Shown piece after piece: positions 1 to 64,000 of a stretch of DNA of 64,000 nt. Below the pieces are notes generated by a model. That model had not been told where the DNA came from, did no database searches, and was given only the letters and a program-made list of their open reading frames with translations. The DNA is from Fragilaria crotonensis (lineage: Eukaryota > Bacillariophyta > Fragilariophyceae > Fragilariales > Fragilariaceae): assembly GCA_022925895.1 (NCBI GenBank), contig JAKSYS010000129.1:48140-112139 (forward strand), written 5' to 3'. The stretch's first letter is position 1; each line of letters opens with the position of its first letter. The position numbers were made by a program, and so were the translations under genes.

Positions 1-1033
1 GCCGGGATATATCTGGGGCATCTGAATGCGTCGTTCAGGATGATTGCGGCAATGGTTCATCATTTCACAGATGACGTACTTGACATTTTTGTAGTAAGTG
101 TTATAGCGAGAACACTCTCTCAGATAATCTTGTATGACGGTTGTCTTGTCAAGCAGTAGTGGTGAGTCATGAAGAAAAGGTCCAACGTCTCCGGCCGTTG
201 GTTTGCGAAAGATACTCGTGTTATACAAGGCAGACCGCGACAAGAGCACCCCATTGGCTCCTGTTTCTTCCATCATGCCAGTCCACTCCTGCCTGGTGTA
301 GAAATCGCCGTTCACCATTATGGGCACGGAAGGGAATTTGCTCTTCAGCACGGGAACGACTTCTCGCAGTGTTTTCCAGTCAGCCGCCTTTGTCGATTCG
401 TCATCCACATAGCGAGCATGAATTGCAATGGCCAATGCTCCAGCATGAACCATGGCAGTACAAAAGTCAACTGTTGCCTGCGTGTTTTTGATAAGACGAA
501 TTTTACAGGACACCGGTATTTCAGGCAGGCCGAGGCGCAGAGTCCGGATAATATTTGACGCGCGTTCTGGATCAGTAAGCAGTGCAGATCCCATACCCCC
601 AGCCACTGAAAACTTCCTTGGACAGCCCATATTGATATCGATCGCAGCAACGTCTCTGTGGACGATCAAGGCAGCTTGGAGGGCTAAATGTGGCTCGCCA
701 GTTCCCAACTGACAAATAAGTCTTCCCGCCTCCCTGAAAGGATCAATTTTCAACAAGATTGGCGCTTGTCCTCCATATTTAGCTGATACATTTCTCCTGG
801 TCTTCTCCGCCCATTTAGTGGTGTCTCTGACGAAACTCGATCATGCCATCAGTAAGGACCTCTCGAGTGGATGTGATCACGCTTCGATCCATGAGTTCTT
901 CGGTGTACACAGCATCAGCACCATATTTCAGTGCCAGAGTTCGAAGAGGAGTAGTCGAAGCTCGCACCATGGGTGCTAGGATGACGCCATTATACAGCCC
1001 TTGAGCCTTGGCTTCCACATCTTCGATTGTCAT
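1..1033 (-). CDS. tRNA-dihydrouridine synthase, Dus2-like (3' end beyond window)
   Basis: Flavoenzyme that reduces uridine to dihydrouridine in the D-loop of cytoplasmic tRNA. The start is the ATG at 1033, followed by the family N-terminus with LAPMVRAS and the YGADAVYTEEL block. Further on, in another frame, come DINMGCPRKFS, GGMGSALL, the CKIRL strand, an AIHARY motif and a VNGDF strand, in the order expected of a Dus TIM barrel with FMN. The catalytic Cys sits in NMGCP. The reading frame changes near 820-830 (after EFRQ); a single-base indel joins two strongly conserved halves with no room for an intron. The match is closest in wording to Dus2 (position-20 enzymes). The C-terminus, including any double-stranded-RNA-binding domain, lies off the left edge. 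Confidence 0.85.
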
Positions 1034-1655
1034 GAGCAGAACAAACCATTCATGGAGGCAGACATCGTGTTTTCAGTTTGTGTAAATCGAGTATCCTCGT
1101 TTGAAGTCACCCACGCAGAGTACGTTCGTAAACTGGGTGGTTGTGGTTTGACGGTTTGACGTTTGGAATTTGGAATATGCATATGTGCTGCACCGATAGA
1201 CCAACAATTCGGTACTGTAGTATCGTACTCGTCCATACCGCACAGTATTGTTTCCGTCTTCTTCTGTAATAGACTGTATTCCAATCCCAGAACCCCATTA
1301 GCTACCGCAAGAATATCACGCGCCCATCTCCCTAAATCTCGGTTTCGACTCTCTCTGACTCTTGAAGTATATTAGATTCTAAGTTCTTAGTACAGTATTC
1401 ATGGGATTGTCCTTCTTGAAGCAGAAGCGTCCATCTCGAGTACTTGCCTTGAAAGACACCTTCCGAGGTCCAAATAACACTGGAGAATTCCACAGCCAGC
1501 CAACGCACTGTCTAGTGTATAGCAACACATTTGTCAACATTTCGCTAGGACACGTTTCGCACTAGCTTATGAGAGACCAATTTCTGAACATCGGTCGCCC
1601 TTATCTGACAACAGTAGAGCAAAGGGATCGACAATTAAAGAAGGATCCTCAACAC
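1034..1655. other. Intergenic, 622 bp
   Basis: Lies between the divergent 5' end of the Dus2 gene and the 3' end of the LON-domain gene. Only short, overlapping chance ORFs are present. I see no RNA gene, repeat or terminal inverted repeat. It presumably holds the promoter of the Dus2-like gene on its left side. Confidence 0.5.
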
Positions 1656-2490
1656 TCAGTCGAAACCGGAATCCAAATCATTGGTTTTGGAAGGCATCTG
1701 ATTAAGCAGCAACTTTTCTTCGAGGATTGCATTTAATCCAAGTTGCAAACGATCAATAAGATTTTCGCTCGCCATTGCTTCCAGAATGTGACGCTTGTCT
1801 GACAATACAGCAAAAGTTGCCCAGCTAGCAGCTGTCAGTTCATCTACACTCCTCAAACCATCTCTGAATAATTTGTCAATACCACCATTTTCTTGAGCAT
1901 TCCGAAGGGCTAAGTCGTATTGGGATCGTCTCGATGCGCTGATGGTCGCTTCAATGTTATCGACCAATTCTCTGGCTCGACCCAAGTCAGAACATTCAAG
2001 GTCAACAAGCTCCTGGCAAAACCCCATCACGACGGGCTGCATTTGGGATACCTTTGTCATTCTAGCCCTTGCCACAGCACGCAAGGTTACATGGACGGTG
2101 ACCTTCCCACGATAGCCTGAAAGCACGTCAAAGTCGTCGATTTGACACAACGGCATGGTTCTAACAAAGTCGTCGTCCCCCCAGAAGGGCCATACCGACA
2201 ATGGACTCATAGTTGTCGATACAATCTTGGAAAAGATCAAAGAATCGCCCATGCTTGAGAATAATATCTGTCGACTGACCTTGCAGGAGTGCCTCGTTGG
2301 CAGCGAATGGCAACATGAGAATTTCGTGCCCGTCTGCGATGTCGTCGTTATCACACTTGTTTCTCCATTCCAGCAAACCATACAGCCGTCCCGGAGATGC
2401 TAAAGCTGTCCCATAGGAGAGTGGAGAGGATACTAAACCCAAGGATGCCCCTATGAAGGAATGTATGAGGAAAAAATCTGCGCTCACCAT
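1656..2490 (-). CDS. LON substrate-binding-domain protein (Lon N-terminal-like), frameshifted
   Basis: The N-terminal part (2490 to about 2175) has the pattern of the LON/PUA-like domain: EILMLPF, a ~25-residue helix and loop, then ESIVGMALLG. The continuation DDDFVRTMPLCQIDDFDVLSGYRGKV is in a different frame. The shift falls in a run of six G (sense strand) at about 2175, and one base fewer restores a continuous protein. The C-terminal third is helical with no known motif. No AAA+ or protease domain follows, so this is a stand-alone LON-domain protein, as found in plastid-bearing algae. The 5' end is uncertain: the ATG at 2490 is directly followed by GTGAGC, which could be a splice donor, so an upstream exon is possible. 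Function is not known from sequence. Confidence 0.5.
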
Positions 2491-3095
2491 TGCGGGGACA
2501 ACCCAATCTGTCCCTGATTCTGTACCGATGGAGACGGAAGCCGACGGACTCGACTACCGGTAGCTAGCTACAGTAGCAAATAAATGTATGCATACAGTGG
2601 GACTGAAGCACCTTTGGCAGTACTCGTGTAGAAATCAGTACCCAGTACGGTGTACCAGTTAGTAGTTCTAAGTCCTATCGATGTTAACGTCCCTTCATCC
2701 TTCATATGCATACTCTAGCGTACGGCGTGCCCCTGCACTGCATATGATACCTGGTCCTGGAGCATGACTAACATGCACTCGGCGTACACCTCATAATGTC
2801 ATAATTGTTGCTCGTGCTCTCATGCTTCACGCAGGAGTACTCCTACACCCTGCACACATTTCATCAGATATATGATGTGTTTAATGCCATCACAAAGAAG
2901 AGGAGATTAATAATTAATACGAAGTACTGATCTGAAACAGCACCCTAACGACCAAGAGTGCTGGTGGCAGATCACCAGGGCCGAGTCGAGTCAGATACTG
3001 CAGTAGTCAATGCTTGAAATCACTAGGTCATTTAGGAGGTACAACGCCCGCATCAAAAATTGACTACAATAGTCAGAGATGACAATCTTGCTATC
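2491..3095. other. Intergenic, GTAC-rich
   Basis: About 600 bp with many GTAC-containing words (AGTACTCGTG, CAGTACCC, GGTGTACC). No ORF with recognisable coding character, no RNA gene and no inverted termini were found. Confidence 0.5.
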
Positions 3096-4658
3096 CTACG
3101 AAGCTTGAGCTTGCCCACCTTGAATATCGTACACATGCAGGGCGTAATCGTAAAGGCGTAGGTCCAGTCGGTTCTGACCTACCATAATGTTGTAGGCTTC
3201 ACTTCCTGGTTTGGGTTCCAGAACTCGCTGATCAGACTGTGCCAGTAACTCTTTTTGACATTGGGAGACGCCATCCACCAACAACGGAAACCATCCAAAA
3301 TATGTCTGAAAGCGCACGATGGATTCCTCCATTCGACCAATCAATCCCACCACGCATTTTCGACGGACGATTTCCATGGCCAGAAGGAGGTCATCCTCTG
3401 TCAAATCGTCCGTATCACTCTTTCCGACGAGAGATCGCACCAATTCATTGTTTGGGAGCTCGTTCGCTGCATAGTCAGAAAGACTCATTGATGCAATCGC
3501 TGGATCACTAGCTCTGGCGGCCTCGTAGATACCCATGGACCGTTCCAAGGGATGTCGCAGAATAGTGAATAACCTGCCTGGGTTCTCAGTGGAAAAGATT
3601 TCAGCGCTCTGGGTCACGAGGGGGGTAAACATGACATCGGCAAGACTCGATTCAACAAGCTTCAATCTCATGGCACGTTCAAGCCCAGCTTTAGTCGTAA
3701 CGTCGACATTGATGTAGCGCGTTCCTGTCGGAGTTTCCAAGATTTGAAGGGTCTGATGCCAGAGTGATCGAAAGGAGCGCTGCGTTAGATGCACGAACAT
3801 TTGTCACTGATGCCATCGAACGAATTTTACTTACAGTCTCCTCGTGCGTCGCACCTTCACCACTCACTTCAACTAAGCCTAAACAATGACCGAGAATTTT
3901 CTCGACAACACTTCCTCCGCTCTTGTTGATGTTCCAAAAGACAGGCAGATCCGATCGCTTAGAAGCTGGGAATGGAATTCGCCAGTCTGCGTAACCATTC
4001 TCGATGGCAACCGGGAGAATGATGTTCATGGCCTCCAAATTCGGAATATCAAAGGTTCCATTGTACGCACGGGCTTGCCCGAGAGATCCGGGAATTCCAC
4101 CTGTATTTGACACCTCCTTTACATTATTACTTGTCATGATGAAAGTTCTTGTTATCCATTGCCCTGTGGCACCATAACCAACGAGCAAGGCGAGTAGGAG
4201 AGAAATAGTCAAGCAAGCCAGGGCAATGAGTGCTCGAAGTCTGGTAGCCGCCTTGGTTTGAGATATCGATCCCTTCAGTGGGGACTTTCCACCAGAGGAG
4301 GTCTTCGAGGAGCCTCGACCAAGCCCGCGACGCGACGGTCTAAGCGCCGAGGGGGCAGCGTTCTTAGTGATACCGTAAGACGAGGGCGAACTGCGGGAAG
4401 TGAAGTTTCGTGCACTCGGCAATCCAGGGTCGGACAACGTATTGAAAGATCGATTTGATCTTTCTGCTTCACCTCCTGCCACCCCCAGCGGCACCGGTGC
4501 GATGTCATCATCAAGGTCGATGCCCTCTCTCCTCCCTTGAGGTTTAGTGCGTGTGCTCGAATGGAGTCACTTAATGCCTCAACGCCATCTTCTTCTTGCA
4601 TCGCCCAATCGTCTGTGGTAGCATATGCATTTCCATCTTCCTCGTTTCCTTTCGCCAT
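3096..4658 (-). CDS. Type II membrane sulfotransferase-like protein (copy 1), one intron, one frameshift
   Basis: The start is the ATG at 4658 (MAKGNEED). A Ser/Arg-rich cytosolic tail is followed by one membrane segment (LRALIALACLTISLLLALLV) and a lumenal domain. WNINKSGGSVVEKIL resembles the 5'-phosphosulfate loop of PAPS-dependent sulfotransferases. LRHPLERSMGIYEAA resembles the 3'-phosphate motif (R-[DH]-P-x3-R-x-x-S). A 55-nt GT-AG intron at 3780-3834 joins HEET to RSFRSLW in phase 0. Near 4525 the N-terminal tail changes frame in a G/A-rich stretch, suggesting a one-base indel. The protein is clearly related to the one at 14319-15557: both share a YINVD/YVNVD strand, the RFQxYFGW motif and the EPKPGS/ELEPGS end. 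A Golgi location is inferred from topology; the substrate is unknown. Confidence 0.65.
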
Positions 4659-5195
4659 TTGGAACGTTCTGTATCGATATTGCTTTCAATGGACTGATCC
4701 TCGCACCGATACGAAATGGTGTACGGTTTTTCAAAATGGAGACTCGAAAAGGCACCCCCCGACGAATGAGTACAGCACATGACCGACCAGGTCATTTTCT
4801 CCTGTTCTTGGTGTAACAACACGTGTCAATTCGAGACATCACACCGAGAATGTCTGGCATGAAGACCACGGGTCATAAAGCGGTATGAAAGAATCGTGGA
4901 TCTTGAGTAATCCGACTACGCTACTGTAAGTCCTACAATTGTTCACTACACTCGGAGTACAGACACTTGTACTCTGAAAGCTCCATCAAGTAATTCTGAA
5001 AGAGTAGCGTTCTACTCTGAACGACTCTCTCTCTATCTGAGGCAGAAACAACGTTGCCTCTCCAGTAGCTTGGAGTAGTGTGTACAATTATCTTGTCGGA
5101 GTGCGCATACTCGACTCTGAAGTCCGAAGGAGCACACTCTATTTCCTACGTTTACTATCCGGACTGCCCTGCAATTCGCAACATCGTGAAGGACA
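4659..5195. other. Intergenic between divergent genes
   Basis: About 540 bp holding the promoters of the divergent sulfotransferase-like gene and the repeat-protein gene. It contains several ACTCTGA/TACTCTGAA and GTACTC words around 4920-5050. No gene is seen. Confidence 0.5.
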
Positions 5196-6230
5196 ATGAT
5201 ACGTCGCAGAGCGGAACTCGTCGCGTTGCTCCTTTGTCTTCTCTCGGACCCAACGTCGTCTACCAACTTGGGCGCCCGACGGCGATGGAGAGCTTTGGAA
5301 GGATACTATAACTTTGATGAGGATGGCGATGGCGATGGTTCTGAAGGGAACCCCGCAGACATGCCTTCGACTGACGACGTTGTTGGGATCGATGTCGACG
5401 CGAAAGGGAGTAACGCACACGAGGCTACCGCCAAAAGTAGTCCAGCCGATTCTCCTAGCAAATCCCACGGCGTTGGAGGGAAAGACAAATCCACGGTGGG
5501 AAGCAACGACAGCGACAAAGGTGGTGGAAGTGACTTGTACAACGACGAAGCACGTGGTTCCTACAGTGGTGCAAGCGACGCGTACAGCAGTGGTAGTGGA
5601 AGCAGCTCCTACAGTGGTGCAAGCGGCTCGTATAGTAGTGGGAAAGGAAGCGGCTCCTACAGTGGTGCAAGTGGCTCCTACAGTGGAGCAAGCGGCTCCT
5701 ACGGTGGAGCAAGTGACTCCTACAGCGGAGCAAGCGGCTCCTACAGCAGTGGTAAAGGAAGCAACTCCTATAGCGGGGGTGATGTGGGATCGTATCATTC
5801 TCCGAGCAAGCTTTCGCGTGACTTCGAATCGCTTATGAACAAGGTGAACGTTGATGTTCCGCTCGTGCCAGCTATTGTTGTTGCCTCGATCGTCATGTGC
5901 TGTGGCATGCTTTGCACTGCGTTCATGTATCAAGCTCGTCCAGAATCGACTTTCACGAACTGTTGCCGTCTTTCTATCCACTGCATACGAAGCGCTTGCG
6001 CCATTGTCTTTAATTTGTACCACTGTCGGTTGGGAGACATCCCACCAATTGTATGCGCCATGGAAGACGCCGATGATCTGGATGACGAAGAATTAGCACG
6101 TATGAAGCCACGACCAGGTATCGAAAAGGCGCTACATATTGAGCACCAGAAAGCGCTATCAAGGGTTGAGTTTGCAAGCAATCCAGCGAACAAGCCTAGC
6201 CAAGCCTTGATGGCAAAGATTTTCGGCTAG
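5196..6230 (+). CDS. Secreted or cell-surface Ser/Gly/Tyr-repeat protein with one membrane span
   Basis: 344 residues, uninterrupted. The N-terminus (MIRRRAELVALLLCLLSD) is a signal peptide. An acidic stretch (DEDGDGDG) is followed by a low-complexity region, residues about 125-195, of tandem 7-8-residue units of the form SGSYSGA, with occasional SSGKG interruptions. A strong membrane span lies at about residues 222-245 (VPAIVVASIVMCCGMLCTAF). It is followed by a Cys-rich juxtamembrane stretch and a charged C-terminal tail ending AKIFG. The DNA of the repeat is itself tandem (TACAGTGG/CAAGCGGC), so copy number is probably variable. No family is recognised. The design (secretion signal, Gly/Ser/Tyr repeats, one span) fits a diatom cell-surface or cell-wall-associated protein; this is an inference. 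Confidence 0.7.
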   Translation: MIRRRAELVALLLCLLSDPTSSTNLGARRRWRALEGYYNFDEDGDGDGSEGNPADMPSTDDVVGIDVDAKGSNAHEATAKSSPADSPSKSHGVGGKDKSTVGSNDSDKGGGSDLYNDEARGSYSGASDAYSSGSGSSSYSGASGSYSSGKGSGSYSGASGSYSGASGSYGGASDSYSGASGSYSSGKGSNSYSGGDVGSYHSPSKLSRDFESLMNKVNVDVPLVPAIVVASIVMCCGMLCTAFMYQARPESTFTNCCRLSIHCIRSACAIVFNLYHCRLGDIPPIVCAMEDADDLDDEELARMKPRPGIEKALHIEHQKALSRVEFASNPANKPSQALMAKIFG

Positions 6231-6598
6231 TATGCAGCCCTAGAGCAGCGCAGTTTGTAGATACTAGATATAATTGCCTCGACATCCCGATTCCAACAAA
6301 TATCGAATTGAGAGGAATCAGCTCGTCTCATTGATGACTTAGAAGAATCGCATTCCCACACAAGGGATGTAGACCATTTCTGGAAAGATCAGGATTGCAA
6401 AGCTAAGTTTTCGCAAGAGGGGTGCTTCGTCAGATGTAGCACAAATCACGCTTCATTCCCAGTAGGTAAAGCTGCCTGCCATCGCTTTGTAGTGCGGCAG
6501 TGCTTCGAGTATGCGGCATCAAATACAGCGAAGTCTGTGCATAGAGTATCAGAACCAGAATGGCGCTACCTCGTGTCCTTTCGAGACAGGCATCACGG
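6231..6598. other. Short convergent intergenic region
   Basis: About 370 bp between the 3' ends of the repeat-protein gene and the DnaJ gene. Presumably 3' UTRs. Nothing else is seen. Confidence 0.5.
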
Positions 6599-7630
6599 TC
6601 ATCTGGCGACGGCAATCGAAAAGATGATGAGCAAATCCCCTCGCTTCGGACCTCCCTTGATCGGCATCCCTTTGCCCGGCACTGTCAAAATCTGACCTTC
6701 TTGGATCGGTAATTCGTCTTTATGCGCCTTCACAATCAAGACTTCCCCGTCCGGCAGCGGAATGCTGATCTTGACGCCCGTGGCGGCCTGTTTCGAGGTG
6801 ACCTTACATCGATAGACCAGATCATCTCCAACTCGATCCATAAATGGGTGCTCTTTCTCTTCGACCACAAAGATGATGCCTGGGAAGCCGTCCTTGGGCG
6901 GGAACTTGATTTTCGTTCCTGCTTTCCAACCTTTCTTTAAGGACACCTCGTAGATCTTCGAATCGATTTGACCATTGACTGAAACGGGGTGGTTAACTTT
7001 GAACTTTTTAGTGGCTCCTGTTGCTAGATCTTCCAAACTGCAGGGAGCGGGACGCACGTAGAACTTCTGCTTTTGCGACCCTGCTTGCTGGCGTTCATTG
7101 AAACTGCTCGGACCTGGATTGAATCGAGTCCTCGCCGAAGTCCCACCTTGACCCATCATTTCTCGTAAAATATCGCCCATGCTCATGGATGAAGAACCGA
7201 AATTTCCAAACGAGCTGGAAAATTGCTCAAATGCAAACCCACTCGGCATTCCACTTTGTTGTGGCTGGCCGCCTTGCTGCTGTTGAGGGTGAAAGTATGT
7301 GAAAAAATCGGATTGGGGGCCGCCTGCCCCCTGCTGAGCAAGCCTAGGATCTAAACCAGCTTGCCCATATTGATCATACAATTTTCGCTTCTCCTCGTCG
7401 GAAAGAGTCTCGTACGCCTCGGAGATTTCCTTGAACTTGCTTTCGGTTCCACCCTTGTCGGGATGATGTTTGAGAGCCAGTTTTCGATACGCTTTTTTAA
7501 TCTCTGCAGCTGAGCTATCTTTTTGGACACCCAACGTCTTGTAGAAATCGGATGCAGCAGCAGCTTCGTGTATTACACATACACTGACGAGAAGCACAAA
7601 GGTCAGCAGATCGCCTCGAATTCGTTTCAT
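6599..7630 (-). CDS. ER-type DnaJ/Hsp40 co-chaperone (class II, DnaJB-like)
   Basis: The ATG at 7630 is chosen because it begins a signal peptide ([20 protein letters not shown]); the frame is open upstream but that part is not conserved. It is followed at about residue 25 by a full J domain: [22 protein letters not shown] with the HPD motif that stimulates Hsp70 ATPase, and [19 protein letters not shown]. Next comes a Gln/Gly/Phe-rich linker without the four CxxCxGxG zinc repeats, then the two beta-sandwich C-terminal domains ([14 protein letters not shown] to GDLLIIF). The arrangement matches soluble ER-lumenal DnaJB11-like proteins that serve BiP. There is no C-terminal KDEL-type signal (it ends SIAVAR), so retention must be by another means or the protein is secreted or plastid-routed. 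Single exon, intact. Confidence 0.9.
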
Positions 7631-7897
7631 CGTCAAATGCTTATGTACGATGTTGAAGGCGAAAATCGATGTCTCAAATTCTGTACAACACTGTACTGCT
7701 GATACCGGCACAGTAGCTCTCATCACGAGCTCCGGTGTAGATCTCTACTAGGAGACGAAAGGTTGCGTAGCAGTAGCAGTCAAGTACTGTAGTACACCAC
7801 AGTTTTTTACTCCGAACGTGGTAAACAGTATACAGTACAATTGTACTCGTACTTCTAGCACTCTACTAGGAACCTGTTGTGGACCATGAACCATGAA

Positions 7898-8467
7898 CAG
7901 GGGTGTCCTATTTAAGGCGACCGGGCCGGCGCGCCTAGCAGCGCCTTAATTAGTTAATATAGGCGCTTTTTTGGACCTTCAAAAAGGCGGTGTAAGGCGG
8001 TGGGGGTTAGGGGTTAGGGTTTTGGGGATTTAGAGTTAAGGTTCATGACTGTACAGAGCAGCTGCAACGCTCATCCCCACTTCAGTCCATCATGAAAATA
8101 ACACTGCCAACAGACCTCACAGCTCACCATGAACAATCATGGAAGTAACTTCAATTGTTTCAGCTTTTTTCACTGCAACAGTTGAGTTCCAAGTCCAAGT
8201 AAAGCATCTTGCTACTGGCTACGGATATACTGGAGTACTGTACAACAAGGTACTGTATCCATGTCTACTGTATGTTGTTTATTATCTACTGGAGTACTGT
8301 CGTACTATGCTACGAGAATGCTCCGTACAAACTTACACGTACAATTCTACATGATGGTATGTTTGTAGCGTAGAATCTACAGGACCTTATTTAAGGCGCT
8401 ATTTCAAGGCTTCAAAAAGGCGATTGGCCCCAAAATTAAGGCGCCCGCCTTAAATAGGACACCCCTG
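7898..8467. mobile_element. hAT-like MITE with AAGGCG subterminal motifs
   Basis: 570 bp bounded by 22-bp perfect terminal inverted repeats beginning CAGGGGTGTCCTATTTAAGG. The flanks carry an 8-bp direct repeat ACCATGAA at 7890-7897 and 8468-8475. An 8-bp target duplication and a CAGGG terminus are the hallmarks of hAT transposons. There is no transposase, so the element is non-autonomous. AAGGCG/CGCCTT words recur many times within about 100 bp of each end. A G-rich run with TTAGGG-like units lies at about 8002-8030. Confidence 0.85.
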
Positions 8468-8475
8468 ACCATGAA

Positions 8476-9353
8476 CGATGAACTCGGAGTACTACTACGC
8501 TTGTATGGGCCATACGCGATACGCCATACGTTCTTTATACGCACAGAATCATCTGCTAGACTAGCACTACATAGCTCTACTAGTCTCTAGTGATAGATTA
8601 GTACTCGATGAGATCTCCGTCTTCCAAGATCCAGGATTCGCTGCTCAATCCGTTAGCGATTGAATCTCCTGATTCTTTTCCTTCCTTTGATCGTGATTAT
8701 ATGCTACTCTGAAGAATGTGATTGGTTCAATCATATAACATACGTGGCTCAATCTCATTGAGCACAACTCAGTCCAGAGCTCCGTAGAACCTTGAGCTAT
8801 GATACTTAAATAACTCGGAGTATGTCCTATCGACGACGCGAGGGTAATTCGGCTCCATTTGCAGCTGCGCCTTGGATGCCACAAAATGGAAAGCCCTTCT
8901 TTCAATTTTATACCTTTTTAGTCAGCCTAGGTGGCGGACGCTACTGGTGACTGGTGACCGGTGATACCGGTAGGCGCTAGTTCCGCCTTCCGTCGTGGAT
9001 TCCATGCTTGAGTCGCGCTGAGTCGTGTAGCCCAATTGTTCCACGACTGAGATGTGCATACGATTCTCAGTTCAACTCCCAGTGTACTATAACTCCATAG
9101 TCCATAGTAGACTACGTCTACTCTAGTCATGCATAGCAACAACCACGATCATACATTCGTCGTATTGGAGGTAGCCGTGCCAGTACTGTAGTTGTGCTAT
9201 GATCTACCGTCTTCCAGAACAACGATGTGAGTGAGATATGACCTTGCCGCATAGTATTCCGGGATCCACCGCAACGCCTCACATCGCCTTAATCGAATCA
9301 CTAGTACATTCTTTCGTTTTCACTTGTATTATCACATTATCACCATTTTCACG
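8476..9353. other. Intergenic, no gene seen
   Basis: About 880 bp upstream of the RING/RBR-like gene. It has GTACTC/TAGTACTAC words in the left part and no conserved ORF. The promoter of the downstream gene presumably lies near 9200-9350. Confidence 0.45.
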
Positions 9354-11312
9354 ATGACAGAGGTGCGCGTGTTGCCAGCACCTTCCTGCCCCGCTGTGCC
9401 GGTGGAAGATGAGGTAGTAGTGGTGCCACCTTGCACCATTTGTAGTGATAACGACACTGTAATCGAGTGTTCCGGATCCAATCGTCACGGTTTCTGCAGG
9501 GACTGCTTTCAGGGATATGCCAGAGTCAGCTTTGAGCTACATGGAGAGTATGAACGTGAGCGTGAACAAGGTGGCTTGGTAAGTGCCCCTGGCAGTCTAC
9601 CGTGTCCTCATTTCATTCAAGGACAATGCTCTTGCACAGCGATTCATCCATCCTTGTTGCGGCGATTTGTCGATGATAATACCTTTGAGATGTGGAGGCA
9701 TGCGGATGTCAGGCTCGGCATGGCAGCCCTTGCGCGAGAGCAAGAAGAAGCCGAGGCGCTACGAGAAATAGCCGACGAGCAACGGACACCGCTTGGAAAT
9801 CTCAGACATGCTGTGCTGGAAGCTTTGACGAGGGGAGGGACAGTTTGCTGTCCTCAGTGTAACGCGAAAGGGGAAAAAGACGACCAGTGCATGCACATTA
9901 CGTGTGAGTCTTGCAATACCGAATGGTGCTATTGCTGTGGACGTCCGCGAGGTTCCAATGGGACGCGAGCGATGTGCTCACGACCGAACGGATGCGACTC
10001 AGTGGCTGCCTTTTTGGAGAGTCACCAAGGTTGGGCTCATTTTGCCATTGGAAATGAAACTCCAGGTGCAGGCGCACTGCATGAGTTTCATCGACGACGT
10101 AGTGCATATTTTCTCAAGCAGCTCAAACAGTCCACAGAAGCTGAACTGTGGACGGAACTCAGAGACACCTATCCTGATATTTTGAATGATGTACCGACTG
10201 CAGGTCGGAGGATTGACTGGAATGCTATTGACACAGCAGAAATTCCTACGTTCGGAGAAACAAGACCTGTCGATGTGAGATGGGCAGAAGAAGGCCGCGA
10301 GATTATTGCCGATCTGGCAGCGCGACGACGTGAAGCACTGGAGAGACAAGATGAGATTGAACTACAGAGCAACCCAAAAACTATTCTCCAACGTCGTTTT
10401 TCCCTCTACCTTTCGAATGAAATCCCTTCATCAAGGTGGAAACTGCTCACGTTTCACTTTCTGGTCTTGTTCGGTCTTCTGTGTTCCTCAATAGCCATAC
10501 AGCAGGAGATTGTAAAAGGAAGTTTCGTTGCCGGTCTATGTCTCTACATCTCCCTTCTTCTTACTTGGGCAGTGAGTTCAGCGATCGACGCCCGGTATTT
10601 TGTTCTCTTGAGCCATGAAGATGCGTGGGTATTGCCGTACGCCGAGGTGCAGTTCTGTGGATCACGAGTGGAAGTTCCGTACCTTTCAGCAGCAGGCCGA
10701 TGGCGCAGAATCAGGATGCTCTACCTGTTTATTCTGTTCAACTGTTTGGCATTCGGAACAGCAATGACTTTCTTCTTTCGACGATGGTCTCAAGCTCGCT
10801 GCATTTCATACTTTGGTCTCTGCGGCTTAGGCCCAGCGCTCTTGGCGTTTGCTGCGATGCTTTTCGGAGGTGGATCCATCCTCATTAATTGTTCGCCTCC
10901 TCCCGCGTTGACGGCGTACAGGTATCCCACTTTCAGATCGACTATGTGCCAACTGTTCCTTTTTGGTGCCGTCCTTGTGCCAGGAGGAGTATACCTCATG
11001 GTCGGATACGCCGAAGATAGCCCTTACCATCCTCTGTGGATTGTTGGGTCCGTTGTTCTCGGAGTTTCCATGGCAGTCATTCTTGGCGCGCTGTCGAGCA
11101 GATGCCTCAATCCCAGAGGTTTTGCCCTTGACCGCGGAGAGTTTCTCTCCAATAAATGGCATTTAGTTTTCTGGGTCTTCGTGATAGCAGGCGCATTCAT
11201 GATGGGAACTGCAGAGTTGGGAGATGCGAGATTTGTGGTAGGCTGCTCCCTAAGTTTGAGCCCGATACTTTTCGTGCTGCTTGCCAAGGTGCGCACTCCA
11301 AGCCAGGAATAA
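9354..11312 (+). CDS. RBR-like RING protein with eight predicted membrane spans
   Basis: The ATG at 9354 (MTEVRVLPAP) is preferred. An in-frame ATG at 9324 would add ten non-conserved residues. Residues about 27-110 hold an atypical RING1-like Cys/His set (CTIC, GFCRDC, CPHF, CSC). Residues about 163-200 hold a RING2/Rcat-like set: CCPQC, CMHITC, CESC, EWCYCCG, the last matching the WCxxC-type end of RBR E3 ligases. The canonical in-between-ring (IBR) cysteines are not evident in the helical spacer between them. From residue about 360 there are eight hydrophobic segments to the C-terminus. This suggests a membrane-anchored E3 ubiquitin ligase, in the general manner of membrane RBR proteins. 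The substrate and exact compartment are unknown. Single exon, intact. Confidence 0.75.
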   Translation: MTEVRVLPAPSCPAVPVEDEVVVVPPCTICSDNDTVIECSGSNRHGFCRDCFQGYARVSFELHGEYEREREQGGLVSAPGSLPCPHFIQGQCSCTAIHPSLLRRFVDDNTFEMWRHADVRLGMAALAREQEEAEALREIADEQRTPLGNLRHAVLEALTRGGTVCCPQCNAKGEKDDQCMHITCESCNTEWCYCCGRPRGSNGTRAMCSRPNGCDSVAAFLESHQGWAHFAIGNETPGAGALHEFHRRRSAYFLKQLKQSTEAELWTELRDTYPDILNDVPTAGRRIDWNAIDTAEIPTFGETRPVDVRWAEEGREIIADLAARRREALERQDEIELQSNPKTILQRRFSLYLSNEIPSSRWKLLTFHFLVLFGLLCSSIAIQQEIVKGSFVAGLCLYISLLLTWAVSSAIDARYFVLLSHEDAWVLPYAEVQFCGSRVEVPYLSAAGRWRRIRMLYLFILFNCLAFGTAMTFFFRRWSQARCISYFGLCGLGPALLAFAAMLFGGGSILINCSPPPALTAYRYPTFRSTMCQLFLFGAVLVPGGVYLMVGYAEDSPYHPLWIVGSVVLGVSMAVILGALSSRCLNPRGFALDRGEFLSNKWHLVFWVFVIAGAFMMGTAELGDARFVVGCSLSLSPILFVLLAKVRTPSQE

Positions 11313-11604
11313 GTCGGAAGACTATATAACTTCATATTTAGGATTGAAATTAGACAATTGAGTGCCAATCGACAAGTCGTTCCAAATCGGCTGCCGTTGC
11401 AGCGAACGGGGGAACGCACGATTCAACATCAACCGGCGAAGGCAAGCCTCTAGCGGCGTACGGAAAAGTGGCTAGATTGTAGCGATCAGCTGACGCTACG
11501 CAGGTTGCATCATTTCACAGGTACAGAAACGAATTTCTGGAAGGGAAGAATGCAACGAGAGAACGAAACACAGCCTCGTCTGCATAAGGTTCTGTTCGCT
11601 CGAT

Positions 11605-12403
11605 CTACTTTGAGGGCAACGAAGCAATGTACTTCGGATCCCATGCTCTCAAGCGCAAGAGCGCCTTCAGCACGTATCTGTCCTCTCCGTTGGCTTCGGC
11701 TTCGTCTGGATCAAGACTGATCCATCTGTATTGCTCCGAGGTCTCGTCTAATTTGACATCAACGCCTGGCTTTTCCAGCTCCACCAAGACGATAGGGTTG
11801 ACAGTCTGTGTGCCTTTCTCTGTATCGGTGTCCCAGTTGCTAGTGGGGAAGAGAGTGTTCCAGACACCAAGAACTTGGATCGGTTTAACACAGTCCAAGC
11901 CAGTCTCGTCCTTGGCCTTGCGAATCGCCGCAGAGAAGAAGGTTTCCCCCTTCAACATGCGACCCCCAGGAAGCCACCATACACCCTTAACAGGTTCCGC
12001 GGCGCGCTCCACCAAAAGTGCTTCCTTCCGTTGCAAAGTGGGGTTGTATCGCACGATTAGCGTGTCGACACAGCAAACGACGCAGTCGCGAACCAAGCGA
12101 CCGTATAGGTCTCCGGGGGAGAAATTTTCGTGATTCCGTGATCGTCGTCAGCTCACCTTCATCGCCGTAGAAAAGAGATAAGTCATCCCCGACCGCAGTG
12201 GCACCAGCTTAACAGGGGACAGTGCATGGAATGTGAGCCATAAGTTATACGCTCATCTTTCGTCTGTGAACGGAGTTCATTTCCTAACACACAACGTACC
12301 ATTTGTTTGGTCATCCTCCTTTTTTCGCGATCTCATCAAGTGGAAGACCGATGCGGCCTGCTGCGCCAGCAAGGAACGATACGATGACTGCCCCGCGGCC
12401 CAT
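11605..12403 (-). CDS. Nudix hydrolase, possibly GDP-mannose hydrolase-like, with divergent Nudix box
   Basis: The last exon holds a Nudix fold: DTLIVRY, LLVERAAEPVKGVWWLPGGR and a Nudix box (G-x5-E-x7) ending RKAKDETGL. The usual REUxEExGU reads R-K-A-K-D-E-T-G-L, so the first box Glu is Lys and the second is Asp. The following GVWNTLFP block and the overall shape resemble GDP-mannose mannosyl hydrolases, whose box is also altered. I propose a start at 12403, with a signal-like MGRGAVIVSFLAGAAG, and two GT-AG introns at 12208-12299 and 12111-12156, both phase 1. This needs one base less in the A6 run near 12330. The last exon is secure; the first two are inference. Confidence 0.7.
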
Positions 12404-12470
12404 TTTGTTGCAGAAGTGAACACCTATCGACCTTATGAAATGATGTTGTTGCTTTGAAATGCTTGGAATG

Positions 12471-13577
12471 GAGAAAACTTAATGTCTATATATTTCGATC
12501 TATTTAGAATCTATATCGAAGATATACTTATTGATACATGTACACATTTATGTAGCTTCGTTTCGACGTCATCGATACGAACCCCTCAGTGCACTTACAA
12601 TCTCATCCCATGTGTATCCAATATGACTTACTTGGGGTAACTGGGGTCTACGAGGGTGCATTTTGAATGCATGTCGACGGAGCCGCGCCCAAATCCGAAT
12701 TTGAAAGCCACGGGAGTTACGTATGTCTCCTACACGCGTACGTAGAAATGGTACTCAAGGTACGGGTATCGTACACATTTTGAAAACTGATCACACAAAT
12801 ACTTCACAATTGCAATTTGGCACAATGCACCCTCAACTGCAGACAATCTGCATGTAATATCTCTGTAGTTCATTAATTAACTTACTTTCCATTCTGTGTC
12901 TGTATTGCATGTAGCAATTACAGTCAGTTGTAGTAACTGTGGGAATGAAACTTGTTGTTTTTGATAGATATTCAATGCTTTTTTTGACAGGGAACCAGGA
13001 CAACAACAATTTTAACAGGAGGCTACCGGTATCAACGTACTGTAGGTTTCACAATCGAGTACTGCGCTACTGGACCACTCCGAGTACCTTGCATAGAATC
13101 TACGGTGTATTCCGCATTTCTAATGTATTTTCGTACGTATAGTGCTATACTACAGTACTCCTTAAATCATTGAACGCGGTGTTGTACAACAGTACCGGTA
13201 GTACCATAAGCAATTTGCTGACAGATGACATCGACTCGTAGACTTTGAGTAATAAGCGGTTGTAGGTTTGTCTTCAAAATATTTGAGGGGTCGATTTGGA
13301 TTTTACCAACCCAGATTATAAACAGCGTAAGCATACCGGCAACGTACACAAGTATGTTACACATCCGCCATGTATGTCAAACAAAACTTCGGCAACCGGG
13401 CCAGCGCCGATCTTGCGAACAGCCGAGTTTTTGAGCTGTCTGATTGGTGAAAATCGAAGACAGGATGACGTCTAAGGGGCTGAAGGACAAATGAAGATAA
13501 ATGTATACAAAAGTGCTTACTTTTATATTCGATATAGATTCTAAATAGATCGAAATATATAGACATTAAGCTTTCTC
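12471..13577. mobile_element. Non-autonomous long-TIR transposon, Mutator-like
   Basis: About 1.1 kb. The termini are inverted copies of about 50 bp with one mismatch, beginning GAGAAAACTTAATGTCTATA on the left. Weaker similarity continues inward for another ~50 bp. A 9-bp direct repeat CTTGGAATG lies immediately outside, at 12462-12470 and 13578-13586. Long TIRs plus a 9-bp duplication fit Mutator-like elements. The interior has GTAC-rich words and no transposase. Confidence 0.8.
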
Positions 13578-13586
13578 CTTGGAATG

Positions 13587-14318
13587 TCCCTCTGCGTAAC
13601 CTATTCTTCTTGCTTGGGACTCGGTTTTGGTTCTACCTGTACTTGTACTAGAGTACCTGGTACCAAGTACCATTCCTACTAGTGCGAGCATGGTACAAGT
13701 ACGGTGGCGGTCTGTTGTCTTTCGGTTGTTGACCTCAAACCTCAAGAGTCTCTCTTCTACGTTGTACAAGTACAATACCTGGTACAAGTATGTATGTACT
13801 TGTACTCCGAGCTCCGAGTAATTGTGTATTCATAGTACCACGTACTACCGGCAGACATAAAACGATGCATACAGTACATGTCCCGGTGGGTACAAGTACA
13901 AGGATGACCTACGAGTGTAGGTAACGTGTATACTGTATACTGTATACTTCATCATACAAGTAGAGAGTAGAATACAATGTAGTACAGTAGTACTTGTACC
14001 AGGTACGGTAACGCAAACCGGGTCTTCTAAACGAATGCTGGAACCCAGAGAATGATAAAGCTGGCGCCACTGATGCATTCAGACTCCATAGGTCTATATA
14101 GTCCATAGAATTGTTTAGACTTCAGTCTGTAATCAGAGTAGGGTCTTCCACTTCTTTTATTATTCCTGCGAGTTTTGACGTCACAATTTTTGGTCTGGGA
14201 AAAGATTGCTGAACGCAATCACAAATGGAGAACTGACAAACCAATCAACATGTCTAAATAGAAATCCTCAATGTTGCTACACAATCGGGCTGTAAAAGAG
14301 TCAAGCCTGAACGATGAA
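13587..14318. other. Intergenic, extremely GTAC-rich
   Basis: Dense runs of GTACAAGTAC, GGTACCAAGTACC and GTATACTGTATAC between about 13630 and 14010. No coding or RNA feature is recognised. Confidence 0.5.
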
Positions 14319-15557
14319 CTAGGCGGCAGTGTCAACAATCCCAAAAATCTGCTCACCCTGCATCTTGTACAACACCTTCGCATACTCGTAGAGCTCCATG
14401 TCGTACACATTGACACGAGCAAGTGCCTGGTACGCCTTAGAACCAGGCTCGAGCTCGGGAACATTGTGTCGGGTATCACCAGCCTGTAATACAGCTGTCC
14501 GACACTCCCGTACTTGGTCTGGCGACGATTTTTGAGACCAGCCGAAGTACAGCTGGAATCGTTTGAGAGAATTCTCCAGATCTTCATAAATCCCAACCAA
14601 ACACTTGGTTCGTAGAATTTCTTTCGCTGTCACCATATCGTGCTTGCTTAACGTTCCTCCTCTCTTGTCGACAAGAAATCTTGTCATCCAATTGTGTTCC
14701 ACTGAAGCACTCCTGGCGTATTCTTCAATGGTCAGTCCTTTCAATCTAGGATCGTAGAGTGGATCCCAACTCGCGCTAGAGAGGTAGTGATACATGCTGA
14801 CTCCTCGATTTATTGGATCTCGAAAGAGAGCAAACATTCGTCCCTTTTGGACACGATTGAAGATACTGCTGGCAAATAAGTGTAGCTCTGGGCTTGTCAT
14901 GACTTCTGCCAGTCGAGCATCGGCAAGTCCGAGCTGCTTGGCACGCCTTATTCCTTGTATTGTGGTCGTGTCAACATTGACATACAGAGCGCCACTCTGC
15001 GATTCGAAGACTTCCAATTTTTCGTCGTTATACTCAGGCTGTTTCAGGCCATGCTCGCACGCTAGAATGAGGAAATGACATTTCGAAAACACTGATTCTG
15101 CAATTGTTTCGCCTGCAAAATGGATGTCCCAAAAGTATGCAGTATCTGTTTTGGGGTTGTAAAGATTGGAAAGATCGGCGAGGTCAGACAGTGCGAGGGG
15201 CACACGAGCGCCCAGTCGAGGTCGAGGCTGTATTTGAGGTTGTTGCTGAACCATGATTTCACCCTGCGCGTTCGGGACGACAGCGGATTGCGCGTAGTGC
15301 ATCACTTGTAGTTGCGTCCGTCGGTCAAGGCTCCGATAGAAGACGAAGCATGCCACAATTATCAAGCCAGGAGACACTTGCTTCAGGAACCATAATGCTA
15401 TTTGCCCAATTGGTTTCGACGTTAGATGTTGTTGTCGAATGGACGACGCCAGATGGTGGCCTACCGTTCTTGCTTGGAAAGCGGGTAGACGATTGGTCGT
15501 TCGTCGCACCTCGTCCCCCATCGCAACTCTTTTGACTGCTCGAGACGACGATGCCAT
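14319..15557 (-). CDS. Type II membrane sulfotransferase-like protein (copy 2)
   Basis: 412 residues, single intact exon, start ATG at 15557. There is a short basic N-terminal tail and a membrane span at about residues 55-75 (FLKQVSPGLIIVACFVFY). A Gln/Pro-rich stem is followed by the lumenal domain. FWDIHFAGETIAESVF occupies the place of the PAPS 5'-phosphosulfate loop but lacks its usual Lys and Gly-Thr. FRDPINRGVSMYHYL fits the 3'-phosphate-binding motif. It shares the YVNVD strand, CLVGIYEDLENSLKRFQLYFGW and the ELEPGSKAY tail with the protein at 3096-4658, so the two are paralogues ~10 kb apart in the same orientation. Catalytic competence is uncertain because of the changed 5' loop. Confidence 0.65.
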   Translation of the reverse strand: MASSSRAVKRVAMGDEVRRTTNRLPAFQARTVGHHLASSIRQQHLTSKPIGQIALWFLKQVSPGLIIVACFVFYRSLDRRTQLQVMHYAQSAVVPNAQGEIMVQQQPQIQPRPRLGARVPLALSDLADLSNLYNPKTDTAYFWDIHFAGETIAESVFSKCHFLILACEHGLKQPEYNDEKLEVFESQSGALYVNVDTTTIQGIRRAKQLGLADARLAEVMTSPELHLFASSIFNRVQKGRMFALFRDPINRGVSMYHYLSSASWDPLYDPRLKGLTIEEYARSASVEHNWMTRFLVDKRGGTLSKHDMVTAKEILRTKCLVGIYEDLENSLKRFQLYFGWSQKSSPDQVRECRTAVLQAGDTRHNVPELEPGSKAYQALARVNVYDMELYEYAKVLYKMQGEQIFGIVDTAA

Positions 15558-16576
15558 CGTTATGCTTGTTTGTTGTTCTGGCGAACGTTTCGACTATTCT
15601 TCCGCGACCCAGGCTGTGAAGGACTTGGCGCCTTTGTAGTCAAAATGACGACTACGGAAAAGTACTCTACGAGTAGAGTTCGGGAGGATGAGTTTTTAAC
15701 ATTTTCGGTGCTTTGCGTCTTATGTCATATGACCGCAGGTATTTCCAGACGATGACTGTCTCTCTAGCTAGAATGTCTCTTTTGATCGTGTTTAATGAGG
15801 TTCCGGAGTTCTTGCTCGCATGGTAATAAAATCATGTAGCATCTACGGAGACATGAGTCAAAGTTCCGGAACCCCCTCAGGACAGACTGAATCATCATCA
15901 TCATCAAGCCGAGAAAAGGAAGAGGTAGAGTACTCTAGCGTACAGTGAGTTAGTCTGTTGGATCAGATCCTTGAATCCACACAGATGTTCACATTCATGC
16001 TCATTATTTCTACAGGACTAGGATAACCTATTCCTAGTGGTACCGAGGGCATTAATGTCATTCTCCAGAATCGGAGCTTCCGCTTGATTGTGCAGAGTCC
16101 TTCAGATTGACTTGTGCATTGAGCTTGCACTGTCTGCTTGAAACACATTACTAGAAACCGGAGCTCAGAACATATCTCACACACCACAAACTTTACTGCT
16201 CTGATGGTTTAGAAATTTTTGCAATTGATAGCCACTCGCTTGCCAGAGAATGTCTCAAAGGTCGTCATCAATAGCGTGATTCATGACCTGTCTGGCTTTC
16301 CTGAAAACTGAGATCAAGATGGATGTACAGTATCATGTAATGTCAAGACGTATTTTGTATAATAATGCTGATAGGAGTAGATTATGCATACCGCACAATG
16401 TATAGCCTTGGATGCACTATGGACTATGGACTATTTACTATTTGTACTTGTACTTGTACTTTGTACTCCATCTAACATGAACGACAAACTAAAAGTATTA
16501 GTACTCCCTCACAGCTGTCGGCTCGCGAAGAACGAAAAGAAGAAGGACATGGCTCTTTACCAAAAATAGAACGTCT
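15558..16576. other. Intergenic, about 1 kb
   Basis: Upstream of the second sulfotransferase-like gene and downstream of the tRNA. It holds a short CATCAT microsatellite near 15894 and GTACTTGTACTT words near 16445. No gene is recognised. Confidence 0.45.
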
Positions 16577-16647
16577 TGCTCGCCTAGGTTTCGATCCTAG
16601 GACCTTTGGGTTATGAGCCCAACACGCTTCCTCTGCGCCAGCGAGCA
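16577..16647 (-). tRNA. tRNA-Met (CAT), elongator type
   Basis: A 71-nt cloverleaf on the minus strand. The acceptor stem TGCTCGC/GCGAGCA pairs perfectly. The D arm is GCGC/GCGT. The anticodon arm is TTGGG-CTCATAA-CCCAA with anticodon CAT. The T arm is CTAGG-ATCGAAA-CCTAG. The first pair is T-A, with no initiator-specific feature, so the elongator form is more likely. There is no intron and no encoded CCA. Confidence 0.93.
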
Positions 16648-17180
16648 GTTTGTTTGTTCGATGATCGTTGAGGTCTAATCAAAATATATAAAATCTGAGA
16701 GTTTTCAAGAGATTCCAAATGTTTGTATGATACTGAGTACAAATGTACCTGGTACCAGGTATATGATCAATCAGAGATGAGCACTGTGATCAGCTCGCAT
16801 GACGTATGCTCGTATGCTCGTATGCTACCGTAGTACGCTAGTACTGACCTGCTATCATATGCAAAACCGACATACAGCAGCTGTACGCGCCTATCACATA
16901 CGACGAGGGCCCCAGCCCCCAGCAGTCAATGCTGCACAATGTTGGGTACAAGTACCAGGTATGCTGGTATGCCGATGCTGTACTACAGGTAGTATGCTGT
17001 ATGCTCAAATACTACCTCCACTACAGTACAGTACTTGCACCAGCAGTACAATACGGAGTGCAAGGACTACAGACGCTACAGTACTGGAGTACTTCATTAA
17101 TTTATACGGAGTATTTGACCAAATGTACTGCAGGCTGTGAGGGTCCGAAGTCCGAATGTCCGCAACCGGATCACGAATCA
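16648..17180. other. Intergenic, GTAC-rich, left flank of the Copia element
   Basis: Contains GGTACCAGGTATA, TATGCTCGTATGCTCGTATGC and many AGTACT/GTAC words. No gene is seen. The Copia target duplication CGAAT is at 17181-17185. Confidence 0.5.
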
Positions 17181-17185
17181 CGAAT

Positions 17186-17361
17186 CCGTTCAAATGTGTA
17201 CGTAACGGCCGACTCTTACCTTAGAGAAGACGAGATAAACGATAAAGTAGTAACACAAGAAGCGTACAAAAGTAGTAAACGATAAACTTGTGTCTACGTC
17301 TGCTCTTGTCTCTGATTACTACTGTACTAGCGGTTTCCGTACTGTATCGTCCGTATTCAAA
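17186..17361 (-). repeat. 3' LTR of the Copia element
   Basis: 176 bp. Identical to the 5' LTR at 23661-23838 except for one GA less in a GAGAGA run. The canonical TG/CA ends are not at the boundary set by the target duplication; the boundaries given here rest on the CGAAT duplication. Confidence 0.88.
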
Positions 17362-17522
17362 CGGTCCCCGTAAATCATGAATTCGCCTCGTGACAGAATG
17401 ATTTATCCCTCATTCCACCTTGTCCGCAAAAACGACCTGGTATTAAAGCCCGCGGACTCCATCCGCTCCAGGGGTAAACGACCTCGCCCACGCAACGGTC
17501 GATAACCCAGGGCATGCCATTC

Positions 17523-20500
17523 TTAATACATAATGTGGCGACATAGTGCTCGACGACGGTCTGCAGTGAGTACCTTCGTAAATAGGTCGGCCAAGTTAGT
17601 CATGCCGTCCTCTTTTCCCACACGTATGATCTTCGCGGCAACAGCCTCGCGTACTGCATGATAATTGATTGCATTGTGCTTCTTTGCAAGCATTGATTCG
17701 GGAATAGTTGTGTTTTTCACGACACCGTTATTGTCGCAGAATATATTGGCCGGACCATCAATTGGCACGCCAAACATTCGGAGCTTATATCGCAACGCGA
17801 CAAGCATGTCCTTCGCAGCTCGAAGCGCGACAAATTCACTCCCAAAACTGGAGGATTCAACGGTATTTTGCCGTTTCGAAAACCAAATGATCGGCGCATT
17901 CTGAACGTAAATGATAATCCCAGTATGCGATCTTCGAGTAATAACATTTCCTGCGTGATTCGCATCAACAAAACATGATATATTCACACATTTACCTTTT
18001 GGTTCTGGCATGTTCGGGGGTAGTTCCTCACATACGTCCCCGTAAAAATCTCGCCAATCGGCATCAGAGTTGAACACACGTTCATCGATATCAGGGGTTT
18101 TCGGATCGAAAACAATTCGAGCTCCATTCTCATGCTTCTTCAAGTATGCGAAGATGTGGTATAATGCCTCAAGGTGACCGCGCCGTGGCAGTGCCTGATG
18201 TTGGGACAATTGCGATACTTCGACAAATATGTCGAGGCGTCCGAGTTCAATTGCCCATCGCAGTATTCCAATTAATTGAAGGAAACGCGACCCCATTTCG
18301 TCACTAAGTTCAGGAGTTACATCCAGCTCGGGTTTATAGCCGCTGGGGAATGGATTCCTCGCCGTTGACTTCAACTTCGCTTCCGGATCGTCTTCTGCAA
18401 TTAATGCTTCGACAACTTTGATGGCGTTCTTGACATAAGTCTTACTGCCCATGGCCCATTCCACTTTACCATTCGGCAATTGGACCTTCTCCATATTGGC
18501 TCCAAGATATATATCGGGCTCATGGACACTTTCCGGTTTGAGCTCGTACAATTTGCCCAATTCGTCCATAGTTTGTTTTGGTTCCTTCGCGAATATCAGG
18601 ATGTCATCAACGTATACCAGCACCATATCATAGTGCGTTCCGGCACTCGAATCCATACATCTGGATCTGCCTGTGTTGATGTAAAGTTCATATGACACAG
18701 CGTTGCCGCCAAGTCCGCACGCCAGGCAGCGCCTGATGATTTGAGTCCATATAGGGCACGCGTTACAATCAAGACTTTACCGCGGTCTTCGCCAGTTTCA
18801 ATGCCGCCTTCAAACCAAATCTTCTCACGGCACGATGCGTTTAAGTATGCATTAGTTACATCCCCCGCCAGCACGTCGAGGTCGTTCAGACCAGCAATCA
18901 GAAACGCCAGGCGTACACTGTCGCGCGATACCACGCTCGAGTAAGTTATTGATCCTGGCGTGTCGGTCGTGTGCCCTCCGGCAACAAATCTTGCCTTTCG
19001 GGTGAAATCCATTTTGACGTCGAATATCACATGACATCGAATTTCTTGAAAACCAATCATCGATGGCTCCTTTCCGCTTCGTGCTTGCGCGGGTGATATC
19101 CCGTCAGCGCTTTTCCACGCGACTTTCACCTTTGTCATCTCCTTTCCTAGTGCCTTGCGCCAGAAGTCGGTTCCAGTCTCTTCGTCAATCGTCAGGGCTT
19201 CTTCGACTGTCTTTGGCACACGTATGCCGAATTTGTGGGTCGTACGCCAATAGCGTTTGACCTTCGCAACAATGCGATTTCGCTTCCGCAGAACCGTATG
19301 TACCCACCAGTTAAACGCTGGCTCATTGGCAATTTTGTTTGCCACTGCATATTCTGCAACTTGAACAGGATAGGCGTCTTTTAAATCCTTCAATGGTAGC
19401 CAGTCCGAAGACCCGTCCTTCCACGAGACCAAAAGGGACCAGCCTCGGGTTGTCGGTTTCGGGATACGATTCCCATTACGACTTGTGGTGAAACCATCTG
19501 CGATTTGAATCGCCGAGTTGTCAGACCTGTGGTCAGTGATCTCGCTCAATAATTGATACTGATTTCCTTCAGAGTCAACCTGTGCATACATGCACTCTGC
19601 AATCACATTTGCGAAGTAGTTCTCAGTGGATCCATCGGTGAACTCCACAACGTATTCTCGGGTATCGAACAGGGGGTTGGAATGTGCACGACCAATCGGT
19701 TCGCCAGAGGTACCCTTTGCACGTTTGACCACACGGCCTTTGCGTTCGCTGCCGGTACCGACATCGAATATTAGTTCTGCATTCAAATACTTGTCAATTA
19801 CGTCGTCGTTGATGTCGTCGGCATCCAACGTGTCAGGGGTATCCATATCACCATAATCTTCATCGGTGCGTACGGTGCCACTCGGCACCTCATCAAACTC
19901 GTCTTGGATATAAAATCCGTCAGCTGCATTAACCATAAAGTTCTGATCTGACAGACGCTCGTCAACTGCGCGGTCGAAACTCTCGATTTCGGTTTTGACG
20001 TCATTGTTCAGGTAGTCGTCACGTACGACATGTTGTACCGTAGTTCGGGCAATTACATTGCCGGATTCAAGTAGTAGCCAATAGCATAGATCGCTCCCGA
20101 CCCGGTGGGCAACACCAAGCCATCGCGCGAGACGTCGCCCGCTGCCGTCGATTTCGATTTTCTTCTGGTCATAGTACCATACGCGATCGTAAAACTCAAA
20201 GTCGATCCACTCGGATATGTCTGGTGTCTCACCGGTGACAATCTCAATCCCGGTGCGCAGTTGTTGGCCACGAGGAATTCTGTTTAGAATGTTAGTCTCA
20301 TAGACCAGACCATAATCCCACAGACGAGGTGGGACTTTCCGCTTGAGCATGCGATTCCTCCATCGCTTCTTGAGCTCGCCGATTTCTCTCTCGGCCGCGT
20401 AATTCTGATTCGATCGTCCAACCTCAGATCGCTTTAACCTGATCTTCAAACGATTTACCTCCTTCATAAAGTCAGTCTTAGGACCAACAATTTCGGGAGC

Positions 20501-21482
20501 TCCATCAGACAATAAGGAGTCAGGAATGCCAACATCGTCGGCAAATTCGGTCAACGCCCGAGCGACTTTCGATTTCGAATCGAGAGGATGGACCGTGGTG
20601 AACGATCCGTTAGTGAATACTTGCGCGCACGTGTTACCCTGGATTGATATGACCTTCGAGAATAAGGTATCAGTGAACCAGTCCCCGTTTAGGCGTCGCC
20701 GGTTCAGGTGTAAGTGATCAACACGATATCTTCGATGCAACGGGTGAACCGCCGTTCTTACCCCGCGCTGGGTAGTTACCTGAAGGGTTCGCTTGGCCGT
20801 CTCGAGGCCAATATTCCATTGCGACTTAGATTCTCAAAGGTTACAGTCGAGTGTCGTTCGCTCGTGATCGTTGCGCTTATCCCACCGTGCGTCCCCGTAA
20901 GCGCAGAGGACACGAGAATAGCATTCGCATACAAAGAAGACACGCAACGCGGGTCAGAAGTGGGAAGATCGCCGTCGGGGTGCAGTCGAATGGGACCATA
21001 TATCCCGTCCAGCGGTCGATATACAGTCGACGGCACGCGCTGGATTCCGACGCGGTGCAGACATGTGCATGTCCGCGGGATTCCAAGTCGGCGAAGTAAT
21101 TTCGACAATCGGTAGATTCGACATTTCCCAATCAGTGGGGACGCGTGACTCGAATGAAAGATTCGGTCCCGAAACGGTAAGGGAATAAAAATGGAATCCA
21201 AATCAAGGCCAATCGGTCGGTGCGGATCCCATGGATCATCACAAACGCCGTAGCCATGGGCTCGGATCTGATGGGGTTGATTAAGGAGCAGTGTAAATCA
21301 CTGCCAAACCACAGCACTTGGTCAGCGACCAGGACGACAGAGTCGCCGGTTGTGGGACACGTGTACGTCGTAGCACACTTCGCAATCGGGACATCTGGCT
21401 TCGGTTGATACTCCGCAGAAAGGGAGAAACATTGCAGTACTCGCCCGAAAGTTCGAGCAAACGCCAATTCGGTCCAGCACAC
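17523..21482 (-). pseudogene. Copia pol (protease-integrase-RT-RNase H), frame interrupted
   Basis: Read from 21482 down. A protease-region segment with VLVADQVLWFGSDLHCSLIN continues in other frames to 20776. Then comes the zinc-binding pre-integrase block and integrase (ORF from 20740) with an SDGAPEIVG strand. Next is the reverse transcriptase: DVKMDF-x-RKARFVAGGH, SYSSVVSRDSVR-type block and ALYGLKSSGAAWR. The catalytic YVDD (VLVYVDDILIF) lies in the ORF that overlaps at 18698, so one base shift splits the RT. RNase H (CFVDANHAG, SSSFGSEFVALRAA, TKVLTADRRR) ends at 17523. At least three frame changes are present. Given the young LTRs, sequence error is as likely as decay. Confidence 0.8.
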
Positions 21483-21628
21483 GTGGTGTCAGCGTGGTTA
21501 TCGATCTCATTGATGGCAATGTTGCCAGGGGTTGGTTCATTGGGCTTATGGTGTGTGGGGCCCGTGCGCCTTGCACTTGAAATTAACGCGTGTGCCTGCG
21601 CCTGACGTGCACCACTGGCCTCTGCGAG

Positions 21629-23172
21629 TCAGGTGTTGTACGCGCCGCGACCGAAGCTACGACCGTTTTGGGAGCCACGCTCCGTTATGTCGGACACAAC
21701 CGACTGGTCAGCCGGCGCACTAGATGTATTCGTCGTCTCGTTGGAGTTCGGGTTCGCTGCAGATACACTGCTAGTCGTTCGATTTGTATTGCTCCCTTGG
21801 TAACTCTGGTCGCCTCTTCCGCGGCCACCACGGCCGCCTTCTCGCAACTGTATGACGTAGGAGCGCATAGAGCCAAGACGCTCCCATTCATCGGAAGTGA
21901 AATTCCGGTGAGGGTCAGTGATATCGACGTTATTCGCATATGTTCTGCGTTCGTTGCCACGCCCGCGTCCGCGACCGTCTCGTCCCCGTCCGTTGCTGCG
22001 ACCACCGCGTTGGCCACTACGACCGCCGCCTTGACGGGCCCTGCCACGGCCGCCACGCTGATCATTGGATCCCATTGCGCTGACATATCGGCGTTTGTTG
22101 CCCGAGTGGCGGTTGGCATAATCCAACTGGGCTGCGGCATGAATGCTCGAAATTAGTCCAGACAAGAACTCAACGGCCTTATCGAAGTTGGCGCGATAGT
22201 TCTGATAGACGTTGACCTTTGCAGACGTGATACTTGCGTCCGTAGAACGGATACCAAGAAGCATCTTGTCGACCATCTGCTTCTCAGTTAATTCCTCGCT
22301 CTTATCTTTTGACAATACATGGAAGTTCTCCTTGAGCTTCGTGACGAATTTCTCAAACGGGAACACCTTCTCGTCCTTATAATGCAAGCGAGAGATTTCC
22401 TCTTTAGCTTTTTCAACACGTTTGTTTAACTCTCCCGTGCCATCGTAATGCGCAACAAGCGCCAACCATGCTCTTCTGCCATTCGCAGTGCGATCGTAAC
22501 TTTGGATCCATGTCCAAGCATCGGACTTAATACAAGCCGATTTCAGTATCTGGAATACCAGTTTGTTGTCACGCTTGAAGTTTTCGCCTTCTAGTGGCAT
22601 CTGGAAGCGCCTCATCTCATCATCGTCGAGAAACAACTCGTCGGTGTAATCCCATTCAGGGCGTACGACATAGTCGATTGGGACCTTCGCGGCCCCATGA
22701 TTGCGCTTAGCTTGTTCACAAAGCCGATCTGCCAGTTATCCCAACCAGCATCGGTCTGGCACTTGCCGGGGTCAATTATGTCGATGTCAACCTTATCAAG
22801 GTTGTGGTCAGATTCCTTTCTCGCCATTGCTGCCAACATGACTTCTCGAGTCCACATCTCAGGCTGTGCCTGTAGGCCACGTTGTCGTGGTCTTTCACCC
22901 AATAGACTAAGGCCTGAAGCCTTTTGATTTGCATCGTTCAAGGATTACTCTCCCGGTAGCAGTTGGCCTTGAGGCCATTCGTTTAGCCATCTCCGAAACA
23001 TCAGGTCGCCGTTCATGGAGGCAAACGCTTCCATGGAGTCGAGTCCCTCAATATTAATGAAAGTTTCGCGATTAGCAGCATTTGCAATACCACAAATGGT
23101 AAGTACTTCATGAACAGGGTTTGGTGGTTCGGGTTCAGCAACAGCTGCGGCGACAACGGGTTCAGCATCCAT
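21629..23172 (-). pseudogene. Copia gag, frame interrupted
   Basis: The start ATG is at 23172 (MDAEPVV). An N-terminal GIANAANRETFINIEGLDS block is followed by an in-frame TAA at 22945. The middle part to about 22690 (MWTREVMLAAMARKE) and the main capsid-like part follow, the latter with EGENFKRDNKLVFQILKS and WIQSYDRTANGRRAW. The shift between them falls in a GGGG run near 22693. The C-terminal tail is Gly/Arg-rich (RGG/GRG repeats), as expected for nucleic-acid binding in place of a CCHC knuckle. Confidence 0.75.
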
Positions 23173-23660
23173 CTGCGTATGAATATCATTCGAGTTAGCA
23201 CCTAGGTGTACATTGCGTTTGTCTTCCGGGCCGTACCACTATGGGTAGGTTGTGAGGCGGGTCACATTCCGGTCGGTACAGGGTGATCAGTCCTGACCTC
23301 ATCGTGCGGTGCCTCACGGGGCCAACGGCCAATTATAGAACGTGGGCAAACGGTACCGATCGCTGACGCCCGCCATGTGGCCAAACAAGTTACGAACAGC
23401 GTATATCGAGTACCTCAAGTACATGTCGAGGAGCAAAGTATATCGAGTACCATAAGGTACGTAACGGAGTAAAAGATACGCTTCTACGAATTCCGCTGTA
23501 GGCCGTGGTATAAATATTTTCGGTAATCCTCGAAAGTGCAACGAATTCGCAAGAATGTCAAGGTACGAAATTGGCAATGCCCATGAGAATTGTACCCGCC
23601 GCTTCCGTCTCACCCGTTCGTTCAAATCCTTTCTTTCACCCTCCAGTTGGGTCTGATAAA

Positions 23661-23838
23661 CCGTTCAAATGTGTACGTAACGGCCGACTCTTACCTTAGA
23701 GAGAAGACGAGATAAACGATAAAGTAGTAACACAAGAAGCGTACAAAAGTAGTAAACGATAAACTTGTGTCTACGTCTGCTCTTGTCTCTGATTACTACT
23801 GTACTAGCGGTTTCCGTACTGTATCGTCCGTATTCAAA
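23661..23838 (-). repeat. 5' LTR of the Copia element
   Basis: 178 bp, matching the LTR at 17186-17361 with a single 2-bp GA difference. It lies about 330 bp upstream of the ATG of the large unknown membrane-protein gene at 24171, but in the opposite orientation. Confidence 0.88.
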
Positions 23839-24170
23839 CGAATCAATATCACGATGCCTTCCTCGTTCAACAATATATCCAGGTTCGTTTTATCGTACTG
23901 GTACTGTAATCTTCTGGCGTCTGGGACGGAATCTCGAGTTCTTTCGCCCTGATCTCAGCGATGCCGGCGCGCTACTTCTGTCACCTTGTTTGCCCGGCAT
24001 GTATCTTGAATCACGCGCCTGCATGAACATCATAATTCTTTCACCTCTCTGTGCCGCTCGCTGTTCACCGTTCTATCCATTTACAATCGCCCCCGCAGCT
24101 CTTATGGTCCCTACTATGGATCTTGAATTGATATACCGCAGTGATAGTCAATTGTGGGAGTGGATGAGTC

Positions 24171-27044
24171 ATGGGCGAAAGCCATTTGGCAAACGTCGAC
24201 TTTTCCCGCCGCCCCGGAATACAGCATATTGGGATTTTGCTGCTGGTGGCTCTGCCTCTTGTTTCGGTTCACTCTCAATCGACGGAGATTGGCCATGATC
24301 ATGCGGAAAGAATCGTGTCTCCACATGGTCTCCTGCAAGACAAAACTGTCGGGACGGTCGTCAACAAGCATGCTGTGTTGAAGGTTCAAGTATCAATAAA
24401 CAGCACTTCAATGGACGCCCCAATCGACACCTTTGGGCCTAATGGATCAGAGGCGAAGTGGTCTGTGGTACTCGATGAAGTCGACGCCTCTGATTCAAAT
24501 AGTATGGTGCATTTGGTGCAGCCGATTCATTTGGAGTGGTCGTCTTCACCGCATCAAGGCTTTGCTGAGTTGAGCTTTGTGGTACCCGCCAGCGTATCGA
24601 GATCCTTCCTTCTATCCCTGCTCGAGGGTCAACGTCTGGTTACGCGACGACTTGCCAATGTACACGCAACCAAGAAACTTGAAGATAGTGGTGGAAGTCC
24701 GGTCGTTAGCGTTTATCTTGAAGGAACAACCCATTTGCGACACGACGCCCAGGATCAGACCCACCACAGCATTTCATTGCACTTCAAGTTGGTTGCCTTC
24801 CTATTATTTGCGCTGTGGATCTTTCGTTCCCTGCTTGTAGCATCAGCTGCACAACTTTTACATCGAGATCCTTCAACTTGTGATCAAGATGACGATGTGG
24901 GCTTCGATGGGTCAGCGTTCATTTTGCATTCCACTGATTATCAGCGTGACAGTGACGACATGACTGACGATCCAGGGTGTGATGACTCGGAAAGCTCGGG
25001 TCCTTCAAGAAGACTAGGTTTTTCTCACCTTGCAGATCACTCCAACGATGACGACTCCATGATGCCTCCCACCGTCTTTCGATTCAAAGTTGACCCCAGC
25101 CGCTTCGATCACCTCACAGTGGCTCCGAGTCTGGGCCCGCAACTCAAGATGTATCATGAGGAGCATTTAACCGATACGCCTGATCATCCCGAGATGATGC
25201 AACCATTCTTCGAGGAAACGAGGCACGTTCGGATGGTGGAAATCAATGACTGTCGAGATCTACCAGTATCAGTTCAAGAGGATTCCATTCGTCAACAACT
25301 TGGTAAAACTCAAACGAAGCATCGCGGTATATGTGAGGTTCTTCCCTTTACAGAGCCCATTCCAAAGTCGCACGTGACATGCTTGTCAAGCCATGAAATA
25401 TTTACGGCGCAAGAGCTGGCACAAGAAGCCATCTCGCATGACATGGACCAGCGAAGTCAAGTCTCGGAAGATTTGCGTTTTTCGATTTCGACGGAACTTA
25501 TTGCAGCTGGATCATCAGTCTGTAGCATTCAACCTATCGGGGTGATGTCGGACCAAAAGCGGCTTCTTGTCAATTCTGTTGCGGGCGAAAAGAGTACCGA
25601 GAAAACAACGTCTGAAATTTCCAACGTCGGGGCGTCAATCCGTGAAAGCCTGGTCACGGCAGAGGCACCGATCGACTCAATTGTAAGGCTTCATCCACGT
25701 ACAGCAACTTTGGAATTGGGTCAAGGATTCCGTTTTGAAACCGATCAGTTTACTGCCTCTCCTTCGATGATTGCCGATGTGGATACAACTGAGACTTGGA
25801 GAATTCCCGAGCCTGTTCAACAAGAACACATTGTAGAGACTTTCGGCAATGGCTCGCACAGCTCGCACCTACCGGTTCCTTGCGAGGAAGTGGATGCAAA
25901 GAAGGTACCTTCTGAACCAGCCTCCGTATTCGACATTGATGGGACTGAGAGCAATGATCTCAAAGCAGAATTGATGACTGATGGAATCGAGAACCGGTTG
26001 ATGCCCCGACGTGTGGAAATTGAGGCGTCGAAACCTTTGCCAGCTTCCGGCGACAACCCGAGTTTGAAAGCGACGCACATCCCTGTCGAGAGTAATCGCA
26101 TTGATGAGGCGGCGAGTCCGACACTCCCGTTTCTAATTTCGTCCTCTGCTCAACCAAGGAATGGGAAAAGAAGGACTCGACGCGAACCTGTGACGAAGCG
26201 TTCTCCTTCTGAGGAGCAATCTTCAATTCAATCATCTGCTTCTTCAAACAATTCCTCTCAGGAGAACGTTGATCCCGATGATTGTTGGTTGCAGAGACTT
26301 TCTCGCCCGAGTGAAGCAACGCAGGTCACAAGAAAAAGTGGTCAGAGACTCCTCCGCCTGGAGAAGGAGGCGATCCCACTGAGTGTGATCGCTACGGGAC
26401 CGCCAAGTGTAGTCATGGCTTCGGGACCGTTGTCGCAAGTGGAAGCCTTCAAGATTATAACACCTGAGGCCCCGCAACGAGTTGACATTGAAAACGCGGG
26501 TGTTACGAGCGCTTCCAACTGGTTTCAACGACTCAGGACCAGATCGCAAACGGCGTCTACGCATTGTGGGAAAGCGTTTGTCCCAAATTCGACGGAAATG
26601 AACGGAGACGACTTTTCCTATGTCTCCACCCTTGCACCCGACAGCGATGCCGCAAGCAATCCTGACGCGTTCGATGCGGACGACACCTGCTCAGGCACGC
26701 TGAGGGGAAAAGTACATCGTCAATTGAATCCGCGATCAGCAAAACGAAAGAGGGAATATGGGGGCATCTGCGCCCGAATCAAGTCACCGATAGAAAAGGT
26801 AAAACCCGACGTTTTCGCTGAACTTACATGCTTGGGTCCAAGCAATTATAACAACGAAGTTGTGCATTGGGAGCCAACACAGAAGGAGCGATCGTCCCTT
26901 CCGCGCGCGAGAAAGAAGCGACGAGCGCTTGCTAGCATCGCGAACGCTCTGCCAGATGCCATGCCTTCTGCAATGGTAGTTGCAAAGGAGGTCAACGCAC
27001 CAGTTTGGGAGTTCAAAGAAGTTGCTGTGTCCTATAAATGCTAA
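24171..27044 (+). CDS. Large unknown membrane protein with long disordered C-terminal region
   Basis: 957 residues in one intact exon. I do not recognise a family. A hydrophobic segment at about residues 20-36 (IGILLLVALPLVSV) can serve as signal peptide. Residues about 40-190 form a compact, probably lumenal domain. A strong membrane span follows at about residues 202-223 (LVAFLLFALWIFRSLLVASA). The remaining ~730 residues are acidic, Ser/Thr-rich and mostly disordered, with basic patches (KRRTRREPVTKR, ARKKRRALAS) near the end that could act as nuclear or nucleic-acid-binding signals. The 5' LTR of the neighbouring Copia element now lies ~330 bp upstream and may have displaced promoter sequence. 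Function unknown. Confidence 0.65.
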   Translation: MGESHLANVDFSRRPGIQHIGILLLVALPLVSVHSQSTEIGHDHAERIVSPHGLLQDKTVGTVVNKHAVLKVQVSINSTSMDAPIDTFGPNGSEAKWSVVLDEVDASDSNSMVHLVQPIHLEWSSSPHQGFAELSFVVPASVSRSFLLSLLEGQRLVTRRLANVHATKKLEDSGGSPVVSVYLEGTTHLRHDAQDQTHHSISLHFKLVAFLLFALWIFRSLLVASAAQLLHRDPSTCDQDDDVGFDGSAFILHSTDYQRDSDDMTDDPGCDDSESSGPSRRLGFSHLADHSNDDDSMMPPTVFRFKVDPSRFDHLTVAPSLGPQLKMYHEEHLTDTPDHPEMMQPFFEETRHVRMVEINDCRDLPVSVQEDSIRQQLGKTQTKHRGICEVLPFTEPIPKSHVTCLSSHEIFTAQELAQEAISHDMDQRSQVSEDLRFSISTELIAAGSSVCSIQPIGVMSDQKRLLVNSVAGEKSTEKTTSEISNVGASIRESLVTAEAPIDSIVRLHPRTATLELGQGFRFETDQFTASPSMIADVDTTETWRIPEPVQQEHIVETFGNGSHSSHLPVPCEEVDAKKVPSEPASVFDIDGTESNDLKAELMTDGIENRLMPRRVEIEASKPLPASGDNPSLKATHIPVESNRIDEAASPTLPFLISSSAQPRNGKRRTRREPVTKRSPSEEQSSIQSSASSNNSSQENVDPDDCWLQRLSRPSEATQVTRKSGQRLLRLEKEAIPLSVIATGPPSVVMASGPLSQVEAFKIITPEAPQRVDIENAGVTSASNWFQRLRTRSQTASTHCGKAFVPNSTEMNGDDFSYVSTLAPDSDAASNPDAFDADDTCSGTLRGKVHRQLNPRSAKRKREYGGICARIKSPIEKVKPDVFAELTCLGPSNYNNEVVHWEPTQKERSSLPRARKKRRALASIANALPDAMPSAMVVAKEVNAPVWEFKEVAVSYKC

Positions 27045-27272
27045 TGCCAGAGGGAGCTCAGTTTACCAGCTGAAAACAAAATCATCAAGGTGCTGTTCCA
27101 ACGTGAATGAGGTGCTTCTTTCACACACCCGATATGACTACTGAATGTAAACAAGATAGAGAGTTCGGTTCGTTGTACTCGCCGCAATTTATTACGTCGA
27201 AACCCTTCCTCTGAAAATCGCTCGCATCCAAACAGCGATACCAGCGCTTGATCGTTTCACATGCCTCGTTTG
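27045..27272. other. Convergent 3' region
   Basis: About 230 bp between the 3' ends of the two flanking genes. No feature is seen. Confidence 0.4.
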
Positions 27273-27885
27273 CTACCCGCCGGAAAGGAGATCACCCTCT
27301 GGTATTTCCCCGAGTTGGCTAAGGTTTAATAACGGTTCTTTTTGTTTCGTCTTCGTTGCGTCCTTCCTTGTTATGCCAGCCGGACGATCCCCCTCCTCTT
27401 TGAACCTAATTTCATCCAAAGAGAGTCCATCTTCACGCACTCCAGATTTCTTGTCTTGATTCGCGTGTTGCTCGTCAAGTTCTTCAAAACGGCGCAATAG
27501 GAGCTGCACATCTTGCTTTAGAATCATGACATCGTGTTTGAGTTGTTTGAGGTCATTCGCCTGTTGCGTCATCGATTTTCGTCGCTCCTCGCCGGTTGGA
27601 GGAACAAATCGTTTGATATCATCCATCGTCATTCCGGCAGATGATAAGAATTCAATCTGTTCCGTTCGATAATCCTACAAGGAAAGCAAAGGTCAGAAGT
27701 GCAACAGTGCCAAGTTGTAGGCAGAAACTCGAATGCTAACGTACATGAAATAACAGGTTACGAAGAAGGAACAACAGCAACACTACGATTCCCACTTGTG
27801 CAACTTTCATGATGTTGTTTCGCGAGAATCCAGGATATGCATTCGCTGTCCTCCGGCTAGGCGATGATTCTCCTGTTGTTGGCAT
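27273..27885 (-). CDS. Small single-span membrane protein with coiled coil, one intron
   Basis: The ATG at 27885 (MPTTGESSP) is taken because the frame upstream has no ATG. A span at about residues 26-43 (VAQVGIVVLLLFLLRNLLF) leads to a 70-nt GT-AG intron (27675-27744, phase 0, GTACGT...TTGTAG). The second exon gives an IEFLSSAGMTMDDIKRFVP helix, then a heptad-rich coiled coil (LKQLKHDVMILKQDVQLLLRRFEEL) and a charged tail. The short helical motif before the coiled coil is faintly reminiscent of the N-terminal domain of the peroxin Pex14, but the order of span and motif differs, so I do not assign it. Confidence 0.6.
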
Positions 27886-28011
27886 ACTACGAACTGAAAC
27901 ATAAAGGCGAACATAGCGAAGGTCACGATCAAGATTCTTCCCAGCGACTCGCTCTCTCACTGTGGCCCAAGCAGGTGCAGACAACTATCTTACAGTTCGC
28001 ATGCGCCTGAT

Positions 28012-28152
28012 CAGTGTGCAGTGTGCAGTGTGCAGTGTGCAGTGTGCAGTGTGCAGTGTGCAGTGTGCAGTGTGCAGTGTGCAGTGTGCAGTGTGCAGTG
28101 TGCAGTGTGCAGTGTGCAGTGTGCAGTGTGCAGTGTGCAGTGTGCAGTGTGC
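28012..28152. repeat. 7-bp tandem repeat (CAGTGTG)n
   Basis: About 20 near-perfect copies of CAGTGTG. It abuts the second minisatellite directly and lies about 130 bp upstream of the start codon of the small membrane-protein gene. Confidence 0.97.
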
Positions 28153-28513
28153 GTGGCATGGCATGGCATGGCATGGCATGGCGTGGCATGGCGTGGCATG
28201 GCGTGGCATGGCGTGGCATGGCGTGGCGTGGCATGGCGTGGCATGGCGTGGCATGGCGTGGCATGGCGTGGCATGGCGTGGCATGGCGTGGCATGGCGTG
28301 GCATGGCGTGGCATGGCGTGGCATGGCGTGGCATGGCGTGGCATGGCGTGGCATGGCGTGGCATGGCGTGGCATGGCGTGGCATGGCGTGGCGTGGCGTG
28401 GCGTGGCGTGGCATGGCGTGGCATGGCGTGGCATGGCGTGGCATGGCGTGGCATGGCGTGGCATGGCGTGGCATGGCGTGGCATGGCGTGGCGTGGTGTG
28501 GCGTGGCATGGCG
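28153..28513. repeat. 5/10-bp tandem repeat (GTGGC/ATGGC)
   Basis: Starts as a run of CATGG pentamers, then about 33 decamers GTGGCATGGC, interrupted by blocks of GTGGC only. Because neither strand contains stop codons in most frames it produces long ORFs of Met-Ala-Trp-His type in every frame. These are not genes. Confidence 0.97.
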
Positions 28514-28973
28514 TCATGAAAAAGATAGAGAGGTCACTACTTTAGGTACTCGTACTGGTGCCTTGTATTGTACTGATCTGGTGTGCGCAGTGCACAGTGC
28601 ACAACAGTTCTCTTGGAATGTACCCGAAGCAGCTAGTACTCCAGTAGTACAGTACATTGTATTCAACCGTAGCAGTGGGAGATGAATCAAAAGGTGGAAC
28701 TGTGATGCATGTACATACATGTAAATCATACTTTCTCTGTATTAGAAATGTACTATGCGGTACCCAAGTACTTGTACCGGTACTACTCTTCACCAATGCG
28801 CTGCACGCTTATTACTACCAGGTAATGGTATTCACAGGAAGGTCCGGCCCATGCACGTTCCAGCCGTACCGTTAGGGGCAGTTGAGTTTGCGCGCCAGCC
28901 TTGCTCCGATTTGCATGATGCGAGAATTTTAGCAATCGTAATGATCCATCCGAGCCGGCAAGGTTGCTGCATC
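28514..28973. other. Unassigned spacer with GTAC words
   Basis: About 460 bp between the minisatellite and the motif cluster. It has a GTGCGCAGTGCACAGTGCAC stretch near 28582 and GGTACCCAAGTACTTGTACC near 28758. No gene is seen. Confidence 0.4.
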
Positions 28974-29296
28974 GTAAGCAAATTTTTCTTGACAGTAAGC
29001 AAAATCAGTAGGCAAATTATGCCGGTAAGCAAATTTTGTAAGCAAATTTTTTCTGTAAGCAAATTTGATTTTCGTAAGCAAATTCTTCTTTGCTGTAAGT
29101 AAATTTTACTTAGGTGTTTGAAAATTGGTATGTTTTTCCGTAGAAAAGACAGTCCCCGTAAGCAAATTTAATCTCCCAGTAAGCAAATTTTGTAAGCAAA
29201 TTTCTGCTTACAATAGATTTGCTGCTTATGGTAAGCAAATTCCGTCAGCAATTTCATTCCGTAAGCAATTTTTTTTTCGCTGTAAGCAAATTTTCT
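28974..29296. repeat. Cluster of about 15 GTAAGCAAATTT motifs with variable spacers
   Basis: The 12-mer GTAAGCAAATTT, or a 1-2 base variant, recurs at about 28974, 28995, 29008, 29025, 29038, 29055, 29074, 29095, 29158, 29179, 29192, 29231, 29260 and 29282. One inverted copy is near 29200. Spacers are unequal, mostly 0-12 bp, and unrelated. All but the inverted copy point the same way. TTTGCG(CG)CCAGCC words occur outside both ends (near 28889 and 29339). No protein is encoded. Confidence 0.85.
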
Positions 29297-30230
29297 GACA
29301 GACGTCAGCCGTGTCACCACCACGCCGGCACATCCAATTTTGCGCCAGCCAGACATCGATCGGAACTTGTTTCCCTCCCGGCGGGCGCGCATACTTCCTT
29401 TATTCAGGACTTCGCCCGTACTGCCGGACCTTCCAGTTGTGTACTGTACTACGTAGTTTAGCGTTTAGCGTAGGATTGTACAGTACTACCTCTTTGCAGT
29501 ACCTGGTACGCAGTAACAGTATACTTTCAAAATGGTATGATAAACGTATGCATACAGTACCAAAGTAAGGGTGCATTGGGGTAACCCTGATTTTCACGAG
29601 TTCTCAGATACCGGGTACTCTAGCCAAGTACTACCGTACTCCACTACTCCACTACTCCAGTGCTCCGGTCCGCAGTCCTCACTACTCCTGTACTGCGTCA
29701 ACCAGCAAAGGAAGAACAAGCATATAAACATGGTGTCTGGATTAGAATTCTTTTGCCTTAAAGGCACACTTGTTGACAGTTTTCTTTAAGGTTGAACAAA
29801 TAGATAAGATGATGGGTATGCTATGCAGCTATTGTTGTGATGTAAAATCATGAACAAGGTGATATGATTTGTCAAGTTTTCATTTTTTGAGTTTTTCCTT
29901 GACATGGCATCAGGACAGGTGAGTCACTCAAATTGAGTCCAATTTACAAAATCAAGTGGGTATGACTTTTTTGCATGTTACACATTCATGTCAAGCAAAT
30001 GTATGTGTTGTTATGAGTCTGCTGTTGTGGAAGTGGTTCTTGAGTCAGAAAGGAACACATTCGAATTGCTGGTGATCTGAGCAACAGGAATATTTTGGAG
30101 TTTGTGGTGAAACTCATGCTTTTTGCAATTGACACTGGTTCAATTGAATTAGTAGCCAGTGCTGGTAGTTCTTTGGAATGTGTCAAAGGATAAAAATGAG
30201 TTGTCAACAAAATTTTTATTCAAAAGGGAC

Positions 30231-30272
30231 TGTGACTGTGACTGTGACTGTGACTGTGACTGTGACTGTGAC
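30231..30272. repeat. (TGTGAC)7 microsatellite in array copy 1
   Basis: Seven perfect units of TGTGAC. The same position in copies 2, 3 and 4 has three units. Confidence 0.95.
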
Positions 30273-32206
30273 CATGCCTGTTGAGTTGTTTTTTGCTGGT
30301 GATGTTAGACTTGGCAAAACGTATGTAGTGGATCCTCACACCTTGTTCACAAGCTTGCTGGAACATCAGTCTGACTAATTTAACACTGTGATTTCTTTTA
30401 CTTGTTACAGTAGTCAGCAATTAAACTACAAAGATCAAATTCACGCGAGCAGGAAAAATCCCGAATTTAATGTGTTCTAACTTGTGAACGGTCACTCCTC
30501 ACCAAAAACAAGCTACTATTACAGTAACACCATGTGTTTTAGGGTGTACTACAAAATGCTAGGAAGTCAAGACATAAATCTTCCTGAATGAATACAATCA
30601 AATCACCAATTTCTCAATCTGTCCAGGTACTGTGGTAGTTTGATTTGTCCAGATACTCTATCCATGCTTGTACTGCTGGAGTTCTTGGAGTAATAAAGTA
30701 CTGTACTCCAAATAATTTTCTTATCCTACATTCAGCTCTGACTGTCACAACACCTCAGGAGTACTAGCTAACTACTTCCCATTTCCAGTTCAACCCTCCT
30801 GTATGACCTTTTGCATAAAATTGTCAACAATGACTGAACCTGGCTGTCACATATGTTAGTCTTGTGGAAATCATGATTTTCAAGCTTCAATGCTGTACTT
30901 ATATAGACTTTTGTGTTGATAGTGAGAGGGAGGCACTTAATAGATTGCAACCAGCCACAGTCCCCCTGCTTCTTAACAGAGAGAACAACAAGGTACAGAA
31001 CACCCTCTTTTCTATGTATTGGAACCATGGACCAGCATCACTAGAGCCAGCTCACAAGAAGGGTTATTTCAAGGGTCTCTACTATCTTGTGGACAGTAGT
31101 ACTATGGATCAGCTTCTCTCACACAGAAGCTAATCAAGAGATTAGTGGAGGGTGGGCCATATGACCATGTAGGAAACCCTCACCAGAAATGATATGTACT
31201 TGTGGCTGGTGGGTGTGATTGATTCTGGTATCAGATGTAAGAACACTGGTTCTTGAGAGTGGTGCAGCAAGTGGGAGGAAGACTCAAACACAAAGACTTG
31301 AAGGGGTGTGATGCTGCTTGTAATGCATCTGTTATTGATGCCATGGTACAATGAGCCAATTCTTTTTGTGCGTTTGTGCCTTGGAGCTTGGTACTTGCCA
31401 AGACCTCAAGTACTTCTGTTGATGCAGCAGCCAGTCTTGCTGTGGGAATTTAAAGATAGTAGATAAGCCATGACAGTCGCTCTAGAATATATGCTGCTGG
31501 TGCTGCTTTGAAAAGCCAAGAATGGAAGACCAGGATAAACTTCCTGGCATGCACAACTCTACTGAGAGATCCAAAAAGGCATACATGTCTTATGAGAAAT
31601 GAAGACTACATTGTGTAAGATCTACACCAAGGAAAGTAATCTGGGTCAGGCTGTTTTGATTATGTTTGCAGTGTAATTTACTTAGATTATATTTTTGAAA
31701 GACTTACTGGTTCTTATCTTTGATTGATTTATGACTTATAATGGATGGAGTGTTGACAAACAACAAATAAGCTCACAATCCTACAGAGAAACAAAGGAAA
31801 AGCAGAGGAGTATAAATAATACTGTATTACCAGGTATTCGAGTACCTGGTACTGTTTTATTGTATTTGCGTTCAGTATAGTACTTGTAATCCTGGTATGT
31901 CATACATACTACTGTACCACGACAATAAAGTCAACATGCCGGTAGGTCTGTAGTTTTCATATCACAACTACAGCAGACGTGTAGAGCATGAGATGTGTTG
32001 CGATGTACTACGTACACGGAGTACTTGTACCAAGTACCAGGTACCAAGACAGCAGGTGTTATTCAGGAAGCAAGAGGTCTAATTTTTCGATATTCTCCTT
32101 CAGTACGGTAAATGTGCGCTGGGTGTGATGCATACTCTAGGAATTGATCCAGTAGCGTGGACTTGGTACATCTGGCTACGTTTTGTACGATTGATACTAG
32201 GCCTAC

Positions 32207-32450
32207 GGGGTTGCACAACCGGTTGCAAAAAAAATGGGTACGGGCACATTTCCGGTGTTTTGCAACCGAAGTAGTATTTTCAACTCCCTCCGGTATGTGT
32301 ATACGACAGGGACCTGTAGAACTTGCAGGTACTGTGACAAAAACGCAGTGCGGAACACCAGGATCTTTTGCAACCCAGTTGCACGTAGGGTTGCAAAATT
32401 TCTACGAGAGAACGGCGTAGGTTTGCAACCCAATCCGTGTTTTTTGCAAC
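32207..32450. repeat. GGTTGCA/TGCAACC motif cluster in the array unit (copy 1 end)
   Basis: About nine occurrences of GGTTGCA or TGCAACC-type words in 244 bp, in both orientations, with unrelated spacers. Repeated at 35105-35345 and 37982-38225; in copy 4 only the first two motifs remain (from about 40874). A loose inverted pair (GGGTTGCACAACC near the left, GGTTTGCAACCC near the right) exists, but no clean target duplication. Confidence 0.75.
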
Positions 32451-32481
32451 TCGAATTAGTCAATCACAGCAGTACCAGGTA

Positions 32482-35376
32482 CAGTACCAAAGTAAGGGTG
32501 CATTGGGGTAACCCTGATTTTCACGAGTTCTCAGATACCGGGTACTCTAGCCAAGTACTACCGTACTCCACTACTCCACTACTCCAGTGCTCCGGTCCGC
32601 AGTCCTCACTACTCCTGTACAGCGTCAACCAGCAAAGGAAGAACAAGCATATAAACATGGTGTCTGGATTAGAATTCTTTTGCCTTAAAGGCACACTTGT
32701 TGACAGTTTTCTTTAAGGTTGAACAAATAGATAAGATGATGGGTATGCTATGCAGCTATTGTGATGTAAAATCATGAAGATGATATGATTTGTCAAGTTT
32801 TCATTTTTTGAGTTTTTCCTTAACATGGCATCAGGACAGGTGAGTCACTCAAATTGAGTCCAATTTACAAAATCAAGTGGCTGGGTATGACTTTTTTGCA
32901 TGTTACACATTCATGTCAAATGTATGTGTTGTTATGAGTCTGCTGTTGCTTGTGGAAGTGGTTCTTGAGTCAGAAAGGAACACATTTGAATTGCTGGTGA
33001 TCTGAACAACAGGAATATCTTGGAGTTTGTGGTGAAACTCATGCTTTTTGCAACTGACACTGGTTCAATTGAATTAGTAGCCAGTGCTGGTAGTTCTTGG
33101 GAATGTGCCATAGGATAAAAAATGAGTTGAAATTTTTTATTCAAAAGTGACTGTGACTGTGACTGTGACCATGCCTGTTGAGTTGTTTTTTGCTGGTGAT
33201 GTTAGACTTGGCAAAACGTATGTAGTGGATCCTCACACCTTCACAAGCTTGCTTGCTGGAAAATCAGTCTGACTAATTTAACACTGTGATTTCATTTACT
33301 TGGTGTTACAGTAGTCAGCAATTAAACTACAAAGATAAAATTCACGCGAGCAGGAAAAATCCCGAATTTAATGTGTTCTAACTTGTGAACGGTCACTCCT
33401 CACCAAAAACAAGCTACTAGTACAGTAACACCATGTGTTTTAGGGTGTACTACAATATGCTAGGTAGTCAATACATAAATCCTTCCTGAATGAATACAAT
33501 CAAATCACCAATTTCTCAATCTGTCCAGGTACTGTGGTAGTTTGATTTGTCCAGATACTCTGTCCGTGCTTGTACTGCTAAAGTTCTTGGAGTAATAAAG
33601 TACTGTACTCCAAATAATTTTCTTATCCTACATTCAGCTCTGACTGCCACAACACCTCAGGAGTACTAGCTAACTCTTCCGATTTCCAGTTCAACCCTCC
33701 TCCTGTATGACCTTTTGCCTAAAATTGTCAACAATGACTGAACCTGGCTGTCACATACGTTAGTCTTGTGGAAATCATGATTTTCAAGCTTCAATGCTGT
33801 ATTTATACAGACTTTTGTGTTGATAGTGAGAGGAGGCACTTAATAGATTGCAACCAGCCACAGTCCCCTGCTTCTTAACAGAGAGAACAACAAGGTACAC
33901 AACACCCTCTTTTCTATGTAGTGGAACCATGAACCAGCATCACTAGAGCCAGCTCACAAGAAGGGTTATTTCAAGGGTCTCTACTAGTATCTTGTGGACA
34001 GTACTATGGATCAGCTTCTCTCACACAGAAGCTAATCAAGAGATTAGTGGAGGGTGGGCCATATGACCATGTAGGAAACCCTCACCAGAAATGTTATGTA
34101 CTTGTGGCTGGTGGGTGTGATTGATTCTGCTGGTATCAGATGTGTGAACACTGGTTCTTGAGAGTGGTGCAAGTGGGAGGAAGACTCAAACACAAAGACT
34201 TGAAGGGGTGTGATGCTTGTAATGCATCTGTTATTGATGCCATGGTACAATGAGCCAATTCTTTTTGTGCGTTTGTGCCTTGGAGCTTGGTACTTGCCAA
34301 GACCTCAAGTACTTCTGTTGATGCAGCCAGTCTTACTGTGGGAATTTAAAGATAGTAGAGGATAAGCCATGCATGACAGTCGCTCTAGAATATATGCTGC
34401 TGGTGCTGCTTTGAAAAACCAAGAATGGAAGACCAGGATAAACTTCCTGGCATGCACAACTCTACTGAGAGATCCAAAAAGGCATACATGTCTTATGAGA
34501 AATGAAGACTACAATGTGTTAGATCTACACCAAGGAAAGTAAGCTGGGGTCAGGCTGTTATGATTATGTTTGCAGTGTAATTTACTTAGATTGTCATTTT
34601 TGAAAGACTTACTGGTTCTTATCTTTGATTGATTTATGACTTATAATGGAGTGTTGACAAACAACAAATAAGCTCACAATCCTACTACAGAGAAACAAAC
34701 AAAGAAAAAGCAGAGGAGTATAAATAATACTGTATTACCAGGTATTCGAGTACCTGGTACTGTTTTATTGTATTTGCGTTCAGTATAGTTATCCTGGTAC
34801 ATACTACTACTGTACCACGACAATAAAGTCAACATGCCGGTAGGTCTGTAGTTTTCATATCACAACTACAGCAGACGTGTAGAGCATGAGATGTGTTGCG
34901 ATGTACTACGTACACGGAGTACTTGTACCAAGTACCAGGTACCAAGACAGCAGGTGTTATTCAGGAAGCAAGAGGTCTAATTTTTCGATATTCTCCTTCA
35001 GTACGGTAAATGTGCGCTGGGTGTGATGCATACTCTAGGAATTGATCCAGTAGCGTGGACTTGGTACATCTGGCTACGTTTTGTACGATTGATACTAGGC
35101 CTACGGGGTTGCACAACCGGTTGCAAAAAAAATGGGTACGGGCACATTTCCGGTGTTTTGCAACCGAAGTAGTATTTTCAACTCCCTCCGGTATGTGTAT
35201 ACGACAGGGACCTGTAGAACTTGCAGGTACTGTGACAAAAACGCAGTGCGGAACACCAGGATCTTTTGCAACCCAGTTGCACGTAGGGTTGCAAAATTTC
35301 TACGAGAACGGCGTAGGTTTGCAACCCAATCCGTGTTTTTGCAACTCGAATTAGTCAATCACAGCAGTACCAGGTA
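32482..35376. repeat. Array unit, copy 2 (subtype B)
   Basis: 2895 bp. Subtype-B states shared with copy 3: ACTTGGTGTTACAG, CTGCTAAAGTTCTTGG, GCCTAAAATTG, AATGTGTTAGATC. Confidence 0.92.
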
Positions 35377-38256
35377 CAGTACCAAAGTAAGGGTGCATTG
35401 GGGTAACCCTGATTTTCACGAGTTCTCAGATACCGGGTACTCTAGCCAAGTACTACCGTACTCCACTACTCCACTACTCCAGTGCTCCGTCCGCAGTCCT
35501 CACTACTCCTGTACAGCGTCAACCAGCAAAGGAAGAACAAGCATATAAACATGGTGTCTGGATTAGAATTCTTTTGCCTTAAAGGCACACTTGTTGACAG
35601 TTTTCTTTAAGGTTGAACAAATAGATAGATGATGGGTATGCTATGCAGCTATTGTGATGTAAAATCATGAAGATGATATGATTTGTCAAGTTTTCATTTT
35701 TTGAGTTTTTCCTTAACATGGCATCAGGACAGGTGAGTCACTCAAATTGAGTCCAATTTACAAAATCAAGTGGCTGGGTATGACTTTTTTGCATGTTACA
35801 CATTCATGTCAAATGTATGTGTTGTTATGAGTCTGCTGTTGCTTGTGGAAGTGGTTCTTGAGTCAGAAAGGAACACATTTGAATTGCTGGTGATCTGAAC
35901 AACAGGAATATCTTGGAGTTTGTGGTGAAACTCATGCTTTTTGCAACTGACACTGGTTCAATTGAATTAGTAGCCAGTGCTGGTAGTTCTTGGGAATGTG
36001 CCATAGGATAAAAAATGAGTTGAAATTTTTTATTCAAAAGTGACTGTGACTGTGACTGTGACCATGCCTGTTGAGTTGTTTTTTGCTGGTGATGTTAGAC
36101 TTGGCAAAACGTATGTAGTGGATCCTCACACCTTCACAAGCTTGCTTGCTGGAAAATCAGTCTGACTAATTTAACACTGTGATTTCATTTACTTGGTGTT
36201 ACAGTAGTCAGCAATTAAATTACGAAGATAAAATTCACACGAGCAGGAAAAATCCCAATTTAATGTGTTCTAACTTGTGAACGGTCACTCCTCACCAAAA
36301 ACAAGTTACTAGTACAGTAACACCATGGGTTTTAGGGTGTGCTACAATATGCTAGGTAGTCAATACATAAATCCTTCCTGAATGAATACAATCAAATCAC
36401 CAATTTCTCAATCTGTCCAGGTACTGTGGTAGTTTGATTTGTCCAGATACTCTGTCCGTGCTTGTACTGCTAAAGTTCTTGGAGTAATAAAGTACTGTAC
36501 TCCAAATAATTTTCTTATCCTACATTCAGCTCTGACTGCCACAACACCTCAGGAGTACTAGCTAACTCTTCCGATTTCCAGTTCAACCCTCCTCCTGTAT
36601 GACCTTTTGCCTAAAATTGTCAACAATGACTGAACCTGGCTGTCACATACGTTAGTCTTGTGGAAATCATGATTTTCAAGCTTCAATGCTGTATTTATAC
36701 AGACTTTTGTGTTGATAGTGAGAGGAGGCACTTAATAGATTGCAACCAGCCACAGTCCCCTGCTTCTTAACAGAGAGAACAACAAGGTACACAACACCCT
36801 CTTTTCTATGTAGTGGAACCATGAACCAGCATCACTAGAGCCAGCTCACAAGAAGGGTTGTTTCAAGGGTCTCTACTATCTTGTGGACAGTACTATGGAT
36901 CAGCTTCTCTCACACAGAAGCTAATCAAGAGATTAGTGGAGGGTGGGCCATATGACCATGTAGGAAACCCTCACCAGAAATGTTATGTACTTGTGGCTGG
37001 TGGGTGTGATTGATTCTGGTATCAGATGTATGAGCACTGTTTCTTGAGAGTGGTGCAAGTGGGAGGAAGACTCAAACACAAAAGACTTGAAGGGGTGTGA
37101 TGCTGCTTGTAATGCATCTGTTATTGATGCCATGGTGCAATGAGCCAATTCTTTTTGTGCATTTGTGCCTTGGAGCTTGGTACTTGCCAAGACCTCAAGT
37201 ACTTCTGTTGATGCAGCCAGTCTTACTGTGGGAATTTAAAGATAGTAGAGGATAAGCCATGCATGACAGTCGCTCTAGAATATATGCTGCTGGTGCTGCT
37301 TTGAAAAACCAAGAATGGAAGACCAGGATAAACTTCCTGGCATGCACAACTCTACTGAGAGATCCAAAAAGGCATACATGTCTTATGAGAAATGAAGACT
37401 ACAATGTGTTAGATCTACACCAAGGAAAGTAAGCTGGGGTCAGGCTGTTATGATTATGTTTGCAGTGTAATTTACTTAGATTGTCATTTTTGAAAGACTT
37501 ACTGGTTCTTATCTTTGATTGATTTATGACTTATAATGGAGTGTTGACAAACAACAAATAAGCTCACAATCCTACTACAGAGAAACAAACAAAGGAAAAG
37601 CAGAGGAGTATAAATAATACTGTATTACCAGGTACTCGAGTACCTGGTACTGTTTTATTGTATAGTATAGTTATCCTGGTACATACTACTGTACCACGAC
37701 AATAAAGTCAACATGCCGGTAGGTCTGTAGTTTTCATATCACAACTACAGCAGACGTGTAGAGCATGAGATGTGTTGCGATGTACTACGTACACGGAGTA
37801 CGTACCAAGTACCAAGTACCAAGACAGCAGGTGTTATTCAGGAAGCAAGAGGTCTAATTTTTCGATATTCTCCTTCAGTACGGTAAATGTGCGCTCGGTG
37901 TGATGCATACTCTAGGAATTGATCCAGTAGCGTGGACTTGGTACATCTGGCTACGTTTTGTACGATTAATACTAGGCCTACGGGGTTGCACAACCGGTTG
38001 CAAAAAAAATGGGTACGGGCACATTTCCGGTGTTTTGCAACCGAAGTAGTATTTTCAACTCCCTCCGGTATGTGTATACGACAGGGACCTGTAGAACTTG
38101 CAGGTACTGTGACAAAAACGCAGTGCGGAACATCAGGATCTTTTGCAACCCAGTTGCACGTAGGGTTGCAAAATTTCTACGAGAGAACGGCGTAGGTTTG
38201 CAACCCAATCCGTGTTTTTTGCAACTCGAATTAGTCAATCACAGCAGTACCAGGTA
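35377..38256. repeat. Array unit, copy 3 (subtype B)
   Basis: 2880 bp, very close to copy 2. Private differences include GAATTTAATG reduced to CAATTTAATG, and single-base changes in homopolymers. Confidence 0.92.
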
Positions 38257-40913
38257 CAGTACCAAAGTAAGGGTGCATTGGGGTAACCCTGATTTTCACG
38301 AGTTCTCAGATACCGGGTACTCTAGCCAAGTACTACCGTACTCCACTACTCCACTACTCCAGTGCTCCGGTCCGCAGTCCTCACTACTCCTGTACAGCGT
38401 CAACCAGCAAAGGAAGAACAAGCATATAAACATGGTGTCTGGATTAGAATTCTTTTGCCTTAAAGGCACACTTGTTGACAGTTTTCTTTAAGGTTGAACA
38501 AATAGATAAGATGATGGGTATGCTATGCAGCTATTGTGATGTAAAATCATGAAGATGATATGATTTGTCAAGTTTTCATTTTTTGAGTTTTTCCTTAACA
38601 TGGCATCAGGACAGGTGAGTCACTCAAATTGAGTCCAATTTACAAAATCAAGTGGCTGGGTATGACTTTTTTGCATGTTACACATTCATGTCAAATGTAT
38701 GTGTTGTTATGAGTCTGCTGTTGCTTGTGGAAGTGGTTCTTGAGTCAGAAAGGAACACATTCGAATTGCTGGTGATCTGAACAACAGGAATATCTTGGAG
38801 TTTGTGGTGAAACTCATGCTTTTTGCAACTGACACTGGTTCAATTGAATTAGTAGCCAGTGCTGGTAGTTCTTGGGAATGTGCCATAGGATAAAAAATGA
38901 GTTGAAATTTTTTATTCAAAAGTGACTGTGACTGTGACTGTGACCATGCCTGTTGAGTTGTTTTTTGCTGGTGATGTTAGACTTGGCAAAACGTATGTAG
39001 TGGATCCTCACACCTTGTTCACAAGCTTGCTGGAACATCAGTCTGACTAATTTAACACTGTGATTTCATTTACTTGTTACAGTAGTCAGCAATTAAACTA
39101 CAAAGATAAAATTCACGCGAGCAGGAAAAATCCCGAATTTAATGTGTTCTAACTTGTGAACGGTCACTCCTCACCAAAAACAAGCTACTAGTACAGTAAC
39201 ACCATGTGTTTTAGGGTGTACTACAATATGCTAGGTAGTCAATACATAAATCTTCCTGAATGAATACAATCAAATCACCAATTTCTCAATCTGTCCAGGT
39301 ACTGTGGTAGTTTGATTTGTCCAGATACTCTGTCCATGCTTGTACTGCTGGAGTTCTTGGAGTAATAAAGTACTGTACTCCAAATAATTTTCTTATCCTA
39401 CATTCAGCTCTGACTGTCACAACACCTCAGGAGTACTAGCTAACTCTTCCCATTTCCAGTTCAACCCTCCTCCTGTATGACCTTTTGCATAAAATTGTCA
39501 ACAATGACTGAACCTGGCTGTCACATACGTTAGTCTTGTGGAAATCATGATTTTCAAGCTTCAATGCTGTATTTATACAGACTTTTGTGTTGATAGTGAG
39601 AGGAGGCACTTAATAGATTGCAACCAGCCACAGTCCCCTGCTTCTTAACAGAGAGAACAACAAGGTACACAACACCCTCTTTTCTATGTAGTGGAACCAT
39701 GAACCAGCATCACTAGAGCCAGCTCACAAGAAGGGTTATTTTGAGGGTCTCTACTAGTATCTTGTGGACAGTACTATGGATCAGCTTCTCTCACACAGAA
39801 GCTAGTCAAGAGATTAGTGGAGGGTGGGCCATATGACCATGTAGGAAACCCTCACCAGAATGTTATGTACTTGTGGCTGGTGGGTGTGATTGATTCTGCT
39901 GGTATCAGATGTATGAACACTGGTTCTTGAGAGTGGTGCAAGTGGGAGGAAGACTCAAACACAAAAGACTTGAAGGGGTGTGATGCTGCTTGTAATGCAT
40001 CTGTTATTGATGCCATGGTACAATGAGCCAATTCTTTTTGTGCGTTTGTGCCTTGGAGCTTGGTACTTGCCAAGACCTCAAGTACTTCTGTTGATGCAGC
40101 CAGTCTTACTGTGGGAATTTAAAGATAGTAGAGGATAAGCCATGCATGACAGTAGCTCTAGAATATATGCTGCTGGTGCTGCTTTGAAAAACCAAGAATG
40201 GAAGACCAGGATAAACTTCCTGGCATGCACAACTCTACTGAGAGATCCAAAAAGGCATACATGTCTTATGAGAAATGAAGACTACATTGTGTAAGATCTA
40301 CACCAAGGAAAGTAATCTGGGGTCAGGCTGTTATGATTATGTTTGCAGTGTAATTTACTTAGATTATATTTTTGAAAGACTTACTGGTTCTTATCTTTGA
40401 TTGATTTATGACTTATAATGGATGGAGTGTTGACAAACAACAAATAAGCTCACAATCCTACAGAGAAACAAAGGAAAAGCAGAGGAGTATAAATAATACT
40501 GTATTACCAGGTATTCGAGTACCTGGTACTGTTTTATTGTATTTGCGTTCAGTATAGTATATCCTGGTACATACTACTGTACCACGACAATAAAGTCAAC
40601 ATGCCGGTAGGTCTGTAGTTTTCATATCACAACTACAGCAGACGTGTAGAGCATGAGATGTGTTGCGATGTACTACGTACACGGAGTACTTGTACCAAGT
40701 ACCAGGTACCAAGACAGCAGGTGTTATTCAGGAAGCAAGAGGTCTAATTTTTCGATATTCTCCTTCAGTACGGTAAATGTGCGCTGGGTGTGATGCATAC
40801 TCTAGGAATTGATCCAGTAGCGTGGACTTGGTACATCTGGCTACGTTTTGTACGATTGATACTAGGCCTACGGGGTTGCACAACCGGTTGCAAAAAAAAT
40901 GGGTACGGGCACA
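38257..40913. repeat. Array unit, copy 4 (incomplete, mosaic)
   Basis: 2657 bp. It shares copies 2/3 states in the first ~650 bp (for example AACATGGCATC, (TGTGAC)3). It then shares copy 1 states (TTGTTCACAAGC, CTGCTGGAGTTC, ACATTGTGTAAGATC, GATGGAGTGTTG). It lacks the terminal GGTTGCA-rich block. Confidence 0.9.
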
Positions 40914-41313
40914 GTACTTGCGAATGTAGGACTTGAACTGTACGAGGTACTTGTACTGGTACTACTAGTGTTCCGTACCTGTGCTCAAAGGTTAATCTCG
41001 ATCATGTTTTCTTGGAGTCTACTTGTGTGACATTGTCATGAGAAGATCTGCCACATCAAAGCCATCGAACACCTTGACTCCTTGACAGAGTCTGCTGAGT
41101 GTGATGCAAGAAGCAATGGCTACATCATGATACAAAGATTCTCAAGGTACCCGTTAGGCTGCCTGATATGAGATAGAACCATTCACAACAATTGCTAATA
41201 AAAGGTTCTCAAAATCTGTCATCGTCTCCATGCAAAAAGGCAAGGACTCGCTTGCCTCCAGTGTGCACTCTGCCTTCACCCCTGTATGCCGCACTCACAG
41301 CATGCGAATGCAT
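40914..41313. other. Right flank of the array
   Basis: About 400 bp. It begins with GTAC-rich sequence, then unremarkable sequence to the 3' end of the Mpv17-family gene. No feature is recognised. Confidence 0.45.
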
Positions 41314-42182
41314 TTATTCAGGTGTGATGTTAATCTTCGCATCATCCTCTATCTTTTTCACTGGTGGATACCACATGCTCAAGAGCGCTGTCCATACAAC
41401 GCTGGTCAACAAGACAACATTGAGCTGATGGCGGACAGGAACAAACTTGAAATTAAGCAACTGAATTGGGATCCAGAAGGCCCATTGTGCCTTCTGCATA
41501 TCCCAAAGAACTTCGCGAATGTGTGTGTATATTTGTTGTGGAGATTGCCCCTGCATGGTGCCCATTGCCGCATGGTACATCGAGTTGGAAATCCAAGACC
41601 AATAGACGAACTAAAGTTAAAAGGAGGGCGACAAAACGAGTCAGCGACCAAGTATGCAATTCGAAAGGCTAAATTCTTCTCCCTACGACTCACCTGTTCC
41701 ATGATGGTCTTGAAAACCGGAATGCCCAACCCTGTAACACCACTACGTACAGTCATCCACTCCAAAAAGTTGAAATGAACATGAGAAGAAGGGGCGTGAA
41801 TGGCAAAGCCAAAAAAGACTGCTCGACCAGTGCGTGGGAAGTCGTACTCGTTGGCACCGGACGACACTTGAGCCACAGCGTCACCGAGACCCCACAAGAA
41901 ACTCCCTGTGACCATTTTCGTCTTCACAGGGGACGTTTGCAGGTGGGATTCGTACCATGCGAAAAAGCTCTTCTTTGATGTTTCTTCGGCAAGCACTGCT
42001 GTTGACGCTTGTCGAGTCGCCTTGCGAGGTTCCGACGACGTCGACAAATATCGAGCTGCTGATCGATGCAAATTACAACTGATGCGATTGGAAAGGTGGG
42101 CTGAGGTATCTGTTGCAGATCCATACAGGATGGCGGGAGCAGCTGCAACTGGGGCGAATTTACTTGCACATCGAGCGAACAT
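41314..42182 (-). CDS. Mpv17/PMP22 family membrane protein, mitochondrial-type, one intron
   Basis: The ATG at 42182 begins MFARCASKFAPVAAAP, an Arg/Ser/Ala-rich stretch like a mitochondrial presequence. The Mpv17 core follows: WYESHLQTSPVKTKMVTGSFLWGLGDAVAQ, then GFAIHAPSSHVHFNFLE. After an 83-nt GT-AG intron (41611-41693, phase 0, joining MEQ to FVYWSW) comes the family signature WAFWIPIQLLNFKFVPVRHQ and WTALLSMWYPP. Four spans are expected. Family members act in inner mitochondrial or peroxisomal membranes, probably as channels; the specific role here is not determined. Confidence 0.9.
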
Positions 42183-43047
42183 TTTCAATGTTGTCGGGGC
42201 TCACGATGTTCGGAAGGTGCGAAATATGTTCCTGCACGGGCGGCGATTTTAGAAATATCGAGCCTGTTTGGCTGCATTAAAAAAGAAGAGGCAGTGCAAG
42301 AATTTCGAGAACGGAAAAATGATGAAATTACGCGATATCCGGGCCATTCAGCAAATCCGGGTTCCTTCCCATGTAAAGAAATTACATGTCATGGCAGTGG
42401 GCGAGTGGGAGTACAAGGTACGACAGTACTACAGTCTACAGTAGCTATAATCCTTGCATACACTCTCTGAGTAGAGGCTGAAAAGGCTGAGGGTTCAAAG
42501 TGCATTAGCACATTGATGCTACTGGATACTACACTACTACCGGTAGTACCTGGTTCTTGGGCGTATGATAATTGATTACGGTAACCGCAACTGCAACGCG
42601 CATTAAGCATTAACCCATGTAACTCGCTTATTAATGAAAGTGTACGCCGTAAATGAATGATATGACGGTGCAAGTACCCAGTCTGGTACTGTAGTATTCT
42701 CTCTAGAGTAGGGACACCGTTACAGTAGGTCCAAGTATTAGTTACTCTATTCATACGAGGTACAAGTACTGGCTTGGTACAGGTTGTTGTACTCAAGTTA
42801 CGCAGTTCGATGTCCAGTGTATTGGGAAGTTAGAAGTGAATGAGCTCCCACCTATCTCTAATACATCTTAGGTCACGACGACACGATTTGAGACCGTGAC
42901 AAGAAGACTTATCGGCCCACGAACGAGGCGCATTTGGCTCACCCGACTCCTTCCAGAACCTCGCATCGATCGCACATACTACAGTACGTCGTAAATGAGT
43001 TAGTCCTGGTATCATTCTTTCCCCTGGTAGGCATCGTAGAGATCGCT
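42183..43047. other. Intergenic, GTAC-rich
   Basis: About 865 bp holding the promoter of the Mpv17-family gene and the 3' flank of the HECT gene. Runs such as GGTACAAGTACTGG and CGGTAGTACCTGG lie between 42410 and 42800. No other gene is seen. Confidence 0.5.
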
Positions 43048-46000
43048 TCAGCCCCTCCACTCATAAAAGCCTTTGAATCTGCTTTCTTCATTTATGACGG
43101 ACCACAGTACTGAGGAGAAGCTTTCGTAGCTCTCGAACTTGGGAAGGTACAAGCGACGTGCGCAGGTGTTTGCCCTTGGCAGACAGTTATCTCTCAAGGG
43201 CAAGAACTCTCCAGAAGGTGATAAAATCGGAACAACTTCGATCTCACCTGGAGTGAGAATAGGCACACTCGTGACAAAGTTGAGGAACTGGCGCCGTTGG
43301 GTTGGTGTGCTCTCAAGGAGAGTCTTACTGAGAAAGCCGATAGTCGGCGACGATGAAGCGAATCGTCGACTGAGAGTCGCACCACCTTCACCTCCGATAG
43401 CTGCGACACCCACCAACGCCTCCGTTGCACCTTTCGCGAAGTCCATCTTGAAAAGTCTTCTGATATCCTCTTCATTCCATTGATCTACATTGTCGCTGCC
43501 ACCGCACACATCCCGTTGTAGTTCAGACACTGTGAACAGTCGAAGGTACGTGGTCGGAAAGAAGTCATCGACGCCTTCTCGAAATGCCTTAGCTTGCTCA
43601 ATCACTCCATCAACGAGAATGAATTGCTTCGCTAGCCTTACCCATTCGCGAACGTTGAATATGTTCACCTCACGTTCATGTCCGTTGGTGCAAAGTGGCG
43701 TGGCCAGAGGGCCTTGAGAAGAGTCCAGAGGATCAACAAAAGTTTTTCCTTCCATGTATTCCTCAAACGAGCATTCGTAGGACTTTCCGAAGCCTGTCTG
43801 CGCGAATTTGGGATTCGCGGCTACCTCGGCATAGCGCTTCGCCGTCTCGGATTCGGAGAGGTTCATGGCATCAATTACATCAAGTTCTGTGCATATATGC
43901 TGCTCAACGGCATAAACTTCACCGCCAAGAAATCCTGGTCTTGGCAGATCTAGAGAAACGAGACCTTGAAGCGAGTCACAGGCCCGCCTTCGACTAGCCC
44001 CACCGTCAGCTTCCCTTGCGAACGTGCTCCCGGTTGTTGGCGTGTTCTCTTCCAGACTATATTCATCAGTAGCGTCATCTTCTACCGGTCGCGAGGCTGT
44101 GCAATCTGGCGTTTTTTGCACAACCTCGGGAGTCCCATATTCCGCATTGTTTTCCAGTGATGCATCTCCGCGACCTTCAGCGTAAATTTGCACTAATCTA
44201 AGGAATGAACAGCTTAAGGGTAAAGGGAACATGAAGCGCTCTCGAAGTGCACACGCGAAGACCCGACCCATGAACCGGAATTGTTCTTTGACGGCCTCCA
44301 TCTGGGGATCGTCCTGCGACAATGGTCGTGGATAGACACCAGGTGTACTTCGTGAATTCGCTCTTGGGTAGGGATTACCACCTTACCTGTGGAATCGAGA
44401 TCGGAATCCAAAGTGGAAGCCGTGAAGACTGTTCATCCAGATCCACATTTGTTGGCGTGAACGGGTACGTCTGCATTGACGACCCAAAATCAGGAGGACA
44501 CGATGGACGATGGGTTGAGGGCGAAACATGCTGACAGCATAATAAAGCTTCGGCAACATCAGCGAAAAATCCCCTTGTTACACCTGCCTCGTCTCCAGAC
44601 GCCGCATCGAATCCTGATTCGCCGCTGAAACGTATTTCCAGACGCCGCTGTCGGATCATGCTGTCACCAGCGTATCGTTCCATTACTGTTGCGGCATCAG
44701 AGAGGAGTTTGTCTCGCCTTACGGCAGCTTTGGCACACTGGAGTGACCGCTCGCGCCACCCTTGGGCTCGAAAAGCCGCATGGACCCTAGCCCCAAGGGC
44801 TTCTTCCATTCCGTATAACTCATCTGCTTGCAATTGCAGGGCAGTTGGATCTTCCGCTCCGCCAGAAAATGCTTCGCTGACAAGCTCAACAGCGCGTCCC
44901 CTTAATGCAGTCATTCGCTGTCTCAACGGGCCAACATTGACCTTCGCCTCCTGTAACCTCATCGCAGCACGAGACACTCCGAAAGCTGTGCGTTCGAGAA
45001 GCTGGCGTCTTGAATCATAGCTAAAGAGGCGCGGAGCCAGAGATGGTAACTCAGTGCACCAAGGAGGCAGTACTCCACTTACAACGGCGAGGCTCTGGTC
45101 CAGCTGGGCGGATAGCTTGTCAGTGAGAGATCGCGATTCGAGCGAAGCCTCCACTACGTCGAACACAAGCGAATTGCCTGTTTTGGATCGGTCGATAGCC
45201 CCAGCAGCCGATGTCCTTTCGTGAACATATCTACCAATTGAATCAATCATCTGCATACAATTCAAAGTCATTGTTTCAGCCTCGTCGGTCCAGGATGGAG
45301 AGGGGTGGATTTCCTCCAATACATCACCCATTTCAAGCATTCTTTGTAGATGCGAACCATGCGAGGATCGAGATTCTAAAGCCGTTCTCCCAGCGCGTCC
45401 GAAAATTTGAGAATCCATCAGGTTTTTGTCGGCAATTTCAAAACGAGAAGCGGCCCTTTTCATGTCTAGACTGAAGTATAGCACAACTTTGTGGTCGGCG
45501 TTCAGCCTTTCAGAATCGTGGTGGTTCATCTTCTCTGACAGTTGCTGAAATGCTGAGACGAGAGTAATGTCGCGCGATCCGAGGTCGTAGGAAGGCTTAC
45601 TATCATTCACACCGAAAAGGAAACGAAACTGAGGAGACTTCTCGACATGAGAGGCTGAAATCACAATTTTGGTGTCAATCCCGGCGACGCTGCACTTGAT
45701 GGTGGACTTCAGAGTTCACCCCGTTGTTTCCGCTGCTGACGTTTAGATCAATCGGAGACAACTGGTCTAGTAGAGAGAGCAGACCAGCTTCGCTTTAAGA
45801 CTCCGATTTCTGAGGCTTGTGAATGACCGGTATCTTCATCACCACTCGCAAGGCTTCGCAGAGCGATCATTCGAAAAGATCGATCCCTAGAACTGGCAGC
45901 AACCCTCTCGCTCAGCGAGCGAACACGTGACGATCGACTTTCGCTTGCGAGTCCGCACTTGAGATCATGATGAGGTATCGCTCTGATCACCTCCCCAGAA

Positions 46001-49000
46001 TCTGAAACCAAGTCATATTCGAAGGCGTGTCGACTTGACGAACTGGCGGGGGAGCAGCCAATAATAGTGTACGCCTTCGATCCTTTTTCAACTCTGGTTC
46101 CACGTGGTAATGCAGACGGAGGAAAGGAAACGGGCACAACATCTGAGGGGCGCCGAGACTTGAGCACGCTCTCAACGATGAACTTGTAATCGTCTCTTTC
46201 GGCGTTCTTGAAGCGCTGAAGAACCATGAACGTTTTGCAGCCAACCAAGACACATTCTTCGCTGCTGTCGAATTCGAAGTATTCAGACAAGTTTTGATTA
46301 TCAGGATCAAGCTCGCGCAGGTTACTAGCACCGACTTCGCCAAGGTTTTTGGTTGCGTACTTGATTCTGTGAACTCCAATTTCTGGATCAAAATCAATAA
46401 CTTGTCCGAGGCGGAAATCCTCAGAATCCCCAAAAGAGCTGCCCGTTAGGCGGTTGCGACTTTCGGCGATGATCGCTTTATCTTCCGCAAGCCTAGAGTG
46501 CAAGACATTGGTCAAAACGACTATTGGTATGTCCACTTCTCGAAGACCCAACTTACCTCTGGCAATATGAAACAAAAGAAGCATCGCGACAAGCAGCAGA
46601 GCGAAGAAGATGATCTTTCAAACATGATAGCTGCATCAGAGGTTCACAATTCACGACGAATGGCTGATCGTACTGGATCACTTCGATTGTCCAAGGTTTC
46701 GTCAAGGACCGGAGGTCATCGCTCGTTTCTTTAGTCCCAGTTAAAATGACTTTTGACCGGGGCAACTTTTCAAAGAAGGAAAGCAGAACATGCAGGCGCC
46801 GTAGGATCTCAGGAGTGTGTTGTTTAATGCGAGTCGGGATTTCTCCCTCAGTCGCGGCGTTTGGATCAACATTTCGGTCGCCTCTTGGCACGAATTGGTC
46901 ACCTTGTTTACGCTCATTATCAGATACCTCAACTTCAAAACGCTTAACAACAGGTTGGACGATCAGAGTGGTAATGAATTTGTCGATAAAACAAGGGCGA
47001 TTGCTTGAATTTGTTCGAAATTGAGGCTTCCGTTTCTTCATGGGGGGATCGTACTGGGATACTGGTGGTGTGCTGACTACGCTAGAATCCCCGCACAACG
47101 CTTCCACAAGAACAGGCAGAATGTGATTGGAAAACTCAAACATTGTCAAGGCGCCAGCCGAAGCAAGCTGCGCGGCAAGGTCCTGCAATACATCAACATC
47201 TAGTGCTTTGATACGGGCCGATGTCGTTTGCAGTGACCAGTCTTTCGCAGAAAGTTGCGCCTTCGACGAATCGATATTGTCACACTTCTGGAAGTCAATG
47301 GCAAGGGCGCATTCACGAGAAATCAGCTGCACATACTTCCATTTCACAATCCCTCCTTCCCTCACATCTATACAATCTTCGCAGGCATCCCAATCACACT
47401 CACGGCAACCATGCATAGGAAACCCCCGATCGACGCCGTTTCCACAAAGGTCACATCGAAACGAGGAATGTCGAGTGAGGTGAAGTTCAGCAGGATGGCA
47501 CTTGGGACAGAGAACCACGCCAGAAGAAACTAAGGCGTTTACCTCCGGCTCTCGGGCTGCAACGTGATGCGGTGAAAATCTTCTAGCGTCCGAAGTCAAT
47601 GATTTGTTGATATCGCGAAGCGCTTCGAGTCGTTTCGACGACTGGTGTTGGTGAAATGCTATCAAATCAGAAACTCCGAAGCGATGAAGGGTAACGGCAA
47701 CATCCTTCAACGACGCCACTTTGAGGAGGATCGACGTCAGACTTAAACCTAAAGCGATATCTTCGACTTCTTTTGTCCATAACAGTCCTTCTACCAAACG
47801 AAGGTAGTTAGTCAAAGGGCAGTCACTGATATCTTGGCAAGCTTTGAACAAACGGCAGGCAAGCGTATCGCCTGGAATGGAGAAAAGCAAGGCTTCGGAT
47901 GATGCGATGTCTGACGGGGCAGAATCAGCGTCGGTTCGCAAGGATTGTTTGTCCGGAAAATGTTGACTCTACCGCTCTCGGCATCGCCAGGGCTCTTAGG
48001 TTTCGCCTGACCAGGACGAATAGACGAAGACGCTGTGCATTTCAACCGATTGAGATGCAACTCGCAACAGAACCCTTCCCACAAGACTTTGCACAATGCA
48101 GCGATAGATGTGTACTTTCGGGGCAAGCGAGCATCTACATTCGATTCCAAATTGAATCAGTTCCCGCACTGCCTTCAATAGGAATTCTTCGCCTTCGAGA
48201 CGAAGGCACAACTCCTGATCTTTCTGCCTCTTTCTTGCATTTTCAATCGTATCTACTATCGCATGTGAACATGCCTCGCTGTTCACTACACCGTCCACAA
48301 ACATGTGCTCTTGCAATACTCGGGAAAGCGAGTTCTTCTGTCCGAGATAAGCGGCCAACTTGATGGTTTCGTCGTCGACAACAGCTCCATTCCGCATAAG
48401 GTAAGAGACGATGGCTGTCGAACAACCAAGGTGGATGGCAAGAGCAAGGAGCGGCATGCCATCTTCATCCCGAGCATTCACGAGGGACGATGCAGTCGAA
48501 GTGGAACCCTTTTTCCTCTTCGCAGTTTCCACCACTCTATGAAACCATGAAAAGTGATTTGACATAATGCCATTTGCAATTGCAGATTTCGTGGCTGTAT
48601 TCAGAACGGGAGCGCCACGTCGGGCATCTTCTCCTGGAGTTAGCGCCTCAAATCCGCCTCTCCTGATCGCTTGTAGCTCTGAGGAATACAGCGACAGAGG
48701 ATCTGGTAACCAACGCGGCGTGCCTTCACTGGAGAAACTAGGTTCATCGCTGCATGTTGTCCCGGTAAGTTGATAGTGACGTTCGTCAGCTTGTTGACAT
48801 TCGTTTGTCTGAGGGCGTCTCCTCGTTGAAGACCTCAGCTGGTCGTCTACGCTCAGATCTTGCGACTGACTTTTGCCATCGCTTCCTGGCGCGTTGAAAG
48901 AGTCGCCGTCAGTTGATGAGGGTGCCATGGAACGCAGATGTATTTCACTCAAGAAACGAGAATTGAGAAGGCCTGGCGCGTGTGCATTGCAGATTCTGAG

Positions 49001-52000
49001 ATTCAGCACTTCCCGCCGCCTTCTGGTAGAGATGTCTCGCAGCAACCGACAAGAGATACCCCAGTGCGGCAACTGCAGGCAATAGATTTGTCAGATCATC
49101 ATTGTTTCGCACCAATTCTCTTCCGAATGCTATCGCCTCTAGCACTGAGTCTGCCAAACCAGATGCAAATACCCGAGCAAGCGCCCCTTTACCCTTGTCG
49201 CATTCGTTCGCGATCGATTCGATGGCCTGCACATCAAGTCTTGAAATAGACACAATGTCACGCGGAATCGACTGTGAACCTGCTCCATCATCGACTCCGT
49301 TCGACTTGTCAGAATCATGGGGAACCTCCGGTTCATCAACCATTTGTGAGAACCCCGCGTGAACGAGATCCGTGACCTTCACGCGATGAAAGCGAGACAC
49401 CCGATCGTCGCTCGCACTGCTCTCTATACCAACGCCAAGCCCAAAGAGGCTATCAACAAACTCAACACAAACAATCCCTGCTCCTCGGTCAGGTATCACC
49501 ACATGCGATCCTGCGAGTGATGATGGCGGAACGATTCTGCCAACAGTGGGGACGTTTACTACTGCAAGAGGGTTGTTTCGCGATGCATCTTGTGTGCATG
49601 AAAAATGGGCAGATGGGAACACGATATCACCTACGGCCCAGGACGATTCTGTCACTGGTTTACCCCACAGAGGGGTGAGCGTAAGGTGATCGAATCCATG
49701 CGATCTTAGCATTCGTTGAATGAACCAAATAGCAGGGGTCGCGATCAAGCCCGACTTTTCAGCTGAGAGTGTCTGCGGTTGATACCACCATCTCCTTCCG
49801 TTGTAGAGAACACGAATCGAATGCCTAAGAATTGCGTTCGTGTAAGAACAATGTGTTGCAATCCCTCTTGTAAGGTAAGAGGTGGTACTCACCTTTCTCC
49901 GTTTGAACCTTGTTGAACTTCAACCACCTGTCCTCGGTCACCAGGAACCATAGGTCCTCGAGACGCATCGCCATACTTTTCATACCCTTCCACCAACTCC
50001 ACAACATCACCAATCTGCGTGAAACACGCCATTGAGCTTTCGAAGACACTTTGGTGACAAATGAGTTTCTGCACTTACTTCGAACTGCTCTCGGCTGGGA
50101 TTTTCCAATTGAATGGACCTCGAGACATCAAAGACCTCGCTAAAGAAGATCTCATCTTCCGTGAAGATCGCACTCACCACTTCCAGGAAGTCATCGACAA
50201 AAACGAAAACATCGGCGTACAGACAGTTTGCATCATCTGCCTTCCTTTCGATTAAATCCGCCAAATTCTTAAGTTTCAAGCCAGATCTATACCAAAGCCT
50301 TGCAGCTACAACCACCGATAGGCCACTTTCGGGCTGATCAGGGTCCTCATATAATGAAAAGACATGCCGCAGAGCAGTCTCGAGACGCTCCGTTGGCTTG
50401 CCCCCACGAACAAGCATTTGTCGTTGCTTTCCTAGCTCAATGTGCCGAGCCCTTTCCTTCTCTATCTTCCTTTGCTTCGCAACACATTCATGTTGTTGTA
50501 GACTACGTGTGCGTGGTGAGTAGCATCAGACGGCAGTAGACATCGTAATTCTGTGATTTCAGATGACAACTTACCTCAAAACTGGAATACCATCAAGTCC
50601 AGTAATGGCGACCATAGCTCCAGCATTGAAAGGAACAGCCACCGGATACAATACTCCAGACCTCGGAACATTCTTTGACCAGGGTGCCAAGGATATCACC
50701 ATCACGCCAGAATGTCAAAGTACGGCTCTCCGTATCGACGACAACCGTTATCGTTTCAAGACATCCGTAGAGCACATTGTCTTCGTTCCGCGCCACTTGC
50801 CTGCCGTTCATCTCAACTCCGTGGTGAGGTCTTTGCGATCCTCGCATCGAGATAGTGTCAGTAGAACCGCCTTCATATTTGTTACCATTGTCATCAATGC
50901 CCCAAAAGAGCGACGACTGTTGCAAGGAATTTCGTTCGTCAAAGGACGAAAACGAACTTGTTGTCACGCCAACCAAGTACCCACCACCAGGGGACTTTCC
51001 AGTTTCACGAAAAGGGCGTTTGAACGCGACGCGAAAACCAATGGCTTTACGGCGAAGAGGTCTTCCATTGGACAGAGTATTCACACGGGGAATATGTTGC
51101 GCAGTCCTGATCGATTTTCCTTCCGAGGCTCCAACCGGCAAGGTGGCGATATTTAGGAATTCATCGCCGACAATTAAACAATTTTCTGTCCTATGCATAC
51201 CTAAATTGATAGGCGCTTCCCAGTGAGGATTGAAAAGGGACGCATTCTCTGTCGCGATCTCCAACAGTTCATCAGGAGGAACCAATGGGCTTGATATGAC
51301 ATCGAGTCCAAAAGGGATGGCTTCAACGGAACGAATCATCATCTCTCTAGCTCGGGAAGCGGAAGTCTTGCAATATCCGGCATCCCTGCCCCTTCCAAGG
51401 CCAGAGCAACAACAGCCGGATCATTCTCAACTTGCTCGAAATTCTCCGATTAAAGCTTGCTTGAAAGTCCAAACCGACACCGCCCCGTCTCACGAAGAAG
51501 TTTCTCATCAACTGCGCAGACAGCGGCTCATCTCTACGAAGAATGTCTGGAACTACTTTCAATGAGTGAATAAACGAAAGGTGAGAGTCGGAGAGATTGA
51601 CGATCGCATCGAAAGCATATGCCCAAGGCAGAAACAGTTATCTTTAAAAACAGCTGTTTCGTCATGAAAGCATTTTCAATCCCTTTGCACGGCAGACACA
51701 AATTTCTCAAAAATTTCAGAGAGGTTTGACTACAAGGGACATCAAGACAAATGGAGGAATTGTCCATTTATTTCCTTTCACAAGCGGGTGACGAGATCCT
51801 GAGATCAAAAAGTTAACGCAGAACAAACATCATCGATGGATAGGAATGCTCCTTGACGAAACAGTTGACGAACCGTTTGGCAAAACAACTCTTTGTCGAA
51901 TCACGCGAAAATCCAGCATGTGTGCTGGCGTGCGTGCAGAAAGACTGACTTACGCTGCCTTAGAGATCCGCAAATAGAGCAAGACGTCGGATTTTCTTGG

Positions 52001-52086
52001 TTGCGATTGGTGACACAACCGCATAGTTCACAAGTCCAACGACTTCCGTTGGCGTCAGCGTTGTTGCCATCCTCTGGTCCGTTCAT
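43048..52086 (-). CDS. Giant HECT E3 ubiquitin ligase (RanBP2 ZnF, SPRY, MIB-like, ankyrin-like, ZZ, HECT)
   Basis: A multi-exon minus-strand gene. 52086-51954: RanBP2-type finger (SRWTCELC, SCSICGSLR), ending at a GTAAGT donor. About 51342-50590: SPRY domain (SLFWGIDDNG, RTLTFWRDGD). About 50417-50030: helical region. 50074-49909: MIB/HERC2-like (GDVVELVEGYEKYGDASRGP), continued after a GTGAGT...TTCTTAG intron by NGRRWWYQPQTL, to about 48945. 49072-47996: ankyrin-like helices (LALAIHLGC). About 47500: ZZ finger (CDLCGNGVDRGFPMHGCRECDWDACEDCI). 45664-43048: HECT lobe, with an intron near 44330, DEAGVTRGFF, DPQMEAVKEQFRFMGRV and catalytic Cys in ANTCARRLYLPKF near the C-terminus. At least four single-base frame changes occur (near 51345, 50665, 45790, 45715). 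Domain content recalls HECTD1/HERC-type ligases, but the combination is unusual. Treating the RanBP2 exon as part of this gene is an inference. Confidence 0.75.
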
Positions 52087-52752
52087 TTGTTCAGACAAAA
52101 CAGAAGGAGAAGGCTGTGTTACGTCGTGAGAGTGTCAATTGTTTTTTCACCGAATTTTATCTGTGTGTGATGCTCGTCCAATTCTTTTTTTTTTCCAGAG
52201 GGGATTCCGGGTTTCTCACAGATTTCTCTGATTGGCAGAAGCCACAGGCGACATGTTCGAGACAGTCCGGAGCTCGATGTCCCCGTGATTACGACGTACT
52301 AGTACTACTTTATTAGATGACCGTTGACCAACATATGAACAGATACTGTATGTGATGCTACGTGCTACAAGTGCTACTATCATACCATCAGTAGTCTAAT
52401 AGTCTACAAGTACTATCAGCAGTCTACTAGTAGTCTACTAGTCTACAAGTACTTGTACCAGTAGACTAGTAGTTTTACAACGCCTTGTATTCAACATTCT
52501 CGACTCCAACAGAGCAGAAAAGGACTTGTTTCTTGTACTCTAGCGTACCATCCCTAAACTACCAGTTCCGGTACTTGTAGTCCCGAGTTCGCGAATTGTA
52601 GATATGACGGTGGTACGAATGCACTTCAAACCTCACAGAGCCAAGGGATGGATGTTGTAGCAGCCGTGGAGACGCTGTTTCTCAAATGATTTTAATCGCC
52701 TTTCTAAGCCCTAACGGTACCAGGTACTGCCAAGAGAATCGATTTCATTGAG
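52087..52752. other. Intergenic, GTAC-rich
   Basis: About 670 bp between the HECT gene 5' end and the kinase gene 3' end. It has a T-run near 52185 and runs of CTAGTAGTCTACTAGTCTAC and GTACTTGTACCAG at 52380-52470. No gene is recognised. Confidence 0.5.
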
Positions 52753-55430
52753 TCACGAGCCTTTGGCCGCACGGTGATGGTTCAAAAAGAAGTGCTCATT
52801 CAACAGACCATTCTTTCCCACAATTGGAGGGCGATCGTCAGGATTTCGACGAAGACATCGCTTGATGGCATCGACAGCTGCTTCGTCAACGTCTCCTGGG
52901 AATTCAATCTTGTGGGATGGATTGACGATTGCTTGAAGCTTCTGGATCATGTGAAGAGACGCAAATGGTGTACGCCCAAACACCATCTGATAGAGGATGC
53001 AGCCCAGGGACCAAATATCAGAAGCTCTGCCGATTCTCATCCTCGCTGCTCCATCCCCCGATCCGGTGTCGAGAATGGCCTCAGGTGACATATAATTCAA
53101 TGTTCCGATTTGACTGTCACGATAAATGTTGGTGGTATCGTCAGTTTGGATCGCCTTGGCAATACCAAAATCGATTAACTTCAGCGCTCCGCGAACGAAC
53201 AGAAAGTTAGCAGGCTTCAAATCACTATGGATGATCCTCTCCTCGTGGATGGAATGCACTGCACTCAACATTTGTTGCCATGTTAGTCGGATGAAATTCA
53301 TATTCAGTGAAGGATAGCCGGTGTTTCCTTTCTTTGTCGATTGAAGCGTTTGCTGTTGCAGTACGTGATTCAAGTCCACCTCACCAACCTCCATTGCCAG
53401 GAAAATTGCTTTTCGACTCAAGTCGATCTCGCTGTCATGCATCTGGATGATGGATGGGTTGCCTTGAAGCTTCTTCAGGAGTGCAATCTCATTCGCATAT
53501 CCATCGATAGCTTTCTGATCAAGATTCCCCAGCTTGACTTTCTTTATTGCCAATACGCAGCAGCTTTTGGAGAGCACTCTGTAGACCTTGGATGATCCTC
53601 CTTTCCCAATCACACCGAGCTTGACAAACGGAACGTCGTTGACTCTAATGATGTTGTTTTCGTTCACGAGAGGTAAGAAGTCGGTATTGCACTGACCGAG
53701 CAATTTTGCCGTTTCTGGCAAGACAGCTTCGGCTGTTTTTGCACCATCATTCGGTATGTCATTGTTGGTCAACTCAGGTTTGTCCTCCGAATCACAAACT
53801 TCATCGGTCCGGGCACTTCTTCCAGTTTGGCTGGACGCCGTCGACGTCGCATGTGAGGAGCTTGTCACGACACTGGATCTCGAAACTGGTTCAGTGGATT
53901 CTGGTAGCGCCCCCAATTTCGGTTCATGGCATTTGGCGATCGTCGCCGGTAAAACAAGGGAATCTGATTGCTCACCTGTCGGGTTCGCAGAGGTGAGCGA
54001 TCCCCTCCGACTAGGATCCCAGTTCATCATGTAGCTCAAGTCAATTCGGGAAACCTTCACTTTGGGTTTGGTGTTGCTGTCTTTCGCAGCCTTACTTTTT
54101 CCGGACTGCACAACTTGAGGCTCACTTTTCTCATCATCTGAATCACTCAATGTGTTGATCTCTTCAGGAGTAAGACGTTTCGCTCCGCCCGTCAGCCCCA
54201 CCGGCTTCAACCTAGGCACCTTTGACAGCAATCTGTTGCGAGTTTTCTTGGCTGCAGCCTTGGCATCGTTTGCACTGGGGTTGGACTGCGCTGTCCCTTC
54301 CTTCTGAGATATAGCGGCTGACTTGAACTCTAGCTCTACGACACCAGCTTCCGCAGTATGATTCTGACTCATCACTTGCCGTGATAAACTCGACGGGCCA
54401 TCGCGAGACACCGTTTTCAATTCATTTTCCAGTGAAAGGCTCACTGTTCCAGCTGACATATTGCTATCTTCCAACATCGCTTTTTCATCGGTTTCATGGT
54501 TCTCGGCAAACGCTCGTCCCTTCGGAGATACAGCTTGACGACGAGCACGCTTCCGAGATTCGGTTGGCAACGGTGGGACCAGCGATACGCGCTTGGCATG
54601 ACCTTGCAATGGGGAACCACTGGGAGCGCACCCTACCAGCGATTCACGTTGTGACGAATCCACTTTCTTATCCAATTGGTCAAGTTTCATCAGGGTAGTG
54701 CGCAATATTTCGATGGGTTCCGCACCGTTTTCGATGCCACTATTGATGACATCAATTGCCCTTGACACATTGAAGTTGCTCTCAAACTTGGCAAAAGACA
54801 CATAAAACGACGAAAGTTTGGCGCCGAATCCTTGATTCTGTATAAGCCGATAAACCGCTCTCGCTTCTTCCGGGGACGCGTACTTTGCTTGAGCCTCGGC
54901 GTAGGACAACCAAATTTGCAGAACTTCCTCTTCGTTCCCCGTAGAAGTGTTATCGAGCAGCGAGAATCGAGCCTTCGCGCGTCGATGAAGACGCATCAGA
55001 TCACCGTGAGAAAATGAATTGTCGGATGTCTGACTTGCATCAATTTGCATGCATGCGACCTTTAGTGCACGACACCACGCGGAAGGATCGTCTGAAAGCG
55101 GGCCGTCAACAATTTGTTGGCAAAGCTGCAAATGCTCACGACTAGTCTTGGCGGAAAGACAGAAGAGAGTCTGAACAGTTTCTCCTGTGCGAAGAATGCG
55201 CCCCGGTTATATTGTGAAGACTGGATGCCAGGACTCCTGAAGACATCGTTGCCATTCTCCTGCAGCGGCTTTCGCCGACTCTGGGAGTTGCTCGTTTTGC
55301 ACGATTGTCTTCAACCGATATGGCGTCTCAGTCACATTCTCTTTATCTATCGGTAGACCTTTTGAAGAGGGTAGTGGGGAATCATCGGGAATTGTTTCAT
55401 GGAGCGCTTTACCGTAGATTGTTCTGCCAT
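52753..55430 (-). CDS. Mps1/TTK-type spindle-checkpoint kinase
   Basis: The C-terminal ~270 residues are a protein kinase with the wording specific to Mps1/TTK: GKGGSSKVYRV loop, VLAIKKVKL with the ATP-binding Lys, IIHSDLKPANFLFV catalytic loop, KLIDFGIAKAIQ, and TTNIYRDSQIGTLNYMSPEAI activation segment. The N-terminal part (about 55125-54650) has a TPR-like block (WLSYAEAQAKYASPEEARAVYRLIQNQG, FESNFNVSRAIDVINSGIENGAEP) like the Mps1/Bub1 TPR module. Between lies a Ser-rich basic linker. The proposed start at 55430 (MAEQSTVKRSMKQF) includes an exon with DKENVTETPYRLKTIVQ. It needs a one-base shift near 55395 and an intron near 55200; this N-terminus is inferred. Mps1 recruits checkpoint proteins at unattached kinetochores. 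Confidence 0.88.
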
Positions 55431-55939
55431 GGTGGATTGACCGTTTCTTTTCGTCACACGGATTTTGGATTTCTCGAATTTGAAAAAAGGTGGTGCGGGT
55501 ATCCTCTACTCGTAGTAGAGAAGTACTACGAGTATGTATATAGTACAGTACTGGTAAATGTTTTTAGCCATACTTTTCCTCTGCATGTGGTGCTACTGTA
55601 TGATAATTGTAGGGTGTGACGTGTGACGGACAGCATCGTACCTGGTACGCCACTATTGTCTATATCCATGTATTTCCGGATGTACATATAACATATATCC
55701 ACTATCCATATATGATTTTACTCTTTACAGTATGACATAAGTATCGGGTTAAGATCGTACTTGGAGTACCAAGTACTACCAATACTGTAAGTAGTCTACT
55801 ACAGCACCCGTTACTACCGGTAGATAGTCGAAATCAATGAAAACACCTTAAGAACAGGAATACCTCCAGCCTCCAGGTCAGTTATGAAGCTCTATTAAGA
55901 AGAGCACATTGACATATGCAAAATGCCGAATCCCAACTT
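55431..55939. other. Intergenic, GTAC-rich
   Basis: About 510 bp. It includes ACTCGTAGTAGAGAAGTACTACGAGT, an imperfect palindrome near 55508, and GTACTTGGAGTACCAAGTACTACC near 55757. Promoter side of the kinase gene. No other gene is seen. Confidence 0.5.
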
Positions 55940-57066
55940 TCACAGCTCATCGTCGTCATGCTCATCATCCACGTCGTCGCAACCGGATTCCAGCAGAGCA
56001 CAGCTGCTTTGAGGATCTACCGGTACGTGACATTCTTGTCGTGATTCATCTAGGCATACCAGCTCCTGTTCAATGATTTCGAAATTTGGACTTATTCACT
56101 GCGAAACCAATTGAAGTCCTTGGTTTCGCGAATCACTGTGTCCCCGGAGGTGCATAAAAGGTGATATTCGAAGAATCTTCTATAATTGGCCCTGATCCAA
56201 CTGCAACTTTACATCGTAAATTGTTGGTTTCGTGAATTCGGAGCTGGCGACAGCTCGCTGTGATTGTCGAAGCTGTACATGATGAAATGTGAATAGCTCC
56301 GTCTATTCGCGCGCTACAGGTAACAGTACAATCTACAAGATTGATGAGGTGAAGCAACTGATAGCGGACATCACTGGATTGGACGGTTTAGCTAGCAAAT
56401 GGGCAAGCGGCATGGCATGACAATGGAAACTTACGTTGATACGTGGCAACGATGAAGATTCTGTAGAACCAGAGACGTCGATCCCGTGGAATCAAGGTTG
56501 AGAGAGTCGACTTTCCCATCGCCAAAGTTAACACTAACACCAATGTCAAGGAGCTCGACGACAACTGCGTCGTTGAGGTCTTGAATGCACCTCCCCTTCG
56601 TTACCCCTGTTTTCAATTGGTATATTTTCGTTTCCTCTTTCATTATTAACTCTTCACCCATCGCTGCATTTTGTTCCTTCCACGCAGCTCTATATCTCGA
56701 GAAGACGAACCGCGTTGGCGGGCACGCAATTTCTCGAGCATTTTGCAGCCTTTGCGCACATGCAGAAAATTCGCTATGTAGGAGGCGCAAATCGGAAACT
56801 GGTAGTTCCAATTTGATCAAGGCGGCCTTTTGCATGGCCTTCAAGTCTTGTTGGAGAGTCTCCAACTCTTGAAGGGCTAGCTGGCGTTCCGCGGCAATCA
56901 AATACTCATGATTATGTCGTTCCACTCGAGTGTTCCACAGTGCCAACTCACCACGAAGATAAGCCCAAAAGGAATTTGCATCATTTGTTTTGGTATGCTT
57001 CCGGACTGCCGCTTTTCGTGCCTGTTGGTTCTGAAGGAAGCGAGTCTCGGGGTCTGTCATTGTCAT
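55940..57066 (-). CDS. Tubulin-folding cofactor C (TBCC)
   Basis: The ATG at 57066 (MTMTDPETRF) starts a helical N-terminal domain of the spectrin-like TBCC type. After an intron (about 56358-56440) comes the C-CAP/beta-helix domain: HLINLVDCTVTCSARIDGAIHISSC, then RQLRIHETNNLRCKVAVGSGPIIEDSS, which holds the catalytic Arg-type position and the PIIED motif of the family. The end (TKDFNWFRSE, SPNF) fits the family C-terminus, and the protein finishes with an acidic DDVDDEHDDDEL tail. Two one-base shifts are needed: one in a GGGG run near 56143, and one near 56095. TBCC triggers GTP hydrolysis by beta-tubulin to release folded tubulin dimers. Confidence 0.85.
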
Positions 57067-57237
57067 GACAAGTTGTGTGGTGGTGTGGCGGGAATGGACA
57101 GCGAGTCCCGGTGCCACGCATTGTTCGAGGTCGGATATCGTGCAGCATGTACATGTATCATCAAAATTTCTACGGACAAGTCTGTAGAAAGTAGTGCTGC
57201 CTACGATTGCATGCGGATTCCATTTAGAATGCATATC

Positions 57238-57556
57238 AGAGACGGGAATTTCTGAAAATATCAAACCCATGGGTACCCACGTAAAGCTACGCTCACGGAA
57301 GTACCAGCCCAAACCCACCCAGAACCCATACGATCTACCAAGACCTACACAAACCCACCCAAACCCAATAGTTAGTACTGGACTAGATGGTTCTACTACT
57401 ACCGGTAGCAAACATCTAGTGTCATTTTATGCTATGATTTGCCGGCCCACCCAGACCCACCCATGAAATCCTGAGCTCACCCAAAACCCACCCTTAACCC
57501 AATGGGTTTGGGTGGGCCGTGGGTTTGGGTGGGCTGGGTTTGAAATTCCCGTCTCA
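57238..57556. mobile_element. hAT-like MITE with AACCCACCC motifs and G-quadruplex potential
   Basis: 319 bp. The termini AGAGACGGGAATTTC (57238-57252) and GAAATTCCCGTCTCA (57542-57556) are inverted copies with one mismatch. An 8-bp duplication TGCATATC flanks them (57230-57237 and 57557-57564). Between lie many AACCCACCC/ACCCAAACCC words, turning to GGGTTTGGGTGGG on the right. No coding capacity. It lies about 170 bp upstream of the TBCC start codon. Confidence 0.85.
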
Positions 57557-57564
57557 TGCATATC

Positions 57565-57845
57565 CTCCGCGTACATGAGTTAAGTACAGCAAACAACGAT
57601 AGACGAACTATAACGGACGAGTTAGGATTGTGAGCCCATGTGTACTCCACGGGCCTTACTGTACTACTGGCTATTGCGTACTGTAGACCGTCTACCTTTT
57701 GTCAGTCCCCTCGAACTAAGATGGGCACGTTGGACATGTTAGGTCGCCAGAGTAGACGATGATCTGAACGCCGAGATTTAGCAAACACCGCATGGGCATG
57801 CAAGGGAACCCTTAATAACCTTCGGACCTCGTCGGAGGGGGAACA
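57565..57845. other. Unassigned, possible 3' end of the second Copia element
   Basis: Between the MITE and the RNase H stop codon of the Copia element. It may include a 3' LTR, but no matching second LTR is visible in the window, so no boundary can be set. Confidence 0.35.
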
Positions 57846-60800
57846 TCAAGCGTGATCAGTAATATCGTATAAGATGAGACCAACCAAATGATCTCTCTTC
57901 TGTCCACCCGGGATAATCTTAGTACATAGATCAGCGGGATTATCGTGTGTCGAGATGTGAGCGGTGATACATTCGCCCATCGCGACAGCCTCACGCACGG
58001 CGTGATAACACACAGAGTTTGACTTTTTCTTCAATGTAGACTCTGGACGTTGTGTGTTATGTATGACTGACATATTGTCACCGTAAATCATAGATGGACC
58101 GTCAATAGGTACACCCATCATTCGTAATTTGTACCGGAGTCCCCAAAGCTTCCATGCCGTGTTTCATCGCGACGAATTCGGCACCAAACACACTGGTTTC
58201 AATCGTTGCCTGCTTCTTCGAGTGCCAAATTATCGGCGACATGTTGAGGTATATTAGGAACCCAGTCCTCGAACGTCGAGTACGTTGATCATTCGCATGA
58301 TCCGAATCGACAAATAGTCGAATATCCACATCTTTGCCTCGTGGCGGTGGTGCATTAGGTGGGATTGCTTCCGTCACATTCCCATAAAACGATTTCCAGT
58401 CACATTCCTTGAAGGCTGAACGATCGATGTCCGGATACGTCGGATCGAAGACAATCCTAGCATTATGCTTCTTTTCAAGGTGGTTGAACAAATGAAACAC
58501 AGCTTCAAGGTGCCCGTCACGTGGCATGATCAGGTGCGACGCAAGTTCCGACACTTCCGTTATAATATCGACTCGGCCCAACTCGACGCACCAACGTAAC
58601 ACTCCGATCTGCGACTGATAAAACGAAGCCTGTTCAGACGATAGCTCTGGTGTCACGTCCAACTCGGGTGCATAATTCAGCGGGAACGGGCCGGATGATC
58701 GCTTTGCCCATTTACGTGTCGGAAAGTGTCTCGCGTGAAATGCCTTGACGTTAGCAACCGCGGCTGGATGTACTTGCTAGAGCTCATGCCCCACGCAACC
58801 ACTCCATTCTGTAACGTCACCGGTCGCAACTTTGCCCCAAGATAATACTCTGGATCTCGCATCGACCCAGCCTTCGTCTTAAAGAAGTAGTCAATCTCCC
58901 TTAAGGCCTTGAGTCCATCGTGATGGACAACCAGTATGTCATCCACATAGAGTAAACAGTAGGCATAGTAGCGGTAGTTATCCTCCTTCCGAACTTCCGG
59001 TTTCATCCACAAATCATGGTCCGCCTTGCACGGTTCCCATCCCAGGTGCCTCATACAATCCGCGAGATGGTTCCTGAATGACGCGCCCGCGGATTTTAAT
59101 CCGTAAAGCGCGCGGACGATGATGGCACGCTTACCAGCGTCCTGTCCAAATTCTGGCCCCAATTTGCACCAAATCCTTTCCCCAACTGGTGCGGTGAGAT
59201 ATGCATTTTCAATATCTGCGGTTTTGACTTCTAAGTCATTCAGCGCAGCAAGGGTCAGTGCAATCCGTACCGATTCACGAGATACGACGCTGGCATATGT
59301 CACTGTTGCCGACGGCGGTACCGTCATGTGCCCGCCTGCAACAAGTCGTGCCTTGCGCTGGAAATCTTCCATCTTCACATCAAATACTAGGTGGCAACGC
59401 ATCTCTTGAAACGTCGGCGGCGGGTCCTTCCCTTCCTCCAGGATTTCAAACGCCACCGGACCTTTGACATTTCCTTACGAACCGCATCTTGCCAGAGTGT
59501 GTTTCCATTCTCTCTGTCGATACGGATGCAATCTTCATACGTCTTGGGAACTTCGATCCCAAACTTGTGTGTTCGTTTGTGGTAGCGCTTGTTCACCGCG
59601 GCAATGATACGGTTCCGACGCCTAAGGGTATAGGAACCCACCATGCAAACGCAGCCTCAGAGTCAATTCCATGGGCCACCGCATATTCGGCAACTTCGAT
59701 TGGATTCGATTCCTTCACGTCGGCTAAACGCTCCCACGAGGTCGTACCATCCTTCCACTCTATACATAAGCGCCAGCCCTTCGTCGTCTGTCGCATTCGA
59801 CGATTCGAACCCCGAGTGATCCACATATCGGACTTCGCAATCGCAGAAGCATCTTTCCGATGGTCGACGATGCCCGATAGCAGTAGATATTGATTGCCCT
59901 CGAGTCACATTGCGAGTACATGTTCTGCGCGATGATGTTGGCAGCAACCTCAGTCTTTTCTCCGTGCGGAAATTCTACCTCGTACGTACGTGTATCGAGG
60001 ATCGGGTTGGCATTCGCCTTCCCACGGAGCGTTCCATCCGAGGACCGCTTGCGACCGCGAACGGTGGCCGTCATCATTTTGTCTCCTATCGGCAGGATAC
60101 TTGAGCTCCGACATATTGATCATACGTATCGTCGTCGGCCTCATCAATATCCGGAACAAAACGAAGTCCATCGTCATCTCGCCGTCGCTGTATGGTTCAT
60201 ATATCGGCGTTCCGAGATCCTCGAGCTCCGGGTCATTTACGAAGTCCTCATATTTGAACGCGTCACCAAGAGCCTTGTTCACGGACTCGGTAAACTTTTC
60301 CCGCTCCCTCTTCATCGTCTCATCTGACATTTCGTCAGGAGTTAATGACCTGACAGTAGAGCGATAAACCACTTGCCCGTTTGCCTTGAGTATCTTCCTC
60401 GTCATCGCTGGTCCGATATCGATTGCTGGGCCAAGGTCTCTACCTAGCACCATTTTGTCGTCAGGGTACGTGGCCACTGTGTCGCGAAACATCACCCATT
60501 CATACCAACTGAAGAGCGCCAGTGCGGAGATGTCGGCCGTGTTACCCATAACGATAGTTTCCGGCACTTGCCCATCAAGTTTGTAAATGTCGTGGGCAGA
60601 GGGAACGCACGTACGCTTCCCTCTCCAGGCAGTGATCCCACAATCGCTTCGGTGACCTTGAGCGAACCATCTGGCGTCCGACGCCTTTCTTCAGCTCACG
60701 TATCGCGGATTCAGCCGAGTTCGACCAGGGAGAGTACGGTTCAGTCTGTTTTACCCTTGCGCCAGCCTCTCTGCACTTCCGACGGAAGTTACCCAGCAGT

Positions 60801-61732
60801 TGTTCCTTGAGTTATCCATGATCAGCGTGTTTGGGACCCCTCACGTTGGAAGAGTAATGAAAGGCCCTCGTGCGCTTCGCTTTTCTTACGCATGGGATAC
60901 GCTCGGGTCCAACCATCCGGAGTTGCGAAGATCTGAGCATACTTGTTATTCCTCGAGCTTACGGTGTTCGACTCGAGGGTGTCCGTAAAACAGTCGATCG
61001 GGAGCCTCCGATATCGCAATTGTCGGTCGTTTGTCCTGAACCTCCGAGTTAGGCTCGGGTGGAGCAATGTTCGAATACCGCGTTGCGTTGTCGCCTTCAC
61101 GGTTCGACGTGCCGCGTTCATGTCAATCCCCAACCCGCAATCTGTTCAGCATCGAATTGCCTCCCAGGGAAGCTCTCACGGTCCGTATTGCAATTCCTGA
61201 TGAGGTTCCTGATAATGCGTCATCGTCAAACACAACAGAAATGCCTAGAGTGATATCCCAACGCCGTCGAGTTCGGAGTTACGCGTCTTCCCATCAAAGA
61301 TGTGTTGGACACTACACAGAGGCGGTTGGCCAGTGGGAGGTTCTACCCCAATTCGGTCCCCTGTGTCCGATACATATTTGAGGAGAGCGTCTTCCTGTTC
61401 GGCATAACGGGATCGTGCGGGTCGTAGTCGGGTGCCTCGCTCGTGAGAATAATGTGGGGCAGTTGATCATATTCCTCGCGTGTCGGTTTGCGGGTTGGAA
61501 ACGACGAGGCTACCCCGATGATCGATAATGGTATGACGTACGGTGTGTCCGATTGTTCGATCGGAATTACCAACGAATGCGTAAGCTCAGTAGGTTGGTC
61601 AGTCAAGAAACGTGGAACATCGTTAACCTTGACGTCATTCAGTCGGAGCTGCATCGTAGAGAGTAAATTGTGTGATAAGTCGGGGATATAAATAGCCTGA
61701 TTCACAATTAAGATGACGGTTCGCCCTGTCAC
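57846..61732 (-). pseudogene. Copia pol of the second element, multiply frameshifted
   Basis: From 61732: a protease-region segment (IPDLSHNLLSTMQLRLNDVKV), pre-integrase/integrase pieces to about 59950 and a linker. Reverse transcriptase is at 59456-58677 (DVKMEDFQRKARLVAGGH, ALYGLKSAGASFRNH, YCLLYVDDILVVHH with the YVDD site). The remaining RT and RNase H are in two more frames (FVDSDHAND, ETSVFGAEFVAMK, DNPADLCTKI), ending at 57846. The RT core itself is uninterrupted over 260 codons. Confidence 0.8.
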
Positions 61733-62010
61733 AGCGTCATCGTGCGAGTGCTCCGGAGACCGTTCGTAGGTCTTTAGCTACCGGACCATTTGGGTCGTAC
61801 CCGAGACGTTTATCGGTCGATCATAATCGTGCACTAATAAGGCATTACGGCCGATCGCACATTGATCGGCGTGAGAGTCAGGTCAGTTCGTGACTCCATC
61901 ACCGACGTGTCGATCACACTAAAGGTCCGAAGAGTCGAAACGTTGCGTGCAGCCATGGCTGGCACTACAACTGTGGCCTGCGTGTCACTTTGACTTAGTC
62001 GTCTGCCGTG

Positions 62011-63498
62011 TCAGGGACGCATTAGTACGATTCGTCCCGGACGCAGACTTGATAGAACGGGTTGCGTCTCATTGGACGACTCGGTTGCCACCGATGCATC
62101 GTCGGCGTTGATAAGATCGGTCTTAGTGATTTGCTTGGCGAGCTGCGCAACAGAACGATTCAGTGCCTTTAAGTCCTTGGCCATCGTCTTGGGTTTGAAC
62201 TCACCCCCAGACTTAGACTTTGAGTCCTTGCCGGTTTTGCTATCCTTCGCACCGGGAGTATGGCCACGCTTCTTACGTTTCTCAGGCAAGTCCTTTTTCT
62301 GGGCGGAGGTCAAGGCAGCATATTCCGCTTTTGTGTAGTAGCGGTCTTCAGCTTCGTCGCGCTTGCGTTTGTTACCGCTGTGGACCTTGACCTCCGAAAT
62401 GTTCACGTTGCTTGACTACCTTTCGCCTCGATGCCGTCTGCTTGATGAAGTCCTGATATAGGGTAACACAAGCATCGAAATCGTTTCGAAGAGCTGCGTC
62501 AGACATGATTCGTGTCTTTACAGAATCGTACTTGTCAGTGCGAATGCCGTCCATCAAGTATCGGACTTTAGAACGGGCGTCAATCCCACTGTAACCGTAT
62601 TCAACAAGCCCCTCGAGAATCGAGTGCTGCTGTTTATGGACATTGATATATTTTTCAAAGTCCCATCTGCGCTGTTCGCCATTGTAGACGGTCGATTGGA
62701 GCTTCTGCTCGGCCTGGGTTGCCATGTTATCGACATTATTGGGCCCCAAGTAATGAGTCCACAATGCAAGGTACGCCATCCTGCCGTCACGAGTTCGTTG
62801 AGCGTCTTTCACGTACGTCCAGCACGAGTTCTCGCGAGTGATTCGCGCAATGATCTCCCAGACTTTCTGCCGGTTGACAAGATATGTCGGGTCGGGGTTG
62901 CGTACCCCGCCGCGGTAATCCTGAAGTGAGGGGCGCGAGCGATCATCTCGTCCTGGACCGTCGCGTACCCACCCTCGGGCTCAACCGTAGGGACCGCCTC
63001 ATCTTTACGGACGACGTATGCCAAAGGGATCATTTTATCACCGAGGTAGGAGCGTAGGTATTCGTGAATCGCTTCCATTGTTTTAGGCCAATCCTTGGCG
63101 TTAATCACAGGAAGATCGTCGGATGCCTTCCATGTGTCTTCGTAATCACGTAGCTCACGAATCGAACGAATATTTTCGAGCGTCACATCCGCTGGTGTAA
63201 CGGTCCTACCAATGCGGACTTGATGCCTAAGGTAGAAGGCCGCGAGCTTCAAATTCGTTTCGGCTCTAGCGTTTACCTGAATGCCAGGGTTGGGGACAGC
63301 GTTCCCAGCTGCGTTGACTTGTCCAGGGATGACACCACCTGGGCGACGAATCAACTTGGCTAGGTTAGAGATCTCGTCGTCAGACAAGAGTCTGATTTCT
63401 TCCAGAGAGTCAATACCCTGCTCGTCAGTGATGGCCTGAGCGGCAGCATCAAGAAAGCCAATGCGAACGAGAGCGGTGCGGACAGCGGCAGGTTCCAT
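62011..63498 (-). pseudogene. Copia gag of the second element, frameshifted
   Basis: Start ATG at 63498 (MEPAAVRTALVRIGF). Three segments in different frames: 63498 to about 62930, with a LDAAAQAITDEQGIDSLEEI block; 62812 to about 62400 (RTRDGRMAYLALWTHY); and 62406-62011, a Lys-rich tail (KRKKRGHTPGAKDSKTGK). One base shift separates each from the next. The same N-terminal GI-x-LDS block logic occurs in the first element. Confidence 0.75.
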
Positions 63499-64000
63499 GG
63501 TCGTAGTGAATTACCAGTTTGGATAATCTTGTGGTATCAGATCCACGTTCGCTCTTGCTACCTTTACATGGGTAGCTCACGGATGGGACGGTATCCGTGT
63601 CAGTTAGATTTTACTCCGATTAAGATAAGTAATTGTGTTACTTAATACGTATATGTCGTACATTTGGTATCTATCTCCAAAATGTCGATATCGGTTTACC
63701 CGGATGGATCGGGAAGGAAATAGAGCGTCCTCTGAATCCTCTATAATGCAGTATATCCACGGTAGGATCCGTTGGATGGATATACGTATCCTAGGCCAAT
63801 GTACCATCCACATTTAAGGTGCACCAGGATAAGGCAGTTCAACGCATGCCCAGGCACGCAACTGTTTCATCATGGTCATGACTCATGAATCCGGCATGAT
63901 GACGGCTGCCGACGGCCGTCGTTGATCAACTGTTTAACCCATTTCCAAATGGTTCATTCCAGACGTATAGGCAAAGGTCCGACGCGACCAATGTGAGCTA
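63499..64000. other. Leader of the second Copia element and window edge
   Basis: About 500 bp upstream of gag. It contains a near-palindrome GTGGTATCAGATCCAC at about 63550. It may include the primer-binding site and part of a 5' LTR, but neither can be confirmed without sequence beyond the edge. Confidence 0.35.

What the first reader, a model, noticed from the sequence alone, without database searches (positions are those of the whole stretch)
29555..40913. 11.4-kb tandem array of a 2.9-kb non-coding unit with two subtypes and a mosaic copy
Seen: four head-to-tail units (starts 29555, 32482, 35377, 38257). Copies 2 and 3 share private states. Copy 4 looks like 2/3 in its first ~650 bp and like copy 1 thereafter. 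This is the signature of unequal exchange or gene conversion between subtypes. No conserved ORF explains it. Long-unit satellites of this size are not a standard component of compact diatom genomes, so its role (structural, long non-coding RNA, replication-related) is open.
Basis: partly seen in the sequence, partly recalled or inferred. Interest (0 to 1): 0.7.

Follow-up and report, generated by a model that had tools for sequence, protein, structure and literature searches.

The report
Stacked copies of a non-coding transposon
The four repeated blocks are copies of a mobile element without genes that also sits at many other places in this genome and tends to stack head to tail, probably because each insertion recreates the short sequence it likes to insert into.

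Summary
The array is real (29553-40913): three full units and one lacking its first ~234 bp. In the right frame the unit is a ~2.9-kb mobile element, ACATTTCC...GGGC[ACA]. The same genome (62.1 Mb, 881 contigs) holds it as single copies and as arrays of 2, 3, 3 and 5. The 12 tandem junctions read have one shared ACA; most single copies sit in T[ACA]GTA. Three copies at unrelated loci have no substitution between them; one is the right unit of a pair whose left unit differs by 13. On one contig a copy joins, at the same ACA, a second family that shares little but the ends. Six homologous end motifs read TTGCAAC in family I, TTGCCAC in family II. No conserved gene or Rfam match was found. Best reading: a non-autonomous transposon moved in trans by a site-specific recombinase through a joined-ends circle; its right junction recreates ACA|GTA, so copies stack, and unequal exchange homogenises arrays. 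The enzyme is unknown: empty-site and transposase searches did not complete (genome machine busy). Copy 4's likeness to copy 1 is mostly shared ancestral states.

The parts
29553..32248 (+). element copy 1, lacking its first ~234 bp; left border lies exactly at the internal TACAGTA site
32246..35146 (+). element copy 2, full length (ACATTTCC...GGGCACA), 2901 bp counting both ACA
35144..38023 (+). element copy 3, full length (2880 bp)
38021..40913 (+). element copy 4, full length (2893 bp); right end GGGCACA followed by GTAC
32246..32248 (+). shared ACA at junction copy 1/copy 2 (others at 35144-35146 and 38021-38023)
32246..32481 (+). left module (~230 bp), the part shared with family II and with other relatives; also at the start of copies 3 and 4
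32260..32266 (+). end motif TTGCAAC, first of four forward sites in copy 2 (others start 32368, 32423, 32444); reverse sites start 32390 and 35120
   Evidence: positions in the rotated unit, converted
32480..32486 (+). internal TACAGTA, a perfect match to the preferred target; the equivalent point is the left border of copy 1
35084..35146 (+). right end of copy 2 with the inverted end motif GGTTGCAAAA; no stable hairpin predicted

Best explanation
The unit is a non-autonomous transposon (family I). SHOWN: exact ends; a preferred insertion context T[ACA]GTA in one orientation; one shared ACA at the tandem junctions read; dispersed copies, three of them without substitutions between them; a second family that shares little but the ends and is stacked on the first at one locus. 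INFERRED: a protein encoded elsewhere binds the TTGCAAC sites near both ends, joins the ends into a circle (GGGC-ACA-TTTCC) and recombines it into TACA|GTA targets, as tyrosine or serine site-specific recombinases do. The right junction of most insertions again reads ACA|GTA, the preferred target, so the next element can insert there and a head-to-tail array grows. Unequal crossing-over and gene conversion then multiply and homogenise inner units. No host function is proposed.
For: Own-genome search: 71 matches, with full or nearly full units on many contigs; arrays C509 x3, C372 x3, C562 x2 and C504 x5. 12 of 12 homotypic junctions read are GGGC-ACA-TTTCC (8, 4). T precedes ACA in 13 of 15 left flanks; GTA follows ACA in 12 of 16 right flanks and GT in 15 of 16, against P(GTA|ACA)=0.029 and P(T before ACA)=0.24 in the window outside the array (rows include family II and fragments, and some share a flank, so they are not all independent). 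C562b, C485 and C218 differ pairwise by 0 substitutions and 3-7 small indels; C562a differs from C562b by 13 substitutions; their available 600-bp flanks gave no match to each other (C562 begins at its contig's start and has no left flank). Family I is joined to family II at one ACA on C364. All six end sites read TTGCAAC in 22 of 23 family I units with both ends (C88 has five) and none of 27 units has TTGCCAC there; the two family II copies with both ends read have TTGCCAC at all six homologous sites. Relatives may also lie in tandem on C449: two left modules 2,364 bp apart and one match across the junction, from tables only.
Against: No recombinase gene was found; the family searches and the empty-site search did not complete, so it is not proved that one ACA is lost on insertion. 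C383 breaks the target rule (right flank aag), C761, C710 and C230 have gtt, and C710 and C383 have A on the left. C562b could have been made identical to C485 and C218 by gene conversion rather than insertion. Some arrays look locally expanded (C509 a-c differ by 1.8-3.2 per 1000), so insertion is not needed for every unit. C509 and C372 share the right but not the left flank, C659 and C761 the left but not the right, which the model does not explain. The left ends fold better than shuffles as single strands (z -1.77 and -5.03), which fits a rolling-circle enzyme as well.
Confidence: 0.55

Rival explanations
1. Rolling-circle (HUH) transposon of the Helitron2/Helentron kind: nicks at TACA|TTT and GGCACA|GTA, joined-ends circle, insertion at TACA|GTA without target duplication; tandem copies by insertion next to, or replication around, a circle.
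For: No terminal inverted repeats; the element could start with T; inverted motif placed asymmetrically near both ends; left 126-127 nt fold better than shuffles, z -1.77 (9 of 200 shuffles as good) in family I and -5.03 (0 of 200) in family II; a short palindrome GGTTGCACAACC near the right end of family I (by eye); tandem copies known for Helitrons and seen in one fungal case (passages, PMC5148889). It equally explains a junction with one ACA and a fixed orientation.
Against: No stable hairpin predicted at the right end in the one copy per family folded: z +1.29 and +1.24, 189 and 183 of 200 shuffles fold as well. The first ~52-56 nt of the left ends do not stand out (z 0.07 and -0.49). No TC start or CTRR end. 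The motif lies 8-11 bp from the left end, not 0-2 bp as in Helitron2 (passages, PMC3627910).
Confidence: 0.27
2. DDE cut-and-paste element with a fixed 3-bp ACA target duplication.
For: ACA on both sides of the copies listed except the truncated window copy 1; inverted end motifs.
Against: ACA is not a palindrome yet keeps one orientation relative to the element, and the terminal bases differ (TTTCC and, read inward, GCCCG), so no terminal inverted repeat is seen.
Confidence: 0.1
3. A true satellite that grew only by unequal exchange and was scattered by segmental duplication.
For: Homogeneous inner units in C504; C509 and C372 share a right flank over at least 630 bp at 96.5%.
Against: Single copies with unrelated flanks but the same ends, the heterotypic junction, the preferred target.
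Confidence: 0.05
4. Assembly artefact (one unit, falsely repeated).
For: Long reads could not be examined; the contig C660, 99.5% identical to the right flank, stops 1.7 kb short of the array.
Against: The units differ: 53 substitutions and 31 indels between copies 1 and 2, 17 and 12 between copies 2 and 3; four other arrays exist.
Confidence: 0.03

Closest known systems
Crypton transposons (tyrosine recombinase; CryptonS in oomycetes and a diatom)
   Same: No terminal inverted repeats; short direct repeats at the ends of fungal and stramenopile members, thought to be recombination substrates; proposed circular intermediate; non-autonomous derivatives known (passages of PMC3212892)
   Different: Direct repeat is 3 bp (ACA), not 4-6 bp; most CryptonS ends are TATGG; no recombinase found here; stacking is not mentioned in the passages seen
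Helitron2 / Helentron / HINE elements
   Same: Non-coding members, asymmetric inverted motifs near the ends, no clear target duplication, tandem copies reported (passages of PMC3627910, PMC4067079, PMC5148889, PMC7492417)
   Different: No stable 3' hairpin predicted, target TACA|GTA rather than T-rich, motif farther from the left end; inner tandem copies complete here, whereas those of Helitrons are often cut at the 3' end (passage of PMC7492417)
IS607-type serine-recombinase elements
   Same: No terminal inverted repeats, no target duplication (passages of PMC3627910); very short core and repeated end sites are recalled
   Different: No serine recombinase or TnpB/Fanzor gene found (the search did not complete); target longer than the core

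Membership tests
Crypton | encodes, or shares ends with an element that encodes, a tyrosine recombinase | not tested
   family search PF12012 did not complete
Crypton | terminal direct repeats of 4-6 bp (fungal and stramenopile members; animal ones have none) | tested here: not met
   3-bp ACA only
Crypton | no terminal inverted repeats | tested here: met
   by eye
Helitron (canonical) | 5'-TC and CTRR-3' ends, insertion between A and T | tested here: not met
   ends TTTCC / GGCACA, target TACA|GTA
Helitron2/Helentron | hairpin near the 3' end | tested here: not met
   one copy per family folded as DNA: z +1.29 (family I) and +1.24 (family II); family I has a 12-bp palindrome there that is not predicted to fold
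Helitron2/Helentron | hairpin at the 5' end | tested here: inconclusive
   left ~126 nt z -1.77 and -5.03, first ~55 nt z 0.07 and -0.49
Helitron2/Helentron | asymmetric terminal inverted repeats, 0-2 bp from the 5' end and 20-30 bp from the 3' end | tested here: inconclusive
   inverted motif 8-11 bp from the left end; 15-21 bp (family I) and 32 bp (family II) from the right end
Helitron2/Helentron | RepHel-encoding partner with the same ends | not tested
   PF14214 search did not complete
IS607-like | serine recombinase partner | not tested
   PF00239 search did not complete
satellite DNA | occurs essentially as tandem arrays | tested here: not met
   single copies at many loci
diatom centromere-like DNA | very low GC (recalled: below about 33%) | tested here: not met
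   lowest of the 500-bp steps over the array 36.6%

The most novel reading that the evidence does not exclude
A group of transposons that matches neither Helitron, Crypton nor DDE types and whose target (TACA|GTA) is rebuilt at its own right end, so that elements of the same and of different families stack into arrays; each family has its own recombinase, whose change of specificity is recorded as a one-letter switch (TTGCAAC to TTGCCAC) in all six end sites at once.
Probability: 0.2. Interest if true: 0.7.

Novelty: new variant of a known kind. Interest (0 to 1): 0.42.

Why it matters
One genome shows what look like successive stages of a transposon turning into a satellite-like array: single copies, a pair of unlike copies, a pair of unlike families, and arrays of 3-5 units, one with homogenised centre. 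The six-site switch between families offers a handle on how a transposase and its binding sites change together.

Tried and rejected
Coding gene: Pfam scan of four ORFs gave one hit, E 0.17, below its cut-off; no clear 3-periodicity of substitutions between two family II copies, and 39 of their 58 indels are not multiples of three. A left-end open stretch shared by 16 of 27 units was not tested for selection. Structured RNA: no Rfam hit in the element. Other allele of the array: C660's contig ends at window 42602. A left-module-only element on C844: rejected; C844 and C500 look like two sides of one copy broken by another transposon. That copy may be at the same site as C88's, but only 104 bp (left) and 78 + 145 bp (right) of flank match. 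Autonomous partner at C689/C387: only left modules with a small inverted-repeat element inside. In one search the line comparing C659 and C761 left flanks used the wrong side; redid it. In print: the listings of searches showed no title or abstract start describing this element; no wider claim is made.

Full report
OBSERVATION. Four head-to-tail units are present. A BLAST with a query cut at the true ends places them at 29553-32248 (from element position 235 on), 32246-35146, 35144-38023 and 38021-40913 (right ends). Neighbours share three bases, ACA. Copies 1 and 2 differ by 53 substitutions and 31 indels, copies 2 and 3 by 17 and 12.

DISPERSED. Searching the window's own assembly (G000; 62.1 Mb, 881 contigs; window = C37:48140-112139) with one unit gave 71 matches. 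Full or nearly full copies lie on C509 (three in tandem), C372 (three), C562 (two), C504 (five) and singly on C88, C485, C218, C659, C761, C364, C710, C383 and C59 (the last lacking its right end); C844 and C500 seem to hold two parts of one further copy, C230 and C765 fragments. The tool says that counts are lower bounds.

ENDS AND TARGET. Copies with a left end start ACATTTCC (ACATTTAC in C59); copies with a right end finish GGGCACA. T precedes ACA in 13 of 15 left flanks; GTA follows in 12 of 16 right flanks and GT in 15 of 16; in the window outside the array GTA follows ACA at 2.9%. The rows include three family II left ends and two family II right ends (C684, and C364's, which is the far end of the mixed pair). 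Rows sharing a flank (C509/C372, C88/C500, C88/C844, C659/C761) are not independent, and C383 does not fit. The 12 homotypic junctions read all have one ACA (8, 4). Copy 1 of the window begins at an internal TACAGTA that 25 of 25 units with a left end carry at position 227-242; most units have two further TACAGTA near 1040-1340. Copy 1 may be a deletion between two TACA sites or a start at a cryptic end.

MOBILITY. C562b, C485 and C218 have no substitutions between them (3-7 indels), although their 600-bp flanks gave no match to each other where both exist. C562b's neighbour C562a differs by 13 substitutions. Insertion of a young copy beside an older one gives this; gene conversion is an alternative. 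On C364 a family I copy runs, through one ACA, into a second family. Family II is also seen on C51, C648 and C684; it ends GGCACA|GTA on C364 and C684, the other right ends were not read. In a permissive comparison of one copy of each family only the left ~230 bp align well (69%), besides reverse matches of 30 and 46 bp; the right ends look alike by eye.

COORDINATED MOTIF CHANGE. In copy 2 TTGCAAC lies at 15, 123, 178, 199 (forward) and 145, 2875 (reverse); in family II the homologous places carry TTGCCAC (15, 133, 189, 209; 156; 2402 in C364, 2480 in C684). Six such sites are kept in 22 of 23 family I units with both ends, five in C88, and none of 27 has TTGCCAC there. Outside these sites copy 2 has two more TTGCAAC; C364's family II copy has three more TTGCCAC and one TTGCAAC, C684's three more TTGCCAC. 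I infer a family-specific binding protein.

ARRAY EVOLUTION. In C504 inner units b, c, d differ by 1.0-2.7 per 1000, edges a and e by 5.9-14.7 (e over 1,736 bases): typical of unequal exchange. In the window, states polarised with 23 outside rows give: copy 1 alone 28, 2+3 15, 2+3+4 8, 3 alone 6, 1+2+4 4 (all at 2500-2846), 1+4 3, 4 alone 3, and one each for 2, 2+4, 3+4, 1+2+3 and all four (sites where the outside rows vary were dropped). Copy 4 is therefore not a strong mosaic of copy 1 and copies 2/3. No 2+3-only change lies before 742, which could be conversion or chance (about 4% if 15 changes fell evenly, my estimate).

CODING AND RNA. No conserved gene was found: no accepted Pfam hit in four ORFs, no clear periodicity in family II, no Rfam hit. 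The longest open stretch lies in the same left-end frame in 16 of 27 units. GC per 500 bp over the array is 36.6-48.4%.

MECHANISM. One orientation of a non-palindromic core, no terminal inverted repeat, junctions with one core and family-specific subterminal sites point to site-specific recombination by a trans-acting enzyme. A rolling-circle enzyme remains possible: the left ends fold better than shuffles (z -1.77 and -5.03), but the right ends do not (z +1.29 and +1.24; one copy per family). The right junction ACA|GTA equals the preferred target, which would explain stacking of the same and of different families. The enzyme is unknown and the tests that would name it did not complete.

COMPARISON. 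Only passages were read: PMC3212892, PMC3627910, PMC5148889, PMC4067079, PMC7492417. Fungal and stramenopile Cryptons have 4-6-bp direct repeats and Helitron2 a 3' hairpin; neither was met, so the element is filed under none.

Noticed in passing
window 28835-29436: ~600-bp element with inverted ends (about GGAAGGTCCGGC, by eye) and many GTAAGCAAATTT repeats; 40 further full-length matches at 96-98% in the genome (lower bound).
   Followed up: partly
window 28012-28512: Two minisatellites side by side: CAGTGTG x20 and GCGTGGCATG x37.
   Followed up: no
window 17523-22735, minus strand: Three long frames that look like a Ty1/copia retrotransposon (by eye).
   Followed up: no
window 16576-16647, minus strand: tRNA gene (Rfam).
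   Followed up: no
L058 (C844) and L013 (C500): A copy seems split by another transposon with inverted ends CATAAACCATATAGTGGGAC and a CTAG repeat (by eye).
   Followed up: partly
L061 (C689), L062 (C387): Family-I-like left modules hold a small inverted-repeat element whose end contains GAATGCTTAATGCACTAACG.
   Followed up: no
L011, L014, L016, L018 around element position 311-348; L015: An 8-bp repeat is expanded in several copies, and C659 has a 1.9-kb insert at the same place.
   Followed up: partly
C449:113017-115480: Two related left modules 2,364 bp apart and a match across a right-end/left-end junction: perhaps a third stacking family.
   Followed up: no
C509/C372 and C659/C761: Pairs of loci share one flank of the element but not the other; unexplained.
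   Followed up: partly
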